NCBI RefSeq assembly: GCF_000227685.2
Contig: NZ_CP007029.1
Coordinates: 1,834,501-1,898,500, forward strand
Length of the DNA stretch: 64,000 bases
Source: Thioalkalivibrio paradoxus ARh 1
Lineage (GTDB): Bacteria > Pseudomonadota > Gammaproteobacteria > Ectothiorhodospirales > Ectothiorhodospiraceae
Direction of reading: 5' to 3'
The position numbers and the translations under genes were made by a program. Positions 1 through 64,000 of this stretch are shown here, in pieces. The notes under the pieces were generated by a model, which saw only the letters and a list, made by a program, of their open reading frames with translations, made no database searches and was not told the origin of the DNA. Numbering within the stretch: position 1 is the first letter of the stretch; each line of letters starts with the position of its first letter.

Positions 1-500
1 CCGCCGGACAACTGGTCGGGATAGGCGTGTTCCCAACCGTCCAGCCCGACCTGGCGCAAGGATTCCTGGGCACGGGAGGCGCGGTCCGCCGGTGTTGCAC
101 CCTGCACCTCCAGGCCGAACGCGACGTTGTCGACGATCGTCTTGTGCGGGAACAGCGCGAAGTTCTGGAAGACCATGCCGAACTTGCTGCGGCGCAACGC
201 CCGCACCTCGGAGTCGCTCAGCCGGGCAATGTCCCGACCGTCGATCTCCACCGATCCCGAGGTCGGCTCGATCAGCCGGTTGATGCAGCGAATCAACGTG
301 GACTTGCCGCAGCCGCTCAACCCCATCACCACCACGATTTCGCCCTGGTCGACATCGAACGAGACGTTCGCGATGCCGAGGGTCAGGCCAGTGCGCGCAA
401 GAATCTCCTTGCGGTCCAGCCCCTGTTCCAGCAGCTTCAGCGCCGGCCCCGCGGGCTCCCCGAAGAACTTGGTCAAATCGCGGATGCGGATCTTCGGCAT
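1..500 (-). CDS. proV: Glycine betaine/proline ABC transporter ATP-binding subunit, partial (3' end outside window)
   Basis: This is the N-terminal 166 codons of a ProV-type ATPase that energises uptake of glycine betaine or related compatible solutes from the cytoplasmic face of the inner membrane. The start ATG (498-500) opens MPKIRIRDLTKFFGE. The ProV-typical segment LLEQGLDRKEILARTG precedes the Walker A motif GLSGCGKST, followed by a Q-loop (FQNFALFPHKT). The window ends inside the ABC signature LSGG. The EQGL...TG stretch separates ProV-type ATPases from ordinary amino-acid importers. It lies 101 bp downstream of the aminomutase gene on the same strand, so the two are probably co-transcribed. 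The permease and binding-protein genes would lie beyond position 1. Confidence 0.9.
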   Translation of the reverse strand, partial: MPKIRIRDLTKFFGEPAGPALKLLEQGLDRKEILARTGLTLGIANVSFDVDQGEIVVVMGLSGCGKSTLIRCINRLIEPTSGSVEIDGRDIARLSDSEVRALRRSKFGMVFQNFALFPHKTIVDNVAFGLEVQGATPADRASRAQESLRQVGLDGWEHAYPDQLSG

Positions 501-601
501 GGTGACCGTCTCCTTCCAGCCGTTGGGGCCGGCGTGTGCCACCGCTCGGCGGGCTGCATGCGGCCAGGCGACCGGCTCACCGCGTGCACGCCGCCTTCGC
601 T

Positions 602-1966
602 TCAGGCGGCCGGCTTCATCGACGCGAACTCGTCTTCGAAGAAGAACCTGGGCTCGTTGAAGGCCGGTCGCAGCTGGTCCAGCCAGGTCGCCTGCGGATC
701 GAACTTCGCGAAGAACGGGCGTTGCACCCAGTCCGGGTTGCGTCCCTGCACGAAACGCAGAACGAAGACCTTCTCGCCATGGACCTCGGTCACGCCCTGC
801 ACCTCGACCTTGCCCGGGCCGGCACTCATCGACGGCCCGCGCGCGGTGCGCGCCAGGCCCGAGACCGATTGCATCGCATCCCGGTAGATTTCCCAGGCCC
901 GTGCCAGTGGCACCTCGAAGTACCGGCGAGCCCCGGTATCGCGTTCCACGAACATGTAATACGGGTGGATCCCCAGCTTCACCTGCTCGCGCCATAGACG
1001 CGCCCAGACGGCCGGATCGTCGTTGATGTGCGCAAGCAGCGGTCCCTGCGCACGCAGGGTCGCCCCGGTTTCGCGCAGGCGTCGGACCGCGGCGTGCGCG
1101 ATCGGCGTATCGAGTTCCTGCCAGTGGTTGTAATGCGCCATGATCGCGACATTCTTGCCCGCATCGACCATCCGTTCGAGGAGTCGGAGCAGGTCGTCGG
1201 CGTCCTGGTCGGTCACGAACCGGTAGGGCCAGAAGCTCAGTGCCTTGGTGCCAATGCGCACCGACTGCACGTGGTCGTATTCCGGCGCCAGCAGCGGCTC
1301 GAGGTACTGGGCAAGGTTGCGGGTCTTCATCACCATCGGATCGCCGCCGGTGATCAGCAGGTCGGAGACGTCGCGGTGCGCCCGCAGGTATCCGAGCAGC
1401 TGGTCGACCTGGCTCGACGCAATGCGCAGTTCCTTGTCGCCGACGAACTGGGCCCAGCGGAAACAGAACGTGCAGTAGCTGTGACAGGTCTGGCCCTGGC
1501 TCGGGAAGAACAGCACGGTCTCACGATACTTGTGCTGCAGGCCGTTGATCACGCTCCCTTCCAGGTCGCGCGGCCGGTTGAGTTCGAGCTGTCCGGCCGG
1601 GTGCGGGTTCAGATCCTCGCGCAGCTGCCAGGCGAGCGCCGAGATCTGCGCGCGGTCCGCGCCCTTCCGGTGCAGTTCGGCCATGCGTTCGAATGCCTCG
1701 GGAGCCAGCATCTCGCGCTGGGGAAACGTCAGCTGGAAAAGCGGGTCTTCCGGAACCCGGGACCAGTCGATCAGCTCGTCGATCACGTACTCGTTCACCC
1801 GGAACGGAAGCACGCTCGCGACCACGCGCATATCGAACTGCATGTCCTCGGGCAGATGCCGGATCGCGTCGATGCGGTCGAGGCTGCGTTCGTTGAAGAC
1901 CTTGAACTCGCGCGTCTCGATGGTCCCGAGGTCGGGGTCGCGAAAGAACTTGAGAACTGAGTTCAT
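602..1966 (-). CDS. KamA-family radical SAM amino-acid 2,3-aminomutase, substrate uncertain
   Basis: A 454-residue PLP- and SAM-dependent aminomutase of the lysine 2,3-aminomutase family. The radical SAM cluster motif is C161-HSY-C165-TF-C168, followed by the GGDP segment near 208. The PLP lysine is probably K386 in AGPGK. Family members move an alpha-amino group to the beta position. Aligning by eye to clostridial lysine aminomutase, the two aspartates that hold the lysine side-chain amine fall on R342 and S379. Glutamate 2,3-aminomutase is known to carry Lys and Asn at these places, so an acidic substrate such as glutamate is conceivable. The gene is first in a probable operon with proV, which fits synthesis of a beta-amino-acid osmolyte. 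Family assignment is firm; substrate is inference. Confidence 0.85.
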   Translation of the reverse strand: MNSVLKFFRDPDLGTIETREFKVFNERSLDRIDAIRHLPEDMQFDMRVVASVLPFRVNEYVIDELIDWSRVPEDPLFQLTFPQREMLAPEAFERMAELHRKGADRAQISALAWQLREDLNPHPAGQLELNRPRDLEGSVINGLQHKYRETVLFFPSQGQTCHSYCTFCFRWAQFVGDKELRIASSQVDQLLGYLRAHRDVSDLLITGGDPMVMKTRNLAQYLEPLLAPEYDHVQSVRIGTKALSFWPYRFVTDQDADDLLRLLERMVDAGKNVAIMAHYNHWQELDTPIAHAAVRRLRETGATLRAQGPLLAHINDDPAVWARLWREQVKLGIHPYYMFVERDTGARRYFEVPLARAWEIYRDAMQSVSGLARTARGPSMSAGPGKVEVQGVTEVHGEKVFVLRFVQGRNPDWVQRPFFAKFDPQATWLDQLRPAFNEPRFFFEDEFASMKPAA

Positions 1967-2068
1967 TCAGTTCCTCCTTCAGAAAGACGTGATGAAGGCG
2001 GGACACGTACGCCATAGGCGGCGTCCGGACCGCATGCCTGGCCACGAACGGGCGGGCACAGCAGTTGG

Positions 2069-2087
2069 TCGCAAAATGTTTTTGCGA
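2069..2087. promoter_or_regulatory. Perfect inverted repeat, candidate operator
   Basis: TCGCAAAA and TTTTGCGA form perfect 8-bp arms around TGT in the 240-bp region between the divergent aminomutase and aminotransferase genes. It lies about 100 bp upstream of the aminomutase start and 120 bp upstream of the other. There is no transcript-terminator context, so a binding site for a dimeric repressor or activator is the likely role. The regulator is not identifiable from the window. Confidence 0.5.
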
Positions 2088-2206
2088 AAACAGACTGACC
2101 ACACTAACAAGCGCAGCAGCCAAGGGCAACCCCGCTTGCTGGCCCGAGGGGCTTGACGGGCGCCGCAGATCTGACAGGCTTGGCCCGGACCCACGCGGAG
2201 AAACCG

Positions 2207-3319
2207 ATGCATCCCGAATTTCCCCACCAGGGCATCATTCACCTGAATCACGCGGCCGTTGGCCCCTGGCCGCGGCGAACGGCCGACGCGGTCGCTGCGT
2301 TCGCGCGCGAAAACCTCGTGCAGGGTTCGCGCGAGTACGCCCGTTGGCTGAAGGTCGAGCACGAGGCCCGGGAGCTGGCGCGGCGGCTGATCGGTGCGCC
2401 GGCAGCCGACGACATCGCGTTCGTGAAGAATACGTCGGAAGCCTTGTCGATGGTTGCACTCGGGCTGGACTGGCCACCGCAGGCGAACATCGTGATCCCG
2501 GCGGGCGAGTTCCCTTCCAACCGGATCGTCTGGCTGATGGCGGCGGAACGGTTCGGGCTCGAGCTGCGCGAGGTGGCACTCGACCGCGGTCCGGATCCCG
2601 AGGCGGCGCTGCTGGCCGCCTGTGACCGGAATACCGCGCTGCTGTCCTGCAGCGCGGTGCAGTTTGCCAGCGGTCTGCGCCTGGACATCGAGCGGCTGGG
2701 TACCGAGCTGCGCCGCCGGGACATCCTGTTCTGCGTTGACGCGATCCAGCACCTGGGAGCCCTGCCCTTCGATGCCGCGTCCGTACACGCGGATTTCGTG
2801 ATGGCCGATGCCCACAAGTGGCTGCTGGCTCCGGAGGGAATCGCGCTGTTCTACGTGCGCCCGGAAATCCGGGATCGCCTGCAGTTACAGGAATTCGGCT
2901 GGCACATGCTGGCGGATTCCGGCGATTTCATGACCTACGAGCTGACACCTGCAGCCGGCGCGCGCCGCTTCGAACCCGGAAGCCCGAACCTGCTCGGAAC
3001 CCATGCGGTGCACGCCAGCCTGTCGCTGCTGCTGGACACCGGGCTGGAGACCATCGCCCGGCAGATCGACGCGCATTGGCGGCAACTGCACGAGGGGCTC
3101 ACATCGCTCGGTTGCCGGGTGCTGACCCCGGTCGATCGGCATGCGGGTATTCTGACGTTCTTCCCCGCCCACGGCAGCCCGGAGTCCCTGTTCCAGCACC
3201 TGCAGGCCGCGGGTGTGCTGTGCGCGCAGCGGGGCGGTGGTATCCGCTTCTCGCCGCATTTCTATCTGTCTCCTGGAGCGCTCGAGGAGGCACTGGCTCG
3301 GGTCGCCGACCACCGCTGA
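2207..3319 (+). CDS. Aminotransferase class V family PLP enzyme
   Basis: A 370-residue fold-type I PLP enzyme of the class V (cysteine desulfurase/isopenicillin-N epimerase-like) family. The PLP-lysine segment is DAHKWLLAPEGIALFYVR. The upstream VDAIQHLGALPFD carries the usual aspartate of the cofactor site, and HLNHAAVGPWP near the N-terminus is typical of the family. The ATG at 2207 is chosen because GGAG sits 6 bp upstream and the family N-terminus begins there; an in-frame GTG or similar start at 2153 would add 18 residues of no known counterpart. It is divergent from the aminomutase operon and convergent with pilZ. No catalytic loop cysteine was recognised, so a desulfurase role is not supported. 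The substrate is unknown. Confidence 0.8.
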   Translation: MHPEFPHQGIIHLNHAAVGPWPRRTADAVAAFARENLVQGSREYARWLKVEHEARELARRLIGAPAADDIAFVKNTSEALSMVALGLDWPPQANIVIPAGEFPSNRIVWLMAAERFGLELREVALDRGPDPEAALLAACDRNTALLSCSAVQFASGLRLDIERLGTELRRRDILFCVDAIQHLGALPFDAASVHADFVMADAHKWLLAPEGIALFYVRPEIRDRLQLQEFGWHMLADSGDFMTYELTPAAGARRFEPGSPNLLGTHAVHASLSLLLDTGLETIARQIDAHWRQLHEGLTSLGCRVLTPVDRHAGILTFFPAHGSPESLFQHLQAAGVLCAQRGGGIRFSPHFYLSPGALEEALARVADHR

Positions 3320-3371
3320 CCCGCCCGCGCAGACGCGGTTCGGATCGGTGTCGGGCCGGCCGCACGACCCA

Positions 3372-3719
3372 CTAGAGCGTATGCGTGCGCCCGGTCGACT
3401 GGAGCATGCCGCCCAGATGCGTTTCGATCAGGCGCCGGGCCGCACCCTTGTCGCTGGAGCTGAACTGCACGCCGATGCCGCGCACGCGGTTGCCTTGTGC
3501 GCGCGCTGGGGTAATCCAGACGACCTGGCAGGGAACCGGGATCCGTTCGGGTTCGTCCAGCAGACTCAGCAATACGAAGATCTCGTCACCGAGCCGGAAC
3601 GACTTGTCCGTTGGAATGAACAGCCCACCGTTGACCAGAAAGGGCATGTAGGCGGCAAACAGCGCCGCCTTGTCGCGGATCGCGAGCGTCAGGATCCGGC
3701 CCCCGGTCGGCGTGCTCAT
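3372..3719 (-). CDS. pilZ: PilZ domain protein, type IV pilus biogenesis
   Basis: A 115-residue PilZ-domain protein of the short type IV pilus class (MSTPTGGRILTLAIRDKAAL, GGLFIPT, GVQF). The classic c-di-GMP RxxxR and DxSxxG motifs are not evident, as expected for the stand-alone PilZ that acts on pilus assembly rather than as a nucleotide receptor. The ATG at 3719 follows GGTGGAG at good spacing; an upstream in-frame GTG would use that same sequence as coding. It is last in the fab-pab-tmk-holB run, where pilZ is normally followed by tatD. Here an oppositely oriented aminotransferase follows instead. Confidence 0.85.
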   Translation of the reverse strand: MSTPTGGRILTLAIRDKAALFAAYMPFLVNGGLFIPTDKSFRLGDEIFVLLSLLDEPERIPVPCQVVWITPARAQGNRVRGIGVQFSSSDKGAARRLIETHLGGMLQSTGRTHTL

Positions 3720-3848
3720 GCCGCTGTACTCCACCCGATCCTAGCTGTGCAGTTCCCTGGCACCACTTGCCTTTGCTCCGAAGCGGAAGGACACTCGGCC
3801 ATTATTATCGCATTTGGCCCGGCTCGCCAACACATGCAGCGAGCGCGG

Positions 3849-4862
3849 TCACGCGGGCTGCAGCGCAAGCACGATCTCCTCGCAGCGCAGCTGCGGATTC
3901 AGGGCAGCCGACACCTCCCGGCGCCAGCGTTGAGAATCCTGCAGCAGGCGTGCCAGGCCGCGCGGCCCATGTGCCTGCGCGAACGCGGCCAGCTGCGCCG
4001 AGTCGAACAGGCGGCCGAAGGCATCCGCTTCCTCGGTCAGCAGCCAGCGTTGGGCCGACACCAGCAGGCACTGCAGGCGAGGCACCAGCGAACCCGGTTC
4101 GCAGGCGGTGAATCGGTCGATCACCGGGAACGGCGACCGGCTTTTCAGCAGCGCATTCAGCGCCCCGCGGTCGCGCTGCCAGCGGTCGATCGCCTCCGGA
4201 TCCTGCAGCAGATCGCGGGCCGCCATCGGCTGGTCCAGGCAGGCCGCCAGCGCCTCGTCGACCGTCAGCGCCGGGCGGCCCCCCGCTTGCAGCCACTCCA
4301 GCACATGCTTGCGATCGGGGTGCGGAACCCGCAGTTGCTGGCAGCGGCTGCGGATCGTCGGTGGCAGGCGTGCCGGACGGGTCGCGGTGAGCAACAGCGC
4401 CGCCCCGGCCGGCGGTTCCTCGAGCGTCTTCAACAGCGCGTTGGCGGCATTCGCGGTCATGTCTTCCGCCGGGGAGATCAGCACCACCCGCGCCGGCCCG
4501 GATTGGCTCAGCGACAGGAAGTCGACCACCTCCCGCACGGCGTCCACGAGGATTTCCTTGCCCGGTGCCTCCGGTGCAACCTCGAGGATCTCCGGATGGC
4601 TCCCGCCCAGATAGCTTCGGCAACCGTTGCAGATTCCGCAGGGCTGGTCCGTGCCACCGGAATCGACACACGCGACCCATTGCAGAAACCTGCGCGCGAG
4701 CAACCCCTTGCCCACCCCCTCGGGCCCGACCAGCAGCAGGCCCGACGGCAGTCGGCCCGCCCGCGTCCACGCAGCGAGATGCCCAAGGGGTGCGGTGAGC
4801 CAAGGCGGAAACGCCGTTCCGGGCGCATCGTTTGGGCTGGAGGTGCGCTGGAGACTCATCAT
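3849..4862 (-). CDS. holB: DNA polymerase III delta-prime subunit
   Basis: A 337-residue clamp-loader subunit. It has the P-loop-like GPEGVGKGLLARRF near residue 47, a four-cysteine zinc module (CVDSGG...CGICNGC) and the arginine-rich sensor region typical of HolB. Within the clamp loader it opens the beta clamp together with DnaX and HolA. Its start lies 3 bp past the tmk stop, so translation is probably coupled. The order tmk-holB-pilZ is standard in gammaproteobacteria. Length matches the family. Confidence 0.92.
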   Translation of the reverse strand: MMSLQRTSSPNDAPGTAFPPWLTAPLGHLAAWTRAGRLPSGLLLVGPEGVGKGLLARRFLQWVACVDSGGTDQPCGICNGCRSYLGGSHPEILEVAPEAPGKEILVDAVREVVDFLSLSQSGPARVVLISPAEDMTANAANALLKTLEEPPAGAALLLTATRPARLPPTIRSRCQQLRVPHPDRKHVLEWLQAGGRPALTVDEALAACLDQPMAARDLLQDPEAIDRWQRDRGALNALLKSRSPFPVIDRFTACEPGSLVPRLQCLLVSAQRWLLTEEADAFGRLFDSAQLAAFAQAHGPRGLARLLQDSQRWRREVSAALNPQLRCEEIVLALQPA

Positions 4863-4865
4863 GCG

Positions 4866-5507
4866 CTAGCCGGCCCGGTTCTCCAGCCAGTCGCTCCAGG
4901 CCCGCGCGACGGCAGCTTCCACCGTTTCCGGATCCGGAGTACCGTCGATCAGCCGGTACCGCTCGGGATCGCACCTCGCGCGCGTCCGGTAGGCCTCGCG
5001 GGCGCGCTCGAAGAAGGCGATGTCCTCGCTCTCGATCCGATCCCGCTTGCCGCGCGCGAGCGCCCGCCCCAGCCCGACCTCTACGGGAACGTCGAAGACG
5101 AGCACCAGATCCGGCCGCAAATCCCCCTGAAGCCAGGTCTCGAGCGCTTCGATCCGCTCCATGGCGAGCCCGCGACCCGCCCCCTGATAGGCGAAGCTCG
5201 CATCCGTGAAGCGGTCGCTGAGCACCCAGGCACCGCGCTGCAGTGCCGGGCGGATCACCTGGTGCAGGTGCTCGGCGCGCGCAGCGAAGATCATCAGCAA
5301 CTCCGTTTCGGGCGCGACATCACCGAAACCCGGATCCAGCAGCAACCCACGGATCTGCTCGCCGGCCTCGGTGCCGCCGGGTTCGCGGGTCCGAACGATC
5401 TCGGTTCCAGTCGCGGCCAGCCGCCGCCCGAGGCGCTCGAGCTGCGTCGACTTGCCCGCGCCCTCGATTCCCTCCAGCACCACGAATCCGCCGGAACGCC
5501 GACTCAT
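4866..5507 (-). CDS. tmk: Thymidylate kinase
   Basis: A 213-residue dTMP kinase that makes dTDP for DNA synthesis. The P-loop is GIEGAGKST near residue 12. The DRx motif segment [17 protein letters not shown] binds the dTMP base and contains the lid region, and [15 protein letters not shown] is family-specific. It overlaps the mltG stop by 4 bp and is directly followed by holB, consistent with one operon. Confidence 0.95.
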
Positions 5508-6532
5508 CGCCGCGCTCCGCCATAGCGGCTGGCGTCACCGCCCAGCTGGTACTCGATCACCGCGGCACGGTGTTCTGCGTAGGTTCTCGAGAACTGATGC
5601 GTGCCGTCATTGCGCGACACGAAAAACAGCGCGTCGGTCTCGGTTGGCTGCGCCGCAGCCAGAATCGAGGCCCGGCCCGGCAGCGCGATCGGCGTGGGCG
5701 GCAACCCATCGCGCGTGTAGGTGTTGTAGGGATGATCCCGTCGCAATTCGGCACGGGTCAGCCGTGTTTCTCCCGGTGCCAGCGCATAGAGCAGCGTCGG
5801 GTCGGTCTGCAGCCGCATACCCTGGCGCAGCCGGTTCACGAACACACCGGCGACGAGGCCACGTTCCTCGGGTTGGCCGGTCTCCTTCTCGATGATCGAC
5901 GCCAGAATCAGCAATTCGTAGCGCGACTCGGCCGGGTGATCGTCGATGCGCTCGTCCCAGGCCTGGTCCAGCACCTGGTTCAGGCTCTCGTGCGCCTGTT
6001 TGAGGATCTGCCGGGCAGCCGTGCCGCGACTGAACACGTAAGTATCGGGCAGAAACCAGCCCTCCGGATGCTGGTCGGGCCGACCCAGTTCGGCCATCAG
6101 TGCATTCAGGTCCGTCTCCTCCGGCAAGGGCCGCAGCGCCGGGTGGCCATGAACGACGTCGAAGAACTGCTGCGCAGTCCAGCCCTCGGGCACCGTCAGC
6201 CGGTGCCGCATGACCTGACCGCGGGCCATCCGGTCGAGCAGTGCGCTCACCGTGAGATCTGGGAGTACCTCGTACTCACCCGCCTGGAGCCGGCCGGCAA
6301 TGCCAGCCCGACGGGCATGGAACTCGACCATCCAGGGGTAGCGGACCCAGCCACGTTCCTCCATTTCCCCGACGATCTGACGAAAGCCCTGGCCGGGCTC
6401 CACCATGAAGACCTCGGCCTGCCCCAGATCGAGCGGCGCGGTCATCTGCTTCTGGTACGAGGTGACCAGATGAGCTCCGGCAAGCGTCGCGGCGATCAGC
6501 AGAAAAAGCGTGAAGAGGCTAAGCCATCTCAT
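5504..6532 (-). CDS. mltG: Endolytic murein transglycosylase MltG (YceG)
   Basis: A 342-residue inner-membrane protein with one N-terminal transmembrane segment (residues about 4-22) and a periplasmic YceG-like domain. The catalytic region [17 protein letters not shown] contains the conserved glutamate, and [17 protein letters not shown] is the family C-terminal signature. MltG cleaves nascent glycan strands and limits their length. It overlaps pabC by 14 bp and tmk by 4 bp. The pabC-mltG-tmk order is conserved across gammaproteobacteria. Confidence 0.93.
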
Positions 6533-7340
6533 TCAATTCATATCCGATTTCGAGCATCAACGCCATCGATTCCGGCCGATCGGCCGGGTCCGCGAGGGTA
6601 GCATGATCCCCGGCCCAGCGCGCCGGCCGCAGGCCGATCCGGCTGTTGCTCAGGAATACCGCATCGGCATCCCGCGCGCGGCGCAGGTCTACCCGCGTTT
6701 CGAGCACCTGCAGACCCGCGCGCGCGGCCCGTTCCATCACCCAGGCGCGGCGGGTTCCGGCGATCCCGAACTCCTGCACCGGCGGGACCACCAGCGTTCG
6801 CCCTTCCAGCAGCAGCAGGTTGCCCTGGGTTCCCGACACGACGTGGTCGTTGTGGTCCAGCATCACACCTTCGTCCCAGTCCGGGCCCCATTCCATGCGC
6901 GCCAGGATATTCTCGATGCGGTTCAGGTGCTTGCAACCCGGCAGCGGATTCTGACCCACACGGGTTCCGCAAACGCCGATACGCAGCCATTCCCGGGCGT
7001 CTTCGCCGGATAGCGTGTCCCCTCCGATCGCGATCCGCGTCGGGTGGACCCGGGCCGGCACCGCATACCCCCGGGGCCCGACCCCGCGCGTGACGATCAG
7101 CTTGGCCATGCTGCGTGGGCCCGTGGCGACCCGCGCCAGGTCGTCCAGACAGTCGCGTTCCGACACCCGCGGAATTCCGAGCCGGTCGAGCCCGAGACAG
7201 AGGCGCTCCCAGTGCCGGCTCCATAACTGGGGGACGCCCCGGTGCAGGCGCACGGTCTCGAACACGCCGTCGCCGAACTGCAGCCCCCGGTCCCGGGCGT
7301 CGACCCGCCCCCCCTCGTCGCCGTTGACCAGCATCGTCAT
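6519..7340 (-). CDS. pabC: 4-amino-4-deoxychorismate lyase
   Basis: A 273-residue PLP lyase of the branched-chain aminotransferase fold. It releases pyruvate from aminodeoxychorismate to give p-aminobenzoate for folate. N-terminal MLVNGDEGGRVDARDRGLQFGDGVFET is the family signature. The PLP lysine is probably in AKLIVTRGVGPRG, and the glycine-rich SGTQGNLLLLEG follows. The ATG at 7338-7340 overlaps the pabB TGA (ATGA), indicating translational coupling with the previous step of the pathway. Confidence 0.92.
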   Translation of the reverse strand: MTMLVNGDEGGRVDARDRGLQFGDGVFETVRLHRGVPQLWSRHWERLCLGLDRLGIPRVSERDCLDDLARVATGPRSMAKLIVTRGVGPRGYAVPARVHPTRIAIGGDTLSGEDAREWLRIGVCGTRVGQNPLPGCKHLNRIENILARMEWGPDWDEGVMLDHNDHVVSGTQGNLLLLEGRTLVVPPVQEFGIAGTRRAWVMERAARAGLQVLETRVDLRRARDADAVFLSNSRIGLRPARWAGDHATLADPADRPESMALMLEIGYELNEMA

Positions 7341-8644
7341 GATGTCAGTGCGTCCAGCAGCCCCTGGGCCTTGTGCCGGGTCTCCTGCAGTTCCGCCTCG
7401 GGGTCGGAATCGGCCACGATCCCGGCTCCGGTGCGGAACCGCAGGTCCTGCCCGCGCACCACGAAGGTGCGGATCAGGATATTGGTATCCATCCGTCCGT
7501 CCCGGCTGATGTACCCGCAGGAGCCGGTGTACGCGCCGCGCGATGCGCCCTGCTCGAGCTCCCGAATGATCTGCATGCTGCGAATTTTCGGGCAGCCGGT
7601 GATGGTGCCCCCGGGAAAGCAGGCCCGCAGCAGATCGGCGGGAGTCGCGCCGGGCCGCAGCCGCGCCTGAACCGACGACACGATATGGTGAACCCGACGA
7701 TAACTCTCGATCGTCATGAACTCGGGAACGCAGACACTGCCCGGAACCGCAACCCGTCCGAGATCGTTCCGCTCGAGGTCCACCAGCATCACGTGTTCGG
7801 CGATTTCCTTGCGATTGACCTTCAGATCGCTGGACAGCGCGTGGTCCTTCATCGCATCGGCATCCCTGCGACGGGTCCCGGCGATCGGGCGGGTCTCCGC
7901 CACACCGTGCCTGACCGCGACCAGGCGCTCGGGAGACGAGCTGAGCACCTCGCCCCCGGGAAGGCGCAGCCAGGCGGCGAAGGGTGCCGGGTTCGCACGC
8001 CGCAGCCGCGCGTACACGTCTGCGGTATCCCAGGGTCGGGACGAGCGGATCCGCCATTCGCGAGACAGATTGGCCTGAAAGCAGTCACCGTCCCGAATGT
8101 AGCGCAGCGCACGCCGCACCGCCTGCCGATAGTCTTCCGGATCGTCCTCGTCGAGCTGCATCGGGGGCCATTCCGCAGGGTCCGCATCGCCCACGCCCGC
8201 GAGATCGGCGCGCACCTGGTCCCAGCGCTGCGGGTCGTCGTCTTCGTCGACGAAGTAACTCCGGCGCTCCCAGTGGTCCACGATCAGCGCCGCCGGGAAC
8301 CGGGTCAGCACCGCGCTCGGCAACCAGGGATCGGGCGTGCAGGCGCCCAGCGACGGCTCGATCGACCACGCCAGTTCGTATCCCAGGTAGACGAACCAGC
8401 CGCCGGCGAACGGCAGCCCCGGGGGGGGCTCCGGCTCCCGCATCGCGTCGAACGGCCCGATCCCTGCGAGGCCGTCGAGTACCGCATCGCCGGTCAACTG
8501 CGCGCCGGGAAATGCGAACAGAATCGAGAAACGCGCGGGCGCCTGCCCGATCAGCGCGGTATCGAGCAGATGCGGATAACGCTGGGGGTGACTGCGGGCC
8601 AGCGCCCAGAGATCCGCGCCCGTCGCGAGCGGCCGGACGGACAC
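7337..8644 (-). CDS. pabB: Aminodeoxychorismate synthase component I
   Basis: A chorismate-binding enzyme of about 435 residues that aminates chorismate for p-aminobenzoate synthesis. The C-terminal chorismate-binding domain contains FPGGTITGCPKIRSMQII, typical of PabB, and GAGIVADSDPEAE. The nucleophile motif reads PIAGT rather than the PIKGT of E. coli PabB; PIAGT forms of PabB are known. The gene overlaps pabC, which supports PabB over anthranilate synthase. The GTG at 8644 just after the fabF stop is preferred; reading further upstream would run into fabF. The start is uncertain because no clear ribosome-binding site is seen. Confidence 0.85.
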   Translation of the reverse strand: MSVRPLATGADLWALARSHPQRYPHLLDTALIGQAPARFSILFAFPGAQLTGDAVLDGLAGIGPFDAMREPEPPPGLPFAGGWFVYLGYELAWSIEPSLGACTPDPWLPSAVLTRFPAALIVDHWERRSYFVDEDDDPQRWDQVRADLAGVGDADPAEWPPMQLDEDDPEDYRQAVRRALRYIRDGDCFQANLSREWRIRSSRPWDTADVYARLRRANPAPFAAWLRLPGGEVLSSSPERLVAVRHGVAETRPIAGTRRRDADAMKDHALSSDLKVNRKEIAEHVMLVDLERNDLGRVAVPGSVCVPEFMTIESYRRVHHIVSSVQARLRPGATPADLLRACFPGGTITGCPKIRSMQIIRELEQGASRGAYTGSCGYISRDGRMDTNILIRTFVVRGQDLRFRTGAGIVADSDPEAELQETRHKAQGLLDALTS

Positions 8645-8652
8645 GGACCCGA

Positions 8653-9891
8653 CTACAGGGTGCGGAACACCAGCGAGCCGTTCGTCCCGCCGAAGCCGAA
8701 CGAGTTCGACAACGCGACCCGCGCATCGACGTCCCGCGCCTCGTGGGCCACGTAGTCGAGATCGCAACCGTCGCCCGGATGGTCCAGGTTGATCGTCGGG
8801 GGCGACACCTTGTGATAGAGCGTCAGCGCGGAAAACAATGCCTCGATGCCGCCTGCGGCCCCGAGCAGGTGACCGGTCATCGACTTGGTCGAATTCACCA
8901 GCACTCGCTGCGCATGGTCGCCCAGCGCGCGCTTCACCGCCAGTGTCTCGGCGAGATCGCCGGCCGGCGTCGAGGTCCCGTGGGCATTGATGTATCCGAC
9001 CTCGTCGGTGTTCGCGCCGGCATCCTTCAGCGCCTTCAGCATGCAGTCGGCCGCGCCCTCGCCGCCCTGGGACGGCTGGGTCATGTGATAGGCGTCCGAG
9101 TTCCAGGCAAAACCCGCGAGTTCACAATAGATGCGCGCACCACGCGCCCTGGCGTGTTCATACTCTTCCAGCATCAGCACGCCGGCCCCGTCGCTGAGCA
9201 CGAACCCGTCGCGATCGCGGTCCCAGGGACGCGAGGCCCGCGCCGGATCGTCGTTGCGGGTCGACAGGGCGCGGGCGGCGGCGAAGCCGCCGATTCCCAG
9301 TGGCGTGGTGGCCATTTCCGCCCCGCCGGCCAACATCGCGTCGACGTCGCCATAGGCGATCATGCGCGCGGCATCGCCGATGTTGTGGGTGCCGGTGGCG
9401 CAGGCCGAGACGATGGAGATGTTCGGGCCTTTCAGGCCCTTCATGATCGACAGGTTTCCGGCGACCATGTTGATGATCGCGCTGGGAACGAAGAACGGCG
9501 AGATCTTCCGCGCCCCGCCCTTCAGGTAGGCTGCGTATGAGCGCTCGATATACGGCAGACCGCCGATACCGGACCCGATCGCGACCCCGATGCGCTCGGC
9601 GTTCGCCTCGGTCACGGCCAGACCGGAGTCCTCCAGCGCCTGCAGGCCTGCGGCGAGACCGTAGAGCACGAAGGTGTCCATTTTCTTCTGGTCCTTCTTG
9701 GGAACGTACTCGTCGGCATTGAAGTCCCGCACCGCTCCCGAGATCCGGACTGGCATTTCCGATGCGTCGAAAACATCAATCGGCGTGATCCCGCTCTTGC
9801 CGGCGACAATGTTTGCCCAGGCCGTTTCCACCGTGGAACCCACCGGAGAGACGATCCCGAGACCTGTAACCACCACACGACGCTTAGCCAA
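8653..9891 (-). CDS. fabF: 3-oxoacyl-ACP synthase II
   Basis: A 412-residue condensing enzyme that elongates acyl-ACP with malonyl-ACP in type II fatty acid synthesis. The catalytic cysteine lies in [15 protein letters not shown]. The two histidines are in [11 protein letters not shown] and [12 protein letters not shown]. The N-terminus [18 protein letters not shown] is standard. It lies 101 bp downstream of acpP with a strong hairpin in between, and pabB follows 8 bp after its stop. Confidence 0.95.
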
Positions 9892-9915
9892 TTGAATTCT
9901 CCCTCAGAAATGGAT

Positions 9916-9958
9916 GAAGCAAGGGCCGCCCCGAGGCTCCGCGAGCGGCCCTTGCTTC
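9916..9958 (-). other. Intergenic hairpin between acpP and fabF
   Basis: Arms GAAGCAAGGGCCGC (9916-9929) and GCGGCCCTTGCTTC (9945-9958) are perfectly complementary over 14 bp around a 15-nt loop. No T-run follows on the transcribed minus strand, so full termination is unlikely. It could stabilise the abundant acpP transcript or lower read-through into fabF. Confidence 0.6.
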
Positions 9959-9992
9959 GGTATCCATCGGAAAAGCCGCAAACCGGCCTGGA

Positions 9993-10232
9993 TCAGTCTT
10001 TCATGTGCGCCTTGATGTAGTCGATCGCCTGCTGCACGGTCGTGATCTTCTCGGCCTGTTCGTCCGGGATTTCCGTCTCGAATTCCTCCTCGAGCGCCAT
10101 CACCAGTTCCACGGTGTCGAGCGAATCGGCACCCAGGTCCTCGACGAACGAGGCGGAATCGGTCACGTCCTCTTCCTTCGCGCCCAATTGCTCAACCACG
10201 ATCTTCTTGACACGTTCTTCAATGCTGCTCAT
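9993..10232 (-). CDS. acpP: Acyl carrier protein
   Basis: A 79-residue acidic carrier protein. The serine of [16 protein letters not shown] receives 4'-phosphopantetheine and carries the growing acyl chain in the cytosol. Its size and the [21 protein letters not shown] start are canonical. It sits between fabG and fabF. A TAGAAT -10-like element on the minus strand (10278-10283) about 46 bp upstream, just past a hairpin, suggests its own promoter, as is usual for this highly expressed gene. Confidence 0.97.
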
Positions 10233-10277
10233 CTACGACATCCCCTTTGGGTGTAAGGCGGTCAATTTTCGAGCGCC

Positions 10278-10312
10278 ATTCTAGTGAAAAGCCCCCGTGC
10301 AATCCAGCACGG
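10278..10312 (-). terminator. Hairpin with short T-run after fabG, plus acpP -10 element
   Basis: On the minus strand, CCGTGC and GCACGG (10295-10312) form a stem followed by GGGGGCTTTTC and then TAGAAT at 10278-10283. This resembles a weak intrinsic terminator for fabG immediately followed by the -10 box of an acpP promoter. The T-run is only four bases, so termination is probably partial. No convincing -35 was seen. Confidence 0.4.
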
Positions 10313-10389
10313 TGCCGCCTGTGCTGGGGCACGATCCACCCGGTTGTGGCCCCGTGGTCTCGGTGGCCCGGGCAACCGGAAACCACTGG

Positions 10390-11127
10390 TCAATGCATGA
10401 ACATGCCGCCGTTCACATGCAGCGTCTCGCCGGTGATATACCCCGCGTCGCGGGATGCGAGAAAAGCGACCGCCGCGGCCACTTCTTCGGCGGCGCCAAG
10501 ACGGCCGAGCGGGATCCCCTCGAGCAGCTTGGCCCGGGTCTCGTCACCGAGTTCGCGCGTCATGTCGGTGTCGATGAACCCCGGGGCCACCGTGTTCACG
10601 GTAATGTTGCGACTGCCGACCTCGCGGGCCAGCGCGCGGGCGAAGCCCGCCAGCCCTGCCTTTGCCGCGGCATAGTTGGTCTGCCCTGCGTTTCCGCTCG
10701 ATCCGACGACCGAACCGATCAGGATGATGCGGCCGCTCCGTGCCTTCATCATCGGTTTCAGCACCTTCTGCGTCAGGCGCACCGCCGCGGTGAGGTTGGT
10801 GTCGATGATGCTGTCCCACTCGGCGTCCTTCATGCGCATCAGCAGGTTGTCGCGGGTGATGCCGGCGTTGTTCACCAGCACCTCGATGCTGCCCTCCCGT
10901 GCCTGGATGTCGTTCAGCGCCGCCTGCACGGACGCGACGTCGGTGACGTCCAGCACCAGGCCGCGGCCTCCGACATCGGCCAGCGCCGACGAGATCCGGT
11001 CGGCGCCGGGTGCCGATGTCGCGGTGCCGATCACCGGCCAGCCATCCTCGGCCATGCGTCTTGCAATCGCGGCCCCGATCCCCCGGCTCGCGCCGGTGAT
11101 CAAAGCCGCACCTTTCGTTTCGGTCAT
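10390..11127 (-). CDS. fabG: 3-oxoacyl-ACP reductase
   Basis: A 245-residue short-chain dehydrogenase that reduces 3-oxoacyl-ACP with NADPH. The cofactor motif is TGASRGIG near residue 11, NNAG follows near 87, and the catalytic Ser/Tyr/Lys set is in GSVVGSSGNAGQTNYAAAKAG. The ATG at 11127 has AGAGGA 8 bp upstream; a longer upstream reading would have no family match. It lies 50 bp downstream of fabD and 157 bp upstream of acpP. Confidence 0.95.
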   Translation of the reverse strand: MTETKGAALITGASRGIGAAIARRMAEDGWPVIGTATSAPGADRISSALADVGGRGLVLDVTDVASVQAALNDIQAREGSIEVLVNNAGITRDNLLMRMKDAEWDSIIDTNLTAAVRLTQKVLKPMMKARSGRIILIGSVVGSSGNAGQTNYAAAKAGLAGFARALAREVGSRNITVNTVAPGFIDTDMTRELGDETRAKLLEGIPLGRLGAAEEVAAAVAFLASRDAGYITGETLHVNGGMFMH

Positions 11128-11177
11128 CGCTGGTTTCCTCTGCTCGATGCTCGTGGGATCCGACGCGCTCGGCTCGG

Positions 11178-12119
11178 TCAGGCCCGCAGTGCCGCCAGGC
11201 TCTTGGCTAGACTCTCCGCATTGCTGACTTCCAGCAGTGCAAGCTCGCGGTCGATGCGCTTGGCCAGCCCCGTCAGCACCCGACCCGGGCCCGCCTCGAC
11301 CAGCGTTTGCACGCCCCGGCCGCGCATCGCCTGCACGGTCTCGACCCACCGCACGGGCCGATAAAGCTGTTCGGCCAAAATCGCGCGCAGCGCGTCCACG
11401 CTGTCGACGGGAGCGGCGCTGGCGTTGTGCAGCACGGGGATGCGCGGCAGACGCAGCTCCACATCCTGTAGCGCACTGCGCAGGCGTTCCGCTGCCGGGC
11501 GCATCAGCGCACAGTGCGAGGGGACCGAAACCGACAGGCGCACCGCCTTCCGGGCGCCGGCGGCCGGTGCGGCGGCCAGCGCGCGGTCGACCGCCGCGGC
11601 ACTACCCGCGATCACCACCTGACCCGGCGAGTTGAAGTTGACCGGCTCGAGCACCTCGCTGCCCGCCTGGGCAGCGCACAGTTCGCGCACCGCGTCGTCG
11701 TCCATCCCGAGGATCGCCGCCATCGCGCCCGCAGCTTCCGGAACCGCGTCCTGCATCGCCAGCGCGCGTTCGCGCACAACGCGCACCGCGTCCGCGAAAT
11801 CCAATGCATCCGCGGCGACCAGCGCACTGTACTCACCCAGGCTGTGCCCTGCGGCGACCGTTGGCGGAACCGGAACCTCCGCGGCCAGCACGCGCCACAC
11901 GGCGACTCCGGCGGCCAGCATCGCGGGCTGGGTGTTCTCGGTGCGGTTCAACCGTTCGGCGGGACCGTTCTGGACCAGATACCAGAGATCCGCCCCCAGC
12001 ACGTCGGACGCTTCGCCAAAGGTATCGCGGACCACGGACCGTTCGCGGCCCAGTTCGCCGAGCATGCCAACCGACTGCGACCCCTGGCCCGGGAACACCA
12101 CTGCCCACTGTGTATCCAT
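11178..12119 (-). CDS. fabD: Malonyl-CoA:ACP transacylase
   Basis: A 313-residue transacylase that loads malonyl groups onto ACP. The nucleophile serine is in GHSLGEYSALVA, the N-terminus WAVVFPGQGSQSVGML is diagnostic, and the catalytic histidine is in VPSHCALM. The ATG at 12119 is preferred; a TTG seven codons upstream is possible. It is the first gene of the cluster here: fabH, plsX and rpmF, its usual upstream neighbours, are absent, and infA lies divergently instead. Confidence 0.94.
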   Translation of the reverse strand: MDTQWAVVFPGQGSQSVGMLGELGRERSVVRDTFGEASDVLGADLWYLVQNGPAERLNRTENTQPAMLAAGVAVWRVLAAEVPVPPTVAAGHSLGEYSALVAADALDFADAVRVVRERALAMQDAVPEAAGAMAAILGMDDDAVRELCAAQAGSEVLEPVNFNSPGQVVIAGSAAAVDRALAAAPAAGARKAVRLSVSVPSHCALMRPAAERLRSALQDVELRLPRIPVLHNASAAPVDSVDALRAILAEQLYRPVRWVETVQAMRGRGVQTLVEAGPGRVLTGLAKRIDRELALLEVSNAESLAKSLAALRA

Positions 12120-12283
12120 TGCTGACCTGGCGCTGCTCAAGGTGGCCGTAGTGTATGCCCATCAAATCCGGGGCGGCAAACCCGTGGCCGGCGAACCGGA
12201 GCCGGCGCAGCCGGGGCGCGCCGGCCGGCGTGTCGCGATGTCGGCCCGCAACCCCGGATCGGGAACAGAAATCGCGCGCCAGC

Positions 12284-12311
12284 TTGAGTTCCCGCCGCGC
12301 ATCCGCATAAT
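12284..12311 (+). promoter_or_regulatory. Sigma-70 type promoter of infA
   Basis: TTGAGT (12284-12289) and CATAAT (12306-12311) are separated by 16 bp and lie about 33 bp upstream of the infA start codon. This is a reasonable match to the housekeeping promoter consensus for a short, highly expressed gene. Confidence 0.55.
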
Positions 12312-12344
12312 GTCGCCTCCCGGATTACATCAGCGAGGACTTGC

Positions 12345-12563
12345 ATGGCGAAGGAAGACGAGATCGAACTCGAGGGGACTGTGGTCGAAACCCTGCCCAA
12401 CACGATGTTCCGCGTGGAACTCGAGAACGGGCACGTGATCACCGCACACATCTCCGGCAAGATGCGCAAGCACTACATCCGCATCCTGCGCGGCGACAAG
12501 GTCATCGTGCAGATGACCCCCTACGATCTCAGCAAGGGCCGCATCGTCTACCGCAACAAGTAA
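12345..12563 (+). CDS. infA: Translation initiation factor IF-1
   Basis: A 72-residue S1/OB-fold protein that occupies the ribosomal A site during initiation. The sequence [20 protein letters not shown] through [12 protein letters not shown] is typical of proteobacterial IF-1 at full length. It is monocistronic, divergent from fabD and convergent with clpA, whose stop is 19 bp away. The infA/clpA adjacency is common in gammaproteobacteria. Confidence 0.97.
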
Positions 12564-12582
12564 CCGGGCGAGGAGCGCCGCG

Positions 12583-14862
12583 TCAGCTGACGGCGGGCTC
12601 CAGGATTTCGAGTTCCAGCCCGGCATCGCCGAGCCGCACGACGACTTCCCCGCCACCCTTCGACAGCCGCCCGAACAGGATTTCCTCGGCCAGCGGCTTC
12701 TTGATGTGCTCCTGCACGGTACGCGCCATCGGACGCGCGCCCATCTTCGCGTCGTAGCCGTGCTCGGCCAGCCACGCCCGGCCTTCAGGAGTGACGGTCA
12801 GCACCACTTTCTTCTCGTCGAGCTGGGCCTGCAGCTGCACCAGGAACTTGTCGACCACCCCGAGGATGGTCACCTCGTCGAGCGCCCCGAACTGGATGAT
12901 CGCATCCAGGCGATTGCGAAATTCCGGGCTGAAGGTCCGCTTCAGCACTTCCATCGCATCGCTCGAGTGGTCCTGCTGCGTGAACCCCATCGACGGGCGA
13001 CTAGCCATCTCCGCGCCGACGTTGCTGGTCATCACCACGATCACGTTGCGGAAATCGACCTTGCGCCCGTTGGTGTCGGTCAGCGTGCCGTGGTCCATCA
13101 CCTGCAACAGCAGGTTGAACACGTCGGGGTGGGCCTTCTCGACCTCGTCGAGCAGCAGCACCGCGTGCGGATGCTTCAGGATCGCGTCGGTCAGCAGTCC
13201 GCCCTCGTCGTAGCCGACATAGCCCGGTGGCGCACCGATCAGACGCGACACCGTGTGCCGCTCCATGTACTCGGACATGTCGAAGCGCAGCAGTTCGATG
13301 CCCAGGATCCGCGCCAGCTGTTTGGTGACCTCGGTCTTGCCGACCCCGGTCGGACCGGTGAACAGGAACGAGCCGATCGGCTTGTCCTGGTCCGCCAGCC
13401 CCGAACGCGCCATCTTGATCGCGGTGCTGAGGCTGTCGATCGCGGGATCCTGACCGAACACGACCATCTTCAGGTCGCGTTCGAGGTTGCGCAGGATCTC
13501 GACGTCGCTGCTGGAAACCGATTTCGGCGGAATGCGCGCGATCTTCGCGACGATCGCCTCGATGTCGTGGACACCGATCGTCTTGCGACGCTGGCTCGAG
13601 GGCTGCAGCTGCCGGCTTGCGCCGGCCTCGTCGATCAGATCGATCGCCTTGTCGGGCAGGAAACGGTCGGTGATGTAGCGGTCGGCGAGTTCCGCCGCCG
13701 CGCGCAGCGCCGGCCGGGTGAACCGCACGTTGTGGTGCGTCTCGAAACGGGACTTCAGCCCGGCCAGGATCTGGAAGGTCTCCTCGACCGACGGTTCCGG
13801 CACATCGATCTTCTGGAAGCGCCGGGCCAGCGCGCGGTCCTTCTCGAAGATGCCGCGGTACTCGTTGTAGGTGGTCGAACCGATGCATTTCAGTTCGCCG
13901 CTGGCCAGCATCGGTTTGATCAGGTTGGAGGCATCCATCACGCCGCCAGAAGCCGCGCCGGCGCCAATGATGGTGTGGATCTCGTCGATGAACAGCACCG
14001 CGCCGGGCTGGCGCTGCAGTTGTGCGAGCACACCCTTCAGGCGCTTCTCGAAATCGCCCCGGTACTTGGTGCCGGCCACAAGCGCGCCCAGATCGAGCGA
14101 ATACACGGTGGCCTTCGAGATCGCTTCGGGCACCTCATGGTCGACGATCCGGCGCGCCAGGCCCTCGGCGATCGCGGTCTTGCCGACGCCGGCCTCGCCG
14201 ACCAGCAGCGGGTTGTTCTTGCGCCGCCGGCAGAGGATCTGGATGGTGCGCTCGACCTCGTGCTCCCGGCCGATCAGCGGGTCGATCTCGTCCTTCGCCG
14301 CCTTCGCGTTCAGGTTCGTCGCGTAGAGCGTCAGCGCGTTCTGCTTTTCCGCGCCTTCGTCGGGACCGCTTTCCGCTGCCCCGCCGCCTTCGGGACCGCC
14401 GGGCTGGATCTGGCCACCATCCTCATCGGGCACCTTCGAGATGCCGTGCGACAGGAAATTGACCACGTCCAGCCGCTGGATGTCCTGGCGTGCGAGCAGG
14501 TGCAGTGCGTGCGAATCCTGTTCGCCGAACAGCGCCACGAGCACGTTCGCCCCGCTGACTTCCTTGCGGCCGCTGGACTGCACATGAAAAACCGCTCGCT
14601 GGAGCACGCGCTGGAAACCCAGAGTGGGCTGGGTCTCGCGTCCATCCCGCGGCGGTATGCGAGGGGTGTTGGCGTCGAGCCAGGTCTCCAGTTCGCCCCG
14701 GATCCGTTCGAGGTCGGCGCCGCAGGCGCGCAGCACCGTGGCAGCGCTTGGGTTCGAGATCAGCGCCAGCAGCAGGTGTTCCACGGTCACGAACTCGTGC
14801 CGCTTCTCCCGGGCGTCCTTGAAGACCATGTTCAGACTGAATTCGAGTTCGCGGTCGAGCAT
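12583..14862 (-). CDS. clpA: ATP-dependent Clp protease ATPase subunit ClpA
   Basis: A 759-residue Hsp100 unfoldase that feeds substrates to ClpP. It has a Clp N-domain (about 1-145), a first AAA module with Walker A GEAGVGKT at 222-229 and Walker B FIDEIH near 291, and a second AAA module with GPTGVGKT. The linker about 146-175 is rich in Gly, Glu and Pro. The start [31 protein letters not shown] lies 5 bp after the clpS stop with GGAGG in the spacer region, so it is coupled to its adaptor gene. Length is usual for ClpA. Confidence 0.95.
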
Positions 14863-14867
14863 CGGGG

Positions 14868-15191
14868 TCAAGCCTCCTCCATCGAACATAGCAGCGGGTG
14901 CTGGTGGTGGCGAGCGTAGTCGTTGACCTGCGCGACCTTCGTCTCGGCGATGTCGCGGGAAAAGACCCCGCAGACGCCCTTGCCGCGGGTGTGCACATGC
15001 AGCATCACCCGCGTGGCCTTCTCCCGGTCCATCGCAAAGAAGGTCTCGAGCACTTCGACGACGAACTCCATCGGCGTGTAGTCATCGTTGATCAGCACGA
15101 CCTTGAAATTCCGGGGCGGCTTCAGCTCCGGCCGGGATTCGTCGACGGCGATCGACTCGTCGACGCCAGTTCTGTGCTTGGGATCCGTCAT
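14868..15191 (-). CDS. clpS: Clp protease adaptor ClpS
   Basis: A 107-residue N-degron adaptor that delivers substrates with destabilising N-terminal residues to ClpA. The core [22 protein letters not shown] contains the substrate pocket, and [19 protein letters not shown] is the family signature. The ATG at 15191 gives the normal length; in-frame starts upstream would add up to 25 unsupported residues. It is directly upstream of clpA. Confidence 0.93.
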
Positions 15192-15298
15192 GGGCGATTC
15201 AGGCTTGTTACTGGCTTCCCCTCGGTGCCGCCACTGCATCTTCGGGCAGTCTTCCGAGATAGACAAATAGACCGCAAACTCTATCCCCCTTCGGTGAA

Positions 15299-16582
15299 CT
15301 ATTGACTACCGGATGCGTGGCCCGAATCCATCCGTGCGATCACCGCGGCGCCGAATCCGGAGCAGGATGCGGGTTCGACACCCGGAATCAGTCGCGCGAA
15401 GTCGTAGGTGACCTCCCGAGCGCTGATCGCTCCACCCATGCCGTGCACGATCCGGTCGGCGGCCTCGATCCAGCCCATGTGCCGTAGCATCATCTCTGCG
15501 GACAGGATCAGCGACCCGGGGTTCACCTTGTCCTGACCGGCGTACTTCGGGGCCGTCCCGTGCGTCGCCTCGAACATCGCGACGGTATCCGACAGGTTGG
15601 CTCCCGGCGCGATGCCGATGCCGCCGACCTGTGCCGCCAGCGCATCGGAAATGTAGTCGCCGTTCAGGTTCAGCGTCGCGATCACATCGTACTCCTCAGG
15701 GCGCAGCAGGATCTGCTGCAGGAACGCGTCGGCGATCACGTCCTTCACGACGATCTCCGACCCGGTCTTGGGGTTGCGCAGGCTGCACCATGGGCCTCCG
15801 TCGATCTCCTCGGCCCCGAACTCCTCGCGGGCCAATTCGTAGCCCCAGTTCTTGAACGCGCCCTCGGTGAACTTCATGATATTGCCCTTGTGTACCAGCG
15901 TCACCGACCGGCGGTCGTTGTCGATCGCGTACTGGATCGCCTTGCGCACCAGGCGCTTCGTGCCTTCGCTCGAAACCGGCTTGATCCCGATGCCCGCGGT
16001 GTCCGGAAAGCGGATCTTGGTCACTCCCATCTCGTTCTGCAGGAAGTCGATGACCTTGCGCGCCTCCGCGCTGCCGGACTCGTACTCGATCCCGGCGTAG
16101 ATGTCCTCCGAGTTCTCGCGAAAGATCACCATGTCGGTCTTCTCCGGCTCCTTCAGCGGGCTCGGCGTGCCCGCGTAGTAGCGAACCGGACGCAGGCAGA
16201 CATAGAGATCCAACTGCTGGCGCAGTGCCACATTCAACGAACGGATGCCGCCACCGACCGGCGTCGTCAGCGGCCCCTTGATCGAGACCACGTAGTCGCG
16301 GACGGCGTCCAGGGTTTCCGCCGGCAGCCAGGTGTTCGCGCCGTACACGTCGTTCGCCTTTTCCCCGGCATAGACCTCCATCCAGGCGATCCGGCGCTTG
16401 CCACCGTAGGCCTGGTCGACCGCGGCGTCGACGACACGCCGCATCACCGGAGTGATGTCGACCCCGATGCCGTCACCCTCGATGAATGGGACGATGGGGT
16501 TGTCCGGAACCTGCAGCACGCCGTCGGCATCGACGGAAATCGGCTCGGCGCCGGCGGGAATCTTGATGTGTTCGTAGGCCAT
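15299..16582 (-). CDS. icd: NADP-dependent isocitrate dehydrogenase
   Basis: A 427-residue TCA-cycle enzyme that converts isocitrate to 2-oxoglutarate. The isocitrate-binding serine segment is [13 protein letters not shown], metal-binding [14 protein letters not shown] lies in the C-terminal half, and [18 protein letters not shown] is the cofactor region. The ATG at 16582 starts [13 protein letters not shown]; an earlier in-frame start adds 13 residues that overlap the promoter area. It is divergent from nudJ, with 134 bp shared upstream DNA. It supplies the substrate of glutamate synthase encoded later in the window. Confidence 0.94.
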
Positions 16583-16716
16583 GGCTGCTCCAGTGCTCGC
16601 AAACGGGTGGGTCGGGGGCACCTATACTAGCAACGTCCAAGCCCTTTACGGCAGAGGTAGGCCCTGCGCGTTATCATGCGCCGGATGATGTCGCCCTTCC
16701 GAAACCGGACCGATTC

Positions 16717-17169
16717 ATGACCGACCGCCTGCGCTGCCACGTCACCGTAGCCGCGGTGATCGCGGATGCCGGGCGGTTCCTGTTCGTCGAAGAGGCGGCC
16801 GGCGGCCGGCGGGTGCTGAATCAACCGGCCGGGCACCTCGAGGCGGGAGAGGATCTGCGCAGCGCGGTGATCCGCGAGGTCCGCGAGGAGACCGGCCTGG
16901 ATTTCCGGCCCGAAGCCTGGCTCGGCTGCGACCTGCTGGCCCTGCCCTCCGGCGCCGTCACGTTGCGGGTCGCTTTCACCGGGCGGGCCTTCCCGTTGCC
17001 GGGCACCGCACCCCGCGACCCGGCGATCCTCGCGACGCACTGGCTGACTCCGGACGAGGCCCGGGGTTGGCCGTTGCGCAGCCCTCTGGTCCAGCGTTCG
17101 CTCGAGCGCTTCGCGCAAGGGGTACGGCTGCCGCTGGACACCGTCGGCGCGCTGTCCCGGGCTCCATGA
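16717..17169 (+). CDS. nudJ: Nudix hydrolase, NudJ-like phosphatase
   Basis: A 150-residue Nudix protein. The Nudix box GHLEAGEDLRSAVIREVREE-TG (about residues 31-52) has all the metal-binding glutamates. The N-terminus RLRCHVTVAAVIADAGRFLFVEEA matches NudJ, a nucleoside tri/diphosphatase also active on HMP-PP. Its stop overlaps an ATG of the mnmA frame (ATGA at 17166), and the nudJ-mnmA-hflD order is conserved in gammaproteobacteria. Confidence 0.88.
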   Translation: MTDRLRCHVTVAAVIADAGRFLFVEEAAGGRRVLNQPAGHLEAGEDLRSAVIREVREETGLDFRPEAWLGCDLLALPSGAVTLRVAFTGRAFPLPGTAPRDPAILATHWLTPDEARGWPLRSPLVQRSLERFAQGVRLPLDTVGALSRAP

Positions 17170-17207
17170 GCGCGCCCATCGGTAGCCACGCGCGCCGGCG
17201 CAACAGC

Positions 17208-18323
17208 ATGAACACGAGGCACGAAAAGGTGATCGTCGGGCTCTCGGGCGGGGTCGACTCGGCGTTGGCCGCGGCGCGGCTGCTGCAGGCTGGGTACGCC
17301 GTCGAGGGCCTGTTCATGAAGAACTGGGAGGAGGACGACGAACCGGGCTACTGCGCGGCGGAGGCCGACCTGGAGATGGCCCGCGAGGTCGCCGCGATTC
17401 TGGAGATCCCGCTGCACAAGGCGAATTACGCGGCCGACTACTGGCACCGGGTGTTCGCACATTTTCTCGACGAATACCGGGCCGGCCGCACGCCGAACCC
17501 CGACATTCTCTGCAATCGCGAGATCAAGTTTCCGGCCCTGCTCGATCACGCCCGGCGCCTGGGGGCAACCCGCGTCGCCAGCGGCCACTATGCGACGGTG
17601 GAGCATACGGACCGCGGAAGCCGCCTGCTCCGCGCCAGGGACGAGGGCAAGGACCAGACCTATTTCCTGTACGGACTGGAGCAGCACCAGTTGCGCCCCA
17701 CGCTGTTCCCGCTGGGCGAGATGTGGAAATCCGAGGTCCGCGCCGAGGCCCGCGCGCTGGGCCTGCCCAACCATGCGCGCAAGGACAGCACCGGCATCTG
17801 CTTCATCGGCGAAAAGCGCTTCCGGGACTTTCTGTCGCAGTACCTGAGTGCGCCCCCCGGCGAGATCTGCACCCCCGAAGGGCGAGTGCTCGGGCAGCAT
17901 CCCGGCCTGATGTATTTCACGCTGGGCCAACGTCAGGGGCTGGGCATCGGCGGCGTGGAAGGCGCTGGCGATGCCCCCTGGTACGTGGTCGCGAAGGATA
18001 CCGGGCGCAACCGCCTGATCGTCGCGCAGGGCGCCGACCACCCGCTGCTGCTGAGCACCGGCCTGACTGCCACGGATCCCCACTGGATCCTCGGCGCACC
18101 GAGCGCGGGCGAGCCGTTGAGCATTCGCATCCGCCACCGCCAGCCGCTGCAGCGCGCGCGGATCACCCGAATCGACGCAGCCGGACTGCAGGTACGCTTC
18201 GAAACCCCGCAGCGGGCGGTCACGCCGGGGCAGTCGATCGTGTTCTACCGTGACCGGGAATGCCTCGGCGGAGCCGTGATCAGCGCCGCCGCGGGCGAGG
18301 CCGAGGGTCCGGATCCGGTATAG
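17208..18323 (+). CDS. mnmA: tRNA-specific 2-thiouridylase
   Basis: A tRNA thiolase that makes 2-thiouridine at wobble position 34 of Lys, Glu and Gln tRNAs. PP-loop motif VIVGLSGGVDSALAA lies near the N-terminus. Catalytic cysteines are in NPDILCNREIKF and STGICFIGEKRF, and the C-terminal beta-barrel reads FETPQRAVTPGQSIVFYRD. The start at 17208 gives 371 residues, the usual length. An in-frame ATG at 17166 overlaps the nudJ stop and would add 14 residues; it may be the true coupled start. Confidence 0.92.
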   Translation: MNTRHEKVIVGLSGGVDSALAAARLLQAGYAVEGLFMKNWEEDDEPGYCAAEADLEMAREVAAILEIPLHKANYAADYWHRVFAHFLDEYRAGRTPNPDILCNREIKFPALLDHARRLGATRVASGHYATVEHTDRGSRLLRARDEGKDQTYFLYGLEQHQLRPTLFPLGEMWKSEVRAEARALGLPNHARKDSTGICFIGEKRFRDFLSQYLSAPPGEICTPEGRVLGQHPGLMYFTLGQRQGLGIGGVEGAGDAPWYVVAKDTGRNRLIVAQGADHPLLLSTGLTATDPHWILGAPSAGEPLSIRIRHRQPLQRARITRIDAAGLQVRFETPQRAVTPGQSIVFYRDRECLGGAVISAAAGEAEGPDPV

Positions 18324-18361
18324 TAGCGCCCGGTTTCCACGCAAAGCGAGAACGGTCACCC

Positions 18362-18991
18362 TTGGAGCGCAGCGACTACAACCGAACCCTGGCGCTGGCG
18401 GCGATCTTCCAGACCGCCGCCCTGGTCAAGGATCTCGCCTGGCGCGGGCACTGCGACGAGCACGAGTTCGAGGTGCTCGTCGGCAGCCTGTTCGCGTTCG
18501 ACGCCGAGACCCCCGCCGCCGTCTACCGCGGCGAGGCCAACCTGCGCAACGGGCTCGAACGCATCGAGGTCCAGCTGAAATCCGGCGGCAAGCCGCCGGA
18601 TATGGAAATCACCCGCTATGCGATCGGCCTGATCTTCCTGGAACGCAAGCTGCAAGCCCGGCCCGAGATGCTGCAGGCGCTCGGCGACGGACTGAAGGGC
18701 GCGGAGCGCCAGGTGGAGTACTTCAACCTGTCCCACGAGAGCGTGATCGCGCGGCTCGCCGAGGTGTACCAGGAAACCATCTCGCCACTCGGACCCCGGA
18801 TCATCGTGCAGGGTGAGCAGACCCACCTTTCCAACCCGGGGACCGCCGCGCGCATCCGCGCGCTCCTGCTCGCGGGCATCCGGGCCGCGGTCCTCTGGCG
18901 CCAGGCAGGGGGCTCCCGCTGGAAGCTGCTGTTCGGCCGCAACCGGCTGATCTCCGAGGCCCGCGACCTGCTGCACCGACTCAACTCCTGA
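18362..18991 (+). CDS. hflD: High frequency lysogenization protein HflD homologue
   Basis: A 209-residue peripheral membrane protein of the HflD family. DYNRTLALAAIFQTAALVKDLAWRGHC aligns with the E. coli N-terminus. The start is read as TTG at 18362 because no in-frame ATG or GTG fits the family boundary; upstream residues would overlap mnmA. The molecular function is poorly known apart from binding lambda CII in E. coli. It sits in the conserved order mnmA-hflD, although purB, the usual next gene, is 10 kb away here. Confidence 0.85.
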   Translation: MERSDYNRTLALAAIFQTAALVKDLAWRGHCDEHEFEVLVGSLFAFDAETPAAVYRGEANLRNGLERIEVQLKSGGKPPDMEITRYAIGLIFLERKLQARPEMLQALGDGLKGAERQVEYFNLSHESVIARLAEVYQETISPLGPRIIVQGEQTHLSNPGTAARIRALLLAGIRAAVLWRQAGGSRWKLLFGRNRLISEARDLLHRLNS

Positions 18992-19006
18992 TACGGAACC
19001 CGCCTG

Positions 19007-21757
<2,751 letters not shown>

Positions 21758-21912
21758 TCCCGCCGGTCGTCGCGGCACGGGCCGAACCGCCCGTGCCGCG
21801 GCACGGGGCCGGCACCACCGCCATTCCAACTCGCGCCGGCGACGGCTATGATCCCCCTGTGCCGACAGCGTCGCCGCAGGCTCCGCGACGCCGTTAGACC
21901 AAAGGGGACATC

Positions 21913-23058
21913 ATGCGGTGGCAGCGGTGGGGTTCGGTCGCGCTGTTCCTGGCCAGTGCCGGGACTGCTCTTCTCGGGGGTTGCGGAAGCGGCGGCCCGG
22001 ACCCGGAGGCGGCGGATGCCCCGCCACCCTCGGTGACGGTAGTTCGGCTTGCGGCCGAACCCGTGACCGAAAAACAGGAGTTCGTCGGCCGTGTGGCGGC
22101 GGCTGAACGCGTCGAACTGCGGGCCCGAGTGCAGGGATTCCTGCAGGAACGAAGCTTCACCGAAGGGCAAACCGTCTCGGCGGGCGACGCGCTGTTCCGC
22201 ATCGAGCCGGATCCCTACCAGGCCATCGTGGCCCAGCGCGAGGCCGACCTGCATCGGGCGCAAGCCGAGCACACCAATTCCCAGGCACAGCTGCGCCGCG
22301 GGGAGGAGTTGTTGCGCAACAACGACATTCCTCGCGCCCGGGTCGACGAACTGCGTGCAGCCGAAGCCGTCGCCGAGGCCGGCATCGCGCAGGCCGAGGC
22401 AGCCCTGAAGGCTGCGCGGCTGAACCTCGACTATACCGAGATTCGTGCACCGATCGCCGGGCGCGTCGGCCTCGCCCGCTACACGGTCGGAAACTTGGTC
22501 GGCCCCGAGTCCGGCGTGCTCGCCACGTTGGTGCAGCAGGATCCGATCTACGTGCGGTTTCCGCTGACTCAGCACGACCTGCTGGCACACCGCACTCTGG
22601 TCCGGGAGAGCGGCGGCGACGCCAGCGCCGCGGTCGTGCACCTGCGACTGGCCGATGGCACGCGCTATGAACACTCGGGCCGCGTCGATTTCATCGACGT
22701 GACGGTAGATCCTGGCACCGACACCGTGCTGATCCGCTCCCGGTTCGAGAACCCGGACGGACTGCTGGTCGCGGGGCAGTACGTCGGTGTCCTGGTCGAG
22801 AGCGGCGAACCGGAGACCGGCGTGCTGGTACCGCAGTCGTCGCTACAGGTCGACCAGACGGGCTTCTTCGTGCTCGTGCTCGATGACGAAGATCGCGTCC
22901 AGGTCCGGCGAGTCGAGACCGGGCCGATGCTCGGGGGGCGCGCGGTCATCAAGGCCGGGCTCGCCCCCGGTGACCGAGTGGTGGTCGAGGGTGTGCAAAA
23001 GGTTCGTCCGGGACAGGCGGTCACGGCCACACCCTGGCAGCCGCCGGTTCGGGACTAG
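21913..23058 (+). CDS. RND efflux periplasmic adaptor lipoprotein
   Basis: A 381-residue membrane fusion protein. The N-terminal lipobox LLGGC places the lipidated cysteine at residue 24. Hairpin and lipoyl halves are seen (VELRARVQGFLQERSFTEG and YTEIRAPIAGRVGLARYTVG), followed by beta-barrel and membrane-proximal domains. It links the RND pump to an outer-membrane channel. The permease gene starts 6 bp downstream. No TolC-like gene or TetR-type regulator is adjacent, so a shared outer-membrane factor is likely. Drug or solvent specificity cannot be read from the sequence. Confidence 0.9.
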   Translation: MRWQRWGSVALFLASAGTALLGGCGSGGPDPEAADAPPPSVTVVRLAAEPVTEKQEFVGRVAAAERVELRARVQGFLQERSFTEGQTVSAGDALFRIEPDPYQAIVAQREADLHRAQAEHTNSQAQLRRGEELLRNNDIPRARVDELRAAEAVAEAGIAQAEAALKAARLNLDYTEIRAPIAGRVGLARYTVGNLVGPESGVLATLVQQDPIYVRFPLTQHDLLAHRTLVRESGGDASAAVVHLRLADGTRYEHSGRVDFIDVTVDPGTDTVLIRSRFENPDGLLVAGQYVGVLVESGEPETGVLVPQSSLQVDQTGFFVLVLDDEDRVQVRRVETGPMLGGRAVIKAGLAPGDRVVVEGVQKVRPGQAVTATPWQPPVRD

Positions 23059-23064
23059 GGCTCG

Positions 23065-26000
23065 ATGTTTTCCGCGATCTTCATCGACCGGCCGCGCCTG
23101 GCCATCGTGATCTCCGTGGTGATCACCCTCGCGGGGTTGATCGCGCTCACTCGCCTGCCGGTGGCCCAGTTCCCGGACATCGTGCCGCCGCAGGTGCAGG
23201 TCACCGCCTACTACCCCGGCGCCAGCGCCGAAGTGGTGGAGGCGGCGATCGCCCAGCCGGTGGAGGGTAAGGTCAACGGTGTGGACGACATGCTGTACAT
23301 GAAGTCCACGTCCACCAACAGCGGCGCCTATTCGCTGAACGTCACGTTCGAGCTGGGCAGCGATCCGGACATCAACGCGGTCAACGTGCAGAACCGCGTG
23401 GCACTTGCCGAGGCGCAGCTGCCCGAGGAGGTCAAGCGCCTGGGACTGACCGTCCGGAAGAAGTCGTCCGCGCTGTTGCAGGTAGTCGCGCTGTATTCCC
23501 CGAACCGCAGCTACGACGGCCTGTTCATCAGCAACTACGCGACCATCAACCTGATCGACACGCTGGCCCGGGTTCCCGGTGTCGGCGAAGTGTCGCTGCT
23601 GGGCGGGCAGGACTACAGCATGCGCGTCTGGCTCAGTTCCGAACGCCTGACGGCGTTGGGGTTGACCCCCACCGACGTCGTTCAGGCCATCCGCAGCCAG
23701 AACGTGCAAGCGGCGGTCGGCCGTATCGGGGCCCAACCGATGTCGGCCGACCACGCGTTTCAGATCACGTTGCAGACCCGTGGCCGGTTATCCGAGGTCG
23801 AGGAATTCGAACAGGTCGTGATCCGGGCCAATCCGGATGGTTCGACCGTCCGCGTGAAGGACGTCGGCCGCGTCGAGATGGGCGCGAAGAGCCTCGATGC
23901 CCAGGCACGCCTGAACGGCGGCGATACGGCCGCGATCGCAATCTACCAGGCGCCGGGTGCCAACGCGCTGGCGGTCGCCAAAGGTGTCCGGAAAGCGATG
24001 GAGGAATTGGCACAGCGCTTTCCGGACGATCTTGACTACGACGTCGTGCACGACTCTTCCGAGTTTGTCAGTGCAAGCCTCGAACAGGTCGTGCATACCC
24101 TGATCGAGGCCTTCGTGCTGGTCGTGCTGGTGGTGTTCCTGTTTCTCGGCAGTCTGCGCGCGACGCTGATCCCGATGATCGCGGTACCGGTGGCGCTGGT
24201 GGGCGCATTTGCCTTCCTGCTGCTGCTCGGATTCTCGGTCAACACCATTTCGCTGCTGGCGGTCGTTCTGGCGATCGGAATCGTGGTCGACGATGCGATC
24301 GTCGTGGTGGAGAACGTCGAGCGGATCATGGAGGAGGAAGGGCTCACGGCACGCGAAGCCGCGCGCAAGGCCATGACCCAGATCACCGGGCCGATTCTGG
24401 CGATCACGCTGGTGTTGCTGTCGGTGTTCGTGCCGGTCGCATTCATCCCCGGCATCACCGGCCAGATGTTCCAGCAGTTCGCCGCGGTGATCGCGTTCGC
24501 GATGCTGATCTCCGCGGTGAACGCGCTGACCCTGTCGCCGGCACTGTGCGCGTTGCTGCTGAAACCTGCCGGGCATCGCCGCGGCCCGATGCGCTATGTC
24601 CTGGGGGGCATCGACCGCGTGCGTGACGGCTACGCCTACCTGGTGGCCCGTCTGGTGCGCATCTCGGCGGTGGCCGCAGTCGTCGTGCTCGTGCTCGGTT
24701 TCGGAACCTTGGGCCTGTTCAAGGCCACCCCCGGGGGATTCCTGCCGCAGGAAGACCAGGGCGCGTACATGGCCGAGATCCAGTTGCCGCAGGGGGCGTC
24801 GGTCAACCGCACGTTGGAGGTTGTGAAGCAGGTCGAGCAGATCGCGGGCGCCGATCCCGCGGTGCAGGATGTGCTGTCCGTCGCCGGATTCAGCATCCTG
24901 GATGGCGCGGTACAACCCAACAGCGCGTTCCTGATCGGTCGTCTGAAACCCTTCGAGGAGCGCAGGACCGCGGATCTGGGCGTGGAGGCAGTGATCGCGC
25001 GACTGGCGGCCGATGCGAACGCGATCCCCGGAGCCCGCGTGATGCCGTTCAACCTGCCGCCGATCGTCGGTCTCGGAACCGGCGGCGGGTTCGACTATCA
25101 GCTCCAGGATCTGCTCGGACGTTCACCCGACGAACTCGCGGCCGCGATGCGTGGCCTCGTGTTCGCGGCCAACCAGCACCCGGACCTGCAGGCGGTGTAC
25201 TCGACCTGGGCGACTGACAATCCGCAGGTGTTCCTGGACATCGACCGTGACAAGGCACAGGCCCTGGGTGTGCAGATCGGCGACATCTTTGCCGCGCTTC
25301 AAACGACGCTGGGCGGTGCCTACGTCAACGACTTCAACCGTTTCGGGCGGGTCTGGCAGGTCAATGTGCAGGGCGACGAGATGGACCGCGCACAGTTTGA
25401 CGACGTGTTTCGAATCCACGTCCGCAACGACCAGGGCGAGATGGTTTCGCTGCGCGCGCTTGCGGAGCCCGAGTTGATCCTGGGGCCGCAATTGCTGCAA
25501 CGCTACAACAACTACCGCAGCGTGAGCATCAGCGGAACCCCGGCCCCCGGACGCAGTTCCGGAGACGCGCTGGACGCGATGGAAACGCTCTCGGACGAAA
25601 CTCTGCCGACAGGGTTCGGCTTCGAATGGACCGGCACCTCGCTGCAGGAGAAGGAGGCCGGAGGGCAGACGGTGATCGTGCTCGCGCTGGCCGTGCTGTT
25701 CGCCTACCTGTTCCTCGTCGCGCTCTACGAGAGTTGGTCGATGCCTGCAGCCGTCCTGCTCTCGGTCGTCGTCGCGGTTCTGGGCGCGATGATCGCACTG
25801 TGGGTCACGGGCCTCGCGAACGATCTGTACGCCCAGATCGGTATCGTCGTACTGATCGGGCTCGCGGCCAAGAACGCGATCCTGATCGTCGAGTTCTCGA
25901 TGCAGGAACGCAAATCGGGCGCCCCGCTGCTGGAGGCGGCGACCAACGGTGCCCGGATGCGCATCCGGGCAGTGATGATGACCAGTTTCGCCTTCATCAT

Positions 26001-26205
26001 GGGCCTGGTGCCGCTGGTGACCGCGGTCGGTGCCGGCCAGGCCAGCCAGCGTGGTGTGGGTACCGCCGTGTTCGGCGGCATGCTTGCCGCCGTCCTGATC
26101 GGCGTGTTCCTGATCCCGATGCTCTATGTCGCGTTCCAGTGGCTGCGCGAGAAGTTCCACGGCACCCGAGGCACAGGGGTTGCCGTGGACGCCAAGGGTT
26201 CCTGA
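23065..26205 (+). CDS. RND multidrug efflux permease, HAE1 type
   Basis: A 1046-residue AcrB/MexB-like proton antiporter with 12 transmembrane segments in two halves, each followed by a large periplasmic loop. Proton-relay aspartates are in [20 protein letters not shown] of the fourth segment. [21 protein letters not shown] is the canonical first segment and [15 protein letters not shown] the tenth/eleventh region. The Asp-Asp pair points to HAE (organic compound) rather than heavy-metal (CusA) pumps. It is co-transcribed with the adaptor upstream. Confidence 0.93.
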
Positions 26206-26246
26206 GCACGCGGTCTTCGTCGGCCGCCTACCTTGGGGAAACGCAC

Positions 26247-27731
26247 ATGCCTGATTTTTCGGATCGAAGTCCCGTGACCTGGCTGACGCTGTGCCTCGCG
26301 CTCCTGTTCGCTTCGTGGACACTGGCCGCAGGCGCGGACGACGGCTCGCTGCCGGAACTCCAGGCGCCAAGCTTTTCACTGCCGTCCGCCTGGCACGGCG
26401 ATCTCGACGGCATGCGCGAGCGGCGTCTGATCCGTGTCGGCACCGCGTTTTCCCGGACCCATTATTTCCTCGACGGCTTGACCCAGCGGGGCCTTACCTA
26501 CGATCTCCTTCAGCAGTTCGAGGAATTCCTGAACCGGGAGCTGGAGACACCCAAGGCGCTGCCGGTCCGCATCCTGATCGTACCGATGCCCCGCGACCGG
26601 CTTCTCCCGGCCCTTGCGGCGGGACACCTGGACATCGTCGCCGCCAACCTGACGATCACCCCTGAACGCAGCGAAACCGTCGCATTCGCGGCACCGTTCG
26701 GTGTCGGCACCGCAGAAGTCGTCGTGCTCGGGCCGGAGTCGCCTGCCCTCGCCTCTCTCGACGACCTGGCGGGTACCACCGCCTATTTGCGCGAGTCCAG
26801 CAGCTACTGGTTGAGCGTCGAAGCGCTGAACCGGTCACTGGTGGAGCGCGGGCTTGCTCCGGTCCTTCGCTTCGCCGTGGATGCGCATCTGGAAGATGAA
26901 GACCTGCTGGAGATGGTCGCTGCCGGAATCCTGCCCTACGCGATCGTCGATGAACACAAGGCCCGGTTCTGGGCGGACGTGATCGACGGGCTCACTCTGA
27001 GGGAGGATCTCGCATTGCGTGAAGGTGCGGCCATCGCCTGGGCGCTGCGCAAGAACACTTCCGAACTCCAAGCGCTGGTCGACCGATTCGTCCCGGACGT
27101 GAAGGCCGGCAGCCTGACCGGCAACATCCTGCTGAAGCGTTATCTGCGCGACAACCCGTGGGTGCGCAACCCGGGCGCGACCGTGGACCGAAAGCGTTTC
27201 GAGGCGGTGATGCACTTGTTCCAGGAATATGCTGGACGTTACGGCTTCGACTGGCTGCTCGTCGCCGCCCAGGCCTACCAGGAGTCGCGCATCGACCAGA
27301 CCGCGCGCAGCCCGGCCGGCGCCATCGGCATCATGCAGCTGCTGCCGTCTACTGCGGCCGATCCGGCGGTGGGAATCCCGGACATCAGCACCGAGGAGAG
27401 CAACATTCATGCTGGCACCCGGTACCTGAGGGTGCTGGTCGACCAGTATCTCGCGGATCCCGAGCTCGATGATCTCAACCGGACGCTGCTTGCCTTTGCC
27501 GCGTACAACGCAGGTCCTGGCAACCTCAATCGCATACGGAACCGCGCCGCAGAAATGGACCTCGATCCCAACCGCTGGTTCGGGCATGCCGAACTCGCCG
27601 CGGCCAAGCTGATCGGCCGGGAAACCGTGACCTATGTCAGCAATATCGCGAAGTACTACTTTGCCTTCCGGCTCATCGCAGAACGGATCGAGGAGCGCGA
27701 ACGGGCGCGCCAGGCGGTCGAAACCCCCTGA
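26247..27731 (+). CDS. MltF-like membrane-associated lytic transglycosylase with solute-binding domain
   Basis: A 494-residue exported protein. A signal peptide (about 1-33, ending near TLAAGADD) is followed by a periplasmic solute-binding-like domain (about 60-290, RVGTAFSRTHYFLDG...LTITPERSETVAFAAPFG) and a C-terminal SLT lysozyme-like domain with the catalytic glutamate in AAQAYQESRIDQTARSPAGAIGIMQLLP. This is the MltF architecture, in which the N-domain regulates muramidase activity. GGGGA before the ATG at 26247 supports that start. It lies 41 bp after the RND permease and may be co-transcribed. Confidence 0.85.
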   Translation: MPDFSDRSPVTWLTLCLALLFASWTLAAGADDGSLPELQAPSFSLPSAWHGDLDGMRERRLIRVGTAFSRTHYFLDGLTQRGLTYDLLQQFEEFLNRELETPKALPVRILIVPMPRDRLLPALAAGHLDIVAANLTITPERSETVAFAAPFGVGTAEVVVLGPESPALASLDDLAGTTAYLRESSSYWLSVEALNRSLVERGLAPVLRFAVDAHLEDEDLLEMVAAGILPYAIVDEHKARFWADVIDGLTLREDLALREGAAIAWALRKNTSELQALVDRFVPDVKAGSLTGNILLKRYLRDNPWVRNPGATVDRKRFEAVMHLFQEYAGRYGFDWLLVAAQAYQESRIDQTARSPAGAIGIMQLLPSTAADPAVGIPDISTEESNIHAGTRYLRVLVDQYLADPELDDLNRTLLAFAAYNAGPGNLNRIRNRAAEMDLDPNRWFGHAELAAAKLIGRETVTYVSNIAKYYFAFRLIAERIEERERARQAVETP

Positions 27732-27787
27732 TTTTGTCCGGCTGCGCAGACCACCGTGCGGCCCCATTGCACGGCGGCAGGCAGCAC

Positions 27788-29167
27788 TCAGCGCGCGCCG
27801 GTCAGGACCACAGGATCGAGCAAACGGGCGAGCCGATCGCGGTCGATTCCGGTTTCCTCGGCGGCGACGTCCAGGATCGGACGCCCGCTGGCATAGGCCA
27901 TTTTCGCAATGCGCGCCCCGGCCTCGTAGCCGATCTCGGCGTTCAGCGCGGTGACCAGGATCGGGTTGCGTGCCAACGCCTGTTCGAGGCGTTCCCGGTT
28001 CACGGTGAACCCGGCGATCGCGCGGTCCGCGAGATGCTCCATCGCGTCTGCGAGCAATTCGATCTGCGTGAGCAGGTTGTCGGCAATCAACGGCAGCATC
28101 ACGTTCAGCTGAAAATTGCCGGACTGCGCGGCGAGACTGACTGCGGCATCGAGGCCGGTCACCTGCACGCAGGCCATCATCACCGCCTCCGGAATCACCG
28201 GGTTGACCTTGCCCGGCATGATCGAGCTGCCCGGCTGCAACGCCGGCAGCGCGATCTCGCCGAGGCCCGCCAGCGGCCCCGAATTCATCCAGCGCAGGTC
28301 GTTCGCGATCTTCAGCAGCGTGGTGGCCAGACCCCGCAACTGGCCGGACAACTCGGCTGCGGTGTCCTGGCTCGACAGCGCGGCAAACCCGTTGGGCTGG
28401 CGTACGAACGGCAACTCAAGACGCTGGGCGAGACGTTTCGCGACCTGTTCCCCGAAATTCTCCGGCGCATTGATACCGGTGCCGACCGCGGTCGCGCCGA
28501 TCGCCAGGCGGCACACCCGCCGTTCGGCATCCTGCACCCGCGCTTCTGCGAGCTCGAGCTGGGTACGCCATCCGGACAGCTCCTGCTCCATGCGCAGCGG
28601 CATCGCATCCATCAGGTGGGTACGCCCGGTCTTCACCACGCCGGCGAGTTCACGCTCGCGTTTCGCGATCGTCGCGATCAGGTGCCGCAGTGCCGGGCGC
28701 AGCCGGTGCTCGATCTCCAGCGCCGCGGCGACGTGGATCGCGGTCGGGATCACGTCGTTCGAACTCTGGCCCCGATTCACCTGGTCGTTCGGATGCACGG
28801 ACGTGCCGGCAGCAGCCGCGAGGTGGGCGATCACCTCGTTCATGTTCATGTTGGTGCTGGTTCCGGATCCCGTCTGGTACACATCTACCGGGAACGCATC
28901 CGGGTGCTGACCCAATGCGATCGCATCGGCTGCGTTGACGATCGCCGCCGCCTGATCCGGCGCAAGCAGCGACAGTTCCAGGTTCACCTCGGCACAGGCC
29001 GCCTTGATCTGGGCGAGCGCCCGGATGAAGGGTTTCGGCAACGGGCGCCTGGCAATCCGGAAGTTATCGACCGCGCGCTGCGTCTGCGCGCCCCACGGGG
29101 CATCGGCCGGGATTTTTACCTGCCCCATGCTGTCCTGCTCGGTACGCGTTTCGGGCTGTGACGACAT
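27788..29167 (-). CDS. fumC: Class II fumarate hydratase
   Basis: A 459-residue oxygen-stable fumarase. The family signature is GSSIMPGKVNPVIPEAVMM; other conserved blocks are GSGTSTNMNMNEVI and KTGRTHLMDAMP. The protein has the full length of FumC. It is convergent with the MltF-like gene and divergent from purB. No other TCA gene is adjacent. Confidence 0.94.
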   Translation of the reverse strand: MSSQPETRTEQDSMGQVKIPADAPWGAQTQRAVDNFRIARRPLPKPFIRALAQIKAACAEVNLELSLLAPDQAAAIVNAADAIALGQHPDAFPVDVYQTGSGTSTNMNMNEVIAHLAAAAGTSVHPNDQVNRGQSSNDVIPTAIHVAAALEIEHRLRPALRHLIATIAKRERELAGVVKTGRTHLMDAMPLRMEQELSGWRTQLELAEARVQDAERRVCRLAIGATAVGTGINAPENFGEQVAKRLAQRLELPFVRQPNGFAALSSQDTAAELSGQLRGLATTLLKIANDLRWMNSGPLAGLGEIALPALQPGSSIMPGKVNPVIPEAVMMACVQVTGLDAAVSLAAQSGNFQLNVMLPLIADNLLTQIELLADAMEHLADRAIAGFTVNRERLEQALARNPILVTALNAEIGYEAGARIAKMAYASGRPILDVAAEETGIDRDRLARLLDPVVLTGAR

Positions 29168-29315
29168 CGTTCCTCTCCGACAGGGTCAGGCCCGTCATTC
29201 TAGCCCGCAGGCACGGCAACCGCTCGCCCCCCCGGCTTGACCGCAGCGCACGCGCGCCCCCCACTTGCCGGGGGAGCACGCGGCAACACCGGCACGTTGC
29301 GCACGCCGGCTGTAC

Positions 29316-29321
29316 TATAAT
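29316..29321 (+). promoter_or_regulatory. Consensus -10 element of purB
   Basis: A perfect TATAAT lies 33 bp upstream of the purB start codon. No good -35 is found at 16-18 bp. The element is in the fumC-purB divergent spacer. Confidence 0.45.
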
Positions 29322-29333
29322 CCCCCGCCCTGA

Positions 29334-30731
<1,398 letters not shown>

Positions 30732-30744
30732 CCCGGCGAGTGCG

Positions 30745-31923
30745 ATGAACACCAACGCGCTGCTCGGCGGCCTGACCCCGGAGGAATTCCTCCGGGACTA
30801 CTGGCAGCAACGTCCGCTGCGGATCCGCCAGGCCATCCCCGGGTTCGTGAACCCGATCGACGCCGAAGACCTCGCCGGTCTCGCCTGCGAGGAGGACGTG
30901 CGCTCGCGCCTGGTGATCGGCCATCCCGACCGGCGCGACTGGCAGGTCGAGTACGGGCCGTTCCGTCCCGAACGCTTCGCAAGCCTGTCCGCGACCGCCT
31001 GGACCCTGCTCGTCTCGGAAGTGGAGCAGTACTGGCCTCCCGGACCCGAGTGGCTGCGGCGCTTCGACTTCATCCCGCGCTGGCGCCGCGACGACTTGAT
31101 GATCTCCTACGCGGTCCGCGACGGCTCGGTCGGCCCGCACATCGACGCCTACGACGTGTTCCTGTTCCAGGCACAGGGCCGGCGCCGCTGGCAGATCCAG
31201 GAGCCGCCGCCGAAGTCCCCGATCTGCCTTCCGGATCTGCCGCTCGCGATCCTGCGCAGCTTCACCCCCACCACCGAATGGGTGCTGGAACCGGGCGACA
31301 TGCTCTACCTGCCACCGGGCATCCCGCACCTGGGCATGGCGCTGGACGACGACTGCATGACCTGGTCGATCGGCTTTCGCGCCCCGGCCTGGCGGGATCT
31401 CGTCGGCGCCTTCCTCGAAGACCGCCTGGACCACGTCGGCCCCGAACTCGTCACCGACCCCGCACGCAAATCCTCCCGCCATGCCCACGAACTCGGCGCC
31501 GACGACCTCGCCGCGCTGCGCGATGGCCTGCTGGCCCGGCTGCGCACCGAACCCGACGCGCTGCACTGCTTCTTCGGCGAGTTCCTGACGCGCCCGCAAA
31601 CCCGCGACACCGAACCGGAAACGGCGGACGATGCGGCAAGCGAGCGACCCGAATGGGATCCGAACATGGCCTACCGCTTCGACCCCTCGCTGCGCCGCTA
31701 CTGGATCGACGGTCCCGACGGCCCGACGCTGTTCCTCGCCGGCCACGCGGTTCCCGCTCCGGGTCTTTCGCCCAACGAGGCGGAATCGCTCTGCCAGGCC
31801 GACACCGTGGTCCCCGAGCAATGGGCCACCCGCGTGCCGGGCCTCGTTCCGGTGTTCCGCGACCTGCTGGCCGCGGGACAGGTCGAGCCTGACGAGCCTG
31901 CAGACACCGGCGAGGCTCCGTGA
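30745..31923 (+). CDS. roxA: Ribosomal protein uL16 arginine hydroxylase, RoxA/YcfD family
   Basis: A 392-residue JmjC/cupin oxygenase dependent on Fe(II) and 2-oxoglutarate. The metal triad is H132-x-D134 (GPHIDAYDVFLFQ) and H195 (YLPPGIPHLG). The C-terminal part has the winged-helix region of the family, with an acidic insert near 285-305. YcfD hydroxylates an arginine of ribosomal protein L16. It follows purB closely and is likely in the same transcript. Confidence 0.88.
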   Translation: MNTNALLGGLTPEEFLRDYWQQRPLRIRQAIPGFVNPIDAEDLAGLACEEDVRSRLVIGHPDRRDWQVEYGPFRPERFASLSATAWTLLVSEVEQYWPPGPEWLRRFDFIPRWRRDDLMISYAVRDGSVGPHIDAYDVFLFQAQGRRRWQIQEPPPKSPICLPDLPLAILRSFTPTTEWVLEPGDMLYLPPGIPHLGMALDDDCMTWSIGFRAPAWRDLVGAFLEDRLDHVGPELVTDPARKSSRHAHELGADDLAALRDGLLARLRTEPDALHCFFGEFLTRPQTRDTEPETADDAASERPEWDPNMAYRFDPSLRRYWIDGPDGPTLFLAGHAVPAPGLSPNEAESLCQADTVVPEQWATRVPGLVPVFRDLLAAGQVEPDEPADTGEAP

Positions 31924-31992
31924 CGACCGTCGCGTCGCAGCAACCGGAAAGGTGACCTCCCCGCTCGCCTTGTGGCCAGTCGCCCCGGCTGA

Positions 31993-32037
31993 TTGACAGA
32001 CCCAAGGCAATGCCTAAGATGGATATACTCAAGGCAT
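31993..32037 (+). promoter_or_regulatory. vapBC promoter with repeated operator half-sites
   Basis: TTGACA (31993-31998) and TAAGAT (32015-32020) are spaced by 16 bp. Half-sites AGGCA (32005-32009) and TGCCT (32011-32015) flank the -10 region, and ATGCCT (32010-32015) pairs with AGGCAT (32032-32037). Such repeats over the core promoter fit autorepression by the VapBC complex. Confidence 0.55.
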
Positions 32038-32056
32038 ATCCCGCGCAGGTGGAACC

Positions 32057-32287
32057 ATGGACCAGGCCGCAGTCTTCAAGAGTAATCGCAGCCAAGCCAT
32101 CCGGCTGCCCAAGTCGGTCGCGCTGCCCGAGGATGTGAAACGAGTGAATGTCATCGCGATCGGCCGGGTGCGCATCCTTACTCCGGTGGGTGAGTCCTGG
32201 GATGGCTGGTTCGATGGTCCAGGCGTGACCGACGATTTCCTGGTCGACAGGGATCAACCGCAAGACCAGCGGCGTGAGGCATTTTGA
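32057..32287 (+). CDS. vapB: VapB-family antitoxin
   Basis: A 76-residue protein. The N-terminal AbrB/SpoVT-like DNA-binding half reads MDQAAVFKSNRSQAIRLPKS, typical of VapB/MvaT-type antitoxins. The C-terminal half with WDGWFDGPGVTDDF should wrap the toxin active site. Its TGA overlaps the vapC start by one base (TGATG). The complex would repress its own promoter. Confidence 0.9.
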   Translation: MDQAAVFKSNRSQAIRLPKSVALPEDVKRVNVIAIGRVRILTPVGESWDGWFDGPGVTDDFLVDRDQPQDQRREAF

Positions 32288-32688
32288 TGCTGAAGTACAT
32301 GTTGGACACCAACTTCTGCATCTTCACCATCAAGAACAAACCCCCGACCGTTCGCCAGCGCTTTGAGCAACATACCGGCCAGATGTGCATCAGCACGGTG
32401 ACGCTGATGGAGCTGGTCTACGGGTCCGAGAAATCCGTGGCACCGGCCAGGAATCTCGAGGTCATCGAAGGCTTCGTGGCCAGACTGGAAGTGCTCGACT
32501 ACGACCGCAGTGCGGCGGAGCATTCCGGACAACTCAGGGCCGAACTGGCTCGACTGGGCACGCCGATCGGCCCGTTTGACCAGATGATCGCGGGTCATGC
32601 GCGCAGTCGCGGATTGATCGTGATCACCAGCAACCGGGGGGAGTTCGGTCGGGTGCCGGGTCTTCGCGTAGAGGACTGGAATACCTGA
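32287..32688 (+). CDS. vapC: VapC PIN-domain ribonuclease toxin
   Basis: A 133-residue PIN nuclease. Acidic active-site residues are D7 (MLDTNFCIF), E42 (LMELVYGSEK) and D98 (GPFDQMIAGHA), with N116 in TSNRGEF. FDQMIAGHARSRGLIVITSN is the VapC signature. These toxins cut tRNA or rRNA when released from VapB. All catalytic residues are present, so it should be active. Confidence 0.92.
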   Translation: MLKYMLDTNFCIFTIKNKPPTVRQRFEQHTGQMCISTVTLMELVYGSEKSVAPARNLEVIEGFVARLEVLDYDRSAAEHSGQLRAELARLGTPIGPFDQMIAGHARSRGLIVITSNRGEFGRVPGLRVEDWNT

Positions 32689-32767
32689 CGCTCGTCCTCG
32701 TGTGAGCCGGCGGCTTGGCGATCGAAGATGATCTGTTCCATACGCGGAGCGGCTTTACCGGCCGGAT

Positions 32768-33547
32768 TCAACTCCGCGCGCGTCGGGTCCGCAGCAGTGG
32801 TGCCAGCAGGGCCAGAGCCGCCAGCGCGGCCAGGGCCAGCAGCAGTTGCGGGGTCAACACATCGCTCAGCGCGAACTCGCCCGCCGCTGCGATGCTGGAT
32901 ACCTGGTGCCCCAGCGTCGCCACCACGAAGGACAGCGGCAGCAAACCGAGGAAGGTCGCGAGGAGGACCCGTTTGAGCGGGATGGGAAAGATCACCGGCA
33001 CGATGTTCACAGCCCAGGCCGGCACCAGCGGGAACAGCCGGGCGGCGAGAATGAAATGGAACCCGTTCGCGGTCACGCCCGGTGTCACGGAGGCGAGCCG
33101 CGCGCCCCAGCGCCGGTGAATCGGTTCGTGGAAGAGCCGGCGCCCCAGGGCCGCAATCATCACCGCGCTGAACGCCGAGCCCAGCGCACTCAACACCGCA
33201 CCGAGCCCCGGGCCGAACAGAAAACCGCCGCTGAACATCAGCAGGAAGCCGCCCGGGAACGGCGTCACCTTGCCCACGGTCACCACCAGCACGTAGATCA
33301 CCGCAGCGGCGAGCGGCCAAACCTCCACCCAGAGCCGCAGGGCTGCCTGGGAATCGGCCGTCCAACCAAGCAGCGAAGGGCCGAACTGAGCGGCGGCTCC
33401 GGCGCCGGCCAGCAGCGCCAGACCCACCACGGCCAGCCACCACCACCGGACCTTCGAAGCGGGCGCATGTGGTTGCCCGCCGGCGGGGTGCACCGCGATG
33501 CCACCGTTGTCGGACCGCGGGGGCTGGAGGGTTTTGCTACTGGGCAT
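32768..33547 (-). CDS. TVP38/TMEM64 (VTT/DedA-related) family membrane protein
   Basis: A 259-residue inner-membrane protein with about five to six hydrophobic segments after a polar N-terminal tail of 30 residues. VTT-domain blocks are GKVTPFPGGFLLMFSGGFLFG and FILAARLFPLVPAWAVN, with re-entrant loops as in DedA/TVP38 proteins that act as lipid scramblases or flippases. The ATG at 33547 begins MPSSKTLQPPR; upstream in-frame sequence has no membrane or family features. It is convergent with vapC. Function in this organism is unknown. Confidence 0.8.
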   Translation of the reverse strand: MPSSKTLQPPRSDNGGIAVHPAGGQPHAPASKVRWWWLAVVGLALLAGAGAAAQFGPSLLGWTADSQAALRLWVEVWPLAAAVIYVLVVTVGKVTPFPGGFLLMFSGGFLFGPGLGAVLSALGSAFSAVMIAALGRRLFHEPIHRRWGARLASVTPGVTANGFHFILAARLFPLVPAWAVNIVPVIFPIPLKRVLLATFLGLLPLSFVVATLGHQVSSIAAAGEFALSDVLTPQLLLALAALAALALLAPLLRTRRARS

Positions 33548-34189
33548 CGAAAATCCGGGTTGGTGTCGGGTTCGAGGTCGGGCGAAGGGGTTGCCCGCAC
33601 GTCGCCCGGCTCGTGTACAGGGAGGCCGTTCGAGGCAAGGCGCCGTCCAGATTATCGCGCAAACTCCAACGGTGTCCGAATTCGTGGTGTTTCCAGGGGC
33701 ACGGATGCAGGCACCCAGCCTCTGGCCGATGAATGTTCGAGCGTCCGCTCGGCGAGAGGCCCGTTTCCTGCGACGGAAGGCACTTCCGAGCGTCCCGCGG
33801 AGCCTCCGCAATCATCCGAAATCGCATGGTGCAGCGCCGATGATTACATCGGGCTGAGCGCGGAGTTACATCTTTGTCATTTACCGGCCAGCCCCTGTTC
33901 CGGATGGCAGAATGTCTTGGCCGGGGACCCTCCCCTGCGTTCGGGCCGCGAACATTGTGGCACGGACTTCGAGAACCGCGGTGCGACCGGGGTACCCACT
34001 CGCTCCGCAGCACGTACCGGAGATTGTGCGTGGCCGCCGGTACTCGCACGTGACCCTGCAGCGAGCGATCCGGTTGCAACGGCCGCCGCAGGGACGCTGC
34101 GCCGAGGGTCCCGTATGCACCGAGCGATCGGCGGAGCGTATGCCTGCGTGCGGGCCATGCCTTTGACTCCCCTTGCCGAGGGCCAGACG
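33548..34189. other. Long spacer with no recognised gene
   Basis: This 640-bp stretch separates the divergent TVP38-type and YtkA-like genes. Short open frames on both strands have no recognisable motifs or ribosome-binding sites. It contains one CopR-box-like motif at 33865-33880. It may hold decayed sequence. Confidence 0.5.
33865..33880. promoter_or_regulatory. CopR/CusR-box-like motif
   Basis: GTTAC-ATCTT-TGTCAT matches the ATTAC-N5-nGTCAT pattern found upstream of copA and the CopR-like regulator. It is 310 bp from the YtkA-like start and 318 bp from the TVP38-type start, so the controlled promoter is unclear. Confidence 0.4.
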
Positions 34190-34708
34190 ATGAAGACTGA
34201 ATTCGACTCACCCACCCAAACGCCGGAACCGACTCCGAGTGCGGGGCCTTCCCGTGGTGTCCGAATGCTTGCGCTCGGTGTCGGCGCAGGGTTCCTGCTC
34301 TTTGTGGGCGCCCTTTTCGTCGTGCCCTTCCTGATTCCCGACCAGACCCGGCTCAACGCGATGGCACCGATCGCGCCGGCACCGGGCCTGGAACGGGGCG
34401 GCCATGCGTTCGCCGGAACGGTTGGCTCCTGGGATGTCAGGGGGCAGATCACGATCGATGCCGGGCGCCAGGCCCGGATTGCCATCGATGTGACGCAGGC
34501 AGGTGGGGTGCCCGTACCGGCCACGCTGCCGCTCCAGCTTGCCCTGGACATGCCTGAACACGCGATGCAGGTGCTGCGCCCGACTGCGGCGCAAGCGGAA
34601 GCCGGATCCTATCTCGCGCAATCCCGGCTCCCCATGGCCGGCCTTTGGCGCCTGCATGTCGAGTTACCGGAGGGGACCGGCCTGTTCGACTTCAATGTCC
34701 CTCAGTAG
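34190..34708 (+). CDS. Membrane-anchored YtkA/FixH-like domain protein
   Basis: A 172-residue protein. One transmembrane segment (about residues 25-48, MLALGVGAGFLLFVGALFVVPFLI) is followed by a periplasmic beta-sandwich resembling YtkA/FixH domains: ITIDAGRQARIAIDVTQAGGVPV, then LALDMPEHAM and LWRLHVELPEGTGLFDFNV. Such domains occur beside copper-handling and cytochrome oxidase genes. An in-frame ATG at 34157 is an alternative start. The next gene, also a membrane protein, lies 169 bp downstream. Role is inferred only from domain and context. Confidence 0.65.
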   Translation: MKTEFDSPTQTPEPTPSAGPSRGVRMLALGVGAGFLLFVGALFVVPFLIPDQTRLNAMAPIAPAPGLERGGHAFAGTVGSWDVRGQITIDAGRQARIAIDVTQAGGVPVPATLPLQLALDMPEHAMQVLRPTAAQAEAGSYLAQSRLPMAGLWRLHVELPEGTGLFDFNVPQ

Positions 34709-34877
34709 ACAGGCGCCCCCTTGGCCAGCGGGGCCGACGCCGACCGCAGAAGGCCTTGCGCCTGCCTGATCCCACGCCTGTCCGGCCGGGAACACAGGCG
34801 TTGGCGAAAGGCTTCCCCGGAACCGCAGGCGAGGCGTCCACGACCACCTACAGTAGCTATTCACCTGGGCGGATGAC

Positions 34878-35381
34878 ATGACGCGGCATCGAAACCCTTC
34901 CTGGTTCGGGCGATGGCTCGATTCGAGCGCGACCAACGTCGCATTCATTGCCTTCCTGCTGCACTTCGTCTGGGAGTTTCTTCAGGTACCCCTGTTTGCC
35001 GACATGCCGGACATGGCGCACTGGGACGCTGTCCGGTTCTGTGCCCGTGCGGCCCTGGGTGACGCGGTCATCACGCTCGCCGCATTCTGGTTGGTTGCCC
35101 TGGTATATCGGGACAGACACTGGGTCCTCGCCCCACCGAAGGCGGCCATCGCGGGATTCATCGCGGTGGGGGTAGTCATCACGGTTGCACTGGAATGGCA
35201 TGCCACCGTGCTCGTCGACCGCTGGCAGTACGCGGAACGGATGCCGACGATCCCGCTGTTGGGCACCGGCCTCGCGCCATTGTTGCAGTGGCTGATTCTG
35301 CCGCCGCTGGTGGTATGGATCGCGCGCCGCCAGATCCTGGGGCAGAGGTACCTGAGTCTTGCGCGGGAAGACCCAGATTAA
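34878..35381 (+). CDS. Conserved four-helix membrane protein of unknown function
   Basis: A 167-residue protein with about four transmembrane helices: 20-40 (NVAFIAFLLHFVWEFLQVPLF), 58-78, 86-106 and 130-150. Conserved-looking polar residues lie at helix ends (HFVWEFLQVP, ALGDAVITL, EWHATVLVDRWQY). I do not recognise the family. It lies between the YtkA-like gene and the zeta-like kinase on the same strand. A metal or redox function is only a guess from context. Confidence 0.6.
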   Translation: MTRHRNPSWFGRWLDSSATNVAFIAFLLHFVWEFLQVPLFADMPDMAHWDAVRFCARAALGDAVITLAAFWLVALVYRDRHWVLAPPKAAIAGFIAVGVVITVALEWHATVLVDRWQYAERMPTIPLLGTGLAPLLQWLILPPLVVWIARRQILGQRYLSLAREDPD

Positions 35382-35554
35382 TACCGCTTACCTCGGCAGA
35401 AAATGCAGCGGCAGCACAGCCGGTCGCAGCTCCGAGGACAAGATTCTATTCGCAGCCGTGGTAAGGTGGCCTATGCTGCCCGCCGGATAGGGGGCGTGCG
35501 GCCCGCGAAGGCATCTCTGTACAAACCGATCCCTGATGCGCTGGAGATATAGGG

Positions 35555-36076
35555 GTGAGTCGGGAGCGCAAGGTCATCATCATCGCCGGGCCGAACGGGG
35601 CGGGCAAGACCACATTCGCCCGGGAGTTTCTCCCGAACGAGGCGGACTGTCCGATCTTCGTCAATGCCGACCTGATCGCCGCCGGGCTTTCTCCGTTCGA
35701 ACCGGAGATCGCCGCCATGCAAGCCGGCAGACTGATGCTGCGCGAACTGAACCGGCACTTCGACACCGGACAGAGCTTCGCCTTCGAAACCACACTGTCG
35801 GGCAAGGGCTATCTGCGCCACATCCGGCAGTGGCAGACAGCGGGCTACCGGGTCGAACTGATCTTCCTGCGCCTGGCCAGCGCCGACGAGGCGGTCGCAC
35901 GCGTGGCGCAGCGCGTCAAACAGGGCGGACACGATGTCCCCGAAACCGTGATTCGCCGACGCTTCGATGCTGGACTGGAGAATTTCACCCGCCGCTACTC
36001 ATCTGCGGTTGACGCCTGGGTGCTGTACGACAACTCCGGCGAGCTGCCGCAACTGCTGGACTGGAGCGAACGATGA
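35555..36076 (+). CDS. Zeta-toxin-like P-loop kinase
   Basis: A 173-residue protein. Walker A GPNGAGKTT covers residues 12-20. The zeta-like residues D39 (VNADLIAAG) and E78 (FETTLSGKGY) and a basic lid (RVKQGGHDVPETVIRRRF) match enzymes that phosphorylate UDP-sugars or related small molecules. The GTG start at 35555 has GGAG 8 bp upstream. The stop overlaps the next start by 4 bp. In epsilon/zeta systems the antitoxin comes first; here a small protein follows. Whether this one is toxic is unknown. Confidence 0.8.
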   Translation: MSRERKVIIIAGPNGAGKTTFAREFLPNEADCPIFVNADLIAAGLSPFEPEIAAMQAGRLMLRELNRHFDTGQSFAFETTLSGKGYLRHIRQWQTAGYRVELIFLRLASADEAVARVAQRVKQGGHDVPETVIRRRFDAGLENFTRRYSSAVDAWVLYDNSGELPQLLDWSER

Positions 36077-36300
36077 ACGATCCCAAACCGATCGAGACCG
36101 CTACCAACGCCGACCTTCGCAACTCGCACGCGGCCTTGCTACGCGCGGCGCGGCGCGCACGGGAGCTCGCCGCACGAACCGGCACGGCGATCGTCGTGGT
36201 GCGCAATGGCGTACTCGAACACATCCATCCCACCCCAGAGGCTCCGGCCGAGAGCAAAATCCAGGATCCCCATGCGCCGCCATACGGAAAACAGCGATAA
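36073..36300 (+). CDS. Small protein coupled to the zeta-like kinase, candidate antitoxin
   Basis: A 75-residue protein overlapping the kinase gene by ATGA at 36073-36076. An Ala/Arg-rich helix (HAALLRAARRARELAARTGT) precedes a short beta segment AIVVVRNGVLEHI and a polar tail. No named family is recognised, but small genes in this position commonly accompany zeta-like kinases in proteobacteria. Antitoxin function is inferred from size, order and coupling. Confidence 0.6.
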   Translation: MNDPKPIETATNADLRNSHAALLRAARRARELAARTGTAIVVVRNGVLEHIHPTPEAPAESKIQDPHAPPYGKQR

Positions 36301-36468
36301 CCGGATTCTCGTCCAAGACCTATCATGAAGGAAGGTGGTGCGCACCCTCGGCCTGCGCATGCACGCCGAAGTCGATACGGAGAAGGATCACCGGGAATCG
36401 CTTCTCCTGGCCCCGTACCTGCGCCTGTGGATCGCGTGTATTCGTGGATTGTTCCAGCCGGTTACCCG

Positions 36469-36699
36469 TTATCCCGAAAGATCGCGTTTGCGCCGGAGAT
36501 ACTCCTCGCGGTCGATCCGGCCTTTCGCGTACTCCTCGTCGAGGAGTTCGCGCGCGCTCCTGTTCCCGCCGTCACCCCCGCCTCGCCAGCCGCCCCGGAA
36601 GGCCGCAACACCCCAGACCAGCAGCAGAATGGGGATCAGCCAGACGAGAATCATCCACAGGCCTCCGCCCCCGAAACCATGCCCGAAACCGTCTCCCAT
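36469..36699 (-). CDS. Small SHOCT-domain membrane protein
   Basis: A 76-residue protein. Gly/His-rich N-terminus (MGDGFGHGFGGGGLW) leads to one transmembrane helix (about 16-33), a glycine linker and a C-terminal SHOCT motif (ARELLDEEYAKGRIDREEYLRRKRDL). SHOCT motifs are short oligomerisation or interaction tails. It follows copA by 47 bp on the same strand and is probably co-transcribed. Two relatives lie near 44-45 kb. Confidence 0.8.
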   Translation of the reverse strand: MGDGFGHGFGGGGLWMILVWLIPILLLVWGVAAFRGGWRGGGDGGNRSARELLDEEYAKGRIDREEYLRRKRDLSG

Positions 36700-36746
36700 G
36701 CATTACCTCCTCGGAATTCTTCGGGGCTCCACCCCGTGTGTGACGA

Positions 36747-39266
<2,520 letters not shown>

Positions 39267-39404
39267 CTCGATTCTCGCATCGGCAGCCGCGCGGAGGCTC
39301 AGGGTTGCGGTTGACGGTCGTCCGGATTGGACCCGCCTTCCCGGTGCGTGGTCCTCACCCGCTCCCTATGCCGTTTGACACCACGCGGGGTGCGATGCGG
39401 CAAG

Positions 39405-39420
39405 ATGACGCGAATGTAAT
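39405..39420. promoter_or_regulatory. CopR/CusR-box-like motif between copA and cytochrome c4
   Basis: ATGACG-CGAAT-GTAAT is the inverse-orientation form of ATTAC-N5-nGTCAT. It matches the CTGACA-N5-GTAAT type box remembered for Pseudomonas CopR. It lies in the divergent spacer, 139 bp from the copA start and 195 bp from cytochrome c4. TTGACA occurs at 39375-39380 on the plus strand, 24 bp before the box. Confidence 0.55.
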
Positions 39421-39614
39421 CCGGGCGTCAGCTCCCTGTCGGGCCGACACGGGCATCATGGCCCATGTCGGGGCCGCGCCCGCGCAGTTCAGCCAGCCCT
39501 GTTGCGGGGGCATTCGGCCGAGCGTTCTGGCCGCTCCGAAGCGTGCCCTGCAATTGCACTACCTCCGGATCCGCCTTACTGTCCCGACAGGCGCTCCGTA
39601 ATGATGGTGAATCG

Positions 39615-40283
39615 ATGACAGACGCACCCGCTCGCCACCGTAAGCGCTTCGGGCCGCTGCTTGGCCTGGCCGCCCTGTGGCTGCTGGGTACAACCGCCAC
39701 CGCAGAGGACGACCCCGGCGCTCGCATTGCGCACGAAGGCAACGACCGCGGTGCGACGGCCTGCATCCAGTGCCACGGCGAACAGGGCCAGGGGCAGGCG
39801 CAGCCCCCGTTCCCGCGCCTCGCGGGCCTGCCGGAGGCCTATCTGATCGAACAGATGCAGGCCTACCGCGAAGGTCAGCGCCCAAACCCGACCATGGCCC
39901 AGGTCGCCCAGCATCTAGCGGATGACGAGATCGAAGCGGTCAGCCGCTACTACGCCGGGATGGAACCTGCCGGTGGCCCGTACCGGGTACCCGCAGGACT
40001 GCTGGAGAGGGGGCGCGGGATCGCCCTGGAAGGGCTGCCGGACCGCAATATCCAGTCCTGCGCCTCCTGCCACGGCGAACAGGGACAAAAACGCAGCCCC
40101 GCGCTGCCGCCGCTGGCGGGCCATCCGCCACGCTATCTGATGAGCCAGTTACGGGCGTATGCCCAGGGATCCCGCAAGACCTCGTTGGCCGGATTGATGC
40201 AGGGCATCGCCAAGGCGCTGGAGGAAGAGGAGATGGCCGCCGTCTCCGCCTACTTCGCCTCGCTGCCCGCCCGGGAGGAGTAA
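39615..40283 (+). CDS. Diheme cytochrome c4 family protein
   Basis: A 222-residue periplasmic protein. A signal peptide (about 1-30, LLGLAALWLLGTTATA) precedes two class I cytochrome c domains with heme motifs C50-IQ-C53-H54 and C149-AS-C152-H153. Probable axial methionines lie in NPTMAQVA and GLMQGIAKAL. Cytochrome c4 passes electrons from the bc1 complex to terminal oxidases. It is divergent from copA and shares its control region, which suggests copper-linked expression. The Met-plus-signal start at 39615 is the natural one. Confidence 0.88.
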   Translation: MTDAPARHRKRFGPLLGLAALWLLGTTATAEDDPGARIAHEGNDRGATACIQCHGEQGQGQAQPPFPRLAGLPEAYLIEQMQAYREGQRPNPTMAQVAQHLADDEIEAVSRYYAGMEPAGGPYRVPAGLLERGRGIALEGLPDRNIQSCASCHGEQGQKRSPALPPLAGHPPRYLMSQLRAYAQGSRKTSLAGLMQGIAKALEEEEMAAVSAYFASLPAREE

Positions 40284-40329
40284 GCCCGGCGCCGGGACCA
40301 TCCGGGTGGCCATTGAACCGTCCCCGCGC

Positions 40330-40371
40330 ATCGCCGGTTCACGCATACCAATCGCCGGTTCACGCATACCA
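40330..40371. repeat. Perfect 21-bp tandem duplication
   Basis: A 21-bp unit that begins ATCGCCGGTT and ends CGCATACCA occurs at 40330-40350 and again, unchanged, at 40351-40371. It ends 18 bp before the start of a 41-residue reading frame. A recent slippage or a tandem binding site are both possible. Confidence 0.8.
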
Positions 40372-40389
40372 AATGAAGAGGAGATCGAC

Positions 40390-40515
40390 ATGAGAGACTC
40401 TGCTACCGTCCGGTTACTCATCAGCCTTTTGACCATCCTGCCGCCATTGTTGTCAGGGAACGTTGGCGGCGCCGCCTCCGGCAATCAGGTTGCTCATCTC
40501 GGGGGACGAGCATAG
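40390..40515 (+). CDS. Short signal-peptide-like reading frame, probable truncated gene
   Basis: A 41-residue frame with a perfect ribosome-binding site (GAGGAG) 7 bp upstream of the ATG. The product is little more than a signal peptide (LLISLLTILPPLLSGNVGGAAS) with about 14 residues after it. It overlaps the end of the convergent gene by 22 bp. The good start and missing body suggest the 5' remnant of an exported protein gene cut off by rearrangement; a real small secreted peptide is less likely. Confidence 0.4.
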   Translation: MRDSATVRLLISLLTILPPLLSGNVGGAASGNQVAHLGGRA

Positions 40516-40970
40516 GTAAACCAGACGGTCACCGGTGTTTCGGCACCAGGTCTCGCGATCGTGATCTCGATGTCGTAACGGGCTTCGCCGCGCAGGGTGA
40601 AGTAGTTGCCGTAGCTGACGGTGTCGTCGATACGCATGGTTTCGAGCGGGCGGGTCACTCCGGCCAGACCCAAAGGTGCGACCCGCGCCGTGACTTGCGC
40701 ATCCTTGATCTGGTTTCCGCTGCCGGGATCGAACACGGACACTGTCACATGAAAGGCGTGCCCGCCGCGCGGGATGCCGTCATGCATCACGGCTTCAGGG
40801 TCGCCCTCGTGGCGGCCCTCAACCATCGCGGCCGGGAGCACACCCAGGTACACGACAACCCCGTCCGCGACCTGCCGGTAGGGGGAATCCGCGGCCGCCG
40901 CATTGCTCGCCAGCAGTACAATCCCGCAGAACAGGGCCATGATGTTGAACAAGGTAGGTCGATGAGTCAT
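40494..40970 (-). CDS. Periplasmic beta-rich protein of unknown function
   Basis: A 158-residue exported protein with a signal peptide (about 1-27, IMALFCGIVLLASNAAAA). The body contains ADGVVVYLGVLPAAMVEG, GIPRGGHAFHVTVSVFDPGSG and a C-terminal immunoglobulin-like strand series ending VTVWFTYARPP. I recall similar uncharacterised proteins near copper and cytochrome genes, but no function is known. The start overlaps the upstream small membrane protein by ATGA. Probably co-transcribed with the decayed copA upstream. Confidence 0.65.
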   Translation of the reverse strand: MTHRPTLFNIMALFCGIVLLASNAAAADSPYRQVADGVVVYLGVLPAAMVEGRHEGDPEAVMHDGIPRGGHAFHVTVSVFDPGSGNQIKDAQVTARVAPLGLAGVTRPLETMRIDDTVSYGNYFTLRGEARYDIEITIARPGAETPVTVWFTYARPPR

Positions 40971-41230
40971 GACGTCCTCCTCGATTCCCCGGGACCAGTT
41001 CGCTTGTCCGGGGCTTCTGCATCGCGCAGGGAACTGACGGCCGAGCGCACGACGGTGTCAGAACGACGCGACACGTACCACAGGTACAGGAGTGCCGCCG
41101 GGCATGAGAGCATCACAGTGAACAGGAGCAGGTTCCACATCGACCAACCCCACCACCATACGACCAGACCGGCGGCACCGGGCATCAGCACAAGACAGAC
41201 GGCCCTATTGACGGTATGCATCGAAGGCAT
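40967..41230 (-). CDS. Small two-helix membrane protein
   Basis: An 87-residue protein with two transmembrane helices (about 10-30, rich in Trp: GLVVWWWGWSMW, and 35-52) and a charged C-terminal tail (SSLRDAEAPDKRTGPGESRR). It begins 5 bp after the stop of the copA remnant and overlaps the next gene by 4 bp, so all three appear to be one operon. Alternative start ATG at 41221. No family recognised. Confidence 0.55.
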   Translation of the reverse strand: MPSMHTVNRAVCLVLMPGAAGLVVWWWGWSMWNLLLFTVMLSCPAALLYLWYVSRRSDTVVRSAVSSLRDAEAPDKRTGPGESRRTS

Positions 41231-41235
41231 GGCTA

Positions 41236-41676
41236 TTACCCTGTCGACAGCCTCGGGCGCTTGAGCAGCATCGAGTTGCCGATCACCGAAAGCGAACTGG
41301 CGGTCATGGCCATCACGCCGATCATGGGGTGCAGCAGGCCCACGGCGGCGGTGGGAATGGCTGCGCCGTTGTAGAACCAGGCCCAGAACCTGTTCTGCAC
41401 GATCTTGCGAAACGTCAGCCGTGAGAGCCGGATGGCCTCCACCACCTTGGTGCGTTCCCCGAACACCAGCGTCCCATCCGCCGCCTCGATGGCCACGGCG
41501 GCTCCGGCGCCGATGGCGATCCCCATGTTGGCCTGTTTCAATGCCTGGGCGTCGCTTCTCCCCGACACCAGGGAGGCGCAATGGTCCGAGCCCATGCTGG
41601 GCACGGTCAGTTCGATCCGTGCCGGGCGCTCGGCCGCCTGAGCCGCATCGGAGGTCGTGTTGATGGACGCTTTCAT
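41236..41676 (-). pseudogene. Internally deleted copy of copA
   Basis: A 146-residue frame whose first about 39 residues match the start of the intact copA, including SMGSDHC, and whose last about 108 residues match its C-terminus (ALKQANMGIAIGAG to LLHPMIGV and SSLSVIGNS). Roughly 690 residues covering the membrane core, CPC and DKTGT are missing, but the join is in frame. The upstream control region is also duplicated. It cannot transport. It might still be translated as a small two-helix metal-binding peptide; decay is the simpler view. Confidence 0.85.
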
Positions 41677-41895
41677 CTCGAATATCGCATCGGCTTCCGC
41701 GCGGAGGCTCATGGTTGCGGTTGATTGATATCCGGATCGAACCTGCCTTCCCGGTGCGTGATCCTCACCCGATACCTATCTGCTTTGACAACACGCGGGG
41801 CGCGGTGCGGCAAGATGACGCGAATGTAATGCCGGCGTCAGGCTCCTGTCGGGCCACCGCCGGCATCATGGCCAGTGTCGGGGCCGCACCCGCGC
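41570..41895. repeat. Duplicated copA 5' end and control region, copy 2
   Basis: Diverged copy of 39160-39487 (boundaries approximate). The similarity ends near 41895, where sequence switches to a cytochrome c gene fragment instead of the DNA that precedes cytochrome c4 in copy 1. Confidence 0.75.
41815..41830. promoter_or_regulatory. CopR/CusR-box-like motif in the duplicated control region
   Basis: ATGACG-CGAAT-GTAAT is identical to the box at 39405-39420, although flanking sequence has diverged. It lies 139 bp from the copA-remnant start, the same distance as in the intact copy. Its conservation suggests it still drives the operon 41676-40494. Confidence 0.5.
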
Positions 41896-42105
41896 GGCAC
41901 CGACCAGGGCCCGCCGCTGATCCACCGGATCTACGAGCCCTCGCATCACTCCGATCTCGCCTTCTATTTCGCCATCGCGCGGGGCGTGCACCAGCATCAC
42001 TGGGATTTCGGCGACATGCCGCCGATACCGGCTGTCGACGGCGAGGATGCCGCGCACATCATCGCGTGGATTCGACAGGAGCAGCGCGCAGCCGGCATCG
42101 AATGA
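41896..42105 (+). pseudogene. 3' fragment of a cytochrome c gene
   Basis: The frame GTDQGPPLIHRIYEPSHH to WIRQEQRAAGIE closely matches the C-terminal half of the intact lipoprotein cytochrome c at 52710-53168. The signal sequence, lipobox and heme motif are absent. It abuts the duplicated copA control region, so an ancestral copA/cytochrome divergon was probably broken here. Confidence 0.85.
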
Positions 42106-42702
42106 CTTTCGGCCCGAGGGCTGGCTCCCCTTACCCAGCCCTCCCCCCGGCAAGCCCTTGTAGGCCTGCCGAGGAAACCTTACAAGTCGATCCGTCTCAC
42201 CGACCCAGGCGGCTGGCTTGACCGCGCTGTAGAGCGCCATTGTCCCGAAGACCGTGCTGAACGTGCGTTATTGGGTTCCTGGTTCTGTTGACCTCGTTCC
42301 TGGCCAAACCCCTGCTTGCGCCGAACCAGGTCACACTAGTAGACGGTGGGTCCGGTGGCCCAGGGGCCGGGCATGGGGCGTGGGGGGCGGGCGTTCGCAG
42401 GACGCCTGGACCCCTGGGAGATCGCCGGGGCAATCACCGCCCACCCCCAGCGCCTGAGACTCAGCATTCCAGCCCCGCAGCCAGCCAAAGCGCTAAGTCC
42501 CCAGCGTGTCAGCGCCGCTGACTCATGGTCCCGAGAATTCGTCCGCCAGGCCGAGTTCCCGCAGAACCGGGGTTCGTCGACGACGGCCACAATCCGTGTC
42601 GATCTGCACACCAGAGACGCAGCTGAAGCAACTGCTGCACCGCGTTGCTGATGCGGATTGCGGCGGCCCTTCAGCCAATCCACACCGGACAGGAGCAGGC
42701 AG
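42106..42702. other. Spacer without recognisable gene
   Basis: About 600 bp with only short frames lacking motifs. An imperfect inverted repeat with arms CTTGTA and TACAAG occurs near 42158-42186. No insertion-sequence ends or transposase remnants were seen. Probably degraded DNA between two pseudogenes. Confidence 0.5.
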
Positions 42703-42971
42703 ATGTCGAAAATGGCGGTGTTGATTACAGACGACTTTGAAGATGTGGAATTACGGATGCGCCGATGAGTTCCGGAAGCAGAGTGATGAACTGGCCCATA
42801 TGGGGCAGGAGGCAGGAAAGATGGCGAAGGGCAAACGCCGGGGCGCGGAGGTCACCATCGATCAGGCGGAGAAGGACGCCGAGGTGGCGCAGTACGACGC
42901 ATTCCTCATTCCCGGCGGCTATTTCTCCGGATCAGTCGCGCGTCGACCCCGATGCCGTGCGTTTTACCAAG
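42703..42971 (+). pseudogene. Frameshifted and truncated PfpI/DJ-1 family gene
   Basis: AGGAG precedes ATG at 42703 and the frame reads MSKMAVLITDDFEDVELRMRR before a stop. Matching continues one frame on with ADEFRKQSDEL, VTIDQAEKDAEVAQYDAFLIPGGY, and then in a third frame with SPDQSRVDPDAVRFTK. Together these follow PfpI-type class I glutamine amidotransferase-like proteins (glyoxalase III/stress family) up to just before the catalytic cysteine. At least two frameshifts and loss of the 3' half make it non-functional. Confidence 0.8.
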
Positions 42972-43212
42972 GTGGTGTGGTGCAGCGCCTGCTACACCAC
43001 CCCTTGGTCGGCGCATGATCTGCATTACCGTCGCTAGGTGGCCTTGACACCTCGGCCCTGCTTGGGTGCGCGCTAGCAGCATTCCCCGATTGACGGGTCA
43101 GGGTGCCGTGTTGTTGGTGGGGCATGGCCTGCCTTCTCCCATGGATCCGAATTGGACCACACCGAAGCGGCCCATTCGCATGGTTCGGCCGCGTACCGCT
43201 GACCGGGCCCCT

Positions 43213-43250
43213 CAAAGAACGTGACCGGCGGGACATCCAATCCGGTCACG
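43213..43250 (-). terminator. Probable intrinsic terminator after the Spy-like gene
   Basis: Arms CGTGACCGG (43220-43228) and CCGGTCACG (43242-43250) form a 9-bp stem with a 13-nt loop. On the minus strand it is followed by TTCTTTG. It lies 24 bp past the stop of the Met-rich Spy-like gene. Confidence 0.5.
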
Positions 43251-43274
43251 CTCGTCCGCTACCTGAGCTCGTGC

Positions 43275-43865
43275 TCAATGGTGGGCATCGTGGTCCTCAG
43301 CAGCGTCGTTGTCGTCAGGCGGCGAGGCCTTCTTCCGGAGCTGCTCGCGCTGCTCGTCCGTCAGCAGGTCGTGCATGGCGTTACGCAGGCGGATCCGTTC
43401 GGCCATGATCTCGCCGTGGGCCTCAGCCATGCGGCCGTGCCGTTCCCTCACGGCATCCGGGTCCGGGCGAGGCAACTGCATTTCAGCCTTCAGGTCGTCA
43501 CGCAGATTCATCAATTGGCCCATACGCTCGAACTGGGCAGGCCGGTGTTCGTGCATCAGCTTGCGCATCTCGGTGCGCTGCTCGGCGGTGAGCATCTCCT
43601 CCATCATGTCCATCTCCATTCCTTCCATCATGCCCATGCCTTTGCCGCCCATCATGCCCATGCCCATGCCTTGGCCTCTGCCGCCCATCATGCCCATGCC
43701 CATGCCCATGCCCATGCCTTTGCCGCCCATCATGCCCATGCCTTCCTGATCACCACCCATCTGGTCACCTGGCATGCCCTGAGCAAGAGCGAGATTGGCA
43801 CTGCCGGCACCAAGTGCCACAGCCAGGCCGAGAATCAGGGCGAGCGTGCGCTTGCGAGTGTTCAT
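43275..43865 (-). CDS. Met-rich periplasmic Spy/CpxP-like protein
   Basis: A 196-residue exported protein. A signal peptide (about 1-28, LALILGLAVALGAGSANLALA) is followed by a low-complexity segment of Met-Gly repeats (GKGMGMGMGMGMMGG and relatives, about 30-85) and a helical domain with two LTxxQ-like motifs (MLTAEQRTEMRKLM, LLTDEQREQLRKK). The tail is Asp/His-rich (DNDAAEDHDAHH). LTxxQ proteins are envelope-stress chaperones; clustered methionines bind Cu(I). GAGGA precedes the ATG at 43865. Located in the copper island with SHOCT genes upstream. Confidence 0.8.
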   Translation of the reverse strand: MNTRKRTLALILGLAVALGAGSANLALAQGMPGDQMGGDQEGMGMMGGKGMGMGMGMGMMGGRGQGMGMGMMGGKGMGMMEGMEMDMMEEMLTAEQRTEMRKLMHEHRPAQFERMGQLMNLRDDLKAEMQLPRPDPDAVRERHGRMAEAHGEIMAERIRLRNAMHDLLTDEQREQLRKKASPPDDNDAAEDHDAHH

Positions 43866-44025
43866 ATGCGGTCTCCTCGTGGGCCGTGTGCCCATCATGC
43901 TGTCGTCGTGTGAATGGACTGCGGCTGGCTGCCACAGCCTGTGTAGCCCCCGGGTTTCTCTCGCCGGAGCGTTGACTATTCGAGTCAGGTAACCGGTTGG
44001 TCCACCCGCGGGTATTGACACCTAC

Positions 44026-44274
44026 TCAAGGGCCCGAACCCCTGCCTTGCAGGTCCCGTTTGCGCTTCTCGAACTCGTCGTGATCGATTTCGCCCCTGGC
44101 ATATCGCTCCTTGAGAATGTCGAGAGGGCTCTTGTCATGCGGGACCACCCTGTCGTAGGTGTTCCCATCACCAAAGGCGCGCGACAGAAATACTGCCACC
44201 ACGACCACCACCAAAAAAATAAGGACCCAGGAGAGGATTCCAAAGCCGTGGCCGAATCCGTAACCGTCCATCAT
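44026..44274 (-). CDS. SHOCT-domain single-helix membrane protein
   Basis: An 82-residue protein: short Gly-rich start (MMDGYGFGHGFGI), one transmembrane helix (about 13-34, LSWVLIFLVVVVVAVFLS) and a SHOCT tail (LDILKERYARGEIDHDEFEKRKRDL). Same layout as the protein downstream of copA, and 73 bp downstream of a larger SHOCT protein on the same strand. Function unknown; likely partner of the surrounding envelope proteins. Confidence 0.78.
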   Translation of the reverse strand: MMDGYGFGHGFGILSWVLIFLVVVVVAVFLSRAFGDGNTYDRVVPHDKSPLDILKERYARGEIDHDEFEKRKRDLQGRGSGP

Positions 44275-44347
44275 AGGAATACCCCTGTCTGCTCAGACCG
44301 GTGTGAATGTCATTTACCAGGCTCCCATCAGGCATCGCTGTGAGCCG

Positions 44348-45064
44348 TCAACTCCGCAGAGCCCTTCTGCGCTGCTCGAAATCCTCGCGATCCAGTTCGC
44401 CCCGAGCATAGCGTTCATTGAGAATGACCAGGGCTGCATCTTTCCGCGGCCGAGCACGGCGGGCAAGGCGTGACAGCAGCACCAGCACCGCACCGAGGAA
44501 CACCACCAACGCGATGCCTGACGCCAGCCACCATAGTCCGGTCGTTCCGTGCCCCCATCCCCAATGCGGACCGTAACCGTAGCCCTGCATGTGATGCCAT
44601 CTCCACCCCCGTTCAGCCTGATCAGGGGCTGCCTCACGGGCCCCACGAAGGCGTAGCGCACTCATCGTGTCAGCGTCGCGTCGATACAGCACGTCGACCA
44701 CTTGCCCATGGGTGTCGAATACCAGCGTATAGATGATCGGGACAGCACCCGCATTTCCTTCCTCGTAGGAATACGCCCAGCCAACAAGCCGGTTCGGAAA
44801 CACCTTCATGCGATCGGGTGCCCCGTGCGCTGACAGCGCCGACTGCAAACTGACCGTGCCCAGCGGATACTGCCGTAGCACCTCCTCCGAGTGTGAATCG
44901 GCCGCGAGCTCGGGAAGCGCGACCGGTGTCTCGGCCAGGAGTGCAAAGGGAAACAACCACACCAATGCGAACAGGGACAAGCGCCTGCCGAGCTGCCGTG
45001 TTCCACAGGATCCATTACGGACGAAGAATGGGTGAATCCAGATCGAGCCGTGCAGTGTTCGCAT
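44348..45064 (-). CDS. Larger exported/membrane SHOCT-domain protein
   Basis: A 238-residue protein. A hydrophobic N-terminal segment (about 28-44) is followed by a periplasmic-looking region (APDRMKVFPNRLVGWAYSYEEGN, YTLVFDTHGQVVDVLYRRD) reminiscent of small SmpA/OmlA-type folds. An aromatic Gly/His stretch (GYGYGPHWGWGHG), a second helix (about 175-198) and a C-terminal SHOCT motif (ALVILNERYARGELDREDFEQRRRAL) follow. The start at 45064 has GGAG 8 bp upstream. First gene of the run 45064-43275. Confidence 0.7.
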   Translation of the reverse strand: MRTLHGSIWIHPFFVRNGSCGTRQLGRRLSLFALVWLFPFALLAETPVALPELAADSHSEEVLRQYPLGTVSLQSALSAHGAPDRMKVFPNRLVGWAYSYEEGNAGAVPIIYTLVFDTHGQVVDVLYRRDADTMSALRLRGAREAAPDQAERGWRWHHMQGYGYGPHWGWGHGTTGLWWLASGIALVVFLGAVLVLLSRLARRARPRKDAALVILNERYARGELDREDFEQRRRALRS

Positions 45065-45554
45065 CTCCCGCTCTCCCGGCCATCGCTGGCCTGGTCGTGG
45101 AACCTGCCGTCATGGCGTACCCATGACGCGGTTGGGCGCAGCCATGGGTGGTTATGATTCAAGGATACCGGCGGGCATCTGACGGGGATCTGTCGGTAAC
45201 ATTACAACTATGCAACCTTGGGGCAAGCAAGGCTGGCGCCGGGCGTGCTCCCGGTGGTGGGCCACGAAATGAGGAGAGGTCTGGCATGAATGGCAGGCTC
45301 AGGGCAGCGCTGCACGCTGCCTGCTTTCGGGGGAACCCAAGGCCCTGGTTGCGCCTTCATTTGCAGCAGGCAGCCGACTCGAGATGCGGGGACGCTGGAG
45401 CGTGGTCCAGGCTTCGAGCCACCAACGGATCCGAGACTCGCTTTGGCGTGGCCTGTGCCAGATTTCAGCGTGGTTTCAGGAGGGAGCATTAGGATGGAGC
45501 CATGGAACCTGGAGTGGGTCCGGGTTCCATGGAAAATGGTCGAGGACTCGAGAC
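45065..45554. other. Divergent control region with degenerate CopR-like motif
   Basis: This 490-bp spacer separates the SHOCT run from the regulator operon to the right. ATTAC-AACTA-TGCAAC at 45201-45216 keeps one perfect half of the CopR-like box. Short frames here lack motifs. No other gene is supported. Confidence 0.4.
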
Positions 45555-46016
45555 ATGAAGAAGCGCAATTGGAATCGCCAGATGGTGGTGTGGACACTGT
45601 TGAGTGGGGCTCTCGTGCTGGGTGCGGTCAACCCCGTGGGCGCGTCGGAGGTGCGTCCCGGGTGGAGCCTGATGAGCCCAGAGGAGTTTGCCCAGCATCG
45701 GGAAGTGATGCGTGGCCTGGAGGGCGACGAACTGCGGCAGTATCGTGAGGCCCATCGGGAGTCGATGCGCGCCCGGGCAGCCGAGCAGGGATTCACCCTG
45801 CCCGAGGGTCGGGGCCAGTGGATGGATCAACCCCCACGCGGCATGGGCCGGGGCCTGGGCCCACAGATGGAACGCGGCACGCCTCCGCGCATGGGACGAG
45901 GCATGGGGCCCGGCGCCCATCCGGGAATGGGTGCAGGGCGTGGCTACGGCCCGGGTTACGGTCCCGGCTATGATCCCGGCGCGGGGCCGGGGCCAGGACC
46001 GTACTGGGCCCGGTAA
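45555..46016 (+). CDS. Exported Gly/Pro/Arg/Met-rich protein
   Basis: A 153-residue protein. Signal peptide (about 1-31, WTLLSGALVLGAVNPVGA), a helical part (WSLMSPEEFAQHREVMRGLEGDELRQYREAH) and a low-complexity tail rich in Gly, Pro, Met, Arg and Tyr (RMGRGMGPGAHPG, GYGPGYGPGYDPG). It lies 107 bp before a two-component operon on the same strand. The helical part resembles a short LTxxQ-like metal or stress protein. A periplasmic metal-binding or sensor-modulating role is possible. Confidence 0.65.
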   Translation: MKKRNWNRQMVVWTLLSGALVLGAVNPVGASEVRPGWSLMSPEEFAQHREVMRGLEGDELRQYREAHRESMRARAAEQGFTLPEGRGQWMDQPPRGMGRGLGPQMERGTPPRMGRGMGPGAHPGMGAGRGYGPGYGPGYDPGAGPGPGPYWAR

Positions 46017-46123
46017 GGCAGTAAAGCATGGACCCGGGAGGCGGGCGGATCGTTCTTCCCGGGTCCCGGAGGATTGGTCATCAAGCGGACGAACAGACCT
46101 GCCCCATTGGAGCGGCGCTAGAC

Positions 46124-46792
46124 GTGCGCCTGCTGCTGGTCGAAGACGACGCGGCTTTGCGTCGGCGTGTCGCCGTGCAATTGGAAGCGGCTGGATTCGC
46201 AGTGGACCACGCTGACAACGGGATCGACGCGGAATTCCTGGGCAGCGAGATCGACTATGACGTGGTCGTGCTCGATCTGGGCCTTCCCGGGCGCGATGGC
46301 CTGAGCGTGCTCGCTGGCTGGCGTTCGCGCGGCCGCCGGCTGCCGGTGCTGGTGCTCACCGCGCGCGACGCGTGGTTCGAGAAGGTCGAGGGGTTCAAGG
46401 CCGGTGCGGACGATTATCTCGCCAAGCCTTTCCATATCGAAGAACTCGTGGCGCGCTTGCGCGCGCTGGTGCGTCGGGGTGGCGGTCAGGAGGGGACGGT
46501 GCTTGAGTGGGGCGGGCTGTCGCTGGACGAGGAACGCCGATCCGTGACGGTCGACGGCGGCCCGCCATGCGACCTCAGTCGCATCGAGTATCGCTTGCTA
46601 CGAGTGTTCCTGTCGGGCCCGGGCCGGGTTTTGTCGAAGGCACGGATCGCCGAGCATGTCTACGATGACAGCGCCGAGCACGAAAGCAACGTCATCGAAG
46701 CCCACATCAAGCGTCTGCGGCGGAAGATTGGGGTGGATCGGATCGAGACCGTTCGCGGCCAGGGCTACCGGCTCCGGGATCCATCGGCGTGA
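46124..46792 (+). CDS. OmpR/PhoB-family response regulator
   Basis: A 222-residue regulator. The receiver domain has acidic pocket EDD, phospho-Asp in VVLDLGLPGRDG, Thr/Lys positions in LTARDAW and ADDYLAKPF, then a winged-helix DNA-binding domain (IEYRLLRVFLSGPGRVLSK, SNVIEAHIKRLRRKIG). The GTG start has GGAG 11 bp upstream; earlier in-frame starts add unrelated residues. It overlaps the kinase gene by 4 bp. Sequence style is PhoP/QseB-like. Confidence 0.88.
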   Translation: MRLLLVEDDAALRRRVAVQLEAAGFAVDHADNGIDAEFLGSEIDYDVVVLDLGLPGRDGLSVLAGWRSRGRRLPVLVLTARDAWFEKVEGFKAGADDYLAKPFHIEELVARLRALVRRGGGQEGTVLEWGGLSLDEERRSVTVDGGPPCDLSRIEYRLLRVFLSGPGRVLSKARIAEHVYDDSAEHESNVIEAHIKRLRRKIGVDRIETVRGQGYRLRDPSA

Positions 46793-48117
46793 CCTCGATC
46801 CGCGCGCGGTTGGCGAGCGGACTGGCCGTATCCCTGGCGCTCGTGCTGGTGGCCATCGGCGTGGGGTCGAGCCTGGCCATCCGCCACGCGGTGGAGGCCT
46901 ATCTCACGACTCGGCTCGACCATGATGCACAGCGCCTGACCATGGCGCTGCGGACACTTCCGGATGGTCGAATCCGGGTGATGCCGCACCGCATCGACCC
47001 GGTATTCGGTCGAGAACATTCCGGGCGCTATTACCGGATCCAGACCACTGCATCAGACCTGCGCTCGCCGTCGCTCGGAAACCAAGATCTGCCGCTGCCG
47101 GCGCTATCCGCCGGCGAAGCCATCACGCTGAGAACCACTGGGCCGGCGGAGCAGCCTCTGTTCGTACGAGTCCACGCTTTCGACGGCCGCGGGCCACCTC
47201 TGGTGATCGCGGTCGCCGAGGACTGGGGACCGGCGGCCGAAGCGGTGCGCCGTTGGCAGATGGGCTTTGGCGCGATCACGGCAGTCGGCCTGCTGCTCGT
47301 GCTGGCATTGCAGGCCTGGCTGCTCGCACGCGGCTTCCGGCCGATGGCGCGCATCGCCGACGAACTGGAAGAACTTGGTCAGGGTGACCGACCGAGACTT
47401 TCCACGGTAGCCCCCGACGAGGCACGGCCTCTGGTGTTGGCTATCAATCGTCTGTTGGAGGTGCTGGAGGAACGATTGCGGCGCTCACGGCGTGCTGCGG
47501 GCGATCTTGCCCATGCCCTGAAGACGCCGCTCGCGGCCTTGCAGGGACTGGTCGAGGAAATGCCCGCTGGTGATCGACGCCGTCAGGAGATGGAGGGCCG
47601 GCTTGCAGTGATGAACGGGCGCATTGCGCGCGAACTGGGCCGTGCGCGCGTGATGGGTGGGGCGGCGCCGGGCACGCGCTTCGATCCCGAACGTGACTTG
47701 AAGGATCTCGTCGCGACAGTACGCGCGATCTACCGCGACCGAAACCTCGATGTCCGCACGAACGTGAATACCGGCACGGGCCTCGCCGCCGATCGCGAGG
47801 ATATGCTTGAACTCTTGGGAAACCTGCTCGATAACGCCTGCAAATGGGCGCGTGAACAAATCACCGTAGGTGTTGAATCGACCGCGCCCGGCGGGTTGCG
47901 GATTGTGGTCGCCGATGACGGTCCCGGGGTCCCGGAGGCTGAACGGCCGTCGCTGTTGTCGTGTGGTCGGCGGCTCGATGAGGATGCGGCTGGTCACGGA
48001 CTTGGGTTGGCAATCGTGCAGGACATCGTCGCGTTCTATCAGGGCCAGCTTGCTCTGGACCAGGACCCGGTTCTTGGTGGCCTGCGGGTTCGAGTCGAAT
48101 TGCCCCGCACGACGTGA
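46789..48117 (+). CDS. Sensor histidine kinase, PhoQ/QseC-like
   Basis: A 442-residue membrane kinase. Two transmembrane helices (about 10-30 and 164-184) flank a periplasmic sensor of about 130 residues. A HAMP region, dimerisation helix with H-box GDLAHALKTPLAALQG, N-box ELLGNLLDNACKWA and ATP-lid glycines DDGPGVP and GHGLGLAIV follow. The F-box region is divergent (SLLSCGRRLDEDAA). GTGA overlap couples it to the regulator. The stimulus is unknown, but the copper-island context suggests metal or envelope stress. Confidence 0.88.
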   Translation: MTSIRARLASGLAVSLALVLVAIGVGSSLAIRHAVEAYLTTRLDHDAQRLTMALRTLPDGRIRVMPHRIDPVFGREHSGRYYRIQTTASDLRSPSLGNQDLPLPALSAGEAITLRTTGPAEQPLFVRVHAFDGRGPPLVIAVAEDWGPAAEAVRRWQMGFGAITAVGLLLVLALQAWLLARGFRPMARIADELEELGQGDRPRLSTVAPDEARPLVLAINRLLEVLEERLRRSRRAAGDLAHALKTPLAALQGLVEEMPAGDRRRQEMEGRLAVMNGRIARELGRARVMGGAAPGTRFDPERDLKDLVATVRAIYRDRNLDVRTNVNTGTGLAADREDMLELLGNLLDNACKWAREQITVGVESTAPGGLRIVVADDGPGVPEAERPSLLSCGRRLDEDAAGHGLGLAIVQDIVAFYQGQLALDQDPVLGGLRVRVELPRTT

Positions 48118-48307
48118 TGCGGCGACCGCGCCGTCCCGTGGTTACCATTTTGGCCCGGAGATCGTTTGCAGTGGCGGCTGAAGCCGTCGCGTTGACCCGA
48201 AGCGTTCCGGGGCGATTGGCATGACGGGGCCCTGAGTCCCCCGCCCATCGCGCATGCGGTTACCAGGGTCTCTCTGCCTCTTGGACCATTGCCGGAACAA
48301 GAGTCGC

Positions 48308-49192
48308 TCAGCGCCCGTGGCCGTCCCAGTCGAAGCCCGTAAGCTGCGCGAGTTCGCGCGGCTGCAGCACTTCCTCGAAGCGACGCCCGTGGATGATCCA
48401 GGTCGGGTAGGTGGCGATGCCAGCCGCCACGCACACTTGCGCCCTCGGCGTTCCGCGCCCACCAGGGCTACATTCCACGTAGGGAAGGCGATCCTTGGCG
48501 GCTCCGAATAGGCGCTTCTGCCGCTGGCAACTCGGGCACCAGAATGCACCGTAGTACTGCGCCCCGGACTCTTCCAGATGCGTTGCCAGCGCCGCCAACC
48601 GGGGGTTCTCGGGCAGCGAGAGAAGATCGCTGGAGTAGAGATGCAAGGCAACGACGACGGCGAGGCCGGCACCGCCGCTGCGCAGCAGCCACGGCCCCCA
48701 GGCCATACCCGGTGCAGTGGCGGGTCGCCGCAGGAAGACCACGATCAACAGCGCGCTGATGGTGGCCAGGGAAAGAAGGCACCAGGGACAGAAGGCGTCC
48801 AGGAACCACCAGCCGACGGCGGTCAGGTAGAGACTGATCGAGACCCCGATAAAGGCCAGGAACCAGAGGCGACGCCAGCGCTTCAGCCGGGACGGCATGC
48901 GCCATGCGATCAACCCGATCAGCGCATACAACAGCAGCCCCCATAGCGCAATGGGCATACCCAGCAGGATGGACCACTCACTCTGCTGGATCAGGTCGCA
49001 GCCAGAGCCTTCCGCACAGAAGGCGGGCGCCGCGCTGAGCCAGGCTCCTGCGGTCAGGTATCCCGTGATCGCCACGCCAACCAGTGCCAGGCCCGCAACC
49101 AGCCAGTCGGGTTCTCTCCGGCCTGTTGCAACCGTTGCCCCACCCTTGGGCATCTGTGACGAACCCTTGGATTTGCGCCTTGCCTTTGCCAT
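48308..49192 (-). CDS. VKOR-thioredoxin fusion, periplasmic disulfide generation
   Basis: A 294-residue protein. Membrane VKOR domain (about 30-158) has loop cysteines C59 and C65 and the quinone-proximal CPWC at 135-138. A further helix near 172-187 leads to a thioredoxin-like domain with CPSC at 219-222 and a cis-Pro region (ATYPTWI). VKOR oxidises its partner thioredoxin and passes electrons to quinone, replacing DsbB/DsbA. The fusion supplies both. Convergent with the kinase gene and downstream of DUF305. All redox cysteines are present. Confidence 0.88.
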   Translation of the reverse strand: MAKARRKSKGSSQMPKGGATVATGRREPDWLVAGLALVGVAITGYLTAGAWLSAAPAFCAEGSGCDLIQQSEWSILLGMPIALWGLLLYALIGLIAWRMPSRLKRWRRLWFLAFIGVSISLYLTAVGWWFLDAFCPWCLLSLATISALLIVVFLRRPATAPGMAWGPWLLRSGGAGLAVVVALHLYSSDLLSLPENPRLAALATHLEESGAQYYGAFWCPSCQRQKRLFGAAKDRLPYVECSPGGRGTPRAQVCVAAGIATYPTWIIHGRRFEEVLQPRELAQLTGFDWDGHGR

Positions 49193-49282
49193 CGACCTCC
49201 TCCTCTCGTCAGACTCGCCGAAGCAAACGACGGAACCCGGCTCTGGCAGCCAGTCGGACTTGGGCTGCTAGCAAAGCGCTGA

Positions 49283-49359
49283 ACACAGGGCCCTGTCATT
49301 GCGGGCGAAGCGCGGCACCGCTCGCAGTGCCGCGCGTCAAAGATACCGGGGCCCTGTGT
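49283..49359 (-). other. Nested inverted repeats between DUF305 and VKOR genes
   Basis: Outer arms ACACAGGGCCC (49283-49293) and GGGCCCTGTGT (49349-49359) enclose an inner perfect hairpin GCGCGGCA/TGCCGCGC (49310-49317, 49328-49335). It begins just past the DUF305 stop on the minus strand. No clear T-run, so it may be a Rho-independent-like block, a transcript stabiliser or a recombination relic. Confidence 0.5.
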
Positions 49360-49368
49360 CTGTTGTCG

Positions 49369-49779
49369 CTACTGGCTGTGCCCGCGCTCGGCCAGCCAGG
49401 CGCGCATCTGCTCGATCTCCGCTTCCTGCGCGGAGATGATTTCTTCCGCCAGCGCCCGGATCTCGGAGTCGGCACCGTATTCGATCACCACACGCGCCAT
49501 CTCGATCGCACCCACGTGATGGGGAATCATGCCTTTCACGAAGTCGACGTCGGCATCGCCGGTGAAGTCGATGTTCATTTCCGCATGCATCCGGTCGTTC
49601 ACCTCGCGAAACGCACGGGTCGAGGCCGGCTCGTCGGCGGCAGCAGCAGCGGCAGGCGCATGGTGCTGTTCGTGCGTGTGGTCATGCCCGTGACCGTGGT
49701 CGGACGCCAGCGATGCTCCGCCGGCACCCAGGACAAGAATAGCCGCCGTGGCAGCCAGGATTGAAGTGGTATAGCTCAT
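49369..49779 (-). CDS. DUF305 His-rich periplasmic protein
   Basis: A 136-residue exported protein. A signal peptide (about 1-26) is followed by a His cluster ([15 protein letters not shown]) and a four-helix DUF305 domain with [26 protein letters not shown]305 proteins are often linked to copper resistance. AGGAGGAG precedes the ATG at 49779. It follows the Met-rich gene by 66 bp in the same operon. Confidence 0.85.
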
Positions 49780-49845
49780 CGTTCTGCTCCTCCTGTTGGT
49801 CGATCTGTGATCTGCGTTACGTTCCGCCACCCATGCCACGAGCGG

Positions 49846-50412
49846 TCAGTGGCCTTCGTGGTCACCGGATCTGCTGGGCGGCACCATATCGCGCTGCATC
49901 ATCTCCATGCACCGCTGCATCATCTCGTGGCGTTGCTGCATCATCGCCTGCCTCTGCTGCATCATCTCGTGGCGCTGCTGCATCATGCCAGGATCCATGC
50001 CGCCATTCGGACCCCGCTGCATCGTTCCGGGGCCCATGCCGCCGCCCGGACCCCGCTGCATCATCCCGGGGCCCATGCCAGCGCCCGGATCCCGCTGCAT
50101 CATGCCGTGCCCCATCCCATGCTTGCCCATCGCGCCCATGCCGGCGCCCTCTCTTGCACCACCCATTCCCTGCATGTGCTCGAGCATGGATTCCATCGCG
50201 GCCATTTGTTCGTCCATCAGCTGCTCCCGATCCTCCGGATCGGTGGCCTCGCGGATCTCCTGCATGCGCGCCTGCATCTCCTGCATGCGCTGATCCGATG
50301 GCGGTGCTGTGGCCACATCCGGATCCGGATGGTGACCCGCGTGCTCGTCCTCCACGGCCATCGCCGGTACGGCCAGGAACAGGGCTGCCGCCAGGGTGAT
50401 CGCGGTTTTCAT
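49846..50412 (-). CDS. Met-rich repetitive periplasmic protein
   Basis: A 188-residue exported protein. Signal peptide (about 1-19, LAAALFLAVPAMA), a His-containing start (EDEHAGHHPDPD), a helical region (MQEMQARMQEIREATDPEDREQLMDEQMAAME) and then repeats GMGPGMMQRGP and MMQQRHEMMQQR to near the end. Dense methionine with His suggests Cu(I)/Cu(II) buffering, like CopC/CopK-type or PcoE-like sponges, although no named family is recognised. Divergent from the CopR-like gene with a shared box at 50523. Confidence 0.75.
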   Translation of the reverse strand: MKTAITLAAALFLAVPAMAVEDEHAGHHPDPDVATAPPSDQRMQEMQARMQEIREATDPEDREQLMDEQMAAMESMLEHMQGMGGAREGAGMGAMGKHGMGHGMMQRDPGAGMGPGMMQRGPGGGMGPGTMQRGPNGGMDPGMMQQRHEMMQQRQAMMQQRHEMMQRCMEMMQRDMVPPSRSGDHEGH

Positions 50413-50522
50413 CGTGTACTCCCGGAAGGTTTGGGTTTCTGAAGTGCGGCGAAATCCCGGCACGCCGGTTCCGCCACGCAGCCAGCATGCCCCCGCGGAC
50501 CCGACACCAACCTGACCGCGGC

Positions 50523-50538
50523 ATTACAAATCGGTCAT
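50523..50538. promoter_or_regulatory. CopR/CusR-box-like motif at the regulator divergon
   Basis: ATTAC-AAATC-GGTCAT lies 111 bp from the Met-rich gene and 68 bp from the CopR-like start. It is the site expected for autoregulation and control of the divergent Met-rich/DUF305 operon. Confidence 0.6.
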
Positions 50539-50605
50539 GTTTCCGACTTTTTCCTGCACCGATGGCACACTGCGAGTCTCGACAAACGCCGTCCGGAGCC
50601 GGCAC

Positions 50606-51282
<677 letters not shown>

Positions 51283-51286
<4 letters not shown>

Positions 51287-52713
51287 CCCCATCCGTCGGG
51301 TGGAGGCTGTCGCTGACCGCCCGCGTGGCGCTGCTCTTCGCGCTGTTCTCCGCGGCGCTGCTGCTTCTGGTCGGATTGGTGGTGGAACGCTCGGTCGCCC
51401 GGCACTTCGACGAGATCGACCAGCACGAGCTGGCATCCAAACTGGCCGTGATCGGCAACGTGATCGACCGCACGACCTCCGAACAGGCACTCGCCAACCT
51501 GCCCCAACGGCTCGGTGATGTCCTGATCGGACACGAGCTGCTCGATGTGTACGTGGCCGACAGCCTGGGTCGCGTCCTGTACATGACACCGGGAGCCGCG
51601 CTTCGGGATTGGGATATCCGGGAGTTTCCGACGACCGGGGAGCAGGTACGCGAGCACGCAGGCATCCGGTACATCGCCCGTCGGCAAACCTTCAGGGCAT
51701 CACTCCCGCAGCCCGAGGAGCTGCATGTGCTGGTGGCCATCGACATCTCGCACCACGTGCAGTTTCTTGCGCAGATCCGCCATCAGCTCTGGCTGGCGAT
51801 CCTGCTCGCGGGATTGCTCGCTGGCGGCCTCGGCTGGCTGGCGGCCCGCAAGGGGCTTGCGCCGCTGAACCGGGTAACGCGGGCGGCTCGCGGACTCTCG
51901 GCCGAGCGCTTGGGCGAACGGCTGCCGGAACGGGATGCACCGCCCGAGATCCTGGAGCTGCTACGGGCCTTCAACGGCATGCTCGACCGCCTGGAAGGAT
52001 CGTTCCGACGCCTGAGTGACTTCTCCGCCGATATCGCCCATGAACTGCGAACCCCGGTTTCCAACCTGATGACCGAGACGCAGGTCGCGCTCTCGCGGGC
52101 CCGCAGTGCCGAAGACTACCGCGAGACGCTGCATTCCAACCTGGAGGAGTTCGAACGTCTCGCGCGCATGATCGGGGACATGCTGTTTCTCGCGAAAGCC
52201 GACAACGGGATGTTGCCCCGACCGGTCGAGACCATCGCGCTGGAAGTGGAAGCCCGCGCGTTGATCGAATTCTACGAGGCGCTGGCCGAGGAAAAGCGCG
52301 TCAGGCTTGAACTCACCGGAACCGGCACCGTCGTCGGCGACCGCCTGATGCTGCGCCGTGCGCTGTCGAACCTGCTCTCGAACGCCCTGCGCCATACCCC
52401 GGCTGGCGAAGCCGTGCAGATCCGGATCGCGGAGACCGGGGACAGGATCCGGCTCTCCGTGCGGAATGCCGGGCCCACCATTCCGCCGGATCGGCTCCCG
52501 CTGCTGTTCGACCGCTTTCACCGCATCGATGCACGCCGGGCCGGCCACGGCGAGGGTGCGGGACTCGGCCTTGCGATCACCCGCTCGATCGCCGAGGCCC
52601 ACGGGGGACACGTGCACGCCGAGTCGGCCGACGGCATCACGATTTTCTCGGTCGACCTGCCGAGCGCAAACCGCCCTCTTTCACCTTCTGAACACACGAG
52701 GACACCACCATGA
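51283..52713 (+). CDS. Heavy-metal sensor histidine kinase, CopS/CusS family
   Basis: A 476-residue kinase. Transmembrane helices lie near 12-35 and 168-188 with a periplasmic sensor between. The HAMP is followed by H-box [25 protein letters not shown], typical of CusS, an N-box ([14 protein letters not shown]) and ATP-lid glycines ([20 protein letters not shown]). ATGA overlap with the regulator and a 4-bp overlap with the downstream cytochrome gene show a three-gene operon. Confidence 0.9.
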
Positions 52714-53168
52714 CCACGCGCACCATCGTTCCCACGGCCCTCGGGGCACTGGTCGGCGTACTCTGGCTGACCGGCTGCAGCGATCCTGCGATCGATACCG
52801 ACACGCCGCCGACAGCGGAACCTCGTGCACAGACCGAGCCGCCGCCGACCCCACGCACGGAGTTCCGAATCCCGGCCGAGGACTTCGAAACCGACACCGC
52901 CGAGGGTCAGGCATTGTTCGTCGCCCACTGCGCGGCGTGTCACGGCACCGAGGCGCTGGGGACCGACCAGGGTCCGCCGCTGATTCATCGGATCTACGAA
53001 CCCTCCCACCACTCGGATCTCGCGTTCTACCGTGCCATCGCGCTAGGCGTGCACCAGCACCACTGGGAGTTCGGCGACATGCCCCCGGTGCCGGCAGTCT
53101 CCGGCGAGGACGCTGCGCACATCATCGCCTGGATCCGCCAACAGCAGCGCGCCGCCGGGATCGAATGA
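52710..53168 (+). CDS. Lipoprotein monoheme cytochrome c
   Basis: A 152-residue protein with lipobox LTGC (C23), a Pro/Thr-rich linker and a cytochrome c domain with heme motif C74-AA-C77-H78. A methionine in FGDMPPVPAVSGEDAAHIIAWI is the likely axial ligand. It is translationally coupled to the sensor kinase, an unusual place for a cytochrome. A broken copy lies at 41896-42105. It may carry electrons for copper oxidation or sense periplasmic redox state. Confidence 0.82.
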   Translation: MTTRTIVPTALGALVGVLWLTGCSDPAIDTDTPPTAEPRAQTEPPPTPRTEFRIPAEDFETDTAEGQALFVAHCAACHGTEALGTDQGPPLIHRIYEPSHHSDLAFYRAIALGVHQHHWEFGDMPPVPAVSGEDAAHIIAWIRQQQRAAGIE

Positions 53169-53321
53169 CGCAGCGGCCAGGGGCTGCACCGTCCCCCTCG
53201 CTTCCCCCAGCCGCATCACCGTTCTCGAACTGCTTGACCGCATCCCCCGGGCGAGTTAGTTTTTTGCCCCCTTGGGGGCTGGTGGTTTCCGAGCCCTTTC
53301 CACCGCCACTGCCGCGCCTGA

Positions 53322-53369
53322 ATCACGGTTTCGGTGCACGCCGCCACCGCACTGCACCAATCGCGTGCA
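53322..53369 (+). promoter_or_regulatory. Tandem NtrC-binding-like sites upstream of gltB
   Basis: TGCACC-AATCG-CGTGCA (53353-53369) matches the TGCACC-N5-GGTGCA consensus at 11 of 12 fixed positions. A second site, ATCACG-GTTTC-GGTGCA (53322-53338), matches 9 of 12. Their centres are 31 bp apart, about three helical turns on the same DNA face, as in known NtrC enhancers. Confidence 0.6.
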
Positions 53370-53419
53370 GCCCAGGCACGACAACCGGTGTGTGTTCGCC
53401 TCAGTGCGCGCCGCGGAAA

Positions 53420-53434
53420 TGGCACGATAGCTGC
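53420..53434 (+). promoter_or_regulatory. Sigma-54 promoter of gltBD
   Basis: TGGCACG-ATAG-CTGC carries the full -24 block and the invariant GC of the -12 block at exact spacing; one base departs from the TTGC consensus. It lies 104 bp upstream of the gltB start and about 50 bp downstream of the nearer NtrC-like site. Confidence 0.6.
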
Positions 53435-53538
53435 GTGTTGCATACTCTTGCATCCCCGAGGGAGGCGTTCGGCTGCGCGCGCAGTAGCGCCGGCAGCCGC
53501 CTGCGTTCCGAACAACCTGGCAGCCAAGAGGTCCACCG

Positions 53539-56500
53539 ATGAGCATCCGCGCCTTACCCCCCGCGCAGGGCATGTACGACCCTGAACTCGAGCGAGACTC
53601 CTGCGGTGTCGGGTTCGTCTGCCATATCCGGAACGAGAAGAGCCACCGCATCGTCGCGCAGGGCCTCGAAATCCTCGAACGCCTGCATCATCGCGGCGCG
53701 GTCGGCGCAGACCCGAAGGCCGGTGACGGTGCAGGCATCCTGGTCCAGATGCCCGACGAATTCCTGCGCGCCAGCGTGAACTTCGAGTTGCCCGCCATCG
53801 GGCGCTACGCCGTCGGCATGGTGTTCCTGCCGCGTGACGACGCGCCACGGCAGGAGATGGAGGCGATCATCGCCCGCCATGTCGAGGAAGGCGGCCAGAC
53901 AGTCCTCGGCTGGCGCGACGTTCCGGTCGACAACAGCGACCTCGGCGAGAGCGTGCTGCCCTCGGAACCCGTCGTGCGCCAGATCTTCATCGGCCGCGGC
54001 GAAAACTGCCCGGATCAGGACAGTTTCGAACGCAAGCTGTTCGTGATCCGCAAGCGCATGGACAACGAGATCCGCGCCGCTGGGTTCGACAACACCGCGT
54101 ACTACGTCTGCTCGATGTCATCGCGCACGCTGAACTACAAGGGGATGCTGCTCGCCCACCAGGTCGGCAACTACTATCTCGACCTGCGCGACGAGCGCTT
54201 CGTCAGTGCACTCGCGCTGGTGCACCAGCGCTTCTCGACCAACACCTTCCCCACCTGGGATCTGGCCCAGCCGTTCCGGATGGTCTGCCACAATGGCGAG
54301 ATCAACACCCTGCGCGGCAACCTGAACTGGATGGCCGCGCGCCGGCACACGATGCGCTCGGAAGTGCTCGGCGACGACCTTGCGACCATCTGGCCACTGA
54401 TCCCGGAGGGGCAGTCGGACTCCGCCTGCTTCGACAACGCGCTGGAACTGCTGGTGATGGGCGGCTACTCGCTCGCCCACGCAATGATGATCCTGATTCC
54501 CGAGGCCTGGGCCGACAACCCGCTGATGGACGAGAAGCGCCGCGCGTTCTACGAATACCACATGGCGATGATGGAACCCTGGGACGGACCGGCGGCAATG
54601 GCCTTTACCGACGGCCGCCAGATCGGCGCGACCCTGGATCGCAACGGCCTGCGCCCAGCCCGCTACCTGGTCACCAGCGACGACATGGTGATCATGGCCT
54701 CGGAGATGGGCGTGCTCGACATCCCCGAGGAGCGCATCGTCAAGAAATGGCGCCTGCAACCCGGACGCATGCTGCTGATCGACCTCGAACAGGCGCGGAT
54801 CATCAGCGATGACGAGGTCAAGACCGAGCTCGCCGAGGCGAAGCCCTACGGCGAGTGGCTGAAGAAGACCCAGATCCGCCTGGAAGAGCTGCCGACCAAC
54901 GTCGGGCCGATGGCCCCGGACGATGCCACCTTGCTCGACCTGCAGCAGGCCTTCGGCTACACGCAAGAGGACCTGAAGTTCCTGCTGACACCGATGGCGG
55001 TGACCGGCCAGGAGGCGGTCGGCTCGATGGGCGCGGACAATCCGGTGTCGGTACTGTCCGGCCGCCCGAAGCACCTGTCCAGCTATTTCAAGCAGAATTT
55101 CGCGCAGGTCACCAATCCGCCGATCGACCCGATCCGCGAGGAACTGGTGATGTCGCTGGTCTGCATCATCGGCCCGCGCCCGAACCTGCTCGGCATCAAC
55201 GAGGCGGGCAAGCACTGGCGGCTGGAGACGCCGCAGCCGGTCCTCACCAATCAGGACCTCGAGCGTATCCGCAACATCGAGTACAACTCGGCCGGCGCGT
55301 TCCGCACCCGGACGCTGGATACGGTATACGCGAGCGTAGAAGGCGCCGAGGGCATGCCGGCCGCGCTCGACCGCCTCTGCGCGGATGCGGAACGAGCCGT
55401 GCTCGATGGCTACAACATCCTGATCCTGTCCGACCGCAACACCAACCGCGACCACATCCCGATCCCGATGCTGCTCGCGACGTCGGCGGTACACCATCAC
55501 CTGATCCGCCAGGGCCTGCGCACCAGCTCGGGGATCGTCGTCGAAACCGGGCAAGCGCTGGAAGTCCACCACTTCGCGACGCTGTCGGGCTACGGCGCGG
55601 AGGCGATCAACCCCTACCTCGCCTTCGACACCATCCAGTCGATGCTGCCGCGCCTGCCCGAGCGGCTGAGCTTCGAGGAAGCGCAGAAGCGCTACATCAA
55701 GGCGGTCGGCAAGGGCCTGCTGAAGGTGATGTCGAAGATGGGCATCTCGACCTTGGAGTCGTACTGCGGCGCACAGATCTTCGACGCGGTGGGGCTGAAC
55801 AGCGGCTTCCTGAAGCAATATTTCACCGGCACCCAGAGCCGGGTCGAGGGCATCGGCCTGCCCGAGGTCGCGCAGGAAGCCGTGCGCTGGCACGGCATCG
55901 CCTACGGCGGCGGGCATATCTACCAGCGCCAGCTCGACGTCGGCGGCGACTATGCCTACCGCCTGCGCGGCGAGGATCACGCCTGGACGCCGGAGACGAT
56001 CTCCACGCTGCAGCATGCAACACGCGCGAACGACGCGAAGACCTTCGCCGAGTACTCGCGCCTGATGAATGAGCAGAACGAGCGCCTGCTGACCTTCCGC
56101 GGCCTGCTCGAATTCCGCTTCGCCGAGAACCCCATCCCGCTCGACGAGGTCGAGCCGGCTTCCGAGATCGTGAAGCGCTTTGCGACCGGCGCGATGTCGT
56201 TCGGGTCGATCTCCTACGAAGCGCACTCGACGCTTGCGAAGGCGATGAATGCGATCGGCGGCAAGTCCAACACCGGCGAGGGTGGCGAGGAAGCCGAACG
56301 TTTTCTGCCACTGTCCGATGGCTCCCGGAACCCCGAGCGCTCGGCGATCAAGCAGGTCGCCTCCGGGCGTTTCGGCGTGACCACCGAGTACTTGGTCAAC
56401 GCCGACGACATCCAGATCAAGATCGCGCAGGGCGCCAAGCCCGGCGAAGGCGGCCAGCTGCCGGGTCACAAGGTCAACGCTCAGATCGCGCGGGTGCGCC

Positions 56501-58212
56501 ACTCGACGCCAGGCGTGGGCCTGATCTCGCCGCCCCCGCACCACGACATCTATTCGATCGAGGATCTCGCGCAGCTGATCCACGACCTGAAGAACGCGAA
56601 CCCGCGCGCGCGGATCTCGGTGAAACTCGTCTCCGAGATCGGCGTCGGCACCGTCGCGGCCGGAGTCGCGAAGGCGCATGCCGACCACGTGACCATCTCC
56701 GGCTACGAAGGCGGCACCGGCGCCAGTCCGCTGACCTCGATCAAGCACGCCGGCAGCCCCTGGGAAATCGGCCTTGCCGAAACCCACCAGACGCTGGTGC
56801 TGAACCGGCTGCGCGGGCGCATCGCGGTGCAAGTCGACGGCGGCATGCGTACCGGCCGCGACGTGGTGATCGGCGCGCTGCTCGGTGCCGACGAATTCGG
56901 CTTCGCGACCGCGCCGCTGATCGTCGAGGGCTGCATCATGATGCGCAAATGCCATCTGAACACCTGCCCGGTCGGCGTCGCGACACAGGATCCGGAACTG
57001 CGCAAGCGCTTCACCGGCAAGCCCGAGCATGTGATCAACTACTTCTTCTTCGTCGCCGAGGAAGTGCGCCAGCTGATGGCGCGGCTGGGTTTCCGCACAG
57101 TGAACGAGATGATCGGGCAGTCCGACCGCCTCGAGATGCGCCGGGCGATCGAGCACTGGAAAGCGCATGGGCTCGATTTCTCCCGGCTGCTCGCGACGCC
57201 GGATGTGCCTGCCGAGGTCGCCCGCTACAACGCCGAGGCGCAGGATCACGGCCTGGACAAGGCGCTGGACCACGAACTGATCCGCCAGGCGCAACCGGCA
57301 CTGGAACGCGGCGAGCCGGTGCAGATCGAGACCGTGATCCGCAACTACAACCGTACCGTCGGCACCATGCTCTCTGGCCGCATCGCCGAGCGCTACGGGC
57401 ACGGCGGGTTGCCGGACGACACCATCCACATCCGCGCCCGCGGCACCGGCGGCCAGTCGCTCGGCGCCTGGCTCGCGAAGGGCGTGACCATCGAGCTCGA
57501 AGGCGAAGGCAACGACTATGTCGGCAAGGGACTGTCGGGCGGCCGCCTGATCATCTACCCGCCGAAGAATTCGGGCATCGCTCGGGCCGAGGACAACATC
57601 ATCGTCGGCAACACCGTGCTGTACGGTGCGATCAGCGGCGAGTGCTTCTTTCGCGGAGTGGCCGGCGAACGCTTCTGCGTGCGCAACTCCGGCGCGATCG
57701 CGGTGGTCGAGGGTGTCGGCGACCACGGTTGCGAGTACATGACCGGCGGCATCATGGTCTGCCTGGGCCCGACCGGGCGGAACTTCGCCGCCGGCATGTC
57801 CGGCGGCATCGCCTACGTGCTCGACGAGGAAGGCGACTTCGAACAGCGCTGCAACCTGGCGATGGTCGAACTGCAACCGATCGCGGACGAGGACGACGCG
57901 CTCGAGGCATTGGATCACCAGGGCGGTGACATGGAGGCGCACGGACTGGTCGACATCCGCCGCGACATGACCCGGCACGACCGCGCGCGCCTGCGCGTGC
58001 TGATCGAGCGGCACCTGCACTACACCGGTTCCGAGGTGGCGCAGCGCATCCTGGCGGACTGGGATCGCTACGCGAACCAATTCGTGAAGGTGATGCCAGT
58101 GGACTACCGAAAGGCACTGGAAAAGATGCAGGCGCAGCAGAGCCGCCCCCCCGTCACCGAACCGCCGCTGGTCGCCAGCCAGGTTCTGAAGGAGACCGTC
58201 GCCCATGGGTAA
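53539..58212 (+). CDS. gltB: Glutamate synthase (NADPH) large subunit
   Basis: A 1557-residue GOGAT alpha subunit that transfers the glutamine amide to 2-oxoglutarate. The glutaminase nucleophile is C22 ([13 protein letters not shown]), exposed after removal of a 21-residue propeptide. The central and FMN domains include [18 protein letters not shown] and [15 protein letters not shown]; the 3Fe-4S cysteines are in [14 protein letters not shown]. The C-terminal beta-helix [13 protein letters not shown] is present. GAGG lies 7 bp before the ATG at 53539. It overlaps gltD by 8 bp. Confidence 0.96.
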
Positions 58213-59671
58213 GCCGACCGGATTCATGGAGTACGCGCGCCGCGACCGGCGCTACGAGCCCGTCGCGGACCGGGTTGTCCATTACCGCGAATTCGTGATC
58301 CCGCTGTCCGATGCGGAGGTCTCGGAACAGGGCGCACGCTGCATGGACTGCGGCATCCCCTACTGCCACCAGGGCTGCCCGGTCGATAACCTGATCCCGG
58401 ACTGGAACGACCTCGTCTACCACGGCGATTGGCGCCAGGCGATCGACACCCTGCACTCGACCAACAATTTCCCCGAGTTCACCGGGCGCATCTGCCCGGC
58501 GCCGTGCGAAGCGTCGTGCACGCTGAACATCGACGACGTGCCCGTGACGATCAAGACCATCGAATGCACGATCGTCGACAAGGCCTGGGCCGAAGGCTGG
58601 ATCAAGCCGCAGGTCGCACAGCGCCGCACCGGCCGGCGCGTGGCGATCATCGGCTCAGGGCCGGCCGGGCTGGCCTGCGCTCAGCAGCTCGCGCGCGCCG
58701 GTCACCAGGTCGCGATCTTCGAAAAAGCCGACCGCATCGGCGGCCTGCTCCGCTACGGCATCCCCGACTTCAAGCTCAGCAAGAAGCTGATCGACCGGCG
58801 CATGGCGCAGATGCGCACCGAGGGCGTCGAGTTCCACACCAATTCCCATATCGGTGTCGACATCCCGATCGCGCGGTTGCGCGAGGAATACGACGCGGTG
58901 GTGCTGGCCGGGGGCGCCGAGCAGCCACGCGATCTGCCGGTGCCCGGGCGCGAACTGAACGGCATCCATTTCGCGATGGACTTCCTGACCCGCAATAGTC
59001 GGCGCGTACAGGGCGTGTTCGTCCCCGACGAGGAGTTCATCAGCGCCCAGGGCAAGCATGTGATCGTGATCGGCGGCGGCGACACCGGCTCCGACTGCAT
59101 CGGCACCTCGAACCGCCATGGCGCGCGTTCGGTCACCCAGATCGAGATCCTCGAAAAGCCCCCGGCGCAGGAGGACAAGGGCCTGACCTGGCCCGACTGG
59201 CCCAATCGCCTGCGCACTTCCAGCTCCCAGGAAGAAGGCTGCGAACGCATGTGGAACGTCGCCACCAAGGGCTTCGTCGACGATGGCAACGGCAACCTGC
59301 GCGCATTGCGCTATGTGCTGGTGCGCTGGGACCGGGACGCCGACGGCCGCTGGCAAATGTCCGAGGTTCCCGGCAGCGAAGGCGAACTCCGGGCCGACCT
59401 CGTGTTGCTCGCGATGGGCTTCGTGCACCCGGTGCACGAAGGCATGCTCGACGAGCTGAAGAGCTCCTCCGGGCTCGAACTCGACGCGCGCGGCAACGTG
59501 CAGGGCGCGACCGAGGGGCCGAAGGCGTATTCCACCAACGTGGACGGCCTGTTCGCCGCCGGCGACATGCGCCGCGGCCAGTCGCTGGTGGTCTGGGCGA
59601 TCCGCGAAGGCCGCCAGTGCGCCCGCGCGGTCGACGAATGGCTGATGGGGGGCTCCGACCTGCCCCGCTGA
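58205..59671 (+). CDS. gltD: Glutamate synthase (NADPH) small subunit
   Basis: A 488-residue flavoprotein that delivers NADPH electrons to GltB. Two Fe-S cysteine groups are [16 protein letters not shown] and CPAPCEASC. The FAD motif is [15 protein letters not shown] and the NADPH motif [13 protein letters not shown]. The C-terminal FAGD-like segment [20 protein letters not shown] closes the FAD site. Coupled to gltB by overlapping reading frames. Confidence 0.95.
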
Positions 59672-59814
59672 CGTCTCGCTGCGCTCCGTGGCGGTGGCGG
59701 CATTCCGATGCCCGCCCCGCCCCGCACGACAGCGACGAAGCGCGCCTGACCTGCAGGCGCTTGCCGCCCCGCTTCAGCGCCCAGTCTCTGCCACCCGATG
59801 AGGCCCGCACCGCC

Positions 59815-60201
59815 GTGTCCGAAACCCTGCTGTTCTCGATCGTCGAATCGCCCGGCCACCCCGACTTCGGCGATGTCTACCAACGCCGCGGAATCCGCGA
59901 AGTCCGTCTGCGGTCGATACGCAAGGCCATCCAGGCACTGCAGCACCAATGCCCCGATTACGTCGTCGCCGAGTTCTTCTATGGGTACGGGAATAACTAC
60001 GCCGGCGCGAACCTGGGCAACCTCGACGTCTTCCTGGCCAGCCTGCAGAAATACGCCCCCGATGCGCGCGTGATCGTGATGGTCGAGCGCCAGGAGCGCC
60101 AGCATGCGGACCGACTGGCCGAGCGCTACCCGTTGCACGCGGTTCTGGTGCAACCGGTCAATGCCGCCGACATCGCCGGCTGTCTGCCCGGTGCCGATTG
60201 A
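59815..60201 (+). CDS. Conserved small protein of unknown function
   Basis: A 128-residue soluble protein. Blocks such as FSIVESPGHPDFGDVYQRRGI, VAEFFYGYGNNYAGANLGNLDVFLASL and VIVMVERQERQHADRL suggest an alpha/beta receiver-like fold, but no phospho-Asp pocket is clear. The GTG start at 59815 is the first plausible one; no strong ribosome-binding site. It lies 143 bp after gltD and may be expressed from the same transcript. No family name is recognised. Confidence 0.65.
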   Translation: MSETLLFSIVESPGHPDFGDVYQRRGIREVRLRSIRKAIQALQHQCPDYVVAEFFYGYGNNYAGANLGNLDVFLASLQKYAPDARVIVMVERQERQHADRLAERYPLHAVLVQPVNAADIAGCLPGAD

Positions 60202-60302
60202 ACCGGACGCAAATCTCCCCCCTTCATAATTCCCCCGACCGCCGCGGGTCTGCAGATGGCGACGGGAACGCGCCAGCTTGTATTGCACGGTCGAGCGGGT
60301 GA

Positions 60303-61430
60303 TCAGCCTGCTACCCGGGACGGCTCAGAGGCCTCTTCGGCCGTGACCACCCGGTTACGCCCGCCCTCCTTGCCCGCGTAAAGCATTGCGTCGGCGCGGG
60401 CAAGCAAGGTGTCGACGTCGTCGCCGGATCCCACCTCGGCCACACCGAACGTGGCCGTGAGGTCGACCCCCGCGATGGGTTCGTTCGTAATCTCGGCCCG
60501 GCAGCGTTCTGCGAGATGGGCCGCCTCCCGCACCCCGGTTTCCGGGGCCACGATCAGGAACTCCTCGCCACCCCAGCGGGCCAGGAAATCGGATTCACGC
60601 AGCAAGGCGGTCAGACGCTGTCCAAGACCCTCCAGCACCCGGTCCCCGGTCGCGTGTCCGTAGGTGTCGTTCACGTTCTTGAAATGATCGAGATCCAGCA
60701 GAATCACCGACATGGGCCGTTCGTGGCGCTGCGCCTCCAACCAGCGCCGGCGCAGAACCCGCTCTGCTGCGCGGCGGTTGGGCAGCCCTGTGAGCGCATC
60801 GGTGTTGGCCCACTGGTCCAGCACTTCCGCCCGGATCAGGAGCCGGCGATGATGGTCGCGCAGCACCGTCGCCGCACTCGCGAGCGCGACGAGCACGATC
60901 AAGAACAAGTGCACGCGCAACAGATACCCCAGCACCTCGGCCGGCACCGCGCCGCCAGTGAGATCCCGCGCGATCCCGGAAAACGCGATCAACACAGCGA
61001 CCGCCAGCACCGCCAGCGCCGCGGCCAGGCCCCGATAACGGTCGAACAACACGAAGCAGCCGACCAGCAGAGCGGCCACGGCCCAGTAGTGGCCTGCCGC
61101 CAGTGGCATGATCTGATCGGCCAGCGGTCCGGCCAAATGAAAGTGCCAGAACAGCCGTGCCAACACCAGAGCCGTGATAACGAAGAACATCGCCGACTCG
61201 ACTTTCTCCAGCGGCCCGGCGCGAGTGCCGGCTACGATCCCGAGGCCGGCAAGAACCAGTGCCAGCGGCAGATAGGCATGGGCAATGAACGCATCGTCCG
61301 GCGCGCGAAGAACCCAGCTCAACAACAGGATCAGCGCGCTCACGACGAGCGCGATGCGGTAGACACGCCGCTTCACCGCGCGAAAGCGCTGTTCCTCCTG
61401 CTCGATGCTGGTGATGCCTTCGCGTTTCAT
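60303..61430 (-). CDS. Membrane diguanylate cyclase
   Basis: A 375-residue protein. The N-terminal half has about six transmembrane helices (residues 27-195), followed by a GGDEF domain. The active-site loop is GGEEF (RWGGEEFLIV). RESD lies five residues before it, the RxxD product-inhibition site for c-di-GMP. DALTGLPNRRAAERVL and DLDHFKNVNDTYGHATGD are canonical substrate and metal motifs, so the enzyme should be active. No sensory domain beyond the membrane part is seen. A c-di-GMP link to the PilZ gene at 3.4 kb is not implied. Confidence 0.9.
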   Translation of the reverse strand: MKREGITSIEQEEQRFRAVKRRVYRIALVVSALILLLSWVLRAPDDAFIAHAYLPLALVLAGLGIVAGTRAGPLEKVESAMFFVITALVLARLFWHFHLAGPLADQIMPLAAGHYWAVAALLVGCFVLFDRYRGLAAALAVLAVAVLIAFSGIARDLTGGAVPAEVLGYLLRVHLFLIVLVALASAATVLRDHHRRLLIRAEVLDQWANTDALTGLPNRRAAERVLRRRWLEAQRHERPMSVILLDLDHFKNVNDTYGHATGDRVLEGLGQRLTALLRESDFLARWGGEEFLIVAPETGVREAAHLAERCRAEITNEPIAGVDLTATFGVAEVGSGDDVDTLLARADAMLYAGKEGGRNRVVTAEEASEPSRVAG

Positions 61431-61484
61431 CGTCTCCCGCGTGCCATCGGCGCCCCACTCGCCCCGACAGCTCCAAGTACGGTG

Positions 61485-62504
61485 TCATCCGCTGGCCGAC
61501 AGCCCCGCCGCGCCCCCATGGCCCAGGCACGGCCCCGCGGCACGGGCGATCAGCTCGGGGCCGGCGTGCTCGCCCCGCGCCTCCTCGGTCAATATGCGCC
61601 GCCACTGCCGGGCGCCCGGAGCCCCGTGGAACAGACCCAGCACGTGCCGAGTCAGCCGCACCAGCGGAACCCCCCGAGTGCACATCTCGTCGGCCAACGC
61701 CACCAGGCCGTCGACCACCTCGGCAATCGTGGGGTCGCGACCCACCCCATAATACAGCCGGTCGACGCGGGCCAGCTCGAACGGCCGGTGGTAGGCCGCA
61801 CGACCGACCATCACGCCATCCACGTGCGCGAGATGCGGCAGGCCCTGCTCGGGTCCGTCGATCCCGCCGTTCACCACGATTTCCAGCGCCGGAAACTGTT
61901 GTTTCAGGCGGTACACTCGCGGGTAATCGAGCGGGGGCACGTCCCGGTTCTCGGCCGGACTCAGGCCCTGCAGCCAGGCCTTGCGCGCGTGCACGACGAA
62001 GCTTCGGCAGCCCGCGTCGGCGACCTGTTGGACGAAGCGCTGCAAATCCGCCTCCGAATCCTGCTCGTCGATCCCGATCCGATGCTTGACCGTCACTGGC
62101 ACCGCAACCGCGCGCGCCATCGCCGCGACACAGGCCGCCACCGTTCCCGGCGTCGCCATCAGGCAGGCCCCGAAGGCTCCGGACTGAACGCGGTCGGAGG
62201 GGCAGCCGACGTTCAGGTTGATCTCGCCGTAGCCCAGGTCGGCACAAATCCGCGCCGCCTCCGCCAGCACCGCGGGGTCGGAGCCGCCCAACTGCACCGC
62301 CAGCGGCCGTTCCGCAGGATCGAAACCCAGCAGATGCTCGCGATCGCCGTGAACGACCGCATTCGCATGCAGCATCTCGGTGTACAGCAACGCCCGCCGG
62401 GTGAGCAGCCGATGAAAGCGCCGACACCAGCGGTCGGTCCAGTCCATCATCGGCGCCACGCAGAAGCGATGCGAAGGCCTCGAGCCGCGCGTTGCCTGGT
62501 CCAT
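61485..62504 (-). CDS. dusA: tRNA-dihydrouridine(20/20a) synthase
   Basis: A 339-residue FMN enzyme reducing uridine 20/20a in the tRNA D-loop. DusA N-terminus FCVAPMMDWTDRWCRRFHRLL and EMLHANAVVHGDREHLLGFD are subfamily-specific. The catalytic cysteine is in LNVGCPSDRVQSGAFGACLM, and VNGGIDGPEQG binds FMN. It starts 10 bp past the rhodanese stop, so it may be transcribed with it. Confidence 0.93.
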   Translation of the reverse strand: MDQATRGSRPSHRFCVAPMMDWTDRWCRRFHRLLTRRALLYTEMLHANAVVHGDREHLLGFDPAERPLAVQLGGSDPAVLAEAARICADLGYGEINLNVGCPSDRVQSGAFGACLMATPGTVAACVAAMARAVAVPVTVKHRIGIDEQDSEADLQRFVQQVADAGCRSFVVHARKAWLQGLSPAENRDVPPLDYPRVYRLKQQFPALEIVVNGGIDGPEQGLPHLAHVDGVMVGRAAYHRPFELARVDRLYYGVGRDPTIAEVVDGLVALADEMCTRGVPLVRLTRHVLGLFHGAPGARQWRRILTEEARGEHAGPELIARAAGPCLGHGGAAGLSASG

Positions 62505-62513
62505 GCGGGGGGG

Positions 62514-63173
62514 TCAGTCCACCACGGTGAAGCCCAGACTGTGCCAGGCCTGCATGCCGCCGCGATACCATTTCAGCCGTTCGGGCGGGTAGCCGAAATC
62601 CAGCAGGGTCCGGATGTTTGACGGGGTCTGGCCACACCATGGGCCGTTGCAGTAGAGCACCAGCGTGCGCGCATCGGAGAAGTCCCAACCGTCGCCGTCA
62701 CGCCGGACGCCGAACTCCTCCATGCGCATCTCGACGACGAAGTCGACCGCACCAGCGGTTCCGACCAGGTCGTTCCACGGCACGTTCACGGCGCCGGGGA
62801 TGGCCCCGGCCGCGAACTCGTCGGCAGTGCGGGAATCGATGACCAGCACATCCGAATCGCGTCCGACGCGTTCCAGATACGCGATGAACTCGAGCTCACC
62901 CAGGGTTTCGACCCCAGGCGCAAGCTGCATCGGTTGTATGCACAACGGCGGGCAGGGTCGCGAAGTCAGCGCATATTCGGGATCGACGGTGTTGCCGGTA
63001 TCCTGGTTGCGCTGCACCCAGACTGTCTCACCCTGGTGCTGGACCGCAAAGAAGTCCAGTTCCGGGGTGATCCCCACCTCCAGGGTATCGAAGTCGTCCG
63101 CGCTCGCCGCGGCGGTCGTCAGTGCGGCCAGTGCGATCAGGGTCGCCAGACCGGGTTTTCGCTGCTGTATCAT
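62514..63173 (-). CDS. Periplasmic rhodanese-domain protein with extra cysteine pairs
   Basis: A 219-residue exported protein. A signal peptide (about 1-25, LATLIALAALTTAAASA) precedes a variable region with C74 and C78 (RPCPPLCIQP) and a rhodanese domain (VLVIDSRTADEFAAGAIPGAVNVPW). The active-loop cysteine is probably C175 in YCNGPWCGQTP, with C180 nearby. GGAGG lies 7 bp before the ATG at 63173. It lies 115 bp downstream of fccB, beyond a hairpin. A role in handling persulfide or polysulfide made by sulfide oxidation is inferred. Confidence 0.82.
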   Translation of the reverse strand: MIQQRKPGLATLIALAALTTAAASADDFDTLEVGITPELDFFAVQHQGETVWVQRNQDTGNTVDPEYALTSRPCPPLCIQPMQLAPGVETLGELEFIAYLERVGRDSDVLVIDSRTADEFAAGAIPGAVNVPWNDLVGTAGAVDFVVEMRMEEFGVRRDGDGWDFSDARTLVLYCNGPWCGQTPSNIRTLLDFGYPPERLKWYRGGMQAWHSLGFTVVD

Positions 63174-63230
63174 CGTCGGACCTCCAAAGCCAGGGTACCG
63201 CAGGCATCCCTGGCATGGCGAACCCCGGCG

Positions 63231-63264
63231 AAAAGGAAGGCGCCCCGGACGGATCCGGGGCGCC
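63231..63264 (-). terminator. Intrinsic terminator or attenuator after fccB
   Basis: On the minus strand a stem of 11 bp (arms 63254-63264 and 63239-63249, GGCGCCCCGGA and its complement) with a 4-nt loop is followed by TTCCTTTT. It lies 24 bp after the fccB stop and before the rhodanese gene. A weaker 6-bp stem CCAGGG/CCCTGG lies at 63190-63213. Partial read-through into the rhodanese gene is possible. Confidence 0.65.
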
Positions 63265-63288
63265 AGACAGCTATCGTCGGGCGGGGCC

Positions 63289-64000
63289 TCAGCCCCAGAT
63301 GTCGCCGACGATGCCGGTGTACCAACCCTTGGTGTAGATGGCTTCCATTCTCCGAATCGGTGCCGGTGCGTGCGCGGGACTGACGCCCCCTGCCCCTTCG
63401 ACCGAGACGATGTTCCCGTCCTGGTAAGCGTAGACGCCCGCCACGCTGATCGCATGATCGGGCGTGATCAGGCTATAGCAGGTGTTCGCGGTCGAAGCCG
63501 TCTCGGGCTCGAGCCCCGCAAGATCGCGGATCACCGCGACGGCGGCGACCTTGCCCTGGTTGTTGGCCGAATGCCCCGATTTGGGCATCGCCCCAGCCAC
63601 GCAGGAATCGCCGATCACATAGATGCCGGGATGAATGGTCGACTCGAAGGTCTTGCCATCGACCGGGCACCACAAGCCGTCGCCGGTCAGGCCCGATTGC
63701 TGGGCGATTCGGCCTGCCTGCTGGGGCGGGATGTAGTTCAGCACGTCGGCCTTGAACTCGCCGAATCCGCCGTCGGAGTACGCGGTCAGGGTGGCCACGT
63801 CGATCTCCTCGACCTGGCCACCCTGGGAGCTTGGCAGCCACTCGATCATGTCGCCGTAGTGCTCGTCCCATCCGGACATGAACAGCCCTTGCTTGGAGAA
63901 GTTCTCCTTGTTGTCGAGGATGATGATCTTCGAGCGCGGCTTCGCCTGCTTGAAATAGTATGCGGCCATCGACGCCCGCTCGTACGGCCCCGGCGGGCAG
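63289..64000 (-). CDS. fccB: Flavocytochrome c sulfide dehydrogenase flavoprotein subunit, partial (5' end outside window)
   Basis: The C-terminal 236 residues of an FCSD flavoprotein that oxidises sulfide in the periplasm and passes electrons to its cytochrome subunit. The segment starting CPPGPYERASMAAYYFKQ is the FCSD hallmark. HPGIYVIGDSCVAGAMPKSGHSANNQG is the FAD-binding C-terminal motif, and CYSLITPDHAISVAGVY belongs to the FCSD C-terminal domain. The cytochrome subunit gene is expected beyond position 64000 or elsewhere. It marks the organism as a sulfur oxidizer. Confidence 0.93.
   Translation of the reverse strand, partial: CPPGPYERASMAAYYFKQAKPRSKIIILDNKENFSKQGLFMSGWDEHYGDMIEWLPSSQGGQVEEIDVATLTAYSDGGFGEFKADVLNYIPPQQAGRIAQQSGLTGDGLWCPVDGKTFESTIHPGIYVIGDSCVAGAMPKSGHSANNQGKVAAVAVIRDLAGLEPETASTANTCYSLITPDHAISVAGVYAYQDGNIVSVEGAGGVSPAHAPAPIRRMEAIYTKGWYTGIVGDIWG

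Follow-up and report, generated by a model that had tools for sequence, protein, structure and literature searches.

Lysine 2,3-aminomutase (LAM; KamA/AblA; PDB 2a5h, TIGR03820) shares with the KamA-like protein described here (hereafter the mutase) its fold, the Cx3Cx2C motif, the PLP lysine and the arginine that holds the substrate alpha-carboxylate, but the mutase has R342 and S379 in place of both aspartates that contact the lysine amine, and a longer N-terminal part. In the known glutamate 2,3-aminomutases the two side-chain sites carry conserved Lys and Asn (PMC3965090), so that, as in the mutase, the first site is positive and the second small and polar, whereas the residues of the mutase are Arg and Ser; the group comprises the Clostridioides type and, putatively, IdnL4, which was implicated as a glutamate mutase by genetics (PMC11284099). 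Similarity-based annotation is known to mislabel such glutamate mutases as lysine mutases (PMC3965090). EpmB (EF-P beta-lysylation) belongs to the same family and is present in the same genomes as the mutase; in the source genome a gene of its own (G000:C1:2833383) encodes the EpmB-like copy, which carries D/E at these two sites. Arginine 2,3-aminomutase (BlsG type) is also a KamA family member. The genes neighbouring the mutase resemble another described system, the ProVWX/OpuA betaine ABC transporter, which they match as ProV and an OpuAC betaine-binding protein.

The mutase gene lies in the genome of the soda-lake bacterium Thioalkalivibrio paradoxus ARh 1, a single contig of 3.76 Mb, within a stretch of 64,000 nucleotides (the window, GC 66.4%). 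Its open reading frame is uninterrupted, begins with ATG and is preceded by the ribosome-site-like GAAGGAGG. The segment first described, positions 1–1966, takes in the mutase but no more than the initial 500 bp of proV, which runs out of the window into proW and proX, followed by bioA (proVWX occupies 7518–10500 in the fetched locus L003). The features are collected in Table 1.

Table 1. Coordinates of the features of the mutase locus within the window.
Feature	Position	Strand	Basis
5' part of proV; betaine-type ABC transporter between mutase and bioA	1..500	(-)	Gene order, models
Gap of 101 bp from mutase stop to proV start; ribosome-site-like GGAAGGAG 5' of proV	501..601	(-)	Sequence
KamA-like radical SAM/PLP aminomutase, 454 aa	602..1966	(-)	C161/C165/C168, R170, R342, S379, K386
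Codon of K386, presumed PLP Schiff-base lysine (LAM K337)	809..811	(-)	Alignments
Codon of S379, GPSMS motif (versus LAM D330)	830..832	(-)	Alignments
Codon of R342, ERDTG motif (versus LAM D293)	941..943	(-)	Alignments
Codons of CHSYCTFCF, radical SAM cluster motif, residues 161-169	1460..1486	(-)	Sequence
Divergent class V (SufS-like) aminotransferase	2207..3319	(+)	Conserved neighbour; order aminotransferase, mutase, bioA

The active site residues were placed by three methods, namely a phmmer comparison with PDB 2a5h, a MAFFT alignment of about 135 rows and an hhalign profile-profile comparison of 57 KamA-like with 15 LAM-like sequences. In all of them R342 falls without gaps on LAM D293 and S379 on LAM D330, and the same alignments pair K386 with LAM K337 and R170 with LAM R134. 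The LAM reference of the MAFFT alignment, the control comparison and the tree was not a database copy; its stretch 99–340 was matched by eye to 2a5h, and its key residues lie at the expected positions 134, 293, 330 and 337. Because no gap separates the conserved PYY motif from residue 342, nor S379 from K386, the sequence comparisons exclude a one-residue shift; D343, which the preliminary description had considered for the first site, lies off the D293 position in the phmmer, MAFFT and hhalign alignments alike. What was described there, an enzyme of KamA type that keeps the radical SAM cysteines and the PLP lysine and has R342 and S379 at the two lysine-binding aspartates of LAM, was confirmed.

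These residues are strongly conserved. The cysteines of the C161-x3-C165-x2-C168 motif are invariant in the 57 rows of one clade alignment, and K386 and R170 are kept in all 134 aligned MAFFT rows, which contain some redundant entries of the same genes. Arginine occupies position 342 in 132 of these rows, the exceptions being both copies of the EpmB-like paralog of the source genome, and position 379 is Ser in 125, Val in 6 (the residue of the actinobacterial copies) and Ile in one. The LAM-like controls have Asp at both side-chain sites (15/15). R342/S379 is therefore an old feature kept throughout the clade, neither chance nor a local change, and its conservation supports the earlier proposal that a positive residue takes the place of an amine-binding Asp and that the enzyme probably does not act on lysine.

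A comparison with the curated family models gave TIGR00238 (KamA family) as the best match (E 6e-42), with 143.8 bits against a cut-off of 199.2; the mutase is homologous to the KamA family yet lies outside its curated limit. Membership in the models for LAM (TIGR03820, AblA; 124.6 bits, cut-off 525.4), glutamate 2,3-aminomutase (TIGR04368; 102.1 bits, cut-off 650), EpmB (TIGR03821; 104.4 bits, cut-off 369.3) and arginine 2,3-aminomutase (TIGR04468, BlsG type; 87 bits, cut-off 600) is ruled out by scores far under the cut-offs, and the actinobacterial and Burkholderiales relatives score like the mutase in the curated models. The mutase has neither the D293/D330 pair of LAM nor the Lys/Asn pair of the glutamate enzymes. 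Pfam PF04055 was matched with 21.7 bits, below its gathering score of 29.5; the Cx3Cx2C motif, together with a predicted fold that matches radical SAM structures, places the protein in the radical SAM superfamily, and the PLP lysine and the alpha-carboxylate arginine place it among the KamA-type aminomutases. LAM is its best solved match both in sequence (2a5h, phmmer) and for the predicted fold (Foldseek, E 2e-17, TM 0.60–0.67). The model has a mean pLDDT of 87.4, with a block mean of about 70 at the R342 loop and a poorly modeled cluster loop. In a maximum-likelihood tree, built with neither a verified glutamate mutase nor the IdnL4 sequence, the mutase and its relatives group together, set off from the LAM-like proteins by a very long branch; because of the long branches the precise positions of L001, L134 and L126 are uncertain. 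No glutamate mutase sequence above the model cut-off was found in 299 Pseudomonadota genomes, and literature searches returned no published study of the clade, which is probably an uncharacterised KamA-like group of known chemistry.

The mutase is present in 13 of 398 sampled Pseudomonadota genomes, its own included. Marinobacter, Halomonas and Ectothiorhodospira commonly have it, and further carriers are Thauera, Azoarcus, Aromatoleum and Binatota. Many of the host bacteria come from the sea or are haloalkaliphiles, and others live in fresh water or soil. No constant neighbour gene was seen outside Ectothiorhodospiraceae among the neighbour domains of other genera. Relatives in Streptomyces and Mycetohabitans adjoin NRPS genes, and the adenylation domains beside the relatives, read by eye, gave no clear substrate. 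On a Streptomyces cellulosae plasmid (L130, 1622–10338) a relative is accompanied by type III PKS, enoyl-CoA hydratase-like, aminotransferase and NRPS genes, of which the PKS, hydratase and aminotransferase genes resemble the dihydroxyphenylglycine set. A Rhodococcus plasmid (L128, 9001–18988) carries a relative of the Arg/Val type in a cluster with cupin, luciferase-like monooxygenase, SidA/PvdA-type hydroxylase, class I tRNA-ligase-like, ATP-grasp and GNAT genes, which has the look of a pathway to an as yet uncharacterised natural product of the hydrazine or hydrazide kind. A rhizobial plasmid (L134, 8755–9894) encodes a KamA-like protein (matching at about 35%) that shares the Arg opposite LAM D293; an ectoine-synthase-like gene, biotin-carboxylase-like (ATP-grasp) genes and numerous transposases lie nearby. 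Many plasmids of Rhizobium and Sinorhizobium encode related proteins (at about 33%).

Gene order was compared in 30 genomes of the same family (Ectothiorhodospiraceae) with loci. In 28 of them bioA lies directly 3' of the mutase gene on the same strand, 26 to 476 bp apart; proVWX stands between the two in the source genome and its 94%-identical sister. In other genomes proVWX is unlinked to the mutase gene, and the closest ProX relatives in other Ectothiorhodospiraceae are encoded far from it. Most simply, proVWX would have entered the space between mutase and bioA in a single lineage; the GC content of proVWX is that of the neighbours and so gives no compositional sign of a recent foreign origin. 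The class V aminotransferase (SufS-like, far below all model cut-offs) adjoins bioA across the family, with the mutase present or absent, so the link to bioA may be positional only; it was taken as such and bioA was discarded as a pathway partner. In the genus itself a full mutase is absent from 10 near-complete genomes, in all of which the aminotransferase and bioA genes are adjacent, and one of these (G030) retains a 37-aa C-terminal remnant of the mutase just before bioA (L176, 1362–1472), a decayed copy. The gene is therefore dispensable, with at least one loss. A homologue with 70% identity (G046:C4:1907411-1908748) has one in-frame TAG and represents either a pseudogene or a sequencing error.

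The preliminary description had further raised the possibility of a beta-glutamate osmolyte pathway, with the mutase gene in one operon with proV. The adjacency itself was verified, with proV on the same strand 101 bp after the mutase stop, and co-transcription is plausible, no terminator-like site being found in this gap. An arginine would suit a carboxylate, many carriers live in marine or haloalkaline habitats, and beta-glutamate and the eam gene have been tied to salt in other bacteria (PMC9337991). However, the 30 same-family loci, where linkage to osmotic genes is confined to the two sisters and bioA follows the mutase in the rest, rule out the proVWX operon as functional evidence. The transporter, the only such system in the source genome, is of the betaine type: ProV passes TIGR01186 (betaine/proline/choline ATPase; 447.7 against 326.6 bits), and ProX is an OpuAC-type glycine-betaine-binding protein whose VEW, AAWLP and TGWTPHW tryptophans align with those of OpuAC proteins of solved structure, positions that presumably form the betaine cage. 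The genome also encodes three BCCT carriers. Published members of Thioalkalivibrio are haloalkaliphiles, and the ten congeners, one with the remnant, do without the mutase; the gene is carried by Thauera, Azoarcus, Aromatoleum and Binatota, relatives stand beside secondary-metabolite genes, and Rfam, riboswitches included, gave no match at the locus. For Thioalkalivibrio, glycine betaine and some sucrose have been published as solutes (PMC5328954); neither these nor the betaine-type transporter nor the BCCT carriers call for beta-glutamate. In methanogens, beta-glutamate reportedly has a source other than an aminomutase (PMC1224877). The osmolyte pathway is thus unsupported and most improbable; judged from these comparisons, the neighbourhood of mutase and proVWX is a local accident and no evidence of a salt-stress pathway.

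We favor, with moderate confidence, a 2,3-aminomutase for an amino acid that most likely has an acidic or neutral polar side chain; the enzyme would belong to an uncharacterised KamA-like clade and have an Arg-lined pocket. Since the cluster motif, the PLP lysine and the carboxylate arginine are kept, LAM-type chemistry can be inferred: a [4Fe-4S] cluster on C161/C165/C168 would cleave SAM to give the 5'-deoxyadenosyl radical, the substrate would form an aldimine with PLP released from K386 while R170 (LAM R134) held its alpha-carboxylate, and the amino group would shift from C2 to C3. R342 and the small S379 would meet the side chain where LAM uses two aspartates, which points to an acidic or neutral polar group, and glutamate is a reasonable guess for the single best substrate; lysine and aspartate are possible ones. 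The mutase would act as a stand-alone, dispensable enzyme, and the glycine-betaine-type proVWX need not share its pathway. Against this assignment, the Arg/Ser pair differs from the Lys/Asn pair of the known glutamate mutases (PMC3965090), so that its recognition of glutamate would be a different solution; moreover, the R342 loop is modeled at moderate confidence and the cluster loop poorly. The lysine-N-hydroxylase-like and hydrazine-type genes beside the Rhodococcus relative would suit lysine as well, and this context is one reason why lysine is retained. Cupin, PvdA-like and MetRS-like genes, as found there, are typical of lysine-derived hydrazines. A lysine 2,3-aminomutase with another mode of side-chain binding, such as R342 paired to D343 or E341 and other residues taking the amine, would agree with LAM being the closest solved structure and with the database name of the relatives, a name that similarity-based annotation also gives to glutamate mutases in error (PMC3965090); it is nevertheless unlikely, as no clade member has either of the amine aspartates and the 15 LAM-like controls have both, and the score is far from the AblA cut-off. 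Another small amino acid (aspartate, serine, alanine or similar), converted for a vitamin or secondary metabolite, would fit the NRPS genes beside the Streptomyces and Mycetohabitans relatives and bioA as a family-wide neighbour, but the absence of a constant partner gene outside Ectothiorhodospiraceae and the possibly positional link to bioA make it a rather doubtful option. The deep separation of the clade, its lack of the pocket residues of LAM and the conserved C-terminal region peculiar to it would be compatible with modification of a protein- or carrier-bound residue, or with radical SAM chemistry other than the 2,3 amino shift; this seems very improbable, given that the cluster motif, the PLP lysine and the alpha-carboxylate arginine are kept, as free amino-acid aminomutases need.

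The database annotation of the relatives is "lysine 2,3-aminomutase", assigned by similarity, though the whole clade lacks the lysine-reading residues; the clade is large and, judging by its residues, probably misannotated. It may, as a tentative proposal, represent a new substrate class, in which a single Arg reads glutamate or aspartate independently of the Lys/Asn solution, in respiring proteobacteria and, as a Val variant, in actinobacterial biosynthetic clusters. The substrate of one member would fix the function of many probably misnamed genes, and a possible gain would be a maker of beta-amino acids for biocatalysis and for the reading of peptide-synthetase clusters.
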